NCBI RefSeq assembly: GCF_014696065.1
Contig: NZ_JACJPL010000031.1
Coordinates: forward strand, 806,001-870,000
Source: Leptolyngbya sp. FACHB-261
GTDB taxonomy: Bacteria > Cyanobacteriota > Cyanobacteriia > FACHB-261
Length of the DNA stretch: 64,000 nt
Reading direction: 5' to 3'
In this document: piece after piece, positions 1 through 64,000 of the stretch
Layout of the letters: each line of letters starts with the position of its first letter
How positions within the stretch are numbered: the stretch's first letter is position 1
Position numbers and translations under genes: made by a program
Notes under the pieces: generated by a model
What the model was told of the DNA's origin: nothing
The model's input: only the letters and a program-made list of their open reading frames with translations
Databases searched by the model: none

Positions 1-1010
1 CAGCGCAACTCCTCAATCGGGTTGACGGAGATATGACTATCCGAGCCGATGCCGATCTGGCCTCCCTGCCGCAGAAAGTCAACAGCGGGAAACAGACCGT
101 CGCCCAGATTGGCTTCCGTGGTCGGGCATAGTCCAACCACAGCGCCACTAGCAGCCAAACGCGCCGTCTCGTCTGGGCTCATGTGAGTCGCATGCACCAG
201 GCACCAGCGAGGCGAGAGGGGCATGTGATTCAGCAACCACTCCACGGGCCGCAAGCCGCTCCAGGCGATGCAGTCATTAACTTCCTGCATCTGCTCGGCC
301 ACATGGATATGGATCGGCGCTTTGGCATCGCGGCTGTCAATCGCAGCTAGCACCTCCTGCAATAGCTCCGGTGCCACTGCCCGCAACGAGTGCGGGGCAA
401 CCCCCAAGCGGAGTTGAGGATCATCCGCGCAGGTTTTCGCCAGTTCGTCCCACAAGCTCAAGAAACTTTCAGCGTCATTGAGAAACCGTCGCTGCTTGGG
501 AGCCGGGTCTATTCCCCCGAAGCCGCTGTAACTGTAGAGAACCGGCAGCAGTGTCAGACCGATACCTGTGGTTTGGGCCGCTCCAATCACTCGGCTAGCG
601 AGTTCACTGCGTTGGGCATAGGCAGCACCCGTGGGGTCATGGTGCAGGTAGTGAAACTCGCCGACTGCCGTGTAACCGGCCTTGAGCAGCTCAACATAGA
701 GTTGGGCCGCAATCGCTTCCAATTGCTCCGGCGTCAGCCGATCCACAAAGTCGTACATCAACTGTCGCCAAGTCCAGAAGCTATCCTCTCCTGTTGCTCC
801 TCGCTCGGTCAGACCCGCCATCGCCCGCTGAAAGCTGTGGGAGTGCAGATTGGGCATCCCTGGCAAAACCGAACCGGCCAGCCGTTCCCCCTCGCCGGTT
901 TGCGCATTAGAAGTCACGGCTGAGATCAAACCCTTGTCATCGATCTCTAAACGCACCTGAGGCGCCCAACCATCCGGCAGCAGTGCGTAGGGAGCCAGCA
1001 CACTAAACAT
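1..1010 (-). CDS. hutF: Formimidoylglutamate deiminase HutF (partial, C-terminus outside window)
   Basis: Hydrolyses N-formimino-L-glutamate to N-formyl-L-glutamate and ammonia, the fourth step of the five-enzyme histidine degradation route. I translated the minus strand from the ATG at 1010. The frame stays open to the window edge, giving about 336 residues of a protein that usually has about 450. Amidohydrolase signatures appear in order: metal-binding LHSHSFQR near residue 55, then HIHVAEQ, LVHATH and GSDSH close to the edge. The family-typical YSYSGFGG is also present. The start lies only 24 bp from the divergent hutI start, so its promoter must overlap hutI coding DNA if both starts are right. 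HutG nearby consumes its product. Confident on family; operon partners to the left are unseen. Confidence 0.93.
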
Positions 1011-1034
1011 AGAACGCCTCTGGAGCGCAGGGTC

Positions 1035-2285
1035 TTGAGCAAGTGGGATGCAATTTGGTTAAACGCACAACTGGCGACCATGCAGGCAGGACGGCCCTAT
1101 GGTCTCATCCAAGATGGAGCCATTGGGGTCAAGGCGGGCACGATCGCCTGGGTTGGCAAGCGGACCGAGCTGCCCGGCTCGCCTGAAACCCTTGCCGATG
1201 CAGTTTTCGAGGCTGGAGGCTGCTGGATCACGCCGGGTCTCATCGACTGCCACACGCACCTAGTCTATGCGGGTAATCGAGCCCGAGAGTTCGAGCTACG
1301 CCTGCAAGGCGCTAGCTATGAAGAGATCGCTCGGGCCGGAGGTGGCATTCGCTCAACTGTTGCCGCAACCCGAGAGGCCAGCCCAGAGCTTCTAACCGCT
1401 ACCGCCGAGCGCAGGCTCAGGGCCTTGCGTAGTCAGGGCGTCACCACCGTTGAGATCAAGTCTGGCTACGGCCTGGATCTGGAAACCGAGGTCAAGATGC
1501 TGCGGGTGGCCCGGTCTTTGGCGGAGCATCAGCCAGTTACGATTCGCACGACCTTCCTCGGCGCTCACGCGCTGCCCGTAGAATTTGAGGGCCGCAGTGA
1601 CGCTTACATTGATTTTGTGTGCGCCGAGGTTTTGCCGGTCGTTGCTCAGGAGGGCTTGGTGGATGCGGTCGATGCCTTTTGCGAGGGGATTGGCTTCTCA
1701 CCAGCTCAAACCGTCCGCGTCTTCGAAGCGGCCCAGCGCTGGGGTTTGCCCGTGAAACTGCATGCCGATCAGCTCTCAGATTTGGGCGGTGCGGCCCTGG
1801 CAGCCCAGTTTCGGGCTCTGTCCGCCGAGCATCTGGAATACACCTCAGTCGAAGGCGTGGCCGCAATGGCGTCGGCAGGCACCGTAGCCGTTCTGCTACC
1901 GGGCGCGTTTTACTTTTTGCGGGAGACCCAACTACCGCCGGTGGCGCAATTTCGTCAGCATGGCGTGCCTATGGCCATCGCTACAGACTGCAATCCGGGC
2001 AGTTCCCCCACCACGTCTCCACTGTTGATGTTGAATATGGCCTGCACGCTGTTCCAGCTGACTCCCGAGGAGGCATTGACAGGCATGACCCGCAACGCAG
2101 CTCTGGCTTTAGGGCTAGCTGAGCAGCGAGGGACTCTGGCAGTGGGTCAGGCAGCCGACTTCGTGCTTTGGGATATCGAGCAGCCCGCGGAATTGGCCTA
2201 TAGCATCGGCGGCAATCCCTGCCTAAACGTGATTAAAGCAGGCTTTCCGGCACTGCCACCGGCTGAGTTTCCTCAGCCCAATTGA
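1035..2285 (+). CDS. hutI: Imidazolonepropionase HutI
   Basis: Opens the ring of 4-imidazolone-5-propionate to formiminoglutamate, the third step of histidine degradation in the cytoplasm. The 416 residues match the usual family length. Visible amidohydrolase motifs are [15 protein letters not shown] (metal-binding H73 and H75), KLHADQL near 242 and [10 protein letters not shown] near 316. The frame has no ATG near its beginning, so a TTG start at 1035 is proposed, with a weak GGAG about ten bases upstream. The frame remains open further upstream, so the start is uncertain. The 3' end overlaps the convergent hutG by 53 bp. Confidence 0.93.
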
Positions 2286-3057
2286 GGGCCGATTCTAGAA
2301 GCCGACGCAACACCGGTCTGATGCTAGCTGCCCGTTCTTCCTCAAACGAAAAGGGTGCAACTTCTTGCATGTAAGTTGCCCAAACCAATTCCAATTGGAC
2401 TGCATGAATGCCTGCGTCGGGGCGACCGTAATGACGCGTGATATAACCACCCTTAAAACGACCATCGAGCACAGCGGTGTAATCGTCTGCTGACTCAGCA
2501 ATCGCCAGCAAACGCTTGGCCAATTCCGGTGCCGCACTTAAACCACTATTCGTACCCAAGCTAAGGTCTGGTAAGCGACCCGCAAATAAGCGAGGCACAT
2601 GAGAGCAAATTGAATGGGCATCCCATAACAATGCCACTCCATGTGTAGTTTTGAGACGCGATAATTCGGTTTGAATTTGGTTGTGATAGGGTTGCCAATA
2701 TTGCTCCCGACGCTCACGGATTTCCTCTGAATCTGGCAATTCGCCCTCGCTATAGATTGGAGAACCGTCGAACAGAGTAGTCGGGCAAAGTTCCGTATTG
2801 GCAGCGCCAGGATAGAGGGGGGTGTTGTCGGGAGGGCGATTAAGATCAACGACATAGCGTGAGTAGTTAGCCGCAATCAAGCTGACCCCCAAGTCGGCAG
2901 CAAAGTCATACAGGCGGGCAATATGCCAATCTGTATCGGGTAGAACGCGAGCTTGTTTCGTCAGCCGCTCCTCAATATGATTGGGCACGAAAGTGCCGAC
3001 GTGCGGCATGCTGATCAGTAAAGGTGTTGTTCCTTTATGAAATCGGTAAATTTCCAT
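2233..3057 (-). CDS. hutG: N-formylglutamate deformylase HutG
   Basis: Hydrolyses N-formyl-L-glutamate to glutamate and formate, the last step of the pathway that runs through HutF. The 274 residues fit the N-formylglutamate amidohydrolase family. Recognisable parts are the N-terminal [13 protein letters not shown], the YVVDLNRPP stretch, LLWDAHSI (metal-binding Asp and His) and a C-terminal Glu-containing region. The ATG start has no clear Shine-Dalgarno site. The gene is divergent from hutU, 93 bp away, and tail-to-tail with hutI. Having both HutF and HutG, and no visible HutE, argues for the deiminase branch rather than the formamide-releasing branch. Confidence 0.9.
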
Positions 3058-3150
3058 CTGTGTATAGGTCGCAACAGAAAAAAGGTCTATCGATGAATTT
3101 AGGTGGGAAGATTATCAATCTGCATCGGGTGCTTTGAACCAGGATAAAAC

Positions 3151-4827
3151 ATGGCAGAACCATTGATTCTTGAAAAAAAGCGGGTTATTCGTGCAGCACG
3201 TGGGACTCAACTCAGTGCCAAAAGTTGGCTAACTGAGGCCCCATTACGCCTGCTAATGAATAATTTAGACCCCGAAGTTGCAGAGAATTCAGACCAATTA
3301 GTGGTCTATGGCGGCATCGGTCGGGCCGCTCGAAATTGGCAGTGTTTTGACAAATTGGTCGAGGTTCTACGGACCTTAGAAGCAGACGAAACCCTATTGG
3401 TTCAATCGGGTAAACCGGTAGGGGTTTTCAAAACTCATGCCGATGCGCCCCGCGTTTTGATTGCCAACTCCAATCTGGTCCCGCATTGGGCAACTTGGGA
3501 GCATTTCCACGAACTCGATCGCAAAGGCTTGATGATGTATGGCCAGATGACCGCTGGCTCCTGGATCTACATCGGTACGCAGGGCATCATTCAGGGCACT
3601 TATGAAACCTTTGTCGAAGTCGGACGCCAACACTACAAGGGCAACCTCATAGGCAAATGGATCCTGACCGCTGGGTTGGGCGGCATGGGCGGAGCACAAC
3701 CGCTGGCTGCCACTATGGCGGGGGCTTCGATGCTGGCGGTCGAGTGCCAGGCCAGTCGTATCGAGCGCCGCATTGAGACAGGTTACCTGGACCGGAGAGC
3801 CGCCAACTTAGACGAAGCCCTCCAGATTATTGACAACGCCTGTGCCTCAGGCAAGGCCGTATCAGTGGGTCTGCTAGGCAATGCGGCTGAGGTCTACCCG
3901 GAGTTACTGCAACGGGGCATCCGGCCTGACATCGTCACCGACCAGACCAGCGCTCACGACCCCCTGAACGGCTACTTGCCGGTGGGCTGGACCTGGGAAC
4001 AAGCTGAAACGCTGCGGCAACAAGATCCCAAAGCCGTTGAAGCTGCTGCTAAGCAGTCGATGGCACAGCAGGTGCAGGCCATGCTAGCGTTCCACCGCTT
4101 GGGGGTACCGACGCTGGACTACGGCAACAACATCCGACAAATGGCTAAAGATGTTGGCGTGGCCGACGCCTTCGACTTTCCAGGCTTTGTGCCCGCTTAT
4201 ATTCGCCCCCTGTTCTGTCGCGGCATCGGACCCTTTCGCTGGGTGGCCCTGTCCGGTGACCCTGAAGATATCTATCGCACCGACACCAAAGTCAAAGAAC
4301 TGCTGCCCCACGACACGCACCTGCACAACTGGCTAGACCTGGCGCGTGAGCGCATCCAGTTTCAGGGGCTACCGGCTCGCATCTGCTGGGTCGGGCTGGG
4401 GGATCGGGCTCGCCTAGGACTGGCATTCAACGAAATGGTAGCGCGAGGTGAAGTCAGTGCGCCGATTGTGATCGGACGAGATCATCTGGACTCTGGCTCT
4501 GTGGCTAGCCCTAATCGTGAAACTGAAGGCATGAGCGATGGCTCGGATGCGGTTTCCGATTGGCCACTGCTCAATGCGCTGCTGAACTGCGCGAGTGGTG
4601 CCACCTGGGTCAGCTTGCACCACGGCGGCGGTGTGGGCATGGGCTATTCCCAGCATGCGGGCATGGTGATTGTGGCCGACGGCACCGAAGCGGCGGCACA
4701 CCGGTTGGAACGGGTGCTCACCAATGACCCCGCGACTGGCGTCATGCGCCACGCCGATGCAGGCTATGCCATTGCCCAGGAGAGCGCCCGTGAGCAAGGT
4801 CTGAATTTGCCCCTGCTAGAACTTTAA
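3151..4827 (+). CDS. hutU: Urocanate hydratase HutU
   Basis: Adds water to urocanate to give imidazolonepropionate, using tightly bound NAD+ as an electrophile. The 558 residues are the normal length. Seen in the sequence are the NAD-binding glycine-rich [17 protein letters not shown] near 173-189, [17 protein letters not shown], the [19 protein letters not shown] stretch, and [17 protein letters not shown] near the C-terminus. All are hallmarks of urocanase. The start is supported by AGGA seven bases upstream of ATG. It is followed after six bases by hutH, so the two are probably co-transcribed and translationally coupled. Confidence 0.97.
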
Positions 4828-4833
4828 AAATCT

Positions 4834-6405
4834 ATGACCACAGAAGTCTTGGTGCTGTCGGGTCAAAGCCTCGACATTGCTCAGGTAGTGCGCGTGGCTC
4901 GAGAACGAGTGCCGGTTGTGTTGTCTGCGGCAGCACGAGAACGCATCCTCGCGTCTAGAGCTGTTGTCGAGCGGCTAGCCCAGGAAGGCAAGCCGATCTA
5001 CGGCGTTACCACGGGTCTCGGCGAGAAGGCGGGAGTGCGTCTAGAGCCGACTGAGCTTGAGGCTTTTCAAGAACTGGTGGTCTTGAGCCGGAGCGTCGCC
5101 GTTGGCCCCTGCCTGCCGACCGAGGTGGTGCGAGCCATGCTGGTGGTCCGGGTCAATGGGCTAGCAGTCGGGGGGGCGGGCACCAGCCTTGAGGTGGTGG
5201 AGGCCATGCTGGCAATGCTGAACGCTGGGGTTCATCCTCGCGTACCTGCAATCGGTTCGATTGGTGCTTCAGATTTAGCGCCCCTGGCGCACCTCGCCCT
5301 GCCCTTGATTGGTCATGGTGAAGCAGAGTTTCGGGGCGAGCAGTTCTCTGGGGCCGAGGCCCTAAGACGAGCCGGTCTGAGTCCCGTGCGGCTGGGTATT
5401 AAGGAGGGCCTGACTCTGTGCAGTGCTAACGCGGTCTCGCTTGGTCAGGGCGCGCTGGTGCTAGCCGATGCCCTGGGCCTTTGGCAAGCGGCGACGATTG
5501 CTGCCGCGCTCAGCTTCGAAGGTTTTCGCGCCAATCTCACCCCGTTTGATCCCCGCGTCCAAGCCGCACGACCGGCACCGGGGCAGGCTACAGCGGCAGC
5601 ACGATTATGCAAACTCTTAGCGGGTAGCGATCTGTGGCAAGCTGGCGCTGCTCGTCGCCTTCAAGACCCGCTCAGCTTTCGCTGCCTGAGCCAGGTTCAT
5701 GGCGCTTGTCTAGCCTCGTTGGAACTGGCGCAGCACACCCTGGAGAGCGAACTCAATGGAGCCAGTGATAATCCTCTGGTCCTACCTGAGGCAGGCCTGA
5801 TCCTCTCCAATGGCAACTTCGATATCCCGGCGGTTGCCCTGCAATTGGAAGCGGTTGGCCTATCCCTGTCGATGCTTGCAAACCTGACGGTCGAGCGAGT
5901 CAAGCGGCTCATGTCGCCCGTGTTCAGTGGTCTGCCCCTAAGCCTCACGCCCTTGGGCGGCAACCGGACCGGCCTAGCGACCCTACAAAAAACGCTTACT
6001 GCTTTGGCCGCAGAGTTGCGCCATCTCGCCGCACCGATCTGTCTATCAGCCATGCCTGTCTCAGACGATGTCGAGGACCATGCGACCCTAGCCCCCCTGG
6101 TCACTCGCAAGACGGCAGAGATCCTGATGCGGCTACGCTACATTGTGGCGATTGAACTGTTGGTCGCGGCCCAAGCTATCGACCTGCGCGGGCCTTTGCA
6201 GCTCGGGCATGGCGTGGGTGCTGCATTCAAAGCCATCCGGGCCGAGGTGCCGCCTCTGGCAGAAGACCGCATCCTCAGCTCAGATGTGGAGCGCTTGCAC
6301 AACCTGATTGCCGATGGCACGCTGCTGCGTCAGGTGGCTGCGGCTGAACAGACTGAGACGGCAACCGAGACAGAAGAGAGCTTCGTCCTCGCTAGCCCTG
6401 GCTGA
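4834..6405 (+). CDS. hutH: Histidine ammonia-lyase family protein with atypical MIO motif
   Basis: By family and by its position six bases after hutU, this should deaminate histidine to urocanate. It has 523 residues. YGVTTGLG near 56 holds the catalytic Tyr of MIO lyases, and VEDHAT near 410 corresponds to the QEDH region. The MIO-forming loop reads GSIGASDLAPLAH (A145-S146-D147). Canonical enzymes have GSVGASGDLAPLAH, so the Gly of the Ala-Ser-Gly triad is absent and the loop is one residue shorter. The usual NGT motif is also replaced, by LCSANAVS. It is therefore a divergent MIO-family branch. Histidine is the inferred substrate from context; another aromatic amino acid cannot be excluded. 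Confidence 0.85.
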   Translation: MTTEVLVLSGQSLDIAQVVRVARERVPVVLSAAARERILASRAVVERLAQEGKPIYGVTTGLGEKAGVRLEPTELEAFQELVVLSRSVAVGPCLPTEVVRAMLVVRVNGLAVGGAGTSLEVVEAMLAMLNAGVHPRVPAIGSIGASDLAPLAHLALPLIGHGEAEFRGEQFSGAEALRRAGLSPVRLGIKEGLTLCSANAVSLGQGALVLADALGLWQAATIAAALSFEGFRANLTPFDPRVQAARPAPGQATAAARLCKLLAGSDLWQAGAARRLQDPLSFRCLSQVHGACLASLELAQHTLESELNGASDNPLVLPEAGLILSNGNFDIPAVALQLEAVGLSLSMLANLTVERVKRLMSPVFSGLPLSLTPLGGNRTGLATLQKTLTALAAELRHLAAPICLSAMPVSDDVEDHATLAPLVTRKTAEILMRLRYIVAIELLVAAQAIDLRGPLQLGHGVGAAFKAIRAEVPPLAEDRILSSDVERLHNLIADGTLLRQVAAAEQTETATETEESFVLASPG

Positions 6406-6516
6406 CGATTTGTCCTCTGATTCAGGGTTAGCGCCGACTTTGTAATCACTAAGGCAGCCTCGGACCACAGTTCGCTTGTAGGTTGAATGAGTATGAGTTC
6501 TTCGAGGACAGCTTTT

Positions 6517-7449
6517 ATGAAGTCCGTTCGTAGCTGGTTGGCGCTGCTGTTACTGACCTTGATCACAGCCTTCACGGTGGTCGCCTGTAGCGGTAGTGGA
6601 GGCAGCACAGGCAGTGCGACAGATAATGCAGGGCCGATCAAAGTAGGTTCCAAAGATTTCACCGAGCAGTTCATTCTGGGCGAAATGTACGCGCTAGTCC
6701 TGGAAAACAATGGTTTTAAAGTCGAGCGCAAACTCAACCTGGGTGGCACACCTGTGGCTCAGGCAGGTCTTTTGGATGGTCAAATTGATCTCTATCCGGA
6801 GTACACCGGAACTGGTCTGCTGACGGTGCTGAAACTGCCTCAGAATAGCGACCAGAAACAGGTCTATGACACAGTTGCCAAAGACTACAAAGAAAAGTTC
6901 AACCTGGTCTGGCTAGAGCCATCACCAATGAACAATACCAACGCTTTTGCCGTGACTCAAGAGGTCTCGCAGAAATACGGTATCAAGACAATTTCAGATA
7001 TGGTTGCCCAAGGCAGTCAGTTGACTATTATTGCCCCACCTGAATTTCAGGCCCGCGAAGATGGTTTGCCTGGGGTGATCAAGGTGTACGGCGATCCTAA
7101 ATTCAAAAAGATTATTCCTGCTGATCCAGGCTTGAGATATCAGGCTTTGACCAATGGCGAAGCAGATGTTACGCGAGCCTTCAGTACCGACGGTGAAATT
7201 AGCGCTTTTAACCTGGTCCTACTCGAAGACGATAAGGGTTTATATCCGCCTTACCAAGTCGCGCCTGTGGTGCGGCAAGAGACTTTGGATGCCAATCCAG
7301 GCATTGGCGATGCGCTCAATAGCTTAGCGCCCAAAATTACCAATGAGGCTATGCAGCGGCTTAACTTTGAAGTCAGCGGCAAAAAACGTGAACCGGCTGA
7401 GGTAGCCAAGGAGTTTTTAACTCAAGAAGGCTTATTAAAGGGCACCTAA
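6517..7449 (+). CDS. Betaine/choline-type ABC transporter substrate-binding lipoprotein (orphan)
   Basis: Periplasmic binding protein of the OpuC/OsmF/ProX-like family that captures quaternary amines or related solutes. The N-terminus is a lipoprotein signal (hydrophobic LALLLLTLITAFTVVAC with the lipobox VVAC), then a Ser/Gly-rich linker. The mature domain opens with IKVGSKDFTEQFILGEMYA and contains DLYPEYTGTGL, both typical of this family. GAGGA seven bases before the ATG at 6517 favours this start; an in-frame ATG at 6487 would add ten residues. No ATPase or permease gene is adjacent, so the transporter core must be elsewhere. Its place after hutH raises the possibility that it binds histidine or a histidine-derived compound; this is inference only. 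Confidence 0.85.
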   Translation: MKSVRSWLALLLLTLITAFTVVACSGSGGSTGSATDNAGPIKVGSKDFTEQFILGEMYALVLENNGFKVERKLNLGGTPVAQAGLLDGQIDLYPEYTGTGLLTVLKLPQNSDQKQVYDTVAKDYKEKFNLVWLEPSPMNNTNAFAVTQEVSQKYGIKTISDMVAQGSQLTIIAPPEFQAREDGLPGVIKVYGDPKFKKIIPADPGLRYQALTNGEADVTRAFSTDGEISAFNLVLLEDDKGLYPPYQVAPVVRQETLDANPGIGDALNSLAPKITNEAMQRLNFEVSGKKREPAEVAKEFLTQEGLLKGT

Positions 7450-7518
7450 ACTGCTTAGAGTTCTTAGTTCCAATCTTGAATTCAAATTCAAAGCCAGAAG
7501 AGAGTCAACTGACAAATT

Positions 7519-8313
7519 ATGAAGAACTCGAATGCAGGGGCTCCCCCCAACCAACAGCCAGGTTTTACGCAGGGGGCTAAGGGACCTAACAACAAGCCGC
7601 CGAGCTTTGTTCAAGGCACTGGACGACGCAGTGCACCGAAATCTGCCGCTTCTGAATGGCGGGCAATGGCAGCGGCAATACGGCGTTTGTTCAGTGCAGG
7701 TGTTCTGTCTCCCAGTGGACATGGCAACATCAGCACCCGTCTGCAAAAGGATCAGGTTCGGATTCTGCTCAAGGACCTGGTCAGCGATGATTTAGCAGTG
7801 CTGCAACTCACGGGGGAAATTGATTGCGGCGAACTATCCGCAGAGACTCACCACATCATCCCGATGCATACGGTCGTGTACCAGACTCGCCCAGAGGTTG
7901 GTGCAGTGGTTCACAGCCATTCGCCTTACGCTAGCGTGTTTGCCCTGGCCCACATGCCCTTGCCTTGCTATTACGAATCACTGTTGCATTTCGGGCAGGT
8001 GGAAGACATTCCGGTCGCCGCCTGGGGACCCCGTGGCTCAAAAGCATCGATTCAGGGAATTGCCGATGCTCTCGAACGCCAACCGGCCACCCAAGCCGTG
8101 TTATTGGCCAATCATGGTGTCCTTGCCTTTGGTCCAGACGTGCTCAGTGCGGTCAACCTGCTGATTACGATTGAGGAGGCCGCCGCTGCTACCCTAAAAG
8201 CCAGGGCACTCGGTGGGGCCAGGCCCTTTCCTGAAGGAGCTTTTGACCATATTCTGGCGGCTTACATTCCTGCCAATCATCCCCTGCCAGAAGGCCAGGA
8301 CGGAGAGGGCTAG
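7519..8313 (+). CDS. Class II aldolase/adducin family protein
   Basis: Member of the zinc-dependent class II aldolase fold (fuculose-phosphate aldolase, ribulose-phosphate epimerase and methylthioribulose-phosphate dehydratase relatives). Of 264 residues, the first 45 are a low-complexity Pro/Asn/Gly-rich extension. The domain begins at EWRAMAAAIRRLFSAG. SPSGHGNIS is the phosphate-binding loop, and zinc-site residues lie in VVHSHSPYAS and LLANHGVLAFG. The exact substrate cannot be read from sequence. It starts 69 bp after the binding-protein gene on the same strand; whether they share a transcript is unknown. Confidence 0.85.
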   Translation: MKNSNAGAPPNQQPGFTQGAKGPNNKPPSFVQGTGRRSAPKSAASEWRAMAAAIRRLFSAGVLSPSGHGNISTRLQKDQVRILLKDLVSDDLAVLQLTGEIDCGELSAETHHIIPMHTVVYQTRPEVGAVVHSHSPYASVFALAHMPLPCYYESLLHFGQVEDIPVAAWGPRGSKASIQGIADALERQPATQAVLLANHGVLAFGPDVLSAVNLLITIEEAAAATLKARALGGARPFPEGAFDHILAAYIPANHPLPEGQDGEG

Positions 8314-8364
8314 AGCGATCTCGAAGCCGTCTTGATCGGCCAAAATTGACAATTTTCTAAATCC

Positions 8365-8682
8365 CTAACGTTTGAGAAGACTACAAATCAATTCGCCTGG
8401 ATCATTGGGCTTGAATGGCACAGCCAGTCCGTCTTTTTGCACTCGAAAGTGGCCCCGGCAGTTATAGATTTCGAGCGGTCTTTCTACCCCATCAACACTT
8501 ACCACTGCTCTATACTCCCAGACATATTTAGCACTGCGCTTAATTTTCAGAATACAGATAGTGTGGTCATGATAGTTGCGACAGGAGGCCGCTTCCACGG
8601 GCGGAGCAACGATAAAAGGCAATATCAGAAATAGCAGTAGAGCAATTAGTTTGGCAATGTTCAAAGCTTGCTGCTTTTTCAA
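8365..8682 (-). CDS. Small secreted hypothetical protein with four cysteines
   Basis: A 105-residue protein I do not recognise. The N-terminus MKKQQALNIAKLIALLL plus the following hydrophobic stretch is a clear Sec signal peptide, with likely cleavage after VEAAS or a nearby Ala. The mature part, about 72 residues, has four cysteines (SCRNYHDHTIC, YNCRGHF, ELICSLL), compatible with two disulfides in the periplasm or outside the cell. It is basic near the C-terminus. It lies downstream of the transglutaminase-like gene on the same strand with a gap of about 50 bp, so they may share a transcript. Confidence 0.65.
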   Translation of the reverse strand: MKKQQALNIAKLIALLLFLILPFIVAPPVEAASCRNYHDHTICILKIKRSAKYVWEYRAVVSVDGVERPLEIYNCRGHFRVQKDGLAVPFKPNDPGELICSLLKR

Positions 8683-8734
8683 AATGAATAATGAGGGAAT
8701 TACATCATCACTGGAGTTTGAACCTGCATGGGGG

Positions 8735-9514
8735 TTATGCTGCGTTCACCCAAACTTTCATCGTGGTGAGTTGCATTGGACCGAACTGAGTGGCTAAGGC
8801 AACATCAGCAGCATCACGACCGTAAGCAATGGCAATGCGATTGCCACGGGGCTCCTCTTGAGTGGCATCAAAAGTGTACCAACGGTCGCCAACAAACGCT
8901 TCAAACCAGGCGTGTAGATCCATAGGATCAAGCTGATAGAGGTAACCAACTACCATCCGGGCCGGAATGCTGAGACTACGGCACAAAGCAATGCCTAGAT
9001 GGGTGAAATCTCGGCAGACGCCTACGCGCTGTTGGGCAGTTTCTGTTGCGGAGGTTGAAGCGTCGCTGGTGCCGTAACGGTATTCAATATTGCTGTGGAT
9101 CCAATTGCGAATTGCCTCCACTTGAGCATAGCCAGCCGCCTGATCTCCCACAATTTTGCTCGCTAGATCCCCGAGTTGGTCAGCTTGACAGTAACGACTG
9201 GGTAACAGGAACTGAAGGACAGTTTCAGGCAAATTTTGCACCAGCACAAACGCCGCATCGGGCTCAACATCAATCGCGTCAGCGGTCTCAACACAGGCAG
9301 TTGTATGGACCGAAAAAGTGCCTTCAGGAGCCACTAAGCGTTGGCACAAATTGCCGTAGCCATCGGTGTACTCGACAATGGGCACAGCGGGCTCCAACTT
9401 GTACTCTTCTTGCACTACCCATTGTCCAGCGCCGCTCCGGGGTCGGAGCATCAGAATCAGGGGGGTTGGCCCACTGGCTTCAAAGGTGATTTCACAGCCG
9501 GCATCCAAGCGCAT
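8735..9514 (-). CDS. Transglutaminase-like cysteine protease family protein
   Basis: Papain-fold transglutaminase-core protein, probably a peptidase or amidase of unknown target. The catalytic triad is visible as GVCRDFTHLG (Cys), DLHAWFEAF (His) and YTFDATQEEPRG (Asp), in the usual order in the second half. The N-terminal half is a beta-rich region seen in this bacterial family. I chose the ATG at 9514 because GGAGAG precedes it by four bases and the protein then opens with MRLDAGCEITFE, as relatives do. An in-frame TTG at 9583 would add 23 residues. It has no signal peptide, so it is likely cytoplasmic. Confidence 0.85.
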   Translation of the reverse strand: MRLDAGCEITFEASGPTPLILMLRPRSGAGQWVVQEEYKLEPAVPIVEYTDGYGNLCQRLVAPEGTFSVHTTACVETADAIDVEPDAAFVLVQNLPETVLQFLLPSRYCQADQLGDLASKIVGDQAAGYAQVEAIRNWIHSNIEYRYGTSDASTSATETAQQRVGVCRDFTHLGIALCRSLSIPARMVVGYLYQLDPMDLHAWFEAFVGDRWYTFDATQEEPRGNRIAIAYGRDAADVALATQFGPMQLTTMKVWVNAA

Positions 9515-9634
9515 AGGGCTCTCCGGAAAAAGAACTATCTGGAAATTGCCATCTACCGGTCTAACAGAAGCGCCACAGAGCAATGGCTAACCAGACCACC
9601 AAACCAAAACTGAAACTGTATAGACCCGATCAAT

Positions 9635-9672
9635 TTGGAGGGGATCATCCCACCTAGGCGTACAATAGTTCA
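9635..9672 (+). promoter_or_regulatory. Possible serA promoter
   Basis: TTGGAG at 9635 and TACAAT at 9661-9666 resemble -35 and -10 boxes, but the spacing of 20 bp is long. A start near 9673 would give a leader of about 60 bases before the chosen ATG. Visual assignment only. Confidence 0.25.
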
Positions 9673-9733
9673 CCGTGGCGAAACGGCATTGGAGCTTTCG
9701 CCGGCAGTTTTCCCGTTACCTCTCTCGCCAGCC

Positions 9734-11317
9734 ATGCCAAAGGTTCTTGTTTCCGATCCCATTGATCAGGTCGGGATTGATATCCTCTCTCAGGTCGCTC
9801 AGGTTGATGTCAAAACCGGTCTGAGTCAAGACGAGCTGATCCAGCTGATCCCCGCCTACGAAGCTATTATGATCCGCTCCGGCACCCGGTTGACGGCGGA
9901 GGTGATTGAGGCCGGTGCCAATCTCAAGATTATTGGCAGAGCAGGGGTTGGCGTAGACAACGTTGACGTCCCCACAGCCACGCGCCACGGCATCGTGGTC
10001 GTGAACTCACCAGAGGGCAACACAATCGCAGCGGCTGAGCATGCCTTGGCGATGATGCTCACGCTCTCGCGCTACATCCCCGACGCCAACGCCTCGATTA
10101 AGACTGGAACCTGGGACCGCAAGAGCTTCACTGGCGTTGAGGTTTACAAGAAAACCTTGGGCGTTGTAGGGCTTGGCAAGATTGGCTCTCACGTTGCCAC
10201 CGTGGCAAGGGCAATGGGCATGCGCCTGCTAGCTTACGATCCCTACCTGTCTTCAGAGCGGGCTGAACAGTTGGGGTGCAGCCTGGTCGAACTCGATCTG
10301 CTGTTCTCTGAGTCGGACTACATTACCCTGCACCTGCCCAGAACCCCAGAAACTAGCCACCTGATTAATGCTCGGACACTGAGCTTAATGAAGCCCACAG
10401 CCCGCATCGTTAACTGTGCACGGGGCGGCATCATTGACGAACAAGCCCTCTACGAAACCTTGAAGGCTGGCAAGATCGCCGGAGCAGCTCTGGATGTGTT
10501 CGAGAACGAACCGTTAGCAGCAGACTCTCCCCTACGCAGCCTGGGCAAGGAGATGGTGCTAACGCCTCACTTAGGCGCATCGACCGAAGAAGCGCAAACC
10601 AACGTGGCCATAGACGTGGCTGAGCAGATTCGGGATGTATTGCTAGGCTTGCCAGCCCGTAGCGCGGTCAACATTCCGGGCTTACGACCCGATGTATTGC
10701 AACAACTCAAGCCCTACCTGCAACTAGCAGAAACCTTGGGTAACTTGGTCAGCCAATTGGCAGGCGGACGGATTACCTCGCTCGACGTTCGGCTCCAGGG
10801 AGATCTGGCCACCCGCGAAAGCCAGCCGATTTTGGTCGCAGCCCTCAAGGGTTTGCTGTCCCAGGCGTTGCAGGAACGGGTGAACTACGTCAATGCCAGC
10901 TTGGAAGCCAAGGAACGGGGCATCCATGTCACTGAAACCCGCGACCCCAGCGTCAAGGACTACACCGGCTCGATTCATCTGGTGGCAGAAGGCCCCCTAG
11001 GTCGTCGCTCGGTGACAGGGGCGCTGTTGGGCGAAGACGAAATCCGGATCACCAACATTGACGGCTTCCCGATCAACGTGGCTCCCAACCGCTACATGTT
11101 GCTGACCCTGCACCGCGATATGCCCGGCATCATCGGCAAGATCGGTTCCCTGCTGGGCAGTTTCAATGTGAACATCGCCAGTATGCAGGTCGGTCGCCGC
11201 ATGGTTCGAGGCGATGCAGTCATGGTCGTCAGCATCGACGATCCGCTGCCAGAAGGACTGCTCAGCGAGATTCAAGGCGTATCGGGTATTCGCGATGCTT
11301 ACATCGTGAACCTGTAA
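9734..11317 (+). CDS. serA: D-3-phosphoglycerate dehydrogenase SerA
   Basis: Oxidises 3-phosphoglycerate to 3-phosphohydroxypyruvate with NAD+, the first step of the phosphorylated serine pathway. The 527 residues are the long (type 1-like) form. The substrate and NAD domains contain [11 protein letters not shown], the Rossmann motif VVGLGKIGS, catalytic Arg in NCARGGII, Glu in FENEPL and His in LTPHLGAST. They are followed by an intervening domain and a C-terminal ACT domain ([17 protein letters not shown]) that normally senses serine. The ATG at 9734 gives [10 protein letters not shown], the usual family start. An upstream in-frame TTG at 9635 is less likely because a TACAAT -10-like box lies between the two. 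Confidence 0.95.
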
Positions 11318-11342
11318 CCGTGAACCTGTAGCAGCAAGCAGT

Positions 11343-11996
11343 ATGTCAGGAGCAATTCGCGTTGGCATTGGTGGCCCAGTCGGTTCGGGCAAGACAGCAT
11401 TGGTCGCCGCGCTCTGTCGGACGCTGCGTGAGCGCTTCTCGATGGCAGTGGTCACCAATGACATTTACACACGCGAGGATGCCGAGTTTCTAACCCGGCA
11501 CGGGGCGCTAGAGCAGGACCGCATTCTAGGCGTAGAGACAGGCGGCTGCCCACACACGGCCATTCGGGAAGATGCCAGTTTGAACCTGGACGCAATTGCG
11601 GTGCTTGAAGCCCGCTTACGCAACTTGGAGTTAATCCTGGTGGAGTCTGGTGGCGATAACCTGGCCGCAACCTTTAGCCCAGAGCTGGTCGATGCCTGCA
11701 TCTACGTGATCGACGTTGCAGAGGGCGACAAGATTCCCCGTAAAGGTGGACCCGGCATCACCCGCTCTGACCTGCTGGTGATCAACAAGATCGATCTGGC
11801 TCCCTATGTTGGTGCTGACTTAGGCGTGATGGAGCGCGACAGCCAGCGCATGCGAGGCAACAAACCCTTTGTATTCACCAATCTGCGCAGCGGTGAGGGG
11901 CTAGAGCAGGTGCTTGCCTGGCTGGAGCGTGAGGTTTTGTTCGTCAGCGCCAGTGCCAATGCCAGTACCAGTGCCAGCCCTGAAAATAGCGGCTAG
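11343..11996 (+). CDS. ureG: Urease accessory GTPase UreG
   Basis: GTPase that, with UreD, UreF and UreE, loads nickel into apo-urease. The 217 residues show P-loop GPVGSGKT near 11-18, the conserved [13 protein letters not shown] with the metal-binding Cys-Pro-His, [19 protein letters not shown], and the G4 motif NKIDLAP. The last 20 residues are a Ser/Ala/Asn-rich tail beyond the family core. No other urease gene is in the window, so ureG is detached from its partners here. It follows serA by 25 bp and may be read from the same transcript. Its stop overlaps the stop of the convergent kinase gene by four bases. Confidence 0.95.
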
Positions 11997-14974
11997 TTCT
12001 GCTCGTGTTGGGGCCAGCCGAGCGTTACCGTCAAGCCAGTGCCCTGCTGTTGGGACAGACAGCTACGGATTGCATGCATCAGCTCCGCCATTGAAACCGA
12101 GTTGGGCAAGCACAGCGCTTGGGCCGATTGCAGAGCCTCATACAGTGGGTCTGGTAGTGGGTCTGGAGTCAGGGCAGCCTGCTCATATCGCACGGGCTTA
12201 TCGAGAACTTGGCCTCCAGACTCAAACAGAACGCAGTTGAACACACTTTGGTGGCGCTGGCGGTCATCCAGCACCACCAGGGGTAGGGAACCCTGAAGCC
12301 GAGAGTTCAGGCAATGAATCAGCTCCAGCCCACCAGGCAACTGTTCTGGCTCTTGATAGCGCAGCAGCAGCAATAGCAGGTCACCATTCCCACTCTCAAT
12401 CTGGCGGCGCACATCATTCGGATTCTGAGTTAGCAACACCCGATAACCCGCAGCACGCAGGTAGCGAGCCAATAGGGTTGAGCGTCTGGGCAAAGCACCG
12501 GTTTCAAAATCGGCATTCTGGCCTCTGGCAGTTTGCCCCTTGGTCTTGGGTTCACTGAAGTCGCCCAGCAGCAGCAATGGTCTGGTGGTTTGGCCCACCA
12601 TGCTCTGCAACACCTGAAGCACAGTAGTTGCAGAGGGAACTTGACCAGCCAGTTCTAACGGTAGAATGCGCAGATTCAGATCGGCGGTGGAGCTATGGAA
12701 CGGCAGATCTAGGCTGTTGGCAGGCGGTAGACAGACCAGGGGCAGCGAGGCCAAAACAGTCATTTGACTCAGTGTGCGCAACGCCGTCACCAAATCTCCT
12801 TCAGGAATGTCCAGAAGAACTACATCCGGTTTCCAAATGCGGGCCAGCAACTCCCCTTGTTCAAGACCATCCGCCTCCAGCAGACGATAGCCGCAGCAGT
12901 GTAGCAGTTCGGCTAAGCCGGGCAAGCGGTTCGCTTCCGCTCGATGCAAAGAGTCCGTAGAGCCCAACCTCAAAACGGTAATGCCTTCGGGGATAGCCTG
13001 GCTCTGAGCCCGCGTTTCGAGATCCAGGAGTAGGCGTTGCAGATCGCGGGACTGAATCGGACGGCTCAAAAAGCCATCAGCACCCGCAGCCAACGCCTGC
13101 CGCCGCTCAGCCTGGCTAGCCGTGACTACCACGGCGATGCCCCGAGTCTCGACTTGCTGCTTAAACAGGGACAGCACATCCCAACCCGATAAGCTGCCGA
13201 GGAAAGGACTTAAGAAGATCAAGCCTGGTTTAAGCCGACGAGCCTTTTCCAAGGCTTCTAGGCCAGAGCGGGCAACGGCAACCTGATAGCCCAGAGGCGA
13301 CAGCAATTCCGAGAGGATATTCAAGTCAGTGGGCACCGCCTCAACAATCAGCACCAGGTCGCTGCCCAGAGCATTAGGCCCTTTCAAGGGATTGATCGCT
13401 TCGGTCCGACGCGTCGCTCCTGGCATGGGCGAGGTGAGGTCAAGCGGCGGATTGGGAGGCAACAGCAGGGTGAACTGGCTACCCTTGCCCTCTTGAGAAA
13501 CAAAGGTGACATCCCCGCCGTGCAGGCGGGCGAGGCGCTGTGTGAGTACAAGTCCCATGCCCGTGCCCTCAAACTGGCGAGTCAAGGGGCTTTCAAGTTG
13601 CTGAAATTTTTGAAAGATCAGGTGTTGCTTCTCAGCTGGAATCCCAATACCGGTATCGCTGACGATGAAAGCAATCCAACTCTGCCAACGACACACACTG
13701 AGGCTGACTTGACCCGGAGGCGAGGTGAATTTGAAGGCGTTAGATAGCAGATTCACCAGCATCTGACGCAGGCGAAACTCGTCACCCACCAACTGCTCTA
13801 GATCGGGGTCAATGGATAGAGAGAACTGAATGCCAACATTGCTGCTAGGGTCCTGGCTGCTGCTACGGTGCTGAAACAGGCGTCGGGTTTGCTCAAGACT
13901 CAGTTGGCAAACGCCTGCTAAGTCAATTGCCTCAGGCAAAAGCTCTAGCTGGCCAGTCTCGACTTTAGCCAGGTCCAGAATATCGTTGATCACTGCCACC
14001 AAATGGCGACCACTCTGGTGAATGAGGGTGGCATAGCGCTTTTGGCGTTCGTTTAAAGGTCCAACCGTCTCCTCCACCAACATGCCGGCCATGCCCAGAA
14101 TCGAGGTGAGGGGGGTTTTCAGCTCATGACTGATACAGGAGAGAAAATCATCTTTGACCCGGTTGAGCTGTACTAGGTCTGCATTACGGGCCTCTAGCTC
14201 GCGGGCAACCTGGTGTTGCTCTGTGATGTCCTGCGCCAAGATCAGCCTCAAACTGCCACCGAGCAGTGGAGCCTGAATTAATTGCCAAGTGTGCTCATTA
14301 CCATCAGCGCTACGACACTGGTAAACCGGCACTGTACTTTCCTGGCCTGGAACCGATAGCAAGATGCAAGTTGCCTGCTCCTGACTGGAGCTTGCAGTTG
14401 CCAGTTCTGGCTGAAGCTCACCTAGTTGTTCTTGCCAGAGACGATTAGCCTTCAACAACTCTCCGCCAGAGGTAGACAGCATCACCGGCAGGGGCAAACA
14501 CTCTACTAAGTGAGTCAGTGAGTCCAGGGCCGGAGTCTGCACAGTCTCGACTGACTGTACAGTCGCATCCGGGCGCTCGCCCCAACCAAGACACCAAGTG
14601 TGCAGGAGTCGAAAGCCATCAAGCAAGCCGACAAACGTACCCTGTTCATCGACCAAAGCCCAGAAGGGTTCAGGCGAGGTCTGCCAGAGAGACCAAAACT
14701 CGGCTAGGGAGCGGTCATGACTAACTACCGGCAGCGGTCGTAGGCAAGTTCTTACTGTAACTGGGTGAGCGCTCGAGCCAGAGTGGGTTTGGAGCAGTAG
14801 AGCTACGGCATCAACTTGGCCTAGGGGCCGATTCTGCTCATCTAGGGCAACCAAGAGGCGCGTCGGTTGTGTGAGCGAATAGGGATCCAGCAGCGCAGCA
14901 ACCTCAACAGCCGTTGCCGTGGCTGGACAGGTCGGGGCTGGCTGAGCGAACCAGTTCAACAGAGAAGCTTGCAT
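11993..14974 (-). CDS. Hybrid histidine kinase with CBS-like and PAS-like input and degenerate receivers, next to kaiABC
   Basis: A 993-residue sensor kinase. Residues 15-125 look like a pair of CBS-type modules and 150-260 like a PAS domain. HisKA carries the phospho-acceptor H283 in [13 protein letters not shown]. The ATPase domain follows with [11 protein letters not shown] (N box), SDTGIGIP and EGTGMGLVL. Three receiver-like folds come next. In the first (540-655) the acceptor Asp position is Ser (IFLSPF, S589), the acidic pair is degraded (LIVEA), and the conserved Lys is Arg (LSRPI). The second keeps VLLDI but lacks the acidic pocket. The third (about 797-905) has no acceptor Asp. Such pseudo-receivers recall CikA. 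It is divergent from kaiA with a 446-bp gap. A clock role is inference. Confidence 0.8.
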
Positions 14975-15420
14975 ATTGCCGCTCGCGCCGAGGCGATCAG
15001 GAAGCAGTCAGCGAAATCACAAATCCAAACCCATCCAATCCAAACCCATCCACCATTCAAGGCACCAATACTAAATGAGATTAACCAGATGGCTCTCTGC
15101 TCAGCGCCTCAATAAACTCTAATTATGAACTATGGCTCTGATGAGAGGCATTGCTGAGCAGAAGCCAGCGTTCTGGTGACGTGTAGCGCTTATAGTATTT
15201 TCTGAGGATTGAAAAGGCTCCAAGTTATTTTAGGATTCTGCTTCCTGCTGCTGACCGAGTGGCCGAAGGATTACCAGTCGCTGGCGACTCAAACGGAGGC
15301 CTCAAACAGAGGAAGTCAGTTCAAACAATACTGCCTCGACCTGCTTAGTCATCTAGGTGATCTGCTTAGCCAACTGCCTGCTTTCTACCTGTCCTATAAA
15401 TTGATAGCCTAGGAAAGTCC
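14975..15420. other. Divergent intergenic region between the hybrid kinase and kaiA
   Basis: No convincing gene. A 67-codon TTG-initiated frame at 15209-15412 shows no family resemblance and is out of frame with kaiA, so I do not call it. A TATAAA at 15395-15400 could be a -10 box for kaiABC, but no good -35 lies 17 bp upstream; AGGA at 15411-15414 is a good Shine-Dalgarno site for kaiA. The octamer CTGCTTAG occurs twice (around 15340 and 15362). The two divergent transcripts must both be controlled from here. Confidence 0.5.
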
Positions 15421-15936
15421 ATGAGTCAGGCTATCAGCCGTTCTTTAAGTCTGCCTCCGCTTGCCAGCCACCTCCGGTTAGGGAAAACAGCCGCCTTGTC
15501 AGACTCCTCAGAGCCTACCAGCAACTCCCTCAGTCAGCACCACAGCTTAGCCGATAAGCTCAAGGAGCGCCTGGGTTATCTTGGAGTATATTACAAACGC
15601 GATCCCCGCCGTTTCTTGAGACGTCTGCCAGAGCCGGAGCGCCAGGAATTTTACCGGAAGTTGTACTCGACCTATCGTGGGATTATTTTGAACTACTTTC
15701 GGTCCAATGGTGATTTAAACCAACGGATTGACGAGTTCGTGAATCTAGCTTTCTTTGCGGACATTTCAGTGTCCCAAGTTCTAGAAATTCACATGGAGCT
15801 CATGGACGCCTTCGCTAAGCAATTGAAACTCGAAGGGCGCAGTGATGAGATCTTGCTGGACTACCGAATCGCGCTGATTGATGTGATCGCCCATCTGTGT
15901 GAGCTGTACCGCCGCTCCATCCCCCGCGAGCCGTAG
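15421..15936 (+). CDS. kaiA: Circadian clock protein KaiA, short form lacking the pseudo-receiver
   Basis: KaiA binds the KaiC C-terminal tail and stimulates its autophosphorylation. The 171 residues match only the helical C-terminal dimerisation and KaiC-binding domain: [23 protein letters not shown]-like [35 protein letters not shown] and [21 protein letters not shown]. The first 45 residues are an unrelated Ser/Leu-rich leader. The pseudo-receiver domain of about 130 residues found in Synechococcus elongatus KaiA is missing, as in the short KaiA of some filamentous cyanobacteria. Start supported by AGGA seven bases upstream. Only eight bases separate it from kaiB, so no independent kaiBC promoter fits in the gap. 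Confidence 0.95.
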
Positions 15937-15944
15937 AGTTTATC

Positions 15945-16241
15945 ATGAAAAAAACCTACGTTTTAAAGCTTTACGTCGCTGGTAACACCAGTGCCTCAGT
16001 CCGAGCGCTCAAAACCCTCAATGACATTTTAGAAACTGAATTTCAAGGGGTCTACACACTCAAAGTGATCGATGTTCTCAAGAGTCCGCAGTTGGCTGAA
16101 GAAGACAAAATTCTGGCAACGCCAACTCTAGCCAAGATTCTGCCCCCACCTGTACGCAAAATCATTGGTGATCTGTCAGACCGGGACAAAGTTTTAATTG
16201 GTTTAGACTTGCTGTACGAGGAATTAGAAGACCATGAGTGA
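15945..16241 (+). CDS. kaiB: Circadian clock protein KaiB
   Basis: Thioredoxin-like, fold-switching clock protein that binds the KaiC CI ring, sequesters KaiA and promotes dephosphorylation. The 98 residues align throughout with known Kai[38 protein letters not shown], the cis-Pro motif ATPTLAK, and [18 protein letters not shown], which includes the fold-switch Gly and Asp region. It is a little shorter at the C-terminus than the S. elongatus protein. The last eight bases overlap the start of kaiC in an ATGAGTGA arrangement, which implies translational coupling. Confidence 0.98.
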
Positions 16242-17856
16242 AGCTTCGAGCCTGGGGGCTTCCATGGACGGCTCTGAGCCCCAAATCGGTGTGGAGTCCC
16301 CAACCTTAAGCGACCTTAACAGCAGAGCAGATGGGCGTGGTGTGCGGAAGATTCGCACGCTAATCGAAGGGTTTGACGATATCAGCCACGGCGGTCTGCC
16401 AGTAGGGCGCACCACTCTAGTGAGTGGCACCTCGGGTACTGGCAAAACGCAGATGGCGGTGCAGTTTATCTACAACGGCATCATTCATTTCGATGAGCCA
16501 GGCATCTTTGTCACTTTTGAAGAATCCCCTGCTGACATCATCAAGAATGCCTACAGCTTCGGCTGGGATTTGCAAAAGCTGATCGATGACGGTAAGTTGT
16601 TCATCTTGGATGCCTCGCCAGATCCTGAGGGTCAAGATATTGCTGGAGATTTTGATCTGTCGGCCCTGATCGAGCGCATTCAATACGCAGTGCGCAAGTA
16701 TCGAGCCAAGCGAGTTTCGATTGATTCGGTCACTGCCGTATTCCAGCAGTACGACGCTGCGGGCGTCGTGCGCCGTGAAATCTTTCGCTTGGTAGCGCGA
16801 TTGAAGCAAGTGGGCGTAACCACGATCATGAGTGCCGAGCGCATTGAGGAATACGGTCCCATTGCTCGCTTTGGGGTAGAAGAATTCGTTTCAGACAACG
16901 TGCTCATTTTACGCAATGCCCTAGAGGGCGAGCGCCGCCGCCGTACGATTGAAATTCTCAAATTGCGTGGCACCACACACATGAAGGGTGAGTTCCCCTT
17001 CACGATGACTAATGATGGCATCAGCATCTTCCCTCTGGGGGCAATGCAGTTAACTCAGCGCTCCTCCAATATTCGCGTCTCTTCTGGCATTCCAACCCTC
17101 GATGAGATGTGTGGCGGTGGTTTCTTCAAAGACTCGATTATTTTGGCTACCGGAGCAACAGGGACAGGTAAAACGCTGCTGGTCAGTAAGTTCCTTCAAA
17201 ATGCTTTTTTGATCAACGAGCGCTCAATTCTCTTCGCCTATGAAGAATCGCGCGCACAACTCTCACGAAATGCTTCTTCTTGGGGAACTGACTTTGAGGA
17301 GATGGAGGCGAGGGGCCTACTCAAAATTATCTGTGCCTACCCTGAATCTGCAGGTTTAGAAGACCATTTGCAGATTATGAAGCGGGAGATCGCAACCTTC
17401 AAACCCTCACGCATTGCGATTGATTCGCTATCTGCCCTGGCTAGAGGTGTGAGCAACAACGCCTTTCGCCAATTCGTGATTGCTGTAACCGGTTTCGCCA
17501 AGCAAGAAGAGATTACTGGCCTGTTCACTAACACGACGGATCAGTTCATGGGCTCCCACTCGATTACGGAGTCTCACATTTCAACGATTACGGATACGAT
17601 TTTGCTGCTGCAGTATGTTGAAATTCGTGGCGAAATGTCACGAGCTCTCAACGTCTTCAAAATGCGTGGCTCCTGGCATGACAAAGGCATTCGAGAGTAT
17701 GTCATTAGTGACAAGGGTGCTGAAATCAAAGACTCATTCAGGGGCTTCGAGCGGATCATTAGCGGTTCGCCCACTCGAATTGCCATTGATGAGAAGAGTG
17801 AACTCTCTCGCATTGTGCAGGGAGTCCAGTTGATGGGACCAGAGGATGACCTTTAG
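16234..17856 (+). CDS. kaiC: Circadian clock ATPase/autokinase KaiC
   Basis: Double-domain RecA-like ATPase that forms the hexameric clock core. Of its 540 residues, about 20 are an N-terminal extension relative to the 519-residue S. elongatus protein. CI domain: Walker [10 protein letters not shown], catalytic Glu pair in TFEESP, Walker B region VSIDSVT. CII domain: [28 protein letters not shown]. The adjacent Ser and Thr phosphosites are present in [10 protein letters not shown]. The C-terminal A-loop and KaiA-binding tail ([20 protein letters not shown]) are intact. All residues expected for a functional oscillator are visible. No strong terminator follows, although the next gene is on the same strand 168 bp away. 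Confidence 0.98.
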
Positions 17857-18024
17857 GCAAAAAATTGAGCGGCGCAGCGAAATTACTAAAACGACATAAT
17901 TGGTTCTAGTTTGCTTCGATTGACCTCGTTTCAAGTCGGATTGCTCCAGAAGGTTGGTAGGACGCAGACCCCTGAGCCACTCTAGAGAAGTCACAAGCCA
18001 GAAGCTAGCAGCCTGTAACCGTCT

Positions 18025-19359
18025 ATGACTTCGCCTTTCACGCCTTCACCCTCCCACGCTCGTCGGGTCAAACATCAACTAGCTCGACCTGAGGATGGGC
18101 TGTCCTACGAATTGGGCAAAGCGGTTCAGGAGTTACCCCCCCTGTACACACGGCTGTTGGCAGGCAGTATCAGCCTGCTAGTGCTGAGTGCTCTGGCCTG
18201 GACCCATTTCAGCCTGGTCGATGAAGTGGCAGTTGCGCCAGGGGAACTGATTCCCTCCGCTCAGGTGCGCCCCGTACGCGCCTTGAGTGGCGGTCTAGTT
18301 CAACGGGTCGAGGTTCAAGAGGGTGAGCGCATCCAGAAGGGGCAGGTTTTGCTTAGCTTAGACTCTAGTCTGCCTCAGGCTGAGGTTGACCGACTGGCCC
18401 GTTCGGCCCAATTGATCCGAGAGGACTTGAGGCGGCTGGAAGCGGAGCGGACAGGAACAACCAGAGCTGGCACATTGCTGCAAGATCAGCTTCTAAGGGC
18501 CCGCTTGCAGGAGTACGAAGCTCGCCAGAATGCGGCAGCGTCAGAAGCAACCCGTCAGCTCGCTGTGATCAAAGGGGCTCAGGTCAAGCTGGCCCAGTTT
18601 CAGGAAAGCCTCAAGAGTGCTCAAATTCGTGAACGGGCCCTAAGGACGCTTGCCTCCGATGAGAACCGGGCGGTTCCTCGGCTCGACTACATTGATTCCC
18701 AGGATCGGGTTGCCTCGCTACGCAAGGACATTGATGCCCAGGGCGAGGAAATTCGGCAGGCTCAGGCGACCTACGAGCAAGTTCGAGATGCAATTGCCCG
18801 TCTCAAATCTGAGCGTCAGAGCGATATTTTGGGTCAACTCACCAAACGTCGTGAAGATCTAACTGCCATTGAGGGGCAACTTGCGCAGGCCAGAAAACAA
18901 CGGGACCAGGAGATTCTAAAAGCGCCTGTAGCAGGAACCATTTACAGTGTGAAAGCTACACGTGGCAATGTGCAAACGGGTGAGGAATTGTTGTCGATTT
19001 TGCCAGAAGGCGAGCAACTCCTACTGGAAGTCAAGGTTCTAAATCGAGACATTGGCTTTATTCAGGAGGGCATGAAAGCCAAGGTCAAAATTGCTACCTT
19101 TCCTTTTCAAGAATTTGGCACCATTGATGGCACTGTGGTTCAAGTCAGCCCTAATGCCATCGTGGACAAAGATTTGGGGCCAGTATTTCCGACTCGTATT
19201 AAGCTCAGCAAACATTCACTGCAAGTTCGTGGCAAGACAGTGACATTCACGCCTGGAATGAGTGCTAGCGGTGAAATTGTGACGCGTAAAAAGTCCATCT
19301 TGACCTTCTTGATGGAACCCATTACCCGTCGTTTTGATGAAGCCTTTTCGGTTCGGTAA
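18025..19359 (+). CDS. HlyD-family membrane fusion (adaptor) protein
   Basis: Periplasmic adaptor of a type I secretion system that links an inner-membrane ABC exporter to an outer-membrane channel. It has 444 residues: a short cytoplasmic tail, one membrane helix around 44-64 (LLAGSISLLVLSALAW), and a lipoyl half-motif (VRALSGGLVQRVEVQEGE). A long alpha-helical hairpin (about 110-290) is rich in Arg, Glu and Gln. The second lipoyl half follows (ILKAPVAGTIYSV), then a beta-barrel region. The cognate exporter is encoded tail-to-tail on the opposite strand. In the 102-bp gap a 7-bp inverted repeat (AAGGGCT / AGCCCTT, 19416-19449) could act as a weak shared terminator. Confidence 0.9.
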   Translation: MTSPFTPSPSHARRVKHQLARPEDGLSYELGKAVQELPPLYTRLLAGSISLLVLSALAWTHFSLVDEVAVAPGELIPSAQVRPVRALSGGLVQRVEVQEGERIQKGQVLLSLDSSLPQAEVDRLARSAQLIREDLRRLEAERTGTTRAGTLLQDQLLRARLQEYEARQNAAASEATRQLAVIKGAQVKLAQFQESLKSAQIRERALRTLASDENRAVPRLDYIDSQDRVASLRKDIDAQGEEIRQAQATYEQVRDAIARLKSERQSDILGQLTKRREDLTAIEGQLAQARKQRDQEILKAPVAGTIYSVKATRGNVQTGEELLSILPEGEQLLLEVKVLNRDIGFIQEGMKAKVKIATFPFQEFGTIDGTVVQVSPNAIVDKDLGPVFPTRIKLSKHSLQVRGKTVTFTPGMSASGEIVTRKKSILTFLMEPITRRFDEAFSVR

Positions 19360-19461
19360 TGGCAGAAATTGGATTACTCAATCCCTACAATTAGTTCTCT
19401 ACTCGTCCCTGCTGCAAGGGCTGACAAGCCATCGTCAAACAAAGCCCTTATCAAACAGTTA

Positions 19462-21984
19462 TCAAACAGCGGCCTGTTGACGTTGGTAGAGGGACCAATA
19501 GAGACCTCGTTTCTGCAAGAGTTCATCATGCTGACCCTTCTCAACAATCACACCTTTTTCTAGAACTAGAATTAGATCCGCACGTTTCAGAGGTGCGAAG
19601 CGGTGAGCAATCAGAAACACAGTTCGGTCCTGGGAGACCCGTTGCAAATTTTGTAAAACTTGCTGTTCGGTTTCGCTATCCAAAGCGCTGGTTGCCTCAT
19701 CCAAAACCAGGAGGGGAGCTTGAGAAAGGAATAGACGAGCCAAGGCAATCCGTTGGCGCTGACCGCCAGAGAGGGCGGTACCGCGTTCGCCAGCGTTAGT
19801 TTCATAACCCTGGGCTAGCTCGCTGACAAAGTCGTGGGCAACCGCTAAGCGAGCTGCTTCTACTACCTGCTCAGCAGTGATATCTGGGTTACCGAGAGTA
19901 ATATTCTCTAGGATGGAGCCATTAAACAAAAAGTCTTCCTGGAGCACCACGCTAATTTGCTGGCGTAGGGAAGCTAGGTCTGCACTTTTGATGTCAAAAC
20001 CATCAATTAAAATGCGACCGGATTCAGGTTGGTAGAGACGTTGGAGCAGTTTAGATAAAGTGCTCTTGCCAGAGCCACTGCGTCCGACAATGCCTACAAA
20101 CATGCCAGGCTGAACTGTGAACGAAATGCCTCGCAGGATAGGCTCTTGATTGGGGTGATAGCGAAAAAACACCTGGTCAAACGTAACTTGACCCTGAAGC
20201 GTGGGCAGAACTAGGCCAGCACCTGGCTCTGCCTCGGGGGCAACGTTGAGGATGTCACCAATGCGATCTACAGACAGCAAAACTTGCTGCAAATTCTGCC
20301 ACAGTTGCACCAGACGGAGTAACGGACCTGTGACGCGGCCCGACAACATTTGAAAGGCTACCAGTTGCCCAATCGTGAGTTGGTTTTCAATCACTAATTT
20401 GGCTCCAACCCAAAGGATCAATAGACTGGAGAAATTAGTCAGAAAATCGCCAATATGGCTGCTGATATTAGAGGTCGTCGAGGCTTTGAAGCTAGTGCGA
20501 ATAAAGCGGGCAAATAGCCCCTCCCAGCGGTCACGGGAAGTTCGCTCAGCCGCATGAGCTTTGACTGCGTGAATACCAGTAACAGTTTCAACTAGAAAAG
20601 ACTGACTATCTGCACTGCGGTTAAAGGTTTCGTTGAGCCAATTGCGCAGAATCGGTGTTGAAACCAGGGTGAGAATGGCAAACAGGGGAATCACGGCCAG
20701 AGCGACCCAGGTCAGCTTGATGTTGTAGTAGAACATCAAAGCCAGATACACCACAGCAAAAATGCTATCCAGAATGACCGTAAGGGCTGTGCCAGTCAGA
20801 AACTGACGGATGTTTTCCAGCTCTTGCACCCGCGCCACTGTATCGCCCACGCGACGTGCTTCAAAGTAGGCTAGAGGCAGGCGTAGCAGGTGGCGAAAGA
20901 CTTGGGCAGATAGGCTGAGATCTAGACGCCGAGCCGTATGCGTGAAGATAAACAGGCGCAGGACGCCCAAAAGCGCTTCAAACACAGCGGCCCCCAGCAG
21001 GGCGATTGCCATTACGTCCAGGGTTGGTAAGCTTCCCTGCACCATGACCTTGTCAATCACAACCTGCGTGATCACAGGCGTGATCAGGCCCAGCAGTTGC
21101 AACGTGAAGGAGGCTATCAACACCTCTCCAAGCAGCCGCCGGTAATTCCAGACCGCAGGTAGGAACCAGCTCAGATTAAACCGGTCCTGCGTCTGGATCA
21201 GCTCAGCCTGCCAGAGTTGGCCGTCCCAAGCTGCTTCAACACCTGCACGGGGCAAGCTTTCACAGGCCTGGGCCGGATTGAGCGGGTTAGCAACGATCAG
21301 ACGGTTGCCTTGAACGCCGTAAACGGTGACCCAATGTTCCTGCTGCCAATGCAGAAGGGCTGGAAAGCTCAATTGCCGGAGCGAGTTCCAATCAGTTTGA
21401 ATTCGACGCAAATGAAAGCCTAGCTTCTCCCCAGCCTCCACCAGATGCTTTGGACGCTGGCCTCGTAGTTGCCGTTGCACCCAAGCTGGTTGGGCCGGAT
21501 TCTGTAATTGCTGTGCCACCATCGTCAGGCAAGCAGCGCCGGTGTTGAGACCGGAGACGAAGGGGTAGCCCGAAACCGGTTGAGGAACTTCCTCCGTTGG
21601 CGGTTGGTAACGGTCGCGCAACCGAGACCAGAATTGCTGAAGCTCTGGTGAGGTCACACTGCGCCACAGTGTGCCATCCCAATGCAACACCAGGGTCTCT
21701 TTACTAGCAGCTCGGGCCTTCCAAGAACCGGTCAACTCCAGGAGACTCCCAAACCAATCACCTTCTTTCAGCAGAATTGATTGGCCCTGGTCGGGCACGA
21801 GGCGAACCCGCCCAGCCACCACCAGAAACTGGCTGTCCTGAGCATCTGTAGACCAGATCAGATCGCCGAGTGGGTAGCGACGCGTTTCTGCTTGGTCTTG
21901 GCACTGGAGTTGCTGCTCAGGTTTTAGCAGGCACAGGGGCAGTTCCTCCAAGGCCAAGGGCGAGGCTGGATTGGCTGGGTTCAT
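19462..21984 (-). CDS. Peptidase C39-like ABC exporter (type I secretion), catalytic Cys lost
   Basis: Fused permease-ATPase exporter of about 840 residues. Order: an N-terminal region resembling a cyclic-nucleotide-binding fold (DLIWSTDAQDSQFLVVAGRV), a C39-like domain, six-helix membrane domain, and ABC ATPase. ATPase motifs are IVGRSGSGKSTLSKLL, signature ALSGGQRQRIALARL, Walker B LLVLDEATSALD and the H-loop LIAHRF. In the C39-like part the CGAACL catalytic motif reads NTGAACL, so the nucleophilic Cys is Thr. It is probably non-proteolytic, as in HlyB. I prefer the ATG at 21984, which shares one base with the upstream gene's stop in TGATG; a GTG at 22035 is the alternative. Confidence 0.9.
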   Translation of the reverse strand: MNPANPASPLALEELPLCLLKPEQQLQCQDQAETRRYPLGDLIWSTDAQDSQFLVVAGRVRLVPDQGQSILLKEGDWFGSLLELTGSWKARAASKETLVLHWDGTLWRSVTSPELQQFWSRLRDRYQPPTEEVPQPVSGYPFVSGLNTGAACLTMVAQQLQNPAQPAWVQRQLRGQRPKHLVEAGEKLGFHLRRIQTDWNSLRQLSFPALLHWQQEHWVTVYGVQGNRLIVANPLNPAQACESLPRAGVEAAWDGQLWQAELIQTQDRFNLSWFLPAVWNYRRLLGEVLIASFTLQLLGLITPVITQVVIDKVMVQGSLPTLDVMAIALLGAAVFEALLGVLRLFIFTHTARRLDLSLSAQVFRHLLRLPLAYFEARRVGDTVARVQELENIRQFLTGTALTVILDSIFAVVYLALMFYYNIKLTWVALAVIPLFAILTLVSTPILRNWLNETFNRSADSQSFLVETVTGIHAVKAHAAERTSRDRWEGLFARFIRTSFKASTTSNISSHIGDFLTNFSSLLILWVGAKLVIENQLTIGQLVAFQMLSGRVTGPLLRLVQLWQNLQQVLLSVDRIGDILNVAPEAEPGAGLVLPTLQGQVTFDQVFFRYHPNQEPILRGISFTVQPGMFVGIVGRSGSGKSTLSKLLQRLYQPESGRILIDGFDIKSADLASLRQQISVVLQEDFLFNGSILENITLGNPDITAEQVVEAARLAVAHDFVSELAQGYETNAGERGTALSGGQRQRIALARLFLSQAPLLVLDEATSALDSETEQQVLQNLQRVSQDRTVFLIAHRFAPLKRADLILVLEKGVIVEKGQHDELLQKRGLYWSLYQRQQAAV

Positions 21985-22769
21985 CAACCGACTTGGAGTT
22001 TGATAGTCATTGTCTGCATTTTCTCGCCAATCCACTGTTCGAAGAGCTGATTTTGCAGTTCCTGTTGCAAAGGACCATCTAGAGAAGCAGGCAGAAAGTC
22101 TTCGAGCCGGAACAGGCAGTAACGATCGTCGATTTGTAAGGGGCCAATCAGCTCACCGGGGCTCGCTTGATCGACCAAGGCCCGCAGACCATCTGGCATT
22201 TGACCTCGGCTGACAGGTCCCATCATGCCATTGACTACGCGATCATCGGTTATCGAGTATTCACGAGCCAACTGCTCAAAGCGAGTGCCTTCTTCGATTT
22301 GGCTACGTAATTCCTCCGCCAATTCTTTTTCGGCCACAATAATCCGAGAGAGAACAACTCGGTCTAAGAAAATCTTGCGGTCGATGAAATACTCTTGCAG
22401 CTTAGGTTCTGTAATTTCAGCTTTCAGTTTTTCTAGTTTAAAACTAGAAACGATTTGATTGTGAAAGCCGTTATAGTCCAGACCATTTTTGGCTAACCAC
22501 TCTTGAAATGCTTTAGGGTCGGTGAGTTGATTGTTGAGACGAAAATCGATGACTGCCTGCTCAATCAGGGAAGACTCTACTTGAATACTGTCTCGAGCAG
22601 CAAGCTCCTGTTCGAGTAAGTACTGACGCAAGATTTGTCCAATGAAGGGCTGTAGATTGCCAGAGGCTTGAAGATATCTCAAGGCCTGCGATAGAGGAAT
22701 GGGTTGATCGTCAACACTCAAAAAAGCTTCAGCCATCTTGGTTTGCAGGGGCAGGTTTTGCAGGGCCAT
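21984..22769 (-). CDS. Parvulin-type peptidylprolyl isomerase
   Basis: Rotamase of the SurA/PrsA/parvulin group, without a clear signal peptide. The N-terminal half is helical (SLVDDQ-like LSVDDQPIPLSQALRYLQ, then IGQILRQYLLEQELAARD). The parvulin domain covers roughly the last 110 residues (DRVVLSRIIVAEKEL, FEQLAREYSI, MMGPVSRGQMPDGL, IGPLQIDDRYCLFRLED). It is translationally coupled to the exporter (TGATG). The start is uncertain: ATG at 22769 or 22736, or a GTG at 22865 giving 293 residues; none has a good Shine-Dalgarno site. The gene likely assists folding or export of the substrate of the neighbouring secretion system; no substrate gene is visible. Confidence 0.82.
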   Translation of the reverse strand: MALQNLPLQTKMAEAFLSVDDQPIPLSQALRYLQASGNLQPFIGQILRQYLLEQELAARDSIQVESSLIEQAVIDFRLNNQLTDPKAFQEWLAKNGLDYNGFHNQIVSSFKLEKLKAEITEPKLQEYFIDRKIFLDRVVLSRIIVAEKELAEELRSQIEEGTRFEQLAREYSITDDRVVNGMMGPVSRGQMPDGLRALVDQASPGELIGPLQIDDRYCLFRLEDFLPASLDGPLQQELQNQLFEQWIGEKMQTMTIKLQVG

Positions 22770-23119
22770 GTTTTTAGGGGCGTGTTTACGCGAGAGGGGA
22801 ACGGGACTTGGCAATATGAGTTGCAGAAAGCGGGGGAGAGCTGAACTAGGAGACAACCCAAGCACGGAGAAGACACAGGAGAAGATCAGGGCGTGTGGAA
22901 AGCTGGGGCATAGCTCTGCACGTTAACCCCCTGCCTTAGAGTGCCCCACAGTATTCCCGATCACTTCAACAGGCAAACACGACCCAAAACCGGACCCAAA
23001 AAGCAGGGCTAGAGAGGCTCTAACCCTGTGCTAACTCATCCAAATGGTTTATTTATGCTGATTACCTGCTGCCATCCACGGCCTGGTGGGCTGTCGGGCC
23101 CAGCTAGTTCTAGCCAGTT
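22770..23119. other. Intergenic region between the isomerase and the EF-G-like gene
   Basis: No gene recognised. It would hold the promoter of the secretion genes and the 3' end of the EF-G-like transcript, both on the minus strand. GC-rich short inverted repeats occur (for example GGGC...GCCC around 23090-23102), but none is followed by a T-run, so I call no terminator. Confidence 0.4.
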
Positions 23120-25144
23120 CTACTTCGAAGCCACTAGCACTCGCTCCGCGACTTTCTCAGGAATCTCCTGCAAGTGATCAAACTGCCAGGTCAGCAACCC
23201 TACCCCCAAACTGAGGGAGCGCAATTCGATCACAAAATCATTGAGCTCTGCTTGAGGTAAATGGGCTGTCACCATGTCCCAACCGGACCAGCCTTCTCGA
23301 GCCTGGTAGTTCAGGAGTTGCCCCCGTCTGCCGCTTACTAAGCGTAATACTCGTGGCGTAAACTCCTGAGGAATTGCGACCTCGATCAGGTCAACCGGCT
23401 CTAGCAAAACTGGCTCACACTTGGGCAGACCTTCCTGCATAGCGATTCGCGCAGCTTGCTTAAAGGCTTGCTCCGAGCTATCCACCGAGTGATAGGAACC
23501 ATTGGTCAAGGTTACAGCGATATCGACTACGGGATAGCCTATTGAGCCCTTAGCCAAGAACTCGCGCACTCCCATCTCAACGCCGGGGATGTATTGCCGT
23601 GGCACTGCACCGCCCACAATCGTCTCTGAGAACTGTTCACCCTCGCCCCGCGCCAAGGGCTTGATCGTCAAGTGAACATCGCCGAACTGACCATGACCAC
23701 CGGTTTGATGCTTATAGCGCCCATGCACTTCGGTTGATTTACGAATGGTGGAGCGGTAGGCGATCTGAGGCAAGCGCGCCTCCAGAGGCAAATTGAACTT
23801 ACGTCGCACCCGGTCCAGCGCAACCTGAATGTGAATATCCCCCTGTCCCCAAAAGATGATTTCGTGGGTTTCAGAGTTTTGCTCAACCCGCAGCCCTGGA
23901 TCTTCTTCAATTAGCTTGGTAGTTGCAGCACTTAGCTTGACCTCGTCGTTACGGTTAACTGGTGAGACAGCCAGAGCGTAGACCGGCGCAATCACTTCTG
24001 CCGTTGGTAGTGTTTGTGCCCGAGTGGAGACATTCAGCCGTAGAGTGTCACCAGTACGGACGCCCTCCATGCGGGACAGAGCCACGATATCGCCTGCCTG
24101 AGCTGTTTGCAGGTTGGTCTGCCGTTGACCACAAAGCCTCGCAATGCCACCCAGCCGCATGTTGTTCAGCGAGACACCTTCGTTGATTTGGCCTCGCCAA
24201 ACGCGCACGAGCGAGAGTCTGCCGCCTTGAGAGGAGAAATTTGTCTTGAGGACCTGAGCAAGCGGCTCCTGGCTGTTGAGGTTGATACCGCGACGCTCAG
24301 CAGTTTCCATCGGGTCTGGGACTTCCTGGGCCAAAGCTGCTAGCAGAGGACGCACGCCGAAGTCCTGCTGAGCCACACCCAGGAATACAGGCACAATTCG
24401 GTCAGCGCTCAAATCCTTACGCAGGTCTTGCCAAATCTCTTCTTGGGGAGGCTCAATCTCTTCAAGTAGTTCTTCGAGCAAGTGGTCATCGAAATTGGCT
24501 AGGGTCTCTAGCATTTCGGCCCGGGCCTGTTGCTCCTCAGCCCTCAAGTCTTCTGGCAAAGGGACTGGATCAGGAGCTGAACCTGGATGGTATTGATAGG
24601 CTTGCTCAGTAATGAGATCAATAAAGCCAGTGAGCTTAGCACCCTGACCGATGGGGTACTGCTGCAAGGCTAGAGGGCGACGGGAAACGGCTTTCAACGC
24701 CTGACAAACACCAACAAAGTTGGCACAGTCGCGATCTAGCTTATTGATGAAGAGTAGATGCGGGATTTCCCAACGATCTAGAAACTGCAAGAGCGGCGCC
24801 AAGGCCAGAACCCGCTCCGGCTCAGGCTCACAAACTACAAGCGCCGCATCAACGCCCATAAGGGCGTTGCAGGTTTCCTGAACAAACTCAACTGAGCCAG
24901 GACAGTCTAAGAAGTTGAATTGAGTGGCATCGTCGCCAGCGCCATAGTGGGTGGTAGCAACCACGACCTCAACGGACATTTGGCGATTGACGGCTTCGGG
25001 CACACTGTCACCAACAGTGTTGCCATCCTGAACGTTACCCTTACGTGAGATTGCACCAGTCACAAACAACAGGCTCTCTAGCAACGTGGTCTTGCCGCTC
25101 AGGTAAGGGCCGACAATCGCCACGTTTCGGATACGGTTAGACAT
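23120..25144 (-). CDS. EF-G-like translational GTPase (non-canonical paralogue)
   Basis: A 674-residue protein with the five-domain EF-G layout but a diverged G domain. The P-loop reads VGPYLSGKTTL where EF-G has AHIDAGKTT; G3 is LDCPGSVEF instead of DTPGH; G4 is INKLDRD. The C-terminal domain IV/V region is recognisable (HGRYKHQTGGHGQFGDV, GGAVPRQYIPGVEMGV, EPVDLIEVAIPQEF, VSGRRGQLLN). Such EF-G2-like proteins are common beside the main fusA in bacteria, and their role is poorly defined. No rpsL or rpsG lies nearby, which supports its being the paralogue. Confidence 0.88.
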   Translation of the reverse strand: MSNRIRNVAIVGPYLSGKTTLLESLLFVTGAISRKGNVQDGNTVGDSVPEAVNRQMSVEVVVATTHYGAGDDATQFNFLDCPGSVEFVQETCNALMGVDAALVVCEPEPERVLALAPLLQFLDRWEIPHLLFINKLDRDCANFVGVCQALKAVSRRPLALQQYPIGQGAKLTGFIDLITEQAYQYHPGSAPDPVPLPEDLRAEEQQARAEMLETLANFDDHLLEELLEEIEPPQEEIWQDLRKDLSADRIVPVFLGVAQQDFGVRPLLAALAQEVPDPMETAERRGINLNSQEPLAQVLKTNFSSQGGRLSLVRVWRGQINEGVSLNNMRLGGIARLCGQRQTNLQTAQAGDIVALSRMEGVRTGDTLRLNVSTRAQTLPTAEVIAPVYALAVSPVNRNDEVKLSAATTKLIEEDPGLRVEQNSETHEIIFWGQGDIHIQVALDRVRRKFNLPLEARLPQIAYRSTIRKSTEVHGRYKHQTGGHGQFGDVHLTIKPLARGEGEQFSETIVGGAVPRQYIPGVEMGVREFLAKGSIGYPVVDIAVTLTNGSYHSVDSSEQAFKQAARIAMQEGLPKCEPVLLEPVDLIEVAIPQEFTPRVLRLVSGRRGQLLNYQAREGWSGWDMVTAHLPQAELNDFVIELRSLSLGVGLLTWQFDHLQEIPEKVAERVLVASK

Positions 25145-25582
25145 AAAATCCTCCCCGCCGCCAACCGATTTAGCTTTAAAAGCAACAGCAAATTCCAGCT
25201 TGATTCTTAGCGGCTTAACCCTTGTAGCGTAAGCGGTTCAGCGCGACACAAATCAATCAGGATTCAATGTTTTAAATGCGTTAGCGGTCACATTCTAAGT
25301 GGATGAGTTCAGCATATCCCTTCGCTTAGATCGGGGATCGTCCTAGTTAGTTTTCTTAAGCTTTACGCAAACAAACCTTACACTCACATTTACACTCGCA
25401 TAGAGATTGTTTAGTCATTGCTCAGCCAATAGCCATAGATTTGCCCAGGCATTTGGGCTTAGGTATGTTGTATCAGCGCTACTGCCAAATCGAGTTTGCA
25501 AACCAGGGAGGCCAGAATGTAGATTTTTCTGGCAAGGACGAAATTGAGGGAACAATCCAGTCGTTACGCAATTGGTCCAGAT
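25145..25582. other. AT-richer intergenic region upstream of the EF-G-like gene
   Basis: About 440 bp between the EF-G-like start and the rpoC2 terminator. It must hold the minus-strand promoter of the EF-G-like gene, but I could not pick one box over others. A 49-codon plus-strand frame at its right end is listed separately. Confidence 0.4.
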
Positions 25583-25611
25583 ACAAAAATCCCTCCCCTT
25601 GGCAGTGCTAG
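25465..25611 (+). CDS. Possible small protein, unknown function
   Basis: A 48-residue frame with ATG start, charged and aromatic (RYCQIEFANQ, DEIEGTIQSLRNW). The reading frame stays open upstream to about 25360, so a longer product with a TTG start is possible. Its stop lies inside the rpoC2 terminator hairpin loop. The Shine-Dalgarno site is weak and no family is recognised. It looks more protein-like than random sequence but may be chance. Confidence 0.22.
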   Translation: MLYQRYCQIEFANQGGQNVDFSGKDEIEGTIQSLRNWSRYKNPSPWQC

Positions 25612-25630
25612 CACCACCATTTGGGGAGGG
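25583..25630 (-). terminator. Rho-independent terminator of the rpoC2 transcript
   Basis: On the minus strand CCCTCCCC, a 24-base loop and GGGGAGGG form an 8-bp GC stem, followed directly by ATTTTTGT. The loop itself holds the perfect palindrome GTGCTAGCAC. It lies 69-116 bases past the rpoC2 stop, as expected for the end of the rpoB-C1-C2 operon. Confidence 0.8.
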
Positions 25631-25698
25631 TTTAATCTCGCTAGACTTTGGGCTAGTTATTCACCCGCCGCCTAGCAATTAGCGAATTGCACAAGAGC

Positions 25699-28600
25699 TT
25701 ACTCTTCTTCGCCTAGGTCATCCTCGACTTCTGCTTCTTCTTCATCAGGAGTCACGCTGCTAAAGCCAGCGCCAAAGGTTATTTCGCCATCCAGCGCTCC
25801 ATCGAAGCCGTAGCTGCGAGCGGTGCGGTCATCAAGGATTACATCCTCCAGACCTGCTTCCTCATCGAACAGGCCCAAACCGTCATAACCTGCATCGACG
25901 TCACCAGTACCGTCATCGTAAGCATTGAAGCCCGTACCGGCGGGAATCAAGCGTCCAATAATGACGTTCTCCTTGAGGCCGCGCAGCCAGTCAGACTTGC
26001 CTTCGATTGCTGCTTCTGTGAGTACCCGCGTGGTCTCCTGGAAGGACGCAGCTGAGATGAAGCTATCGGTGTTCAAGCTGGCCTTGGTAATCCCCAGCAA
26101 CACAGGCGTGTATTCCGCAGGGGCACCGCCCGTGATCGACATGGCCTCGTTGACCTGCTCAATCTGGTACAGCTCCACTAACTCTCCTGGCAGCATGGTG
26201 GTGTCACCGCCATCATCGACTCGCACCTTGGAAGTCATTTGGCGAACCACGACCTCAATGTGCTTATCAGAGATATCGATGCCTTGAGACTGGTACACCG
26301 ACTGAACCTCGTTAACCAGGAAGGTCTGCACCTTCTGGAAACTGATCAGAGCAGCCTCACCTGCACCTTTGGTCTCCCGATAGAGCTTGAAGAAGATCTC
26401 CAGGATGTCGTGAGGATTAGCAGGACCATCAGTGAGGGGTTCCGCAACTTCCACGGGTTGACTGTCAGACACAATCACGTTCTGCCCCGGACCAATTGGA
26501 TAGGGTGAGACCGTGCCATCGCCTTCATCTACCGTGACTTCGAGAACATCGCCGTTTTCGTCGTAAGTGACCTGAGCAGTACCCGACCGTTGGGCCAGAA
26601 CACACATCTCCTTGGGCTTACGCGCCTCCAGCAGCTCCTCGATTCGAGGTAGACCCTGAATGATGTCCCCAGTCTTAGCTCGCTCAAATACCAGTAGGGC
26701 CAAATTATCGCCCCGCTGGACCAGGTCACCATCCTCGATTTGCAGAACTGCTCCCCCTGAAACCAGGTAGGGCCGCGCAATCCGGATAGTTACCTCAGCA
26801 TCAGTGACAGCAACTACCTGACCAGACTCATCAGCCTGTATACCAGGAGCCAAGGTATCGCCTTTACGGACGAAATCGCCAACTTTGAGAGCTGCGCTTT
26901 CGGCATTAGGTACCCGATAAACGTTCTCTTCGGTGATCACCAGAAGCCGACGTACAGCCTCGCCGTCGTGCTTGAGACCCCGCACTTCACCCGCTTGCTT
27001 ACACATAATTTCAGTGCGAGCAACGACAGCCCCAGGAGCAATTTTTTGACCGTCTTCGACTAACAGCCTTGTACGGGTTTTACCTTGGGTAGAGTCAGCG
27101 CTGATGTCCCGACGCAGCACTAGAGGTTCCAGGATCACCAGTTGCAGGCGACGTCTCTCTGGGTCAGTTTCATCGGGAATCAATTCGATATCAGCAGCGA
27201 GCTGAGGCGCTTCAGTGTCAATTTCTAGAACCAACTGCGTACGCAGTAACTCTAGTCCCTCGACCGATTTGACTCGCTCACCATCTTTGTAAGGCAAACG
27301 TTGTACAGCTCGTAGACGGATCGCTCGACCCGATTCATTCACAGACTCTTGGCTAGGTACAGCCGGCTGGTCAGGAATGGTAAATTCACGCACCGGCCGC
27401 AGCAGCAGGGCTGGACCTTCAGGCGTTTCCACGTACTCGACATAGCGCAGTTCGTCGGCTACCAAACCGGCCATGACCTCAGTACCAGGGTTAACCAGGC
27501 TACCATCAGCCACAACGAGATCGCTCGGGCTTTCGACCAGACGCAGTTCACCGGGTTTAATTACGATTTCCCGCAGGATGTCGTTCTTCTGAACCACTTC
27601 CACTACGCCATTGCTCTGGCAGAAGATGTCCTTTACAACCTCAGTGCCCGCTTCGATGTACTGCCCGTCTTCAACGTTCAGCAGCGAGATATCCTTATTA
27701 ACCTCATGGGCTTCTTCAGGAATCCAGAGTAGCGTGCCACCCTTGACCACTTCGTAGCCCTGTTTGGCTTTCCCTCGCTTGGCCACTTCAACCCCGGAGT
27801 AGCGAATGATGCCACCCGAAGAAGTGCGATAGCTATCATCGATCAGCTCAGCCACTACCTGATTGTTCTGAACCTTGGTACCAGGTGTGGCTTTAAGGGA
27901 GAAAGTTTGACCACTGTTGGTTTCGACCAGATACTGCTCGCGACCTTGGTGGCTCTCTTCTCGGACATGGGCCTGATCCAGGACTACTGAAGCTGTGATG
28001 ATTTCGACTTCACGGCCGCTCTTGCCCTCGGTTTGAGTGTCAGGCAGACGCACCACACCACCATGCTCGGTCATTAACCGAGTTTCAGCGATCACCCCAT
28101 CTGCTTCAATGCTGTCCCCATTTTTAACAATGGGTTCTGCCAGAGGCGGCAGGTTATACACTTCGCCAGACAGGATCCAGATCAAGCCGCTGCGCTTGGC
28201 AATCCGAGAAACGTTGCCTTGACGGTCACGCTTTTCTTCTGGCTCCAGTTCGTAGAACTTGACCTCACCGGCCAAATCTGTAGCAACGTCTTTGGTTGCT
28301 TTTTCTACGGTTTTGCGAGAGTTGCGACCAGCGAGCGCCACTTCAGCCAACATCTGGCCTTCGCGGACCTGCTGACCGTCTTTGACTAGCAATGTTGAGC
28401 CTTGCGTGATCGGGAAGGCTTCCTTGCGTCCACCCCCTTCAACGCTGAACTCCCCATTACTCTCTACCAGTAAGGCGTCATCACCGTGGCGGGTTCGCAT
28501 GCCGCGAGAGCGCAACTTCTTGGGGAATTTGACAGTGCCGCTGAATGAAGCCCGAATCAAACGAGCTCCTTCGCCCGTGAATACCCCTCCAGTGTGGAAG

Positions 28601-29664
28601 GTACGCATGGTCAGCTGGGTCCCCGGTTCACCAATCGACTGGGCTGCAATAATACCAACCGCTTCGCCAATATCTACCCTAGAACCATGGGCCAAGCTCC
28701 AGCCGTAGCAGAGCTGACAGACCGAGCGCGTTGACTCGCAGGTTAGAGGCGAACGCACAATGACTTCTTGCACGCCAGCCTTGCCCAGAGACCGCGCTAC
28801 ATCATCAGAGATGGTCTCGTTCTGCGGTACCAAGACCTCGCCAGTTGTGGGATGCACCACATCCTCAGCAGCAACTCGACCTAGCAGACGATCCTCTAGT
28901 GGAATCAGGATCCGGTCACCGTCTGTCATCGGGCGAGCAGGAATACCCCGCTTGCTGCCGCAGTCATGCTCGCGCACGATCACGTCTTGGGACACGTCCA
29001 CCAAGCGGCGGGTGAGATATCCGGAGTCCGCAGTCCGCAAGGCTGTGTCCACCAGTCCCTTACGAGCACCGTAGGAGGAGATGATGTACTCTGTAACCGT
29101 CAGACCTTCTCGGAAGTTGGTTTTGATTGGCAAGTCGATGATTTCACCCTGAGGGTTAGCCATCAGACCGCGCATGCCGACTAGCTGGCGCACCTGGGAG
29201 ATGTTACCCCGAGCGCCAGAGAAGGCCATCATATAGACCGAGTTGAGGGGGCTGTTCTGCTTAAAGTTGCGAACCACCTCATCTTTCAGTTCTTCACTGG
29301 TGCCGTTCCAGGTGTCAATTACCTTCTGGAAACGTTCAACTTCCGTGATCTCGCCACGCGTGTAGCGATCTTCCGTGGCTTTGATTTCGTCTTCAGCAGC
29401 CCGCAGCAACTTGCTCTTGCTGGGGGGAACCTGCAAGTCATCTACGCTGATTGAAACCCCAGCTTGGGTAGCGTAGCGGAAGCCTAAGCTCTTTAGCGCA
29501 TCTGCCATATCCGCCGTCCGAGCTGTGCCATAGCGGGTGAAAGCCCAGGCGATTAGCCTCTTGAGCTGCCCTTTATCCACCACATGGTTCCGAAATGGCA
29601 TGGGCTGGTCTCGATTGAGACCCGCTGTCTTGTCATTTTGCTGATTTTTTGTGCGCTCTGCCAT
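25699..29664 (-). CDS. rpoC2: RNA polymerase beta' subunit (C-terminal part) RpoC2
   Basis: Carries the C-terminal two thirds of the bacterial beta' chain, which in cyanobacteria and plastids is split from RpoC1. The 1321 residues include the trigger-loop/bridge-helix neighbourhood ([20 protein letters not shown]) and the zinc cysteines around CGSKRG and [14 protein letters not shown] very long insertion of repeated beta-rich modules follows (roughly 330-1000), the cyanobacterial SI3. The C-terminal clamp part ([32 protein letters not shown]) is intact. The tail is very acidic. It starts 23 bp after rpoC1. Confidence 0.98.
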
Positions 29665-29687
29665 GAGGGTTCTCTCTTAGCTCGTAG

Positions 29688-31577
29688 TTAGCTGGCCAGG
29701 GAAGCGAGGATAGTCTTGTTGAGGATGATCCGACCAGGAGTGGTGCGGATGGACTGCGCGATCACATTGCCCTCGGCATCTTCACGAACGCGGCGGTTCT
29801 TGTACTGCTTGACGACGACGCCCGTAGTCTCATCCCTGGTGATTTCAGGCTCGTGGTTTTTCTCTTCGTCTTCAACCTCACCGTCAAAGCGCACCCATAC
29901 ATAGGCATGCAAGCTGATCTGTTTTTGCTCGTAGGCAATCACCACGTCGTCTAGATTGGCAAAGTGCCGTCCGGCCCCAGACATTTTTTCTGGATCGCCA
30001 GAGTTTGGGGTGCTAACAGTTAGGTAATAACAGCCCAAGACCATATCCTGCGATGGCGCTACAATCGGTCGGCCCGTAGCAGGGGACAGAATGTTGTTGG
30101 AAGCCAGCATCAACAGGCGAGCCTCAGCTTGAGCTTCCAGGGAGAGCGGTACGTGAACCGCCATCTGGTCTCCGTCAAAGTCAGCGTTAAAAGCTGGACA
30201 GACCAATGGATGCAGTTGAATGGCGCGACCATCGACCAGGATGGGTTCAAAGGCTTGAATCCCTAAACGGTGCAGCGTGGGTGCCCGGTTGAGCATCACG
30301 GGGTGGCCTTCGATTACTTCCTCGAGGACATCCCAGACCTGCGGGTCATTCCGTTGGATTAGCTTTTTAGCAGCCTTGATGTTATTGACTAAGCCTTGAC
30401 GGATGAGTTTGTGAATAACGAAAGGCTGGAATAGCTCAATCGCCATCTCTCGGGGCAGGCCGCATTGGTGGATCTTGAGGTTAGGTCCAACCACAATGAC
30501 TGAACGTCCCGAGTAGTCAACCCGCTTACCCAACAAGTTTTGCCGGAAGCGGCCTTGCTTACCTTCAATGATGTCGGACAGGGACTTGAGCGGCCGGTTG
30601 TTTGCACCGACCACGGTACGACCCCGCCGTCCGTTATCAATGAGTGCATCTACGGCTTCCTGAAGCATGCGCTTCTCGTTGCGCACAATGATTTCTGGAG
30701 CCAGAATCTCTTGCAGGCGAGCCAGACGATTGTTCCGGTTAATCACCCGACGATAGAGGTCGTTCAAGTCGGAGGTGGCAAAGCGCCCACCATCGAGCTG
30801 AACCATTGGGCGCAGGTCAGGAGGAATGACCGGAATCACCTGCAAGACCATCCAGTCTGGCTTCGACTGAGTGGCAACGAAGTTGTCAATAACGCGCAGG
30901 CGCTTGATCAACTTGGCTCGCTTCTGACCTTTAGACGTGGCGATCTCCTCGCGCAGACCCTCAGCTTCAGCCTCCATATTGAGATCCTGAAGCAGCCGCT
31001 GCACTGCCTCAGCGCCGATACCTACTTCAATACCTGACAGCTGAGAATCTTCTCGATAGAGTTGATCCTCGATTTCAATCCACTGGTCTTCGGTGAGCAG
31101 TTGCTTATAAGTTAGGTTCTCAGCATTGCCAGGACTAAGAACAACGTAGGCATTGAAGTAAACGATCTGCTCAACATCCCGCAAGGGCATGTCCAGCAAC
31201 GTCGCCATGTAGCTAGGAATGCCTTTGAGGTACCAAACGTGAGTGACCGGTGCAGCTAATTTGATGTAACCCATGCGGTGCCGACGCACCCGCGCTTCGG
31301 TTACTTCAACCCCGCAGCGCTCGCAAACGATGCCCCGGTGGCGAACTCGCTTATACTTGCCGCAGTGACACTCCCAATCTTTGGCAGGCCCGAAGATGCG
31401 CTCACAAAACAGACCGTCCATCTCGGGCTTGAGCGTTCGGTAATTAATCGTTTCAGGTTTAGTTACTTCGCCAACAACCTGTCCGTTGGGGAGGGTCCGT
31501 TCTCCCCAAGTCCGGATCCGATCAGGCGAAGCCAAGCCGATTTTGACGTAGTCAAACCGCTGTTCCAGCTTCGGCAT
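29688..31577 (-). CDS. rpoC1: RNA polymerase gamma subunit RpoC1
   Basis: N-terminal part of the split beta' chain, called gamma in cyanobacteria. The 629 residues contain the zinc-binding CHCGKYK...CERCG cluster near 71-90, the clamp and lid regions, [18 protein letters not shown], and the absolutely conserved catalytic Mg2+ loop [12 protein letters not shown] near 468-479. Length and order match the cyanobacterial family. It is followed after 23 bp by rpoC2. Its 129-bp separation from rpoB contains a stable hairpin. Confidence 0.98.
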
Positions 31578-31640
31578 ATTGCTATTCCTCGGGCGTTCTT
31601 AAGTATTTCAATTCGTCAAATCAGTTCGGAAGGGAGCATT

Positions 31641-31678
31641 CCCCGGGCATTGACAGCTGACACTGCCATTGCCCGGGG
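31641..31678 (-). promoter_or_regulatory. Hairpin in the rpoB-rpoC1 intercistronic gap
   Basis: CCCCGGGCA and TGCCCGGGG form a perfect 9-bp GC-rich stem with a 20-base loop, 64 bases before the rpoC1 start on the minus strand. No T-run follows, so it is not a standard terminator. It could be an RNA processing or stability element, or a partial attenuator. Confidence 0.5.
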
Positions 31679-31706
31679 CTCCGCTATTTCTTAGTCCTAA
31701 TCCGCA

Positions 31707-34700
31707 TCAATCGTCGCTGTCGTCGTCGTCATCCATGTCATCCCGTGAGATTGACTCGTAGGTGGGTCGTGACGGGGTGCGCCGTGTCCCAACATCTGCC
31801 ATCAGATCCACTTCTAGATCCTTAGTACTGCCATCTTCTCGCGACTCGACTTTATGGATTGAGACATCCAAACACAACGATTGCAACTCACGAACCAGCA
31901 CCTTGAACGACTCTGGTGTCCCCGGCCTTGGAATGGCCCGGCCCTTCACGATTGCGTTGAGGGCTTCATTACGTCCCACCATGTCATCAGACTTGACCGT
32001 GAGCAACTCCTGCAAGGTGTAAGCGGCACCGAAGGCTTCTAGCGCCCAGACTTCCATTTCACCAAAGCGCTGACCACCGTGCTGAGCCTTACCGCCCAGA
32101 GGCTGCTGTGTCACCAGTGAGTAAGGACCGGTTGAACGAGCGTGGATCTTATCGTCAACCAAGTGCACCAGCTTCAGCATGTAGGCTTTGCCGATTGTGA
32201 CTGGGTGGTCAAAGGCCTCGCCTGTACGCCCGTCAAACACCTGAATTTTGCCAGGATTTTTGGGATCGTATAACCACTCTTGAGCGGTGATCTCGGCAGC
32301 TTCTTCAAGCTTGCCGTGCACTAGGGCTCGGGACACTTCCTTGTCGTCCTCAGAACCGTACATTTCATCAAAAGGAGTGACCTTAAAGCGAACGTCCAAC
32401 GTATCGCCAGCCCATGCCAACAGACACTCGTAGACCTGACCGACGTTCATGCGGGATGGCACCCCTAGAGGGTTCAGCACGATGTCTACTGGTCTACCGT
32501 CTGGTAGGAAAGGCATGTCTTCGACTGGCAGAATACGGGACACGATGCCCTTATTGCCATGGCGCCCCGCCATCTTGTCACCCACCTGAATCTTGCGCTT
32601 CTGAGCCACGTAGACGCGGACTACCATATTGGCGCCAGGAGGCAGCTCGTCGCCTTGCTCTCGAGTGAACACTCGCACATCAACGACTCTGCCTTTTTCA
32701 GCGTTAGGCACACGTAGGGAGTTGTCTCTTACATCCCGTGCCTTCTCACCGAAAATAGCTCGCAGCAGTTTTTCTTCAGGGGGCTGATCAGATTCACCCT
32801 TCGGGGTCACCTTGCCAACCAGAATTGAGCCTGCATCAACCCAGGAGCCGATCCGGATAATGCCGTCTTCATCCAGCTGGCGCAGAGCATCCTCACCGAC
32901 ATTGGGGATCTCCCGAGTGATTTCCTCAGGGCCCAGCTTGGTCTGGCGAGCCTCGATCTCGTACTTCTCAATGTGAATCGAGGTGTAGACATCGTCAAAG
33001 ACCAACCGCTCGCTAATCAGAATGGCGTCTTCGTAGTTGTAGCCCTCCCAAGGCATGTATGCAACCAGGATGTTCTGACCTAGAGCCAGCTCGCCGCCTT
33101 CCGTCGCTGAGCCGTCCGCCATGACCTGGCCAGTGACGACTTTGTCGCCAACGAAGACCAGAGGACGCTGGTTTAGGCAGGTATCTTGGTTAGAGCGCTG
33201 GTACTTCTGAAGAGGATAGGTAATTTCCCGTCCGCCCTCATTGGACCGCACCACAATCTTTTCAGCCGAAACATAGACGACCTCGCCGTTAGCACGGGAG
33301 ACCACAACCATGCCAGAGTCCCGAGCTGCTTGCGGCTCTAAGCCTGTGCCGACTAAGGGACGCTCAGGGCGCAACAAGGGTACAGCCTGACGTTGCATGT
33401 TCGAACCCATGAGGGCACGGTTAGCATCGTCGTGCTCCAGAAAAGGAATCAGAGAGGTCGCCACTGAGATGATCTGCACGGGCGAGACTGCCATGTAGTC
33501 AACTTCCTGGGGCGCAGAAGTCGTGAACTCCTGTCGGTAGCGCACCGGAACCTGCTCACCTAGAATGTTGCCACCCTCATCCAGAGAGATATCCCCTGGC
33601 GCAGTTCTCAAATCATCTTCCTCATCCGCCGTCATATATAGCGGGCGGTCATCCTCGAAGCAGACCCGACCGTTTTCCACCCGCCAGAACGGGGTTTCGA
33701 TGAAGCCATAAGAATTTACGCGGGCATGGGTAGCTAGAGACCCAATTAGACCTGCGTTGGGCCCTTCTGGCGTCTCAATCGGGCAGATACGTCCGTAGTG
33801 CGATGGGTGAATATCCCGTACCGCAAAGCCTGCCCGTTCTCGGGTGAGACCACCAGGGCCCAAGGCAGAAATACGGCGCTTGTGAGTCAACTCAGCCAGA
33901 GGATTAGTCTGGTCCATGAATTGAGATAACTGGCTGGAGCCAAAGAATTCCTTGATCGCTGCTACTAACGGTTTGGGGTTCACCAAAGACGCAGGTGTGA
34001 GCGAATCAGGCTCGGAAACAGTCATGCGCTCTCGAATGATGCGCTCCAATCGGTTCAAACCAACCCGAAGCTGGTTTTGCAGGAGTTCACCAACCGAACG
34101 TACGCGACGATTGCCTAAGTGATCGATGTCATCGGTCTGACCGATGTCGTACTCCAGGTTAATCAGGTAATCCACTACCGCCAAAATGTCTTGGGGAGTG
34201 AGCACCCGTACCGAGTCTGGTACGTTCAGACGCAGCTTCTTGTTCAGCTTGTAACGGCCAACGCGGCCAAGGTCGTAACGTTTGGGGTCAAAAAAGCGCG
34301 AATCAAGCAACTGTTGCCCGCCACTGACTGTGGGGGGTTCACCAGGCCGGAGCTTGCGATATAGCTCCATGAGAGCTTCTTCTTCGCCGAATTGCCCTTC
34401 CTTATCAATAGTTTTTTGGAAGTACTCGGGGTGACGCAGGGCATCAAAAATTTCAACGTCACTCAACCCCAAAGCTTTCAGCAGCACCTGTGCTGAGAGT
34501 TTGCGGGTCTTGTCGATGCGGACCCAGACTAGATCGTTCTTGTCAGTCTCAAACTTTAACCAAGCACCCCGGTTCGGAATCAGGCTGGCGTTGTAGATGC
34601 GTCGCCCGTTCTTATCGGTCTCGGACTTAAAATACACCCCCGGACTACGAATGATCTGGTTGACGATCACTCGTTCAGCACCGTTAATAATGAAGGTCCC

Positions 34701-35033
34701 CCGGTCGGTCATCAGTGGCAGGTCACCAATGAACACTTCCTGCTCTTTAATCTCGCCGGTTTCCTTGTTGATCAGACGAGTTGGCACGTACATCTGTACC
34801 GCGTAGGTACTGTCGCGCCGTTTCGCCTCGTCAATGTCATATTTGGGGCGCTTGAGCTTGTAGTTCTGGCCCAGGAAGTGCAGCTCCATCTTGCCGGTAT
34901 AGTCGGTAATGGGTGAGAAGCTCTCCAACTCCTCAATCAGCCCTTCCTCCAGAAACCAGCGGAAACTTTCCCGCTGAATCTCTACCAAGTCCGGCAGAGT
35001 AAACGCGGGGGCTGTGTAGCTCTGTTTAGTCAT
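31707..35033 (-). CDS. rpoB: RNA polymerase beta subunit RpoB
   Basis: Catalytic beta subunit. The 1108 residues are typical of cyanobacteria, which lack some insertions of the E. coli protein. Motifs include the rifampicin-pocket region [20 protein letters not shown] and [54 protein letters not shown] and the C-terminal [19 protein letters not shown]. The protein ends in a run of Asp residues ([12 protein letters not shown]). A consensus-like promoter lies directly upstream, so rpoB may be transcribed apart from rpsT-tatD. Confidence 0.99.
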
Positions 35034-35065
35034 GCGTCTCCCCTATAGGCCACGCGAGAGCGTGG

Positions 35066-35102
35066 GCACCGAATTCTAAGCTAGTCTCGACACGATTGTC
35101 AA
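35066..35102 (-). promoter_or_regulatory. rpoB promoter
   Basis: On the minus strand a perfect TTGACA (35102-35097) is followed after 18 bp by TAGAAT (35078-35073), predicting a start near 35066 and a leader of about 33 bases. The first bases of the leader can fold as CCACGC TCTC GCGTGG (35048-35068), a small hairpin just before the rpoB ATG. Confidence 0.65.
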
Positions 35103-35253
35103 CAAGAAGAGGGCTTAAGCTTCAACCCTTAGAAGCCTCAAGCCTGATGCACAGTTGTTATGTCCTAAGCCGCTGCGAACCACGCAGCCGGAGGGCAGCG
35201 TCAATATCCCGCCATAGAACTTGTAATCTTCCCACAGATATTCCTAGCGTAAC

Positions 35254-36075
35254 TCAAGTTTGCAGAATTTGTGACGCAAATTCTACATCATTTAAGCTAA
35301 GCCGGAAAAGTTGAGCCGCATTGTGCGTAGTCAACTCGGCCAATGACTCTAAAGATAGACCTCGCAATTGCGCCACCTGCTGGGCCACATACTGCACGAA
35401 GGCGGGCTCATTGCGCTTACCTCGCTTTGGAACAGGCGATAGAAAGGGGCAATCAGTCTCAATGAGAAGCCGTTCGTCAGGTACAACTGCTACGGATGCC
35501 TGAATTTGAGTGGCATTTTTAAAAGTGACCGTGCCACTGAAACTAATATAGAAACCCAGGCCCAAGAACCAGCTGGTTTCTTCTGGGGTGCCTCCCCAGC
35601 AGTGCATAACACCTCGAACTGGCGGCCCCTCCGCCTGAACCGCCAAGAGTAGCTCATACATCCGCGCTGCCGCATCTCGGCAATGAATGATAACGGGCAG
35701 ATCCAGCTCACGGGCGAGCGCTAACTGAGCCCGAAAGACTAACTCTTGCTGCGCCTGATTGTCTGCCTTGTAGAAGTCCAGCCCCATTTCTCCTAGCGCA
35801 ACGACTCGCCGATCAGAAGCGGCTAGGCTACGCAGTTGGTCCAAGAGTTCGGGCATTGCCTTATCCGCATCCAAAGGATGCAGCCCCACCGCAAAAGAAA
35901 GCTCAGGGAACCGATCAGCAAGAGCTTGAATCTGGCTAAACTCTGCTGGCTCTACGCACGAATGGATCAACCTAACCACTCCAGCTTCTCGCCAGCGTTG
36001 CGCTGTCGCATCCAGATCTTGCTGAAAGCTTTCAAAGTTGAGGTGGACGTGGCTGTCAATCAGCGGAGAAGGCAC
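35254..36075 (-). CDS. tatD: TatD-family metal-dependent hydrolase/DNase
   Basis: TIM-barrel metallohydrolase of the TatD/YcfH family, linked to DNA 3'-end processing and quality control. The 273 residues are full length. Metal ligands appear in [11 protein letters not shown] (H-x-H), [10 protein letters not shown] (Glu), VIIHCRDA (His), VMHCWGG (His) and [11 protein letters not shown] (Asp). It follows rpsT by two bases and precedes rpoB by 220 bp, the conserved cyanobacterial order. Confidence 0.93.
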
Positions 36076-36077
36076 GT

Positions 36078-36448
<371 letters not shown>

Positions 36449-36580
36449 TCTTACGCGCTGGGGGTCGAGAAAATCAGGTTAAGCTAGGAACGTGAACACT
36501 GGCCCTTCAAGGTCTTCAGGCATCTCAGGGTAGGTATGCCGCTGATCTTTGAGCCTGACATACCGGCGTTCTTGGGTTCT

Positions 36581-37918
36581 ATGCTGCGAATCATCACTCA
36601 GCGGATTGAGGCGGAGACGGAGCTTCGGCGCATCCGCGACCGGATTCATGATGACCAGGTAATACACAAGGAGGCGACCGTTCGTGAGATTCTGCAAGCA
36701 GTCAAGCGCACTGGAGATCAGGCCTTGCTTCACTACACTGCCGAGTTTGACCGGCAGGAGTTACGGGCTGAGGAGCTGCGCGTTAGCGGTGCTGAACTGG
36801 ATGCAGCCTACCAGCAGATTAGCAAGGACTTACTAAGCGCCATTCGCTTAGCTCACCAGCGCATCACCGCCTTCCATCAGCAACGTCTGCCCCAAAACTG
36901 GGTCCAGTTTGAGGACAACGGTGTGGTCCTGGGCAAGCGTTACACCCCCGTGGATGCAGCTGGGATCTATGTACCTGGTGGCCAAGCAGCTTACCCGAGT
37001 ACAGTTTTGATGAATGCTGTGCCAGCCAAGGTCGCAGGAGTGAAGCGCATCGCCATGGTGACGCCGCCCGGACCTGACAAAGCCTTAAATAGTGCAGTAC
37101 TAGTAGCGGCTCAAGAAGCTGGAATCACCGAGATCTATCGGGTCGGCGGGGCCCAAGCTATCGCTGCACTGGCCTATGGCACCCAGACGATTCCCAAAGT
37201 GGACGTGGTCACTGGCCCTGGGAACGTATATGTCACCCTGGCGAAAAAGCTGGTATACGGCAACGTCGGCATTGACTCCTTAGCTGGGCCATCTGAGGTT
37301 TTGGTCATTGCTGACTCAGGCGCTAACCCCGCCCATGTTGCAGCGGATCTGCTGGCTCAGGCAGAACACGATCCCCTTGCTGCATCGGTGTTGCTTACCC
37401 CTAGCACGGCCCTTGCTACTCAGGTCGTACGGGAAGTTAATCATCAACTGGAAGACCATCCCCGACGCACTCTCACAGAGAAGTCCATTGCCCATTACGG
37501 GCTAGTAGTGGTGGTCGGCTCCTTAGAGGAGGCTCTTGAACTCTCCAACGACTTCGCGCCAGAACACCTGGAGTTAGAGGTTGCTGATCCTTGGACGCTG
37601 TTGGAAGGCATTCGCCACGCTGGTGCTATTTTCTTGGGTTATGCAACGCCAGAAGCAGTGGGGGATTATCTGGCAGGTCCTAACCACACCCTGCCAACCT
37701 CTGGGGCAGCCCGGTATGCCTCCCCGCTTCAAGTGGAAGTTTTTATGAAGCATACCAGCCTGATTCAGTACACACCGGCGTCTCTACAAAATGTGGCCCA
37801 AGCTATCGATCAACTGACTGAGGCAGAGGGGCTGTATTCTCATGGTGAGTCGGTGAGACTAAGGGTTCAGCCAGAAGGAGGTCTGTTTGCTCAAGAAGAT
37901 CCTGGTAGCCCTGGATAG
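36581..37918 (+). CDS. hisD: Histidinol dehydrogenase HisD
   Basis: Performs the last two oxidations of histidine biosynthesis, L-histidinol to L-histidine, with NAD+ and zinc. The chosen ATG at 36581 gives 445 residues starting MLRIITQRIEAETELRRI, as in relatives; an ATG at 36536 would add 15. Signatures: AGIYVPGGQAAYPSTVLMN, VTGPGNVYVTLAKKLVYG, GIDSLAGPSEVL, catalytic Glu-His in FAPEHLEL, and zinc-site GPNHTLPTSG. The same window encodes histidine breakdown, so opposing pathways coexist. Its end overlaps the next gene by 32 bases. Confidence 0.95.
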   Translation: MLRIITQRIEAETELRRIRDRIHDDQVIHKEATVREILQAVKRTGDQALLHYTAEFDRQELRAEELRVSGAELDAAYQQISKDLLSAIRLAHQRITAFHQQRLPQNWVQFEDNGVVLGKRYTPVDAAGIYVPGGQAAYPSTVLMNAVPAKVAGVKRIAMVTPPGPDKALNSAVLVAAQEAGITEIYRVGGAQAIAALAYGTQTIPKVDVVTGPGNVYVTLAKKLVYGNVGIDSLAGPSEVLVIADSGANPAHVAADLLAQAEHDPLAASVLLTPSTALATQVVREVNHQLEDHPRRTLTEKSIAHYGLVVVVGSLEEALELSNDFAPEHLELEVADPWTLLEGIRHAGAIFLGYATPEAVGDYLAGPNHTLPTSGAARYASPLQVEVFMKHTSLIQYTPASLQNVAQAIDQLTEAEGLYSHGESVRLRVQPEGGLFAQEDPGSPG

Positions 37919-38318
37919 TTCTGAACTATCTGAACAGGTGGTACAAACGCTGAAGGAGTTTGCTTTGGGGCCTGAGCACCAGGTTGTGCTGGTGCATGTC
38001 TTGCCCTCCGTTGCCAATGAAATCGACCAACCCTTAGATATTCCTCATGCAACAGGGGAACTGGAGTTGACTCATCATCAGGCCATGCAGATTCTTCAGG
38101 GGTACCAAGCCCGTATCCCCTGTCCGTCCGAGCTAGAAGTGGTATCGGGTGATCCAGCCGAAGAAATTATTCGCTTAGCCGGAATTCATCGGAGTCAGTT
38201 GATCGTCTTGGGGAGTCGTGGCTTGACTGGCTTTGACCGCATCATGCAAGGTTCAGTAAGTGCTCAAGTAGTGGCTGACGCGCCCTGTTCGGTGCTGGTT
38301 ATGAAGCCAACTGCTTAA
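37887..38318 (+). CDS. Universal stress protein (UspA family)
   Basis: Single-domain Usp of 143 residues, probably ATP-binding: ILVALDSSELSEQ at the start and the nucleotide motif GSRGLTGFDRIMQGSVS near the end, matching G-2x-G-9x-G-S. The TTG start is justified by a strong Shine-Dalgarno site (AAGGAGG, 37874-37880) seven bases upstream, placed inside hisD. It overlaps hisD by 32 bases and is probably translated from the same message. Role in stress survival is known for the family; the signal here is unknown. A weak stem (AAGCCA/TGGCTT) follows the stop. Confidence 0.9.
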   Translation: MLKKILVALDSSELSEQVVQTLKEFALGPEHQVVLVHVLPSVANEIDQPLDIPHATGELELTHHQAMQILQGYQARIPCPSELEVVSGDPAEEIIRLAGIHRSQLIVLGSRGLTGFDRIMQGSVSAQVVADAPCSVLVMKPTA

Positions 38319-38346
38319 GCCAGAAAGGATTGGCTTGTTGACCAAC

Positions 38347-38739
38347 TCAGGGCAGGTGATCCGCAGCCTTGCTAACCAGGGGTAGGCGCAGAGGTTGCCG
38401 ACGCCACAGGCGGAACATCAACCAGCAGCTGCTTAGAAAGTAAGCCGAGGATAGCAAGCTACTGGTGAGCAACAGGGGTAGCTTGAGAGCTTCGCTGGCT
38501 TGAGCGCCGGTTGCAAATAGCGCGTAGCCCAACACCCAACTCAGTGCCAAAGTGACAGCAACACGGCTAGCGGCTATTTGCTCAGGAGTGCCTTGGCGTC
38601 GGTACAGAGTCCAGAGAGCTGGAAAGAAGCCAAACACCGGCACGAGACAAAAAAACGCGTAGAGATGCTGAAGCGCCTGTTCACCCATTGGGTCAGTTGG
38701 GGTGGGGGGAGACTCAAGCGAACGTCTGCGACGCGGCAT
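38347..38739 (-). CDS. Conserved cyanobacterial-type membrane protein
   Basis: About 130 residues with three probable membrane helices (LYAFFCLVPVFGFFPALWTLY, VAVTLALSWVLGYALF and LPLLLTSSLLSSAYFLSSCW), after a basic MPRRRR start. Function unknown. The ATG at 38739 is preferred because the alternative at 38784 lies within two bases of the T-run of the upstream terminator. The C-terminus is basic. It probably has its own promoter, since the rpe terminator separates it from rpe. Confidence 0.7.
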   Translation of the reverse strand: MPRRRRSLESPPTPTDPMGEQALQHLYAFFCLVPVFGFFPALWTLYRRQGTPEQIAASRVAVTLALSWVLGYALFATGAQASEALKLPLLLTSSLLSSAYFLSSCWLMFRLWRRQPLRLPLVSKAADHLP

Positions 38740-38785
38740 GGAAGCAAGCCAAACACAAAGAATGCCTCCAGTGTAGCCAGACATG

Positions 38786-38813
38786 CAAAAGGAGACGTTG
38801 AATCAACGTCTCC
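38786..38813 (-). terminator. Rho-independent terminator of rpe
   Basis: GGAGACGTT, a five-base loop and AACGTCTCC form a perfect 9-bp stem, followed on the minus strand by TTTTGC. It sits 96 bases past the rpe stop. Confidence 0.75.
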
Positions 38814-38908
38814 TCAAATCAGCTTAAGTATTCAAATCGACTTGAAATTTGCGGGCGCGCTCGAGCTCCGGCTAGCTAACCGCTACCGGGAAAACTAAGC
38901 CGAGAAAA

Positions 38909-39619
38909 TTAAACTGTGGCTAACTCAGGACGGCGACTGCGGCGGATTCCCTCAATAGCAGCAGCATAATCAGGAGCTTTGAACACTGCAGAACCAGCAA
39001 CGATGGCATTAGCACCTGCCTCTAGGACTTGCCAGGTATTATTGCCCTTGAGTCCTCCATCCACTTCAATCCAAGGGTCTAGGCCTCGCTCATCGCACAT
39101 TTGACGCAACTTGCGAATCTTAGGCAGCACTTCAGGAATGAAGCTTTGGCCCCCGAAACCAGGGTTGACGCTCATGATCAGCACCAAATCGCAGAGGTGC
39201 AGGACATACTCAATGAGCTCAAGAGGTGTGCCGGGATTTAGGACAACGCCAGCCTGCTTACCGTACTCCTTGATTTGCCCCAGAGTACGGTGAAGGTGAG
39301 GGGAAGCATTATGCTCTGCGTGGACTGAAATAAGATCAGCGCCTGCTTTAGCAAAATCGCCCACATATTTCTCAGGTTCCACAATCATCAAGTGGACATC
39401 TATGGGCTTTTGAGTCACTGGACGAATTGCCTCAACAATCAGCGGACCAATCGTGATGTTGGGGACAAAACGGCCATCCATAACATCTACATGAATCCAG
39501 TCGGCGCCAGCTACATCCACAGCCCGAATTTCATCGCCCAACCGACTAAAGTCAGCAGACAAAATTGAAGGAGAAACCACAATCGGTTTTTGAGAGCCGT
39601 TGGTGGGATGTTCGGTCAT
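38909..39619 (-). CDS. rpe: Ribulose-phosphate 3-epimerase
   Basis: Interconverts ribulose 5-phosphate and xylulose 5-phosphate in the Calvin and pentose-phosphate cycles. TIM barrel, 236 residues: [34 protein letters not shown] (metal His and catalytic Asp), [26 protein letters not shown], and [10 protein letters not shown] with the second catalytic Asp. The ATG at 39619 is supported by GGAGG nine bases upstream; an upstream in-frame start would add 17 residues. It ends at its own terminator. Confidence 0.96.
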
Positions 39620-39810
39620 GGGCTGTGTCCTCCGTACGCGTGCTGAGTCTTGTAAACGAGTGTATCGCACTCGCTTAGCGCCGGGATCATTCGTAGACTC
39701 TCGAAGAGCTTGCGAAAGTTTAACTTGCTGGCTAACCCAATGCCCTGGGAACTAACCCCGATCCCGGCTTAATATTCCGGATATTGAGGTGCATCGCAGA
39801 ACAAAGGGGT

Positions 39811-40299
39811 ATGACTCGTGACTCAAAAACAGCCAAAGCTTTCAGAAACGCAGCTGAGGAACTGGTGCTGGCGGAGGCCGAACTCCAAGTCCAGAGTCTA
39901 CCGCCTAGCTTGCGTCAACAGATTAGTCCTGTAGAGGTTGCCGCTCGCGCCCTCAACCGGCTAAGCCCCCTGTATGCCACCAGTGAGAAAGGCTGGCGCT
40001 TGCAGCAGCTCAAAGCCAATCATGAGGCGGGTCGGCAAGTGAGTGCGGTTGTGCGGCAAGCCCTAGCTACAGTCCAACAAGCACCCCGGCGAGACTCTCC
40101 GCCTCTAACTTCTGTGTCAGAGGAGTTACAGCAGGAGCGTGTTTTGCGCGAGCTACGCCAGATTCTGCGACGCGAGGATCTCGATTGGCATAATTTGGTC
40201 CCTGTCTTTAAAGAAAAGCTCGCTGAAACGTCCCAGGGTTGCTACACCTGGCGGCGGCGCGAACCACAATCTTGGGACAATCAGCGTTTCTTACGCTAG
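39811..40299 (+). CDS. ComFB-family protein
   Basis: 162 residues containing the late-competence ComFB signature: an N-terminal EELVLAEAELQVQSLP helix, then ISPVEVAARALNRLSPLYATSEKGW. Cyanobacterial ComFB-type proteins have been linked to cyclic dinucleotide binding and to competence or type IV pili; that is family knowledge, not seen here. The C-terminal half (ELQQERVLRELRQILRRED) is a charged helix. The ATG at 39811 is preferred; a TTG at 39784 would add nine residues. Confidence 0.78.
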   Translation: MTRDSKTAKAFRNAAEELVLAEAELQVQSLPPSLRQQISPVEVAARALNRLSPLYATSEKGWRLQQLKANHEAGRQVSAVVRQALATVQQAPRRDSPPLTSVSEELQQERVLRELRQILRREDLDWHNLVPVFKEKLAETSQGCYTWRRREPQSWDNQRFLR

Positions 40300-40381
40300 A
40301 TCTGCAATCTCTAGCTGAGTAGGCCTTAGCAGGGGGTTGGTCTTTGGGTCAGACTGGGAGCGTAGGCGCACAGAAGATGTT

Positions 40382-40750
40382 ATGAAGACCTTCCCCCGTT
40401 CTGCCCTGCCCTGGATGTTGGGGCTGGCTCTAACCTTAAGCCTAGCTACTGGTTGTGCTCAACTGGCTGGCTTTGGTATTGGCCTGACTAATATTGAGGC
40501 AATCCAGCAACAGCCTCGTAATTACACGAAAGTGTACGTTGGCGGAACTGTAGGTAACCAGGTTGGGTTGCTAGGCACAAGTGTTTATGAACTCAAACAG
40601 GGAGATAGCACGATTTGGGTATTAACCAAGCAGCAACCCCCTCCTAGTGGTTCAACGGTTCGCTTAGAGGCTAATGTCCAATACCAGGGCATTGTGGTTT
40701 CCAATGTCGACTTGGGTAAAGCCTATCTAGAGGAAATCCGACGGTTATAG
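40382..40750 (+). CDS. Small lipoprotein, OB-fold-like, unknown function
   Basis: 122 residues. MKTFPRSALPWMLGLALTLS followed by LATGC is a lipoprotein signal with Cys at 25. The mature part has alternating beta segments (KVYVGGTVGNQVGLLG, SVYELKQGDSTIWVLT, STVRLEANVQY) suggestive of a small OB-like barrel. It lies 18 bp before a Nudix gene on the same strand. I do not know a function. Confidence 0.72.
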   Translation: MKTFPRSALPWMLGLALTLSLATGCAQLAGFGIGLTNIEAIQQQPRNYTKVYVGGTVGNQVGLLGTSVYELKQGDSTIWVLTKQQPPPSGSTVRLEANVQYQGIVVSNVDLGKAYLEEIRRL

Positions 40751-40767
40751 CAAGAGTAGGTCTTGAA

Positions 40768-41220
40768 GTGGAAGACGCACTGACTCAGCCAGTTGAGGTT
40801 GCTATCGCTTGTCTGCGCTACGACGACCCTCAACGAGGGGACCTTTATCTAATGCAATTGCGCGATGACCTGCCTAACATTGCCTGGCCTGCCCATTGGG
40901 CTTTTTTTGGGGGGCACTTAGAGCAGGGCGAAAATCCTTCGGTTGCAATGCGCCGGGAGCTACTGGAGGAGATTGGGCATGCGCCGAAGCAGCTAACCTT
41001 ATACCGCTCAGACACAACCAGTCGCGCCGTTATTCGTCACGTTTTCCAAGGGACGCTGGGAGTTTCTCTAGATCAGCTCTGTTTGCAGGAGGGTGAAGAT
41101 ATGGGTTTGTTTACCCCTCAAGAACTGCGCAGTGGTGCCCTATTCTCCCAAAAACTTGGGCGAACTCGCAAAATTGCCCAGCCTCACCTGGAAATCCTGT
41201 TGGAGATCCTGGAAACTTAA
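40768..41220 (+). CDS. Nudix hydrolase
   Basis: Hydrolyses a nucleoside-diphosphate-linked compound; the substrate is unknown. 150 residues. The Nudix box is complete: G-x5-E-x7-REL-x-EE-x-G within GGHLEQGENPSVAMRRELLE and the following EIG. The start is GTG after a weak purine-rich stretch. It lies 104 bp before glgC. Confidence 0.9.
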   Translation: MEDALTQPVEVAIACLRYDDPQRGDLYLMQLRDDLPNIAWPAHWAFFGGHLEQGENPSVAMRRELLEEIGHAPKQLTLYRSDTTSRAVIRHVFQGTLGVSLDQLCLQEGEDMGLFTPQELRSGALFSQKLGRTRKIAQPHLEILLEILET

Positions 41221-41324
41221 GCGGGAATCGTGTGACCTGGCCTACTTGCAAACTGTACCCCCCCATCACACACTTAGTTTAAGAGTGCGGGATCAGCGGT
41301 AGAGCAGTTAACAAGGGGCTTTGT

Positions 41325-42617
41325 ATGCGGAATGTATTAGCGATCATCTTGGGTGGCGGGGCAGGCACGCGTCTCTATCCCCTAACCAAAGTCAGGGCGA
41401 AACCTGCGGTGTCTCTGGCAGGTAAGTACCGGTTGATCGACATTCCGGTGAGTAACTGTATCAATTCGGACATCACTAAAATTTATGTCCTTACTCAGTT
41501 CAACTCGGCCTCTCTTAACCGTCACATTACTCGTACTTATAATTTTTCGGGTTTCACCGAAGGGTTCGTAGAAGTGTTAGCGGCTCAGCAAACTCTAGAG
41601 AACCCCAACTGGTTCCAGGGAACAGCTGATGCTGTACGTCAGTATCTGTGGCTACTGGAGTCCTGGGAAGAGATTGATGAGTTTGTAGTCCTCTCAGGGG
41701 ACCAGCTCTACCGCATGGATTACCGTTTGTTTGTCGAAAGGCACCGAGCAACAGGAGCCGATATTACTCTCTCAGTGCTGCCAGTTGATGAGCGGCAGGC
41801 TACCAGCTTCGGTCTTATGAAGATCGACGAAACGGGTCGGGTGCTCTCGTTTAGCGAAAAGCCAAAGGGTGATGCCCTACGAGACATGCAAGTAGATACA
41901 CAATCCCTGGGTCTTAGCGCCGAAGAAGCAAGGCACAAGCCCTACATTGCCTCTATGGGCATTTATGTCTTCCGCCGCGCTGCTCTAATCAAATTGTTGA
42001 AGGAGTCGGCACACCGGACGGACTTCGGCAAGGAAATTATCCCTGACGCCACTGATAGCTACAACGTCCAAGCCTATCTATTCAATGACTATTGGGAAGA
42101 CATTGGAACTATCGAGGCATTCTACAACGCGAATCTCGATCTGACGCGTCAACCCAGCCCCCCCTTCAGCTTCTACGACGAAAAAGCACCAATTTACACC
42201 CGCCCCCGTTATTTGCCGCCTTCTAAACTGCTCGATTGCAACATCACTGAATCAATTATTGGTGAAGGTTGTATTCTGAAAAAATGCCGGGTGAAACATT
42301 CTGTTTTGGGGATTCGGACTCGCGTTGAGGCGGGCTGTGTGATTGAAGATTCCCTATTGATGGGGTCGGACTACTACACCTCATTAGTAGAGCGAGATGG
42401 TGGGCTGAACGATGGCAAAGTCGCCTTGGGCATTGGTCACAACACAACTATTCGCCGTGCCATTGTGGACAAGGACGCTTGCATTGGTCGCAATGTGCAG
42501 ATCATCAACAAAGACCACGTTGAAGAAGCCGATCGTGAAGAAGCAGGCTTCTACATTCGCAGTGGAATTGTGATTGTTCTCAAGAAGGCTGTCATTCCGG
42601 ATGGCACCATCATCTAG
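41325..42617 (+). CDS. glgC: Glucose-1-phosphate adenylyltransferase GlgC
   Basis: Makes ADP-glucose from glucose 1-phosphate and ATP, the committed step of glycogen synthesis; the cyanobacterial enzyme is normally activated by 3-phosphoglycerate. The 430 residues are the usual length. Motifs: [20 protein letters not shown] (catalytic Arg region), [35 protein letters not shown] (substrate Lys), then the left-handed beta-helix ([28 protein letters not shown]) and the C-terminal activator Lys region [22 protein letters not shown] lies about seven bases before the ATG. Confidence 0.98.
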
Positions 42618-42658
42618 GGTCGCCAATTAGGGTTGACAGCCAGTCAGTAAGCAGAGGT

Positions 42659-43282
42659 TCAGAGGAATTGCTGTAACCTTTCCCAGACGTTGAGCAGCAG
42701 TGCCCAAATTGCACCAGCGATAGTGACAAAGTAGAGGGTGGTTGCAACTGTCATGCCATGACCTGCCATGATTAGGAAGCCGTCGAACTCGATCGTCCCA
42801 ATTGCGAGAAACAGGATGGCATAGGCTGGAAATGTATTGGTAAAGGGAATGATTGGTGGTAGGGGTAGGGCCATCAGAATCGCAGCCCAGGCCATCGATA
42901 GACCAATCAAACGACGTTGCAATGGGTTACGGATTAGAACTGACAGGCGAGGCCGAACCACCCGTTCCAAAGGCCTCAATATCCAGTTGATTGTTTTCAA
43001 GAGTCCAGCCGTGACTTTGGGCGAAAGCTCAACCTGAGCGATGCGCTTGGGCAACCAGGGCTTCCGAAAGCCTAAGCTGAGTTGAGTCCCTAGAAGCACA
43101 ATCCCAGCACCCAGGACAGTCGAGAAGCCAGGGATTGGAATGGGACTCAGGAAGGGCAAGGTCAGCAAGGCACTCATCATGCCAAAGCCGTGCTCACCCG
43201 TGCGTTCTAGAAGCTTGCCCAGGGGCAGAGGCTCTTGGGCATACTCTTCGAGAAGTGCCTGGATGTCTTGAGAAAATTTCAT
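42659..43282 (-). CDS. ExoD-family membrane protein
   Basis: 207 residues resembling the exopolysaccharide synthesis protein ExoD family. A cytoplasmic N-terminus (LGKLLERTGEHGFGMMSALL) is followed by helices around LPFLSPIPIPGFSTVLGAGI, WAAILMALPLPPIIPFTN, YAILFLAIGTIEFDG and the C-terminal LYFVTIAGAIWALLL. The G-E-x-G-F-G signature is typical. The true role of the family is unclear. It is convergent with glgC. Confidence 0.85.
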   Translation of the reverse strand: MKFSQDIQALLEEYAQEPLPLGKLLERTGEHGFGMMSALLTLPFLSPIPIPGFSTVLGAGIVLLGTQLSLGFRKPWLPKRIAQVELSPKVTAGLLKTINWILRPLERVVRPRLSVLIRNPLQRRLIGLSMAWAAILMALPLPPIIPFTNTFPAYAILFLAIGTIEFDGFLIMAGHGMTVATTLYFVTIAGAIWALLLNVWERLQQFL

Positions 43283-43525
43283 AGATGAGAGCGCAACACT
43301 GGAAGGACAAAGGTACAGATTGCTGGAGATAGCTTTCCCCTGATTCTTCTCTCAGCCTATATCGGGTTCAGGACAAGACCAGAGACGGATTGTGCTGGCC
43401 AATGTATCCGAGCAGAATTGGACAGACCAATGGCAGTTTTGACCAGAGGACCTTGGGCTCATCTCTAAAGCACTAACGCATGAGCGAAAGATGGGAATTT
43501 TAGAGAAAGTCATAGCACCAACACA
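43283..43525. other. Intergenic region between exoD-like gene and korB terminator
   Basis: No gene recognised. A 61-codon minus-strand frame here (43352-43537) runs through the korB terminator and has no family resemblance. The region should contain the promoter of the ExoD-like gene. Confidence 0.4.
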
Positions 43526-43554
43526 AACCCCGCTCAAAATAATTGAGCGGGGTT
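43526..43554 (-). terminator. Terminator hairpin downstream of korB
   Basis: AACCCCGCTCAA and TTGAGCGGGGTT form a perfect 12-bp stem with a five-base loop. On the minus strand it is followed by TGTGTTGG, T-rich but without a clean T-run. It lies 35 bases past the korB stop. Confidence 0.7.
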
Positions 43555-43588
43555 CATTGTAAAAAGTCTTTGGAGAGGAACTGAATTC

Positions 43589-44458
43589 CTACACTGCGGT
43601 TGCAAAGTTATCAAACAAGGCATTCAAGCGAGTGTCAATATCTGTTTGACTGCCAGTTTTAATGCGCTCAGTGTGGTCATTCAGAACAGCTTGTTGACTG
43701 TCGTAGAACACGCCGAGATAAGTCTCTGGCGCAAAGGCATATTGCAATGCCTGGGGCAGGTTGTGAGGGTCGTGTTCCTCAGGTAGAGCTTGAATTTCGT
43801 TTCGGTAGTATTCGTAAGTGTTGAATTTGTTGAAAGTTGGACAGGGGCTAAATACCTCAATGAACGAAAACCCTTTATGAGACATGCCCTGCGCGAGCAA
43901 TTCACCCAAGGTTTTGTTTTGCCCTGAGAAGCCACGAGCAACAAAAGTTGCGCCACAGACTAAAGCTAGGGCAATCGGGTTCACGGGCTGCTCATTGCTG
44001 CCCTGAGGTGCAGTTTTCGTTGCCATCGACCAGGAACTGGTGGGGGAAGCTTGTCCTTTCGTCAACCCGTAGATCGAGTTGTTCATGATGATGTAGGTGA
44101 TGTCTAAGTTGCGACGGCAAGCATTCACGAAATGCCCTGCACCGATGGCTAAGCCATCCCCATCACCTCCCAACACAACTACATCAAGTTCTGGTCGTGC
44201 CAACTTGATACCCGAGGCCGCAGGCAGGGCACGACCATGCAAAGAGTGAAAACCGTAGGCATCAATGAAGAAGGGAATACGTCCAGAACAGCCGATACCA
44301 GAGACTGCAACTAAGTTATCTGGATCGATCTCTAGTTGATTGAATGCCTCGTAAACACTTTTGAGTACGCCGAAATCACCGCAGCCAGGGCACCAAGTCG
44401 GCTTCACCTGACTCTTATAGTGATCACGGGCACTGGAGCGGGCAGGGGTGGTAACCAT
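43589..44458 (-). CDS. korB: 2-oxoacid:ferredoxin oxidoreductase beta subunit
   Basis: Thiamine-diphosphate-binding subunit that, with the alpha subunit, decarboxylates a 2-oxoacid (2-oxoglutarate or pyruvate type) to an acyl-CoA and reduced ferredoxin. 289 residues: TWCPGCGDFGVLKS and GIGCSGRIPFF supply cysteines for the 4Fe-4S cluster, GGDGDGLAIGAGHFVNACRR with NNSIYGLTKGQ is the TPP site, and SPCPTFNKFNTY adds the last Cys. The two-subunit form resembles oxygen-tolerant enzymes of this superfamily. Named kor by similarity to that class; the substrate is not proven. Confidence 0.87.
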   Translation of the reverse strand: MVTTPARSSARDHYKSQVKPTWCPGCGDFGVLKSVYEAFNQLEIDPDNLVAVSGIGCSGRIPFFIDAYGFHSLHGRALPAASGIKLARPELDVVVLGGDGDGLAIGAGHFVNACRRNLDITYIIMNNSIYGLTKGQASPTSSWSMATKTAPQGSNEQPVNPIALALVCGATFVARGFSGQNKTLGELLAQGMSHKGFSFIEVFSPCPTFNKFNTYEYYRNEIQALPEEHDPHNLPQALQYAFAPETYLGVFYDSQQAVLNDHTERIKTGSQTDIDTRLNALFDNFATAV

Positions 44459-44543
44459 AACTCATCCAAAACTTATCCAAAACATCAAAAGGCAAAGGTT
44501 CAAAACCAGCACTAACAGGCGGCCAGCAAAACAAGCGGCAAGT

Positions 44544-46286
44544 CTAGCGACTGAGGCTGACGGGTCGAGCCAGTGAATTGTGAGCTGCAATGGCTTCCAA
44601 AATGCGAGCCACACTGAAAGGAACACCACCATAGGCTCGCAGTTTGTCCACTTCACGGAAGGTGTGCGCCTGGATTAGATGGGCCAATTGCCCCTGGAAA
44701 TTGCTCTCTACTGCAATCGCCCAACGTACGCCGCGCAGGTAGTCTTGTACTGCATCAGTGGGAAAGGGATTCAGAGTCCGCAGCACCATCGCTGAAACCG
44801 AATGGCCCTGCGCTTGAGCGATTTTCACTGCCTCCTGCACCGGCCCCCAAGCAGTGCCCCAAGTAATTAAACCGACCTCGGCTCGCGAGGGGTCACCTAA
44901 GATCTCAGGTGCAGGTAGACTAGCGCGAATCTGTTCTAGTTTGCGGAAGCGCTTCTCGGTTTGGGCTTCGTGGTTTTCTGGGGTGTAGCAGGGGGCATCA
45001 GAAGGGGTGTGCTCCAAGCCACTGGCAACGTAGTGAGCATTAGGCTGGCCTGGAACTGCCATAGGCGATACCCCTGAACTCGTCAGGTCAAATCGCAGAT
45101 AGGGCACTTCAGAAGGAGTGTAGGTCAGACGCTCCGCCCGTTTCACTTGGCTGAGGTCGGGCCGCTGTACGCTCTCTGTGCGATTGCTGAGCGTAATGTC
45201 TGAGAGCAGTACAACTGGCACCTGATACGTCTCGGCGATTTGGAAGGCCCGAATCGTTTGCCAGAAGCAGTCCTCAACATCAGTGGGGGCAATCACCACG
45301 CGGGCTGTATCGCCGTGACTACCGTGCAGAGCAATATTCAAATCTGATTGCTCCATCTTGGTTGGCATCCCCGTGCTGGGACCGGCACGCATTGAGTCCA
45401 CAACGACTATGGGAATCTCAGCTCCCCAGGCGTAGCCCAGCGTTTCACCCATTAGTGATAGGCCAGGACCAGAGGTCGCGGTCATCGCTGGAACTCCTGC
45501 GTAGGAGGCACCGACAGCCATCATCACGGCACTGATTTCATCCTCAACTTGCTGACAGACCCCACCGACCTTGGGCAGTTCCCCAGCGAGAAATTCCATG
45601 ATGTCCGTGGCCGGTGTGATCGGATAGCCAAAGTAAGCTCGACAGCCTGCCGCAATAGCACCCATCGCAATCATTTGATTGCCAGAGAGAATTAAGCGGC
45701 TTTGATCCACATTTGGTTCAGTTAAACGCAGAACTTCTGTAGGCAAATCAGCAGTAAATTTTAAACCTGCTTGCAGAGCCGCTTTGTTTTTGCCAATGAT
45801 TTCTTCGCCTTTACGTTTAAATTGCTTCTCGATAGCTTGCTGGAGAAATTGCTCAACTCCTGGAAAAAACTGAGAAAGAACACCAAGCGCAACAACATTT
45901 TTTGCTAGCGGAAAACCAATCTCCTCCCGAGCAATTCGACCAAAGGGAACTCCTACAGCTTGATGTTTAAAATCATTGGGAATGGTAACGGCCTCAGAAT
46001 CATAAACCACCACACTTGCAGAGGCTAAATCTTTGACGTTGTGATCGAACGCATATTGGTTGTAGGCCAACAGCAAATCCAGGCTATCTCCCTGAGTGCT
46101 TAGGCGTTGCGAGCCCACTCGCATCTGGAATAGGGCAGGTCCCCCCTTGATCTCTGCCGGGAACGTGCGATAGGTAAACAGCCAGTAGCCCAACTTTGCT
46201 AAAGCTCGTGCAAAAGTCTCACTCGAGCTAATCACACCCTCGCCAGATTCCCCGGCAATTCGTAGAACAAAGGACGCTTTGGTCAT
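44544..46286 (-). CDS. korA: 2-oxoacid:ferredoxin oxidoreductase alpha subunit (gamma-alpha fusion)
   Basis: 580 residues. The N-terminal 190 or so form the gamma domain (VLRIAGESGEGVISSSETFA, FPAEIKGGPALFQMRVG). The rest is the alpha pyrimidine-binding domain with YPITPATDIMEFLA, EDEISAVMMAVGASYAG, MTATSGPGLSLMGETLG and DSMRAGPSTGMPTKMEQSDL. The ATG at 46286 is preferred over a TTG at 46301. The gene precedes korB by 85 bp on the same strand. In a phototroph it would link carbon metabolism to reduced ferredoxin in the dark or under low oxygen; that use is inferred. Confidence 0.88.
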   Translation of the reverse strand: MTKASFVLRIAGESGEGVISSSETFARALAKLGYWLFTYRTFPAEIKGGPALFQMRVGSQRLSTQGDSLDLLLAYNQYAFDHNVKDLASASVVVYDSEAVTIPNDFKHQAVGVPFGRIAREEIGFPLAKNVVALGVLSQFFPGVEQFLQQAIEKQFKRKGEEIIGKNKAALQAGLKFTADLPTEVLRLTEPNVDQSRLILSGNQMIAMGAIAAGCRAYFGYPITPATDIMEFLAGELPKVGGVCQQVEDEISAVMMAVGASYAGVPAMTATSGPGLSLMGETLGYAWGAEIPIVVVDSMRAGPSTGMPTKMEQSDLNIALHGSHGDTARVVIAPTDVEDCFWQTIRAFQIAETYQVPVVLLSDITLSNRTESVQRPDLSQVKRAERLTYTPSEVPYLRFDLTSSGVSPMAVPGQPNAHYVASGLEHTPSDAPCYTPENHEAQTEKRFRKLEQIRASLPAPEILGDPSRAEVGLITWGTAWGPVQEAVKIAQAQGHSVSAMVLRTLNPFPTDAVQDYLRGVRWAIAVESNFQGQLAHLIQAHTFREVDKLRAYGGVPFSVARILEAIAAHNSLARPVSLSR

Positions 46287-46854
46287 AAGTACATATCTCA
46301 ATTCGAACTATTTCGACAGAGCTTCACAGAGCTTTTTAGAAGGGGGGTTTGTTCATAAAACTCAGCATGTTCTTTAAACTCTGCTATATCTAATATGACC
46401 TATAGGCTCCTGAAGGTCTGATACTTTTTTCATCTTTCTTTGAAAACCCATAAAAATCTTAGTAAAGCCTCGGTGAAGCAAAAAAATAAGTCATAAAACT
46501 AACAACGCTTCAGTAAAAACAGCGCTGGGTTTGCATGTATCTAGATACCTGTAAACTGAGCAAGACCAGAAACTTGATTTCCGCTCGTTCTCAAGTAGGC
46601 TCAGTCCTGGGCTAATTCTGCATTAGAGAGAATTTTGTCTCACAACCGGGCGTCTTGGCTGTAGTCTTGGCTAGAGTCTTGCGCAGGTCTACCTTCGTCC
46701 TGCCGGGATTCCGGCCCGAAACTGCCTCGACTTGGAGCCAGCATGAGTAATTCCTGAGCGTTATGACTAGTTGAGGCAGACCCCGGCTCAGATGAGTTCG
46801 ATGTAGAAATCATGAAGTTTGTCTGATGGGTGTTACCCCTCATCCTTTTCGTGG
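46287..46854. other. Long intergenic region upstream of korA
   Basis: AT-rich near korA (46370-46520), as expected for its promoter, but I could not fix the boxes. Further right, TCTTGGCT is repeated around 46653-46671. A minus-strand frame of up to 78 codons (46640-46876) has an SQD-rich tail encoded by this repeat; I do not call it a gene because it lacks a ribosome-binding site and overlaps the possible short RNA. Confidence 0.4.
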
Positions 46855-46866
46855 CATACTCTGGTA

Positions 46867-46917
46867 ATAGATGCACCCTGATTTGGCGGAGAGCTACTTG
46901 CTGGCTCTCCGTTTTTT
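46867..46917 (+). ncRNA. Possible short RNA or attenuated leader ending at a strong terminator
   Basis: A textbook rho-independent terminator, CGGAGAGC (46887-46894), nine-base loop, GCTCTCCG (46904-46911) and six T, lies on the plus strand with no plus-strand gene before it for more than 3.6 kb. A CATACT box with an upstream TGG (46852-46860) could start a transcript near 46867, giving about 50 bases. It may be a small RNA or a leader attenuator of the downstream deacetylase-family gene. The 5' end is a guess. Confidence 0.35.
46887..46917 (+). terminator. Strong rho-independent terminator without an upstream plus-strand gene
   Basis: Perfect 8-bp GC-rich stem, nine-base loop and an immediate run of six T; a second run of seven T follows at about 46926. 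It lies 170 bp before the preferred start of the deacetylase-family gene. Confidence 0.8.
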
Positions 46918-47083
46918 CATGGTCGTTTTTTTAGAGTCATTTTTTCAGGGCCTAGGGGTGTCAGCTACACTGAACCCGTATACCAGCCCATTCGGCGAGG
47001 TAGAGGGCTTCTATCTAGCCGTTGCCTTGTTTGGGTTGCGCTACCTGCGGTTCAGCTATTCAGAATCTTGCGAGGGGGATGTT

Positions 47084-48022
47084 GTGACCTTTCCCATCAT
47101 TTACTCCGAGGAATTTTTGCAGCACGACACGGGGCGTCTCCATCCTGAGAAGGCTGGACGGCTGACAGCCTCAGTGGAGGCTCTGCGTCAGGCAGCCTTT
47201 GCCGAGCAGTTGAGTTGGCAGACCCCCACAGCCTGGCAAGAGCGTGAAGTCTTACCTTGGGTGTTGCGAGTACATCGCCAGCCCTATGTAGAGGCCGTTA
47301 GACGTCTGGCCGAAGCCGGCGGCGGTCGGATTGATTCAGATACTTTCGTTTCCAGCCAGAGTTACGAGGTTGCCCTGCTAGCGGTGAGTGCCTGGTTGGA
47401 CGGGGTTGACCAAGTATTGCGTTCAGGTGAGCCTGCCTTCGTGTTGGCACGTCCACCAGGACACCATGCTCTGCCTGAAATTGGTATGGGCTTCTGCATT
47501 TTTGCCAATGCTGCTGTGGCAGCTCTGTACGCCCTCAGCCAGCCCGGTATACAACGGGTCGCCATCCTGGATTGGGACGTGCACCACGGCAATGGCACCC
47601 AGGAGATTGTCTGGGATATGCCCCAGATCGCCTACGTCTCAACCCACCAGGCTCCTTTCTATCCGGGTACAGGTCAAGCGGAGGAGCGGGGAGCCCACAA
47701 CAACATCTTGAATCTGCCAATGGCGAGCGGCAGCACTTTGGCAGAGTATCAGCCCGCTTTTGAACAGAAAATTTTGCCGTTTCTGCGCGAGTTCTCCCCT
47801 GACTTGTTAATTGTCAGTGCAGGCTTTGACGCGAACCGAGATGACCCTCTTGCTAGCCTTGCCCTTCAGCCCAGTGACTATGGCCTGTTTACTGAGCTTT
47901 GTCTGGGGCTAACGCGCAAGATCGTCTTTGGTTTAGAAGGCGGCTACGATTTTCGGGCCTTGGCTCAATCCGTGGTGGCAGTGGTAGAAAGCTGCCTGCA
48001 ACCGATCAAGCAACGAGTCTAA
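47084..48022 (+). CDS. Histone deacetylase / acetoin-utilisation family amidohydrolase
   Basis: Zinc amidohydrolase related to eukaryotic HDACs and AcuC; bacterial members remove acyl groups from small amines or proteins. The preferred GTG at 47084 has GAGGGGG six bases upstream and gives 312 residues beginning TFPIIYSEEFLQHDTG. The frame could extend to 46871, but that would read through the terminator. Active-site motifs: ARPPGHHALPEIGMGFC (tandem His), ILDWDVHHGNGTQEI (zinc Asp and His) and VSAGFDANRDDPLA (zinc Asp), with EGGYDF near the end. The 3' end overlaps the convergent cobalamin gene by four bases. Confidence 0.9.
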   Translation: MTFPIIYSEEFLQHDTGRLHPEKAGRLTASVEALRQAAFAEQLSWQTPTAWQEREVLPWVLRVHRQPYVEAVRRLAEAGGGRIDSDTFVSSQSYEVALLAVSAWLDGVDQVLRSGEPAFVLARPPGHHALPEIGMGFCIFANAAVAALYALSQPGIQRVAILDWDVHHGNGTQEIVWDMPQIAYVSTHQAPFYPGTGQAEERGAHNNILNLPMASGSTLAEYQPAFEQKILPFLREFSPDLLIVSAGFDANRDDPLASLALQPSDYGLFTELCLGLTRKIVFGLEGGYDFRALAQSVVAVVESCLQPIKQRV

Positions 48023-49164
48023 AAATCAACCCCTCGCTTCAGGTCAACCCCTTTCTCCGCGTAGTGCTTGTGACAAACCATCTCTGAATGTACAGAGGCG
48101 AGGTCAAAGTAGGCGGGTGGGTTCTTACAGCGCCCCGTGATAATGACTTCGGTATCGAGGGGCTTGCGGAGCAGTGTCTGCACGATCGGCTCTTCGGGCA
48201 GTAGTTCTAGGTCTACAGTCGGGTTGAGTTCATCTAGGATGATTGTCTTGTAAAGCCCGGAAGCAATGGCGGCACGGGCAATCTCCCAGCCCCGCTCAGC
48301 CTCTACATAGTCAATCTCCTGTTGCTGGCCACGCCAGACAATGGCATCCCGGCCACAGCGTTGATGGTCAACCAGATTGGGAAAAATCTGGCGCAACGCA
48401 GCAATGGCAGCATCCTCGGTATAGCCACTGCCCCCTTTAAGCCACTGCATGATCAAGACGCGATGGGATAAATCGCGGCTGATGCCTCGACCAATCGCCT
48501 GCAAGGCTTTGCCCAAAGCACTGGTCGATTTGCCTTTACCCGCGCCGGTATAAATCTCGATGCCAGTGATGCCGTTAGCTTGAGCTGCCGTGTGGTAGTG
48601 CGGTTTCATTTCGGAGTGCAGATCGGCAATCTCCAGCAGGGAGGCAGGCGCTCCCCGACCAGTCGCAATAATTTCCAGGGGCTCAGGCTTATTCTTGAGC
48701 GTCCGCACCACCTCATCAACGGGCAATAAGCCTAGATCGAGAACCGGATTGAGCTCATCCAGCACGATCACGGAATACAGCCCTGAGGCTAGGGCACCCC
48801 GAGCAATATCCCAACCGCGTTGGGCTTCTTTACGGTCTAGAGGGGTGACCTGATCAGCCCCAAAAAACTCAGCTCGCCCCGTGCGCACCTGATCGATCAG
48901 ATGAGGAAAACCTCTTTGTAGCGCTTCGATCGCTGCATCTTCGGCATAAGCTCTGCCGGGTCCTTTGAGGAAGCGCAATAGCAGCACCCGAGTTTGCAGG
49001 GGGGCCTGATTCTCTGGAGCCATGCCTAGACCAATAGACCGCAGGACGACACCCAAGGCGGCTTGGGACTTGCCCTTACCCTTACCGTCATAAACGTGGA
49101 GTTGACCGACAACGCGCTCAGAACGAGTTTGAGCGGTCTGAATACCAATACCAGTGCGGGTCAT
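48019..49164 (-). CDS. Corrinoid adenosyltransferase, tandem fusion of two CobA/CobO domains
   Basis: Transfers the adenosyl group of ATP to cob(I)yrinate diamide or cobinamide, giving the coenzyme form of B12. The 381 residues contain two complete copies of the P-loop CobA fold. Copy 1 has VYDGKGKGKSQAALG and VIVLDELNPVLDLGLL; copy 2 has IYTGAGKGKSTSALG and TIILDELNPTVDLELL. Each also has its ATGRGAP or ITGRCKNP loop. Both Walker A-like motifs look intact. ATG at 49164 chosen over a TTG six bases upstream. No cobalamin riboswitch signature was seen in the 282 bp before it. Confidence 0.9.
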   Translation of the reverse strand: MTRTGIGIQTAQTRSERVVGQLHVYDGKGKGKSQAALGVVLRSIGLGMAPENQAPLQTRVLLLRFLKGPGRAYAEDAAIEALQRGFPHLIDQVRTGRAEFFGADQVTPLDRKEAQRGWDIARGALASGLYSVIVLDELNPVLDLGLLPVDEVVRTLKNKPEPLEIIATGRGAPASLLEIADLHSEMKPHYHTAAQANGITGIEIYTGAGKGKSTSALGKALQAIGRGISRDLSHRVLIMQWLKGGSGYTEDAAIAALRQIFPNLVDHQRCGRDAIVWRGQQQEIDYVEAERGWEIARAAIASGLYKTIILDELNPTVDLELLPEEPIVQTLLRKPLDTEVIITGRCKNPPAYFDLASVHSEMVCHKHYAEKGVDLKRGVDF

Positions 49165-49446
49165 TATCAAGTCATTACGAGAGGCAGACCAAGGCCATAC
49201 CGCTCAGCGTTGAGCTAGGCGGGTGATTGGCTGGTTTAACTGGTTTCAATCTTACCGGCTTGATTTTAACGGATACCCTCCCCTGGATTTAGCGTTTTAT
49301 TGGTGGCTTGAGGCCCAAATACCCAGCTGAGAGACCTAAAGCCGAGGGCATAATTAGAAGCACCAGAAGATTAGATGGCACTGAGTGCAGAATGTAGCGG
49401 ATAATGGTTGGCGTTTTTGCACCGCTTAATCCTCGGATCTCGACCT

Positions 49447-49959
49447 ATGGATCTCTCGCGCATTAGTCCCCAACCAAAACCTGGTCTCGTCAACATCCTG
49501 ATTGAGATTCCCGCAGGTAGCAAAAATAAATACGAGTTCGACAAAGACTTGCAAGCCTTTGCCCTAGACCGGGTGCTCTACTCATCGGTTCAATATCCTT
49601 GTGATTACGGCTTTATCCCCAACACTCTGGGCGATGACGGCGATCCACTCGATGCGTTAGTCCTTATTGATCAGCCCACCTTTCCCGGCTGCGTGATTCT
49701 GGCCCGCCCTATCGGCATGCTGGAAATGATTGATGGCGGCGAAGGCGATGAGAAGCTTCTCTGTGTGCCTGCCAAAGACCCCCGCTATGCAGAGGTCCAA
49801 GGCATCACAGACATCGCCCCTCATCGGCTCGAAGAAATTTCTGAGTTCTTCAAAACCTATAAGAACTTAGAGAAGAAGGTGACCGAAATCAAAGGCTGGC
49901 AGGGGCTAGCCAAGGTGCAGCCTCTGATCGATAAGTGCATCGCTGCTGCTAAACACTAG
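49447..49959 (+). CDS. ppa: Inorganic pyrophosphatase (family I)
   Basis: Soluble pyrophosphatase that pulls biosynthetic reactions forward. 170 residues from the ATG at 49447 ([13 protein letters not shown], as in other cyanobacteria); an upstream in-frame start at 49408 would add 13. Active-site residues occur in [35 protein letters not shown] (the D-x-D-x-P-x-D metal motif), [14 protein letters not shown] and [11 protein letters not shown]. It is convergent with nadA, four bases away. Confidence 0.97.
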
Positions 49960-49963
49960 AGCA

Positions 49964-50938
49964 TCAAACGCTCATTGCTAACATGCGTTGAATGGGTCGC
50001 AGTGCTGCGACCCGAGTTGTCTCAGGCATGGTGATTTCTGGGGCTCGATTCTTCATTGCCCAATAAAGTTTTTCTAGGGTATTTAACCGCATGTGCGGAC
50101 ACTCATTGCAAGCGCAGTTACTCAACGGAGGAGCAGGAATAAACTGCTTCTGGGGGGCTTGCTTCTGCATCTGATGAATAATGCCCGGCTCCGTAGCCAC
50201 AATAAAAGTCTGACTGGTACTTGATTGAGCGTACTTCAGCAGCGCCGTCGTGGAACCAATATATTGCGCATGACGCAAGAGAATTGGTTCGCATTCCGGA
50301 TGGGCGATCACTTCGGCCTGGGGATAAGCTGTCTTGAGCTGAAGCAACTTCCTCTCTGAGAAGGTTTCATGCACAATACAAGCGCCTTGCCAAAGCACCA
50401 GCTCGCGCCCTGTCTGCTGCATGACATAGCGGCCTAAATTGCGATCTGGCGCAAAAATAATCGGTTGAGTCTCGGGAATTTGACGCACAATTTGAACGGC
50501 ATTTGCACTAGTGCAAATGATGTCGCTCATTGCCTTAATCTCAGCAGTGCAATTGATATACGACACCACTAGATGATTGGGATGAGCCGCCTTAAAAGCA
50601 GCAAACGCTTCTGGAGGACAGCTATCAGCGAGCGAACAACCTGCGGCCAAGTCCGGCAGCAAAACCAACTTGTCTGGATTCAGAATTTTGGCCGTTTCAG
50701 CCATAAAGTGAACCCCTGCGAACACAATTACCTCTGCATTAGTGCTTGCTGCCTGTTGGGAAAGCCCCAAAGAATCACCGAGATAATCAGCAACATCTTG
50801 AATATCAGGATCCTGGTAATAGTGAGCCAGAATCACAGCATTCAATTCGCGCTTTAAAGACTGAATAGCAGCAAACAAATCATCCGGTAGCTCGGCCATG
50901 CTTGGCGAGCCCGGTTGGCGGCGTGCAGTTGTAAACAC
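49964..50938 (-). CDS. nadA: Quinolinate synthase NadA
   Basis: Condenses iminoaspartate with dihydroxyacetone phosphate to quinolinate for NAD synthesis; it carries a 4Fe-4S cluster. 324 residues: [20 protein letters not shown], the cluster cysteines in [19 protein letters not shown] and [11 protein letters not shown], plus HPECEP. The GTG start at 50938 gives MFTTA, as seen in cyanobacterial relatives; an ATG at 50899 is the alternative. A TATAAT box lies upstream. Confidence 0.95.
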
Positions 50939-50968
50939 AGGCAGGAATTACCCCGGCTTCAGGTGATG

Positions 50969-50981
50969 TGAGCTAATTATA
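50969..50981 (-). promoter_or_regulatory. Probable nadA -10 box
   Basis: A perfect TATAAT on the minus strand (50981-50976) predicts a start near 50969, about 30 bases before the nadA GTG. No convincing TTGACA is found 16-18 bp further upstream. Confidence 0.42.
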
Positions 50982-51149
50982 GTTGAATTTACCAAAAATA
51001 GCATCCTGAAGTGACCCTAGTGACCTTTGGGGTTGTTAAGAGCCCTGAAAATCGTAATCTTTTCTCCCTGATCTAGGCCCCAGGCCAGATCGTAAATTTT
51101 AGATATAGATACCAAAAACCGAATCCATGATTCAGCGAGGGGAACTGCT

Positions 51150-51482
51150 ATGTATACCCTTATTCGTACCCCTGACTACGAGCTCTATCTATGTGAACGT
51201 GACGAGACCGGCTCACTCAACATCTGGAATGCAGCCGGAGAAAACCTGGCTCAATGTCCACAGGAACCTCAGTCCTACGTTGTCATTCAGGCTATTGCCC
51301 ATGAGTTTCGACGCATTGAGGGCCGACGACAGCGTCGGCGTTGGTTAGGAGTCTTAGCTGTAGTCAGCGTGGCTATCGGCTTTGTCACTGTCACTGGGGC
51401 GCTCGCACGCTCTCCAGTCCCAGAAACCAACTCCTATGTTGAGTCCATCGAATTGAGCGATTGGCTCAGCACTCTTCAGTAG
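51150..51482 (+). CDS. Small single-helix membrane protein, unknown function
   Basis: 110 residues: a soluble N-terminal part (YTLIRTPDYELYLCERDETG, AGENLAQCPQEPQS), a basic stretch RRIEGRRQRRR, one membrane helix (WLGVLAVVSVAIGFVTVTGAL) and a short acidic C-terminus. By the positive-inside rule the N-terminus should be cytoplasmic. GAGGGGA seven bases before the ATG supports the start. Family not recognised. Confidence 0.72.
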   Translation: MYTLIRTPDYELYLCERDETGSLNIWNAAGENLAQCPQEPQSYVVIQAIAHEFRRIEGRRQRRRWLGVLAVVSVAIGFVTVTGALARSPVPETNSYVESIELSDWLSTLQ

Positions 51483-51531
51483 AAGACCTTGAGTAAACAC
51501 AAGTAACAGCTCACTGTTTAGAGAGGCAAAC

Positions 51532-52854
51532 TTAGCGGTCTCCCTGATTTAGCCGTCGATTCCATTCCTCGTCGATTTTGCGGCTATTCGCTGACTCTTG
51601 GTCTAGCAAGTCTTGCTCAGTGGTGTAGGCCAGGTCCTCTTCACTGATCACCTGTTCAGCTGCAAATTGCTGAGCATAAGTGAGCTTGCGGGTGATTTCA
51701 GGGCTGCTTTGCCTTAATTTCGCGGCCTGCTGCTGCCGTTTAGCGTTACGAGCTTCAACCTTGGCATTACGGCCCCGGAGCCAGAGATAGCGCACTAGGG
51801 GGATTACCAGAAAACCAATACCGTAGGCTAGCAAGATGCCATAAATACCACTGGCAAACCCAACTAATCCACCCAGTTCTGCTGCTCCGCTCCTGAGTAA
51901 ACCGCCCAGGATCAAGACCGCAACCACGTTTACGCCGCCTAAAATTCCAGCCAAGGTCAGTTGGCCAGAGGTGGCCTCACTAAACTTCCAGCGGAGCTCC
52001 CTCAGGAACTCTGGAATCTGCATGCCTCGACTGCGGAAAGCGGTTGCCTGAAGTTCAGGAAAACGGTACACCAAGTCACCCTCTGGGCTAACCTCTGGCT
52101 GCCCGTTGAATCGAGTCAGCACCGGCAGCATATAGTCCTCATACTCATTGCGAAAGCCACTGCCTAGATCGTCTAGGTAGGGAGCAACCTGTTCAGCAAT
52201 TGCTACACCTCGGTTTCGCCGAATCAGACTGCCGATCGTTTGCCAACGTCGCTCTTCCAAGTTGGCATTGGGGTTACCATCCCCAAATAGGAAAGAGAAC
52301 ACTGCTTCTAGAAAATTCATCTGAGGCTTCTGCTCAGAACCACGGCGCTGGGTATAGGGTCGCTCGTCGTAGTAATTCGGGCTGAAAAACCAGAACAGAT
52401 CCGGCCAGTAGAAAAGACCTGGCATATAGAACATGCCACCGCCATCGCGGTCATTGCTGTTGCCATTGTCATCGCTGCTGCGCATGGCAGTCATGATGAT
52501 AAAAATGGCAACAATCACCAGCACAATTGAGGTGACCAGAACTACACCAAACGAGATGCGAAGCAAGTAGAACAGAATTTTCCAGATCTTCTGCCACTGC
52601 TCTTGAAGCTGGAGCCGGAAATACTTGCTGCGCAGAACGTCTCGAAAGTTATTGGGATAGACATAAGCAATCTCTCCCGACTCTGCAACTTGCAAATGTC
52701 CACCAGCGCTCTGAGCTAGCGTGAGCAGTTCTCGCTGCGCCAGTTTCACATCCAAGCCAGCACGAGCGGCAACGTCGCCAACCGTAACGCGATAATTTAG
52801 CTTCTCAACCGCCTGCATGACGGCGGGATTGGGAGTAGCCTGGGAAAGAGCCAT
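51532..52854 (-). CDS. Conserved cyanobacterial/plastid membrane protein
   Basis: 440 residues. The N-terminal 70 look like a winged-helix fold (VEKLNYRVTVGDVAARAGLD). A membrane helix near 95-120 (ISFGVVLVTSIVLVIVAIFI) follows, then a Gly/Tyr/Phe-rich region with FYMPGLFYWPDLFWFFSPN, a soluble domain, and one or two more helices near 300-350. It resembles a family shared by cyanobacteria and chloroplasts (plant relatives are annotated iron-sulfur cluster biosynthesis family), whose function is unproven. The C-terminal tail is highly charged. Confidence 0.75.
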   Translation of the reverse strand: MALSQATPNPAVMQAVEKLNYRVTVGDVAARAGLDVKLAQRELLTLAQSAGGHLQVAESGEIAYVYPNNFRDVLRSKYFRLQLQEQWQKIWKILFYLLRISFGVVLVTSIVLVIVAIFIIMTAMRSSDDNGNSNDRDGGGMFYMPGLFYWPDLFWFFSPNYYDERPYTQRRGSEQKPQMNFLEAVFSFLFGDGNPNANLEERRWQTIGSLIRRNRGVAIAEQVAPYLDDLGSGFRNEYEDYMLPVLTRFNGQPEVSPEGDLVYRFPELQATAFRSRGMQIPEFLRELRWKFSEATSGQLTLAGILGGVNVVAVLILGGLLRSGAAELGGLVGFASGIYGILLAYGIGFLVIPLVRYLWLRGRNAKVEARNAKRQQQAAKLRQSSPEITRKLTYAQQFAAEQVISEEDLAYTTEQDLLDQESANSRKIDEEWNRRLNQGDR

Positions 52855-52979
52855 AGGACGCGCATACTCAGGTCTTTAGCTCTATTCTAAGGGGCTTACC
52901 CTTGGTCTATCAGAGCTGAAATCAGGCACCGGGTAGATGCAGTACCATGATCAGCAGCGAGATTTTCTCTAGCCGGAAT

Positions 52980-53510
52980 ATGCCGAGATCCCAGCGCAAC
53001 GACAACTTCATTGACCGCTCCTTCACGGTCATGGCGGATATGATCCTCAAGATCATGCCCGGTAGTAAGAGGGAGAAGGAAGCCTTCGCTTACTACCGCG
53101 ACGGCATGTCTGCCCAAGCTGACGGAGAGTACGCCGAGGCTCTCGAGAACTATCAGGAAGCACTCACCCTCGAAGACGATCCATACGATCGCAGCTACAT
53201 TCTCTACAACATTGGCCTAATCCACGCCAGTAATGGCGAACATGACCGGGCACTGGGGTACTACCATGAAGCCCTAGAACTAAACCCACGGCTGCCCCAG
53301 GCGCTTAACAACATTGCAGTGATCTATCACTACAAGGGGGAGCGACTGAAGGAATCTGGCAAATCTGAGGAAGCCGAGGAAGCCGACGAATACTTTGACC
53401 AAGCTGCCGAGTTCTGGAAGCGGGCGATCCGAATTGCCCCCAACAATTACATTGAGGCTCAGAACTGGTTGAAAACCACAGGGCGCTCAAAGATGGACGT
53501 GTTCTTCTAA
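52980..53510 (+). CDS. ycf3: Photosystem I assembly protein Ycf3
   Basis: TPR scaffold required for PSI assembly at the thylakoid. The ATG at 52980 gives 176 residues starting [20 protein letters not shown], as in plastid and cyanobacterial Ycf3; an ATG at 52947 would add 11. The sequence holds three TPR units ([53 protein letters not shown]) and ends [19 protein letters not shown] strong indicator of an oxygenic phototroph. Confidence 0.97.
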
Positions 53511-53534
53511 AAAGATTAGGAGTCTCAATTTTTC

Positions 53535-53822
53535 ATGCTTGATCGTGATCAAGTCCGCCATGTTGCGCGGCTAGCTCGCCTAGAACTAACACCGGATGAG
53601 GAGGAGCGCTTCACGAGTCAGCTGGTAGGCATTCTGGGCTATGTAGAGCAGCTGAGTGAATTAGATACCGCCAGCGTGCAGCCTACTACGCGAGCGATTG
53701 ACGAGCGCAACATTACTCGGTCTGATACTCTCCACCCCTGGCCTGCCCCTGAAACTCTATTGGACTGTGCCCCCGACCGCGAGGAGGGTTACTTCAAGGT
53801 GCCGAAGATTCTAGCGGAGTAG
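53535..53822 (+). CDS. gatC: Aspartyl/glutamyl-tRNA amidotransferase subunit C
   Basis: Small structural subunit of GatCAB, which converts Glu-tRNA(Gln) to Gln-tRNA(Gln). 95 residues with VRHVARLARLELTPDEEERF, LGYVEQLSELDTASVQPT and the C-terminal DREEGYFKVPKILAE. It follows ycf3 by 24 bp. The last 29 bases overlap the end of the convergent KaiB-fusion gene. gatA and gatB are not in the window. Confidence 0.95.
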   Translation: MLDRDQVRHVARLARLELTPDEEERFTSQLVGILGYVEQLSELDTASVQPTTRAIDERNITRSDTLHPWPAPETLLDCAPDREEGYFKVPKILAE

Positions 53823-54534
53823 AAGCAAGCAGGCGGGCTAGGTTATCTAGTTTGCCGCTCAAGCGCCTTGTCGGCAGGGGCCAAGCTTTGAGTAGCGTTG
53901 GGGTTACATTGATGTGATCAGCTTCAGCCTCTTCAGGATGTTTAAGCACATCAATGATTTTGAGGCTGTATGGCTCGTGCAAAAGCCGTTCCAGCGACAG
54001 ATGTAGCTCCTGGAGAATCTGCTCTGTTGCCAAGTTGTTTCCAGAAATAAACAGCCTGAACTCGTAACCGCGTCGCTCCTGTCTAGAAGCCTCTAGCTTG
54101 ACGGGCAACACAGCCTCTGGTCGTTCCACCTTCAGCACCAAGTCGTGGTCTTCCCAAAGTTCTGGGAAACTACTTTGGTGAGCTTCGATCAGAATGGGAT
54201 CGCAGTTCTCCAGGTCCGCTGGCGCCAACTGCCAAACTTGATGCTCTGACAAGCCAAAAGCAGCATTGAGTAGCGCCTGATAACGGAGCACTGCAGGATA
54301 AGCTTCTGCAGTAATGTGAATTTGACCTGTCTGTGGATGCTGCCAGCAATCCACGCTGGCTGTATAGCAGGGAGTCAAGAAGTGCGGTGGTTCATCAAGT
54401 GAGAGTGCCCGTTGTAAAGCACTACACAGATGAAGGTGCCAGTAGCTCAGCTTGCTTGGGTCAACGGCGTAAACAAAATCGCCTCCAGGCGTAAATAAGG
54501 CAATGCCTTTAAAAAGTGCCTGGGAGCGCTCCAT
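53794..54534 (-). CDS. Protein with C-terminal KaiB-like domain, downstream of pilT
   Basis: 246 residues. Residues 157-235 match KaiB: YEFRLFISGNNLATEQIL, LKIIDVLKHPEEAEADHI, the cis-Pro motif NVTPTLLKAWP, and PTRRLSGKLDN where KaiB has the VRxIIGDLSD segment. The N-terminal 150 residues are a separate domain I do not recognise (FKGIALFTPGGDFVYAVDPS, YWHLHLCSALQRAL, SVDCWQHPQTGQIHITAEAY); it resembles neither a histidine kinase nor a receiver. It starts 20 bp after pilT ends and is probably co-transcribed. SasA also carries a KaiB-like domain, but at its N-terminus before a kinase; no kinase is present here. Role unknown. Confidence 0.8.
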   Translation of the reverse strand: MERSQALFKGIALFTPGGDFVYAVDPSKLSYWHLHLCSALQRALSLDEPPHFLTPCYTASVDCWQHPQTGQIHITAEAYPAVLRYQALLNAAFGLSEHQVWQLAPADLENCDPILIEAHQSSFPELWEDHDLVLKVERPEAVLPVKLEASRQERRGYEFRLFISGNNLATEQILQELHLSLERLLHEPYSLKIIDVLKHPEEAEADHINVTPTLLKAWPLPTRRLSGKLDNLARLLASTPLESSAP

Positions 54535-54554
54535 AGTCTACATATAGGTCCGAG

Positions 54555-55931
54555 TTAGGTCCGACCGCGCAAGGTTTGTGCCATCTCATTAGGCTTGGGC
54601 GACGCTTCCAGCGCAGTTTCTTCAGTAATGCGTCCTGACTCATACAGGGCGTAGAGTGACTGGTTCATACTGCACATGCCATCGAAAGTGCACCTGGGAA
54701 TAATGCCTTCGATTTCATCAACTTCACCGCGCTTAATAAAGTCTTTGATGGCGTCAGTATTGACCATGATCTCGTGAATTGCAGCCCGCTTGCCATCGGT
54801 TGTGCGCACCAGAGATTGGGCAATGACTGCAACCAGAGATTCTGCCACCTGAATCCGCATTGGCGCTTGTTCATCAGGGTTGTAAAGGTTCAGAATCCGT
54901 TCGATAGTTTTAACGGCGCTGTTCGTGTGCAGGGTGCCAAATACCAAGTGGCCAGTTTGCGCTGCTTTCAGAGCAGTATTGACCGTTTCTCGATCGCGCA
55001 TTTCGCCAATCAGAATGATATCGGGGTCTTCACGCAGTGAAGCTTTGAGCGCATTGTCAAACTTCAACGTGTGCAAACCAACTTCGCGCTGACGGATCAG
55101 AGACTTGCGGCTCTGGTGAACGAATTCCACCGGGTCCTCAATAGAAATGATGTGCTTGGGCATCTCCTTATTGATGTAGTCGATCATGGCAGCCATAGTG
55201 GTCGACTTACCAGAACCGGTAGGACCGGTTACTAAGATCAATCCCTTGTGGTGGTGGCACAGCTCACGGAAGACCTCCGGCAAGTGCAGTTGTTCCATGG
55301 TCAGAATGGTGAGCGGGATGAGACGCAACACCATCGCTGGTCCTTTAAGCGAGACAAAGACGTTAATCCGCACCCGCGCCATGTCGTCATACTGGGTGGC
55401 ACCGTCGTATTCCAATGTCTCTTTAAACTGCTGGATCTGATCTTCGGTCAGAATCTCACGTAGCCAGTCAAAGAAAGTGTCCTCATCAGTCTCCGGATGC
55501 TCAGTTAGCTCCATGTGACCCCGCTGACGGAAGCGAGGAACCTCTCCTACCCCCAAGTGGATGTCAGAGACGCCTTTTTCGTAGGCCTCCCGCACCAGCA
55601 TCTCCAGAGTCAGCTGACCAGTAGCAGCACGATTGCGAGCCCCACGCGCTGGTGGCGGAGCCCCTGGACGATGACCCGGCAGGGGGGGAGGAGCAGAGGG
55701 CGTAGTAGCCGTTGCGGTAGGCCGGGGGTTGGAGGATGAAGTGGGAGTAGTGGGGATAGGCGGACGATCGGAGGAAGTTGGATTCCTGACGACGGTTGTA
55801 TCTCCAGACATGCTGGTCACAGGCAAGCTGCCTGGACGGGGAGGCAGGGGCATTGCAGGAGGCACGGGCGGGGGTGCAGGCGGGACTCGGTTCAAGGGGG
55901 AAGGCACGGGCGAGTTGTGAGACTGAGTCAT
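54555..55931 (-). CDS. pilT: Type IV pilus retraction ATPase PilT (proline-rich N-terminal extension)
   Basis: Hexameric ATPase that powers pilus retraction, needed for twitching, phototaxis and DNA uptake. 458 residues. The first 105 are Pro/Thr/Ser-rich and disordered-looking (PPAPPPVPPAMPLPPRPG), which standard PilT (about 340-370 residues) lacks. The core holds LVREAYEKGVSDIHL, Walker A VTGPTGSGKSTT, Asp box SIEDPVEFVH, Walker B DPDIILIGEMRD and His box GHLVFGTLHTNSA. Cyanobacteria may have more than one PilT; which paralogue this is cannot be told here. The KaiB-fusion gene follows after 20 bp. Confidence 0.93.
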   Translation of the reverse strand: MTQSHNSPVPSPLNRVPPAPPPVPPAMPLPPRPGSLPVTSMSGDTTVVRNPTSSDRPPIPTTPTSSSNPRPTATATTPSAPPPLPGHRPGAPPPARGARNRAATGQLTLEMLVREAYEKGVSDIHLGVGEVPRFRQRGHMELTEHPETDEDTFFDWLREILTEDQIQQFKETLEYDGATQYDDMARVRINVFVSLKGPAMVLRLIPLTILTMEQLHLPEVFRELCHHHKGLILVTGPTGSGKSTTMAAMIDYINKEMPKHIISIEDPVEFVHQSRKSLIRQREVGLHTLKFDNALKASLREDPDIILIGEMRDRETVNTALKAAQTGHLVFGTLHTNSAVKTIERILNLYNPDEQAPMRIQVAESLVAVIAQSLVRTTDGKRAAIHEIMVNTDAIKDFIKRGEVDEIEGIIPRCTFDGMCSMNQSLYALYESGRITEETALEASPKPNEMAQTLRGRT

Positions 55932-56058
55932 AAGGTTAGGCTGCGATAGTCTTGCAGAGACCCCCGCGCAGGGGCCTTGGGCTAGGAAAGGCTTACCCTT
56001 CTGGTTTCAGAGTGTACCCAACGCTTCCAGCTTGCGCTCAGGAACTAGTAGAGATGCG

Positions 56059-57786
56059 TTAAACGAAAGATTTCGGAACAACCGGGGTCGGGTTATTGCT
56101 GAAATGATAGACGCGCTGTGGGTTGAGGTTGTCTGCTCGGAGAACTGTGCTGAGTTGGCTGATGGAACTAGCAACCCGGTCTAAGCTACCCTGCACCCCA
56201 GCCACTGGGTCTTCCCCACTCATTACTCGGAACTCAAAAGCGCGTAAATGAGGCAGCCTAGCGACAGTTGCCAGAATCCGCTGGAGAGCTTCTAGATAAG
56301 GATGATCGACCTGCTGATACCAATCCTTTGCGGCTAAACCTGGCTGATCTAAACCTAGGTTAATCGTGAGCGAGGGCGTATCGAACAAAGCCAATACCGC
56401 TGGACGAGATTCCTCCTGAGCTAAGAGATCCTGCGTTTGGGCTAAGTCTCGCAACTGGTCCAGGCGGCTGTAGTGAATTTCAGGACTAAGCGGGGCATCA
56501 TCCCACTGGATTGCCAGGGTGAGCAGATAGGTTTGTAGGAGTAAATGGCCGAGCTTTTCTGCCTTCGTTGCCAGATAGCGAGCGTTGTAATGGTTTGCCT
56601 CAGTCAGCAATGGAACTCGGTCAACGACCTTAAGGCCGTAGCCCTTGAGTCCTGCGAGCTTACGCGGGTTATTGGTGACAAGGCGCATTTGTCGGACGCC
56701 TAGGTCATTGAGAATTTGAGCCCCAACCCCGTAGTTACGTAGATCTGGACCAAAACCCAGCTTTGCATTGGCCTCAACCGTATCCATGCCTAGGTCCTGC
56801 AAGGAGTAGGCTTTGAGTTTATTGATCAAGCCAATCCCCCGACCTTCCTGCCGCAGGTAGACCACGACCCCGCAACCTGTGTGCTCGATCATCTTGAGCG
56901 CAGTATTAAGCTGGGCACGACAGTCGCAGCGTAAAGAGCCTAGGGCATCTCCAGTTAGGCATTCAGAGTGAACTCGTACCATGACTGGACGATCTTTGAA
57001 GGTAGCCGGATCGCCTTTGACGATTGCTACATGCTCAGAATTGTCCAGGGTATTGCGGTAGGCATAGATGTGAAAATCACCAAATTCTGTAGGCAGACGA
57101 GTGACCGTCTCACGATGAACAAAGCGTTCATGAGCCAGACGGTAGCTAATCAAGTCAGCAATACTAATGAGGCGCAACTGGTGCTCGTGGGCATAGTCGA
57201 TCAGTTGCGGCAACCGCGCCATTGACCCATCTGGATTCTGGATCTCGCAAATTACCCCAGCTGGGTAGAGACCCGCAAGCTGGGCCAAATCAACCGCGGC
57301 TTCCGTATGTCCAGCCCGCTTCAGAACACCGCCGTCACGGGCCTTTAAGGGAAAAATGTGGCCGGGGCGACGCAGGTCTTCAGGTTGGGTGCGAGGGTTT
57401 AGAGTCGCCAGAATGGTACGAGAGCGGTCATCAGCGGAAATCCCCGTGCCGACGCCCAAGTGAGGACCGGCATCGATGCTGACCGTGAAAGCAGTCTGGT
57501 TGCTATCTGTATTACGGCTGACCATCAAAGGTAGATCTAGTTCGTCTAGCCGTTCAGCCGTCATCGCAAGACAAATGAGGCCACGCGCATAGACGGCCAT
57601 GAAATTGATGGTGTCAGCAGTAGCAAATTGAGCCGCACAAATTAAGTCTCCTTCGTTCTCACGGCTCTCATCATCCACAACAACAATCATGCGGCCAGCC
57701 CGCAGATCGTTAAGGGCATCTTCAATCGTGTCGAACTGGAAGGGTTGACGGTCGGGCTGCGCGATCAAGGGAGGACTATCCTGCAA
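56059..57786 (-). CDS. ribBA: Bifunctional riboflavin protein RibBA with C-terminal extension
   Basis: Residues 15-215 are 3,4-dihydroxy-2-butanone-4-phosphate synthase ([53 protein letters not shown]). Residues 220-400 are GTP cyclohydrolase II with the zinc ligands in [18 protein letters not shown] and [14 protein letters not shown]. Both activities start riboflavin synthesis. About 160 residues beyond ([15 protein letters not shown] onward) form an extension that I recall in cyanobacterial RibBA; its role is not defined. No FMN riboswitch signature was seen just upstream. Confidence 0.94.
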
Positions 57787-57899
57787 CGATTGTTTACACT
57801 GCCTCTACTCTTGATCTTAATATCAGCGGAGTTCTGCTTTGGCCTGTTAAAGCTCGAAACCGAAATCTTCCTCCAAGGTGCTGCTCTAAAGGTTCCGCT

Positions 57900-60800
57900 C
57901 TAAACGTGCTGAGAGACAAAAGCAATCACCTGCTCTAGGGACTGCTCCAGATCAAGCAGGAGAGCGGGAGCTTGCTCCAGGGTTCTGCGCTGAGCTTGCT
58001 GCTCAAGTTGATTAGCCAAAGTTTGTAGGGTCAAAGCTCCGACATTGGCGCTAGAGCCCTTGATCCGATGCGCGTGATGCTCGACTGCTGTAATGTCACT
58101 GGCTAAGACTGCTTGCCTGGCTACAACTAAGTTCTCCTGGATATCTTGAATAAAGGTTTGCAAGAGTTCCCGTTCAAAGTCTAGGTCGTGCTCAGAGATC
58201 TGGTGCAGACGATCGAGATCAAGGGGTGGGCTCGGACTGAGAGATTGGCCAATGCCTTGAACCCAGCCGTCTCCGCTCGCAATCAGAGTCGACCAGTGCT
58301 TAAGCGCAGCTTCCAACTCTTCTTTACGAACGGGCTTACTGAGATAATCGTCCATCCCTGCCGCCAAGCACTTTTCTCGATCCTCTTTGAGGGCATGGGC
58401 AGTCATGGCAATCACAATGGTGTGCCGGGTTTGCCCTTCGCGACGGCGTAACTCTTGTGTCGCTGCATAGCCGTCTAGAAGCGGCATCTGACAGTCCATC
58501 AGCACAATGTCATAGGCAATTTGAGCCAGAATATCTAGTGCTTCCTGACCGTTGGCGGCAATATCAGCCTCGTAACCCAGCTTCTTCAATTGATGTAATG
58601 CAACTTTTTGATTGACGAGATTATCCTCTGCAATCAGAATTTTAAGTTTGGAGGACTGGCTTGGCATATTAGGTTCAGAATAATTTTGACTGTGAATTAA
58701 GGCATTAGCAGAACTTAAGAGGGCCGTCCGTTCTAGCAGGGCTGTTGAGGTTGTCTGCAGGCAAGAGGCCGAAACCTTGATGATGCAAGCAAGAAGCCGA
58801 GATTGCTTGACCGGTTTAACTAGGTAGGCTGAGAAGCCCTGCTCCAAAAGCAGCCTGGAGTTGCCCGGTTGATTGATAGAGGTCATCATGATCAACTGAG
58901 TCTGGTGCAGAACTGGATCCAACTTGATTAATTGGCCCAAGCTTGCACCATCGAGTTCCGGCATCTGCATGTCGAGGACAGCAATATGGTATGGATTGCC
59001 AAATGCAGCAGCCTGCCGCAAAGCTAGTAGGGCTGCTTTTCCACTCGCAACTTCGTCTATTTGCAGACCCCAGGCACTAGCCTGGTAGCGTAAAATTTTG
59101 CGGTTTGTGGTGTTGTCGTCTACAACCAGAAGCCGCAACCCAGATAAATCAGCTGGAGCAGAACTCTCAGTTCTATTTGTGTCAGTTTGTTTGGCAAAAC
59201 TAGCAGTAAACCAAAAGCAGGAGCCTTGCCCTTCAGTACTAATCACACCAATTTCACCACCCATCCTTTTGACCAGATGTTTAGAAATGGCCAAGCCTAA
59301 ACCGGTGCCACCATAGCAGCGGGTGATTGAAGCATCAACCTGAGAGAAGGATTGAAAAAGCTTAGCTTGGTCCCCTAAAGCAATGCCAATGCCAGTGTCG
59401 ATCACTGAGAACAAAATGACAGCAGAGGCCGATGTTTCCGATTGCAGTGTCGCCCGAACAACAACCTCTCCTTCAGTTGTAAATTTAACGGCGTTACCAG
59501 TTAGATTAGTGAGAATCTGGCGGAGACGGCCGGCATCCCCCTGCAATTGAGTGGGGACATTCTTGTAAACTAAAGTAGCAAGTTCTAAACCCTTAGTCTG
59601 AGCTTGAGAAGCAAGTAGATCTGCTACTTCCTCAACACAACTATTCAAGTCAAAGTCTAGATTTTCCAGCTCCATTGACCCAGCTTCTAATTTGGAGAAG
59701 TCTAGGATTTCGTTGATGATCGTTAGCAAGTTATCAGCACTCACTCGAATCGTCTCAACGAAATCTCGTTGCAGAGCATTGAGCTCAGTTTCTAGAAGTA
59801 AACCAGTCATGCCAATCACACCATTCATGGGCGTGCGGATTTCATGGCTCATATTGGCTAGGAACTCAGATTTGAGCTGTGAAGCTGCCACTGCAGCTTC
59901 CCGCGCCTCAACCAGCTCATTAATTCGCTCGACGACAATAACAATGCCGCCAACTTCACCATCAGGACCATACCAGGGATTGTAGGCCCAGCGCTGGTAT
60001 TCTTTGGTCCCGTTCTGCCGTTCCCACATCTCCTCTGGGCAGGCTAGAGCCTCTCCTGCAAGGGCTTGCTGATGTTTATTCTTCCAAGTTTCTGGTAAAT
60101 CAGGAAACACTTCGTAGTGGCTGCGACCTACCAGAGATTTCTCCCCCAAGCCATAATCAGTGAGCCATTTGTAGCTGTGGGTCAGGTAGCGCATTTCAGT
60201 GTCAAACATCGCCATTGCGACAGGTGCGTTGGTCACAATTTGACGAAGCTGTTGGCGCTCGCGATCTAAAGCCCTTTCTGCTTGTTTGCGATCAGTCACA
60301 TCTCGCACAATCACCAATACTTCACTCACCCCAGAGACAACGATGCGCGCCTCATAATCCCGCATTCTATTAACAACTTCGAGTTGGTATTCGAAGACTT
60401 GAATTCTCTCAGTTTGCAGCGCCTGAGCAATGTAGTACATACACTGTTTGGCTAGCTCAAGTGGCAATACCTCACAGACTTTTTTGCCTAACAATTGGCT
60501 GCGTGGCACCACCAGATCTTTGTCCTCTTCCACCTTGAAGTCTAGATAGGTGCCATCTTGACTGATCCGAAAAATCAAATCTGGTATTGCGTTGAGGAGT
60601 GCACGGTGTCTGGCTTCGCTCTCTCGCAGGGCCGCCTCAGCTTGCTGCTGAATTCCCAAGGCTTCGTTCAGCGCAATCACATTGAGTTCGTTCTCAGCCC
60701 AAATCGCCAGATCACGCAGGGACTCTAGCTCAGTGTCGTTGAGCTGACGTGGGCGACGGTCAATTAGGCAAAGTGTGCCTAAGGGCTGACCATTGCTTGA

Positions 60801-61157
60801 AAGCAGTGGCTGGCCAGCGTAGAAACGAATGTAGGGTTCACCTGCAACCAGAGGATTGTCAGCAAACCGTGGGTCTAATTGGGTGTCAGTGACCACGAAG
60901 GGTTCTGGCCTGAGAATGGCGTGGCCGCAGAACGAGATATCCCGTGAGGTTTCGCTGGCGTCCAACCCCTGACAGGACTTGAACCATTGGCGTTCCGCGT
61001 CGACTAAGCTGATCAAGGCGATTGGCACACCAAATAGGTTCCTAGCCATCCGCGTGATCCGATCGAAGCGCTCCTCCGGTGCGGTATCGAGAATTTGTAG
61101 CTGATGTAAGGTAGCAAGCCGCTCAGTTTCATTTAGCGGTAGCGGTGGCTTGATCAT
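57900..61157 (-). CDS. Hybrid sensor kinase: GAF-PAS-PAS-HisKA-HATPase-REC-REC-Hpt
   Basis: 1085 residues. GAF (about 25-165; [20 protein letters not shown]), two PAS domains (about 180-295 and 305-425), HisKA with acceptor His in [19 protein letters not shown], and HATPase ([28 protein letters not shown]). Receiver 1 has an intact Asp in [12 protein letters not shown] and receiver 2 in [15 protein letters not shown] with SKPVRK. The C-terminal Hpt has its His in [17 protein letters not shown] full phosphorelay in one chain, in contrast to the degenerate receivers of the kinase near kaiA. It has no transmembrane segment, so it senses a cytoplasmic signal. Confidence 0.92.
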
Positions 61158-61252
61158 GAGTTCTCAGGCTTCAGCCCGCGTACGTCTGGTACCCCTGATC
61201 AAACATGCCCGAACTTCTCTAACTGTGCTCAGGGAATCAGGGGCTAAATTGA

Positions 61253-61292
61253 GAAAAAACTTGAGCCAGTTGCCGATTCGGGCAACTGGCTC
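61253..61292 (-). terminator. Rho-independent terminator after the peptide-binding protein gene
   Basis: GAGCCAGTTGCC (61263-61274) and GGCAACTGGCTC (61281-61292) pair perfectly over 12 bp. On the minus strand the stem is followed by AAGTTTTTTCTC. It begins 34 bases past the gene's stop. Confidence 0.88.
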
Positions 61293-61325
61293 ACAGGGGA
61301 CACACACTGGCTTTCTAGCAGCTTT

Positions 61326-63089
61326 CTACTCCTTGACCAAGCTCAGCTCCGGCAGGTTCCACAAACCGCCCCCAATTGCGGAAAACTTAACACCTCTCAC
61401 ACGACGACGCACGGCAGTCAGGGTCAGAGGATTACCTAAATGGATGACCGGCAACTGCTCCTGCACCAGTTGTTGAAATTGGCCGTAGAGCGCCTTGCGC
61501 TCCTGCTCGTCATAGGTCTGCGCCGCGGCAATCAGCAGGTGGTCGATCTGTTTCTCCCAGGGATAAACCTGATAACCCGGTAGCGTTCCTTCTTCGGTGC
61601 TAGGAGGTTGGTTGAAGGAGTGCAAGCGACCATCACTGCGCCAGAAACTTGCCTCGCTGTTAGGCTCAATGCTGCTCGGTAAGCTCAGCAAAATACATTC
61701 CCAGTCCCGACGGACATCCATCTTTTCGAGCAGCGTATTGAAAGCAACTGGCACGAAATCAACGATGATGCCAATTTGAGCCAGGTCGTGCTGAATCTGC
61801 GTGCCGATGGCTTCACGAATGGTATTACCCGCATTGGTGTTCAGCACAAATCTCACTGGGTTGCTCTGGTCATCGAGTAACTGACCCTGAGAGTTGTAGG
61901 TATAGCCAGCCGCTTGCAAAATTGCTTTAGCGCGCTCTAGATCGTAGGGGTAGGTCACTAGCCCTGCGTCGGGAGCAAGGTAGTAGGGATTCTGCTCTGC
62001 AAGTGGCGAGTCTTGGACCTTGCCTAGACCCCGAAACACATTGTTGACTAGCGCTTGCCGGTCAAGAGCATGGGCGACTGCCTGTCGAAAGGCAAGGTCC
62101 CTGAACCAACGCGACCGCTCTGGCCGCACCAATGGTTTCCCAGTTTTAGGATTGCGAGCACGGCTTTGGTTGAAGGTGATCCAGGTGCTATTCGGTGGTG
62201 GACCACCGTTATAAATCGTGAACTGACCCCGCTCCTCTTCCTGTTTGAGCAGTTGAAAGTCCTCTGGCCGCAAATTATAGAAGTCCAATTCTTGCGAGCG
62301 AAAACGCAGCAGTTGGGTATCGCGGGAGTCCATGACCTGAACCACCAGCCGCTCGATTAGGGGTTCTGCTGCACCTTGGGCAGTCCGCCGCCAGTAATAA
62401 GGGTTGCGTTCTAATAACACTCGCTCACCAGGGCGATACTGCTTAAGGCGATAGGGGCCACTGCCAACAATTTGCTGAACGTTGGTCTCAACGGTCCAAG
62501 TGGTTAAAAACTGCGGATTACCGTTTGAATTGAGATTTTGAACTGTGTTCTCTAAAACGTGCTTGGGCAGAATCGGCGCATCTAGCGTGACCAGAAACGG
62601 GGCAAAAGGCTCAGGCAGAATGAACTCAATCTGCTGCTCATTGAGCTTACGCAAAGCGGGAAAGCGATTGCTTTGGCCGATGCGCATGACATCCCGTTGG
62701 CGAGCTGGAATCTGCTCGTTAAAGATGACGTCTTCAAAAGTGAACAGAACATCGTCGGCAGTTAGCGGCTGTCCATCGGACCACTGCAATCCATCCCGCA
62801 GTGTGAACCGAATGCGCTTGCCAGTGTTGTCGATTTCCCAAGACTCTGCCAGTTCTGGCTCTACGCGTCCGGTTAGCCCGTTCAAGCGCACCAAACCATC
62901 AAAAACTAAGCTCACATCTTCCAGAGAGTTTTCGCCCAATATCGGGTTAAAACTTTTGGGGTCTGAGGTGGTCGACAGAACCAGTTGCGAGCCGGGGAGG
63001 GGATGAGGCGCACAGGCGACTAAGTAGCCACCTAAGATCAGCGCCAAGAGCAATAACCACAAGTGGCGCACTAAGCGGGCAGACTGCAT
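61326..63089 (-). CDS. ABC transporter substrate-binding lipoprotein, peptide/nickel (SBP_bac_5) family
   Basis: Periplasmic receptor of an oligopeptide/dipeptide-type importer. 587 residues: a lipoprotein signal (LWLLLLALILGGYLVAC, lipobox LVAC), then the family opening LVLSTTSDPKSFNPILGEN, the signature WEIDNTGKRIRFTLRDGLQW with SDGQPLTADDVLFT, and later FRQAVAHALDRQALVNNVF. The permease and ATPase genes are not in the window. It ends in a strong terminator, so it appears monocistronic at its 3' side. Confidence 0.9.
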   Translation of the reverse strand: MQSARLVRHLWLLLLALILGGYLVACAPHPLPGSQLVLSTTSDPKSFNPILGENSLEDVSLVFDGLVRLNGLTGRVEPELAESWEIDNTGKRIRFTLRDGLQWSDGQPLTADDVLFTFEDVIFNEQIPARQRDVMRIGQSNRFPALRKLNEQQIEFILPEPFAPFLVTLDAPILPKHVLENTVQNLNSNGNPQFLTTWTVETNVQQIVGSGPYRLKQYRPGERVLLERNPYYWRRTAQGAAEPLIERLVVQVMDSRDTQLLRFRSQELDFYNLRPEDFQLLKQEEERGQFTIYNGGPPPNSTWITFNQSRARNPKTGKPLVRPERSRWFRDLAFRQAVAHALDRQALVNNVFRGLGKVQDSPLAEQNPYYLAPDAGLVTYPYDLERAKAILQAAGYTYNSQGQLLDDQSNPVRFVLNTNAGNTIREAIGTQIQHDLAQIGIIVDFVPVAFNTLLEKMDVRRDWECILLSLPSSIEPNSEASFWRSDGRLHSFNQPPSTEEGTLPGYQVYPWEKQIDHLLIAAAQTYDEQERKALYGQFQQLVQEQLPVIHLGNPLTLTAVRRRVRGVKFSAIGGGLWNLPELSLVKE

Positions 63090-63204
63090 AGACCAAACTG
63101 TCTAAAAAAAGATACAGCGCAGTCTACATGCTGCTGGGGCTAGTGCGCACTGAGCTTCTCGCGCTCAGTCAGAGACAGGGCTGGCATAGGCCATGTCGAT
63201 CGGT

Positions 63205-63426
63205 TCAAGCATCCTCAGCGCTCTCTAAAAACTGGGTGTCGATGAGATAGGCGCCTGTTGCGAAGCGCACGCCCCAATAACCGCCTGGTCGTCGGTCCAG
63301 AATCACGCCCTCAGCCCCCTGGCTAAGCAGGTAAGCGGGACGCAGCATTGGCATCGGTTCAGCAGTTTTGAGGTAGGGAGGTAGGGTTTTAAGCCGAACT
63401 TTCGCACCAATCGCAAACTCGCTCAT
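63205..63426 (-). CDS. sipA: SipA-family regulatory protein (DUF3148)
   Basis: 73 residues matching the small SH3-like cyanobacterial protein SipA, which in other species binds the histidine kinase NblS that controls high-light and nutrient-stress responses. Visible: FAIGAKVRLKTLPPYLKTAE, PMPMLRP, and GAEGVILDRRPGGYWGVRFA. Full length for the family. NblS itself is not in the window. Confidence 0.88.
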   Translation of the reverse strand: MSEFAIGAKVRLKTLPPYLKTAEPMPMLRPAYLLSQGAEGVILDRRPGGYWGVRFATGAYLIDTQFLESAEDA

Positions 63427-63469
63427 ATTTTGTTCACTCTCAAAGGTTCACTCTTCAGAATTAGCTAGA

Positions 63470-64000
63470 TTAGCGGGGCTCGTTGCGCAGGCGAATAATT
63501 GCCTGTCGGAGTTGTTGCTGTAACTCGGGTTGCGGTTCACGCCCTAGGGCCAGCAGCAAGGCCCCAACCGAATCAAACCGCCGCAATTGAACCAGCCCGG
63601 TCGCAGCACGGCGACGCACCTCCGGGTCTGGACAAGCTAGCAGACGGATCAAGTGGTGTTGCAGGCTGCGATCGAGGCTGTCAAGGCGGGCTCCATTGAA
63701 GCGAGCCCCTTTGAGATTGGCCTGAGCAAGCTGGGTCCCACGCAGATCCAGGTTGCGGAGATCGGATCCGCGCAAGTTCGCGCCCCGCAAATCTGCGCCC
63801 GGTCCCACAGCCCCACAGTGTTGAAACTTAAACTGCTCCGGCCACTGAGTTAGGTTGTTGTACCGCGCTTGGTTGAGGTCAGCGCCATTGAGATTGACAT
63901 TGCGTAGGTCTGTCCCGCGCAAATCTGCGCCGCGTAACTGCGTATCTTGGCAAATAGCCCCACTCAAATTGGCTGCCTGGAGATTAGCACCGTTGAGACA
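63470..64000 (-). CDS. Pentapeptide-repeat protein with HEAT-like C-terminus (partial, N-terminus outside window)
   Basis: The frame is open to the window edge, so the true start is unseen; residues CLNGANLQAAN precede the first possible internal start at 63967. Repeats of the A(D/N)LxG type run through LRGADLRGTDLRNVNLNGAD and, after a 25-residue break, ADLRGANLRGSDLRNLDLRG. These should form a right-handed quadrilateral beta-helix. The last 65 residues (LIRLLACPDPEVRRRAATGL, then LLALGREPQPELQQQL) look like HEAT-type helices. Pentapeptide-repeat proteins are abundant in cyanobacteria and mostly of unknown role. Confidence 0.85.
   Translation of the reverse strand, partial: CLNGANLQAANLSGAICQDTQLRGADLRGTDLRNVNLNGADLNQARYNNLTQWPEQFKFQHCGAVGPGADLRGANLRGSDLRNLDLRGTQLAQANLKGARFNGARLDSLDRSLQHHLIRLLACPDPEVRRRAATGLVQLRRFDSVGALLLALGREPQPELQQQLRQAIIRLRNEPR

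Follow-up and report, generated by a model that had tools for sequence, protein, structure and literature searches.

NsiR1 is a HetR-dependent small RNA (sRNA) of heterocysts in Nostoc and Anabaena, which represses hetF as an antisense RNA and pairs with the start region of alr3234 (PMC9045159). The DIF1 motif is defined as TCCGGA (PMC6133370). An NsiR1-like sRNA is already known from a non-heterocystous species, namely the 57-nt RNA162 of Limnospira indica PCC 8005, a filamentous and HetR-carrying cyanobacterium (PMC8400943), and Yfr1, a further short sRNA of cyanobacteria, contains a motif that is invariant and unpaired (PMC4734099). The 17-bp HetR site of the hetP promoter is GAGGGGTCTAACCCCTC (PMC4192349), and GGGN5CCC is indispensable for HetR binding, as judged by structure and by EMSA (PMC4649674). 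HetR is kept also by cyanobacteria that do not form heterocysts, where its function is an open question (PMC4192349).

We have analysed a stretch of 64,000 nucleotides (64 kb) in the genome of Leptolyngbya sp. FACHB-261 (6.95 Mb in 36 contigs); the whole stretch is called the window. On its plus strand lies a compact unit, the best reading of which, with a probability of about three in four, is a HetR-activated and trans-acting sRNA belonging to a sister subfamily of NsiR1. Sites of the window type are called class B and those of the NsiR1 type class A. The features of the unit, with the grounds for each, are the following.

46825-46841, plus strand: palindrome GATGGGTGTTACCCCTC, predicted HetR-binding site with core GGGTGTTACCC at 46828-46838 and centre at about -35 (match to the hetP site)
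46852-46860, plus strand: extended -10 element TGGCATACT (sequence; conservation in relatives)
46867-46917, plus strand: predicted sRNA, roughly 50 nt long, the position of its 5' end being a prediction to +/- 3 nt (RF02399 match; class-B model R1)
46868-46882, plus strand: front end TAGATGCACCCTGAT, invariant and unpaired, with which targets presumably pair (alignment A2; predicted fold)
46887-46911, plus strand: terminator hairpin with a perfect 8-bp stem, or 12 pairs at 46885-46913 when G-U pairs are allowed (sequence, folding, stem search, covariation)
46912-46917, plus strand: T6 tract of the intrinsic terminator (sequence, stem search)

The window RNA has its size, its front end UAGAUGCACCCUGAU and a 3' intrinsic terminator in common with NsiR1 (RF02399), and both RNA types share the occurrence of several copies per genome and a link to HetR. 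The NsiR1 promoter has the DIF1 motif, whereas class B has a GGGN5CCC palindrome and a TATA-like -10; the hairpin stem of class B is purine-rich, unlike that of NsiR1; and NsiR1 stands in a tandem array before hetF, whereas class B is mostly found at a gatB/argJ locus. Limnospira RNA162 comes, as the window RNA presumably does, from a HetR carrier without heterocysts, and may belong to either class. Yfr1 differs in that its motif is unrelated, it was reported from every genome of its study and it is not tied to HetR.

Hairpin, predicted promoter and predicted RNA in the window

The stem arms CGGAGAGC (46887-46894) and GCTCTCCG (46904-46911) pair perfectly over 8 bp and are followed by TTTTTT, as a preliminary description of this DNA had noticed. 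When both strands of the window were searched for perfect 8-bp stems with at least five G/C, a loop of 3-13 and T5 after the stem, this was the only site in the 64 kb. Folding of a 54-nt stretch gave -20.6 kcal/mol (z -3.9), and an equally good fold was obtained in one of 200 shuffles. A general scan of 6 kb gave 10 terminator-like sites against 6.2 +/- 2.4 in shuffles, and its sole promoter-like match lay elsewhere and not at the RNA locus. Because this general scan of terminators and promoters gave no support, evidence for function is taken from conservation. The next upstream gene, which encodes an alpha-type 2-oxoacid:ferredoxin oxidoreductase (44544-46301), is on the minus strand, as had been remarked, and therefore the hairpin is entered by no plus-strand gene. 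The CATACT proposed previously as a -10 is present at 46855-46860, with TGG before it and its end 27 bases ahead of the stem.

No Rfam family reached its gathering threshold anywhere in the 64-kb window, and no tRNA or tmRNA was found in the window search. The link to NsiR1 emerged only when 801 bases were searched alone against Rfam at a loose threshold, giving an RF02399 match at 46865-46919 with 27.0 bits (E 0.0046; Rfam cut-off 39 bits). The front end agrees with the NsiR1 consensus, being identical at 46868-46882, and is single-stranded in the predicted fold; the 3' half aligns as a hairpin with a T-run. Among the matches listed from 20 sources searched, RF02399 scores of 25.5-35.5 bits were found. 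The window copy departs from most others in TTTGG after CCTGA and in AA ahead of the front end. The 14-mer used as a marker below occurs once in the window, and a tandem array upstream of hetF as in NsiR1 was not found there. TCCGGA is absent within one mismatch at -42 to -34 of the window RNA, and the palindrome is present there instead.

The palindrome is identical at 14 of 17 bases to the hetP HetR site with the GGGN5CCC core kept, and is the best match to that site on either strand of the window. Across the 66 class-B sites having the core, between 9 and 16 of the 17 bases agree with the hetP site. A GGGN5CCC site near the promoter, by which the HetR regulon is recognized, is thus present at 46828-46838. 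With its centre some 35 bp upstream of the front end, the palindrome occupies the position of a -35 box. The hetP site serves a protein gene; the window palindrome, in contrast, precedes a predicted RNA gene.

Sequence conservation among relatives

BLASTN with 46800-46930 gave matches in 24 of 59 genomes, the window's own genome included, and alignment A2 was made of 28 copies gathered in this way and not by the front-end motif. Mean identity in A2 was 0.55, 0.87, 0.69 and 0.85 for the flank, palindrome, spacer and -10 (46853-46860), and 1.00, 0.88/0.86, 0.51, 0.93 and 0.49 for the front end, two stem arms, loop, T6 and bases after it, respectively. The 15-nt front end (28/28) and the upstream GGG...CCCC are invariant, and the -10-like element and hairpin are conserved. 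Judged from the sequences, this profile resembles that of a transcription unit. In the stem, 93.7% of the cells of A2 are paired and both-sided changes occur in five of nine pairs, which was equalled in none of 500 shuffles. When 61 copies were compared, both-sided changes with pairing kept were seen in seven of the nine pairs, and two of the nine were broken or gapped in 10 and 12 copies.

The preliminary description had named lack of conservation in close relatives as what would refute its RNA of about 50 bases running from CATACT to the hairpin. Promoter, front end, stem and T-run proved to be conserved as one unit, and flanks and loop did not, so that this RNA is supported. The region 46825-46917 is very probably a real small-RNA gene, and its expression is predicted.

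A leaderless mRNA for a tiny protein, with an ATG at 46871 (MHPD...), was also considered. In 61 of 61 copies this ATG, placed three bases inside the front end, is present and followed by codons for MHPD, and the frame is open to the T-run in 53 of them. However, RNA length modulo 3 is spread over 26, 18 and 17 copies, the fifth residue is already variable (D in 33, G in 23 and others in 5 of the 61), the front end does not vary at third codon positions, and what is conserved downstream of it forms a paired stem in which changes are compensated. The small protein was rejected, and we give this reading very little credence.

Two types of promoters at a common front end

The exact 14-mer TAGATGCACCCTGA was found in 35 of the 59 genomes, and its reversed control in none. 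At least 179 distinct 14-mer sites were collected with 60 bases upstream and 62 downstream, sites near a contig or locus end being left out. Class A was assigned when TCCGGA was present within one mismatch at -42 to -34 (exact in 96 of the listed sites), and class B when GGGN5CCC was present at -45 to -36 (starting at -41 in 26 of 35 listed sites). The 179 listed sites in the 59 genomes comprised 131 of class A, 35 of class B, 13 with neither motif and none with both. The background at these offsets, taken from random positions in the loci retrieved, is 0.34% for the palindrome and 4.2% for the one-mismatch DIF1 motif. Among the listed sites, the purine-rich GAGAG-type hairpin was found in 32/35 of class B vs 2/131 of class A, and the TATA-like -10 in 30/35 vs 1/131. 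Because promoter and hairpin types are split so cleanly, the window RNA is regarded as distinct from the canonical NsiR1.

That the window RNA is a canonical NsiR1 copy with nothing distinct is accordingly unlikely, even though front end, 3' hairpin and size are shared. Its score is 27.0 bits against the cut-off of 39, it has no TCCGGA and a different hairpin, and the two types do not overlap in the 179 listed sites. In addition, four class-A copies in the same genome exceed the Rfam cut-off; that genome further contains a fifth NsiR1-like copy of 38.0 bits and one class-B copy. A literature search, with the primary NsiR1 papers outside its scope, found no description of a palindrome-driven NsiR1-like class, and as far as this literature extends class B is new as a class.

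Several other sites were observed. The 38.0-bit copy (L067; G000:C27:875389-875402, minus strand) has the 14-mer and lacks both promoter motifs; a pilT-type gene fragment lies about 840 bases away. Two canonical NsiR1-type RNAs (L065 and L066; G000:C27:99808 and 100035, minus strand) stand in tandem 227 bases apart in this genome, which lacks nifH. A pair of 14-mer sites in two other genomes (L315 in G058 and L320 in G010) share a common upstream sequence with neither promoter motif, and may represent a third promoter type. In some genomes class-B copies stand in tandem arrays. Symploca sp. SIO2C1 (L201; G105:C446) has at least five class-B copies in tandem, about 200 bases apart with the palindrome promoter, resembling the Nostoc NsiR1 array. 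Among the 14-mer matches listed in viral contigs (at least 120 stretches), neither promoter motif was present in any of the 80 kept.

Distribution of class B and HetR

HetR_C (PF18460) matched 32 of the 59 relatives, and RF02399 was above its cut-off in 34, i.e., all 32 with HetR plus G006 and G020. Model R1 for class B was constructed from 28 sequences found in these 59 relatives, and matches among the relatives are therefore partly by construction; the window RNA, itself one of the 28, scores 90.3 bits. Matches above 60 bits were found in 31 of 59 relatives (29/32 with HetR and 2/27 without). An independent test set of 50 named genomes, obtained from 80 loci recruited via the deacetylase and containing three repeats with the relatives, gave such matches in 37/38 genomes with HetR vs 1/12 without. 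The 60-bit line was set after the scores had been seen; the best scores of positives are at least 66.8 bits, and the best listed score elsewhere is 27.9. After removal of the repeats, recognized by identical coordinates (G015=G064, G033=G107 and G036=G103), the two sets together give 64/68 with HetR vs 2/38 without (Fisher p about 2e-21, which overstates the evidence because kinship is ignored).

Among the named positives, Anabaena, Nostoc, Scytonema, Brasilonema and Mastigocoleus are taken by us to be heterocyst formers, and Leptolyngbya, Oscillatoria PCC 10802, Trichocoleus and Phormidesmis presumably form no heterocysts. Four HetR carriers gave no strong class-B match: the named genome G074 and the relatives G009, G017 and G041, whose draft assemblies consist of 400-720 contigs. 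Of the two HetR-less positives, the one among the named genomes is Gloeocapsopsis crepidinum, in which neither profile nor protein search found HetR; its copy (L268) retains the class-B RNA together with a -10-like TATACT and has no palindrome, as is expected if the palindrome serves HetR. The other, the relative G006, counts against a strict rule, because profile and protein searches gave no match to HetR and yet the palindrome is kept (L011); an assembly gap or recent loss may possibly explain the absence. The same genome contains nifH and RNAs of both classes, with the DIF1 motif and the palindrome, respectively.

The window's own genome has a full-length hetR match (C4:71776-72669) with 63% identity to a relative's HetR. 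Its product keeps R66, H73, E75, K77 and R78 of L061, which we take to correspond, by a shift of 4, to R62, H69, E71, K73 and R74 of Anabaena HetR. Taken together, the window RNA gene is probably under HetR, and its HetR dependence is predicted. Two partial HetR matches were also observed in this genome, a C-terminal part at a contig start (L248; G000:C18:17-538) and an N-terminal part (L249; C19:38093-38206), and are perhaps one second hetR split between contigs. The search for nifH gave no match above the cut-off in this genome (best 218.6 vs 394.35 bits), and therefore the organism is very probably not a nitrogen fixer.

Neighboring genes

The downstream gene on the plus strand belongs to the histone-deacetylase family (PF00850) and begins at about 47084, 167 bases past the T-run. 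This position, upstream on the same strand, had suggested a leader attenuator of the deacetylase gene; a riboswitch-like element was considered together with it. The motif with up to one mismatch was, however, found in none of 80 loci of deacetylase relatives within up to 4 kb of flank; the downstream gene differs among relatives of the RNA, which mostly stand beside gatB/argJ; no riboswitch or leader family was found in 46300-47100 at E up to 10; and a competing anti-terminator is absent from the predicted folds. The deacetylase neighbor is not conserved, and the attenuator is dropped as a very improbable reading.

In the 63 class-B loci, gatB lies 70-394 bp upstream on the same strand in 41 and argJ downstream in 23; gatB and/or argJ is present in 49, and neither in 14, the window included. 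The common position behind gatB is what favors the view that the hairpin is a mere transcription terminator, either that of gatB left behind here or one insulating the deacetylase gene from stray transcription. A terminator, however, has no need of an invariant 15-nt front end, a palindrome at a fixed distance and a -10, and all of these are kept in the window's genome, where gatB (C31:742558-743775) is about 109 kb apart from the RNA (C31:852868). Thus the cassette or gatB has changed place, and promoter and terminator have stayed with the RNA. Retention of the whole unit at such a distance argues for an independent gene. Since loci with neither gatB nor argJ keep the unit too and the unit tracks HetR, a terminator alone is quite unlikely.

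Proposed function and targets

For the HetR-activated sRNA, the following course is proposed. HetR, encoded elsewhere in the genome, would bind the palindrome substituting for a -35 box, the extended -10 would direct RNA polymerase to initiate at about 46867, and termination at the hairpin would yield a transcript about 50 nt long. The single-stranded front end, letter-identical to that of NsiR1, presumably base-pairs with target mRNAs around their translation starts, in the way described for the Nostoc NsiR1, and class B would by analogy use it to repress mRNAs. Class B would then be a sister subfamily of NsiR1 having the same front end, a different hairpin and a different HetR-linked promoter.

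Two candidate targets were compared with the seed by duplex energy only, which is a weak test. hetP-like genes (NF037966) matched in eight of the 59 genomes; at the nine loci with a start, no excess pairing was seen and none lay beyond the 5% tail, and no start codon was found for the hetP-like gene of the window's own genome (L242). The starts of argJ showed no excess pairing in 16 loci (median rank 0.335). Neither hetP-like genes nor argJ thus gain support as targets.

Biological significance

As a tentative proposal, to which we give somewhat less than even odds, the ancestral job of HetR, before heterocysts, may include switching on a dedicated sRNA. Two sRNA families with the same 15-nt targeting sequence and different HetR-linked promoters (direct palindrome vs DIF1) would then let one set of mRNAs be repressed by two separately timed RNAs, and the DIF1 branch would have been expanded later into the hetF array by heterocyst formers. 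The data suggest that the NsiR1 front end already served HetR-linked targeting when heterocysts had yet to arise, and the pair of class B and class A is a naturally occurring example of a single seed controlled by two promoters. Because this RNA class is present in most HetR-carrying cyanobacteria, non-heterocystous ones included, it opens a route to studying the function of HetR in the latter, and an RNA gene of the window type with a near-perfect predicted HetR site is a direct and easily assayed candidate for a HetR output in non-heterocystous organisms.
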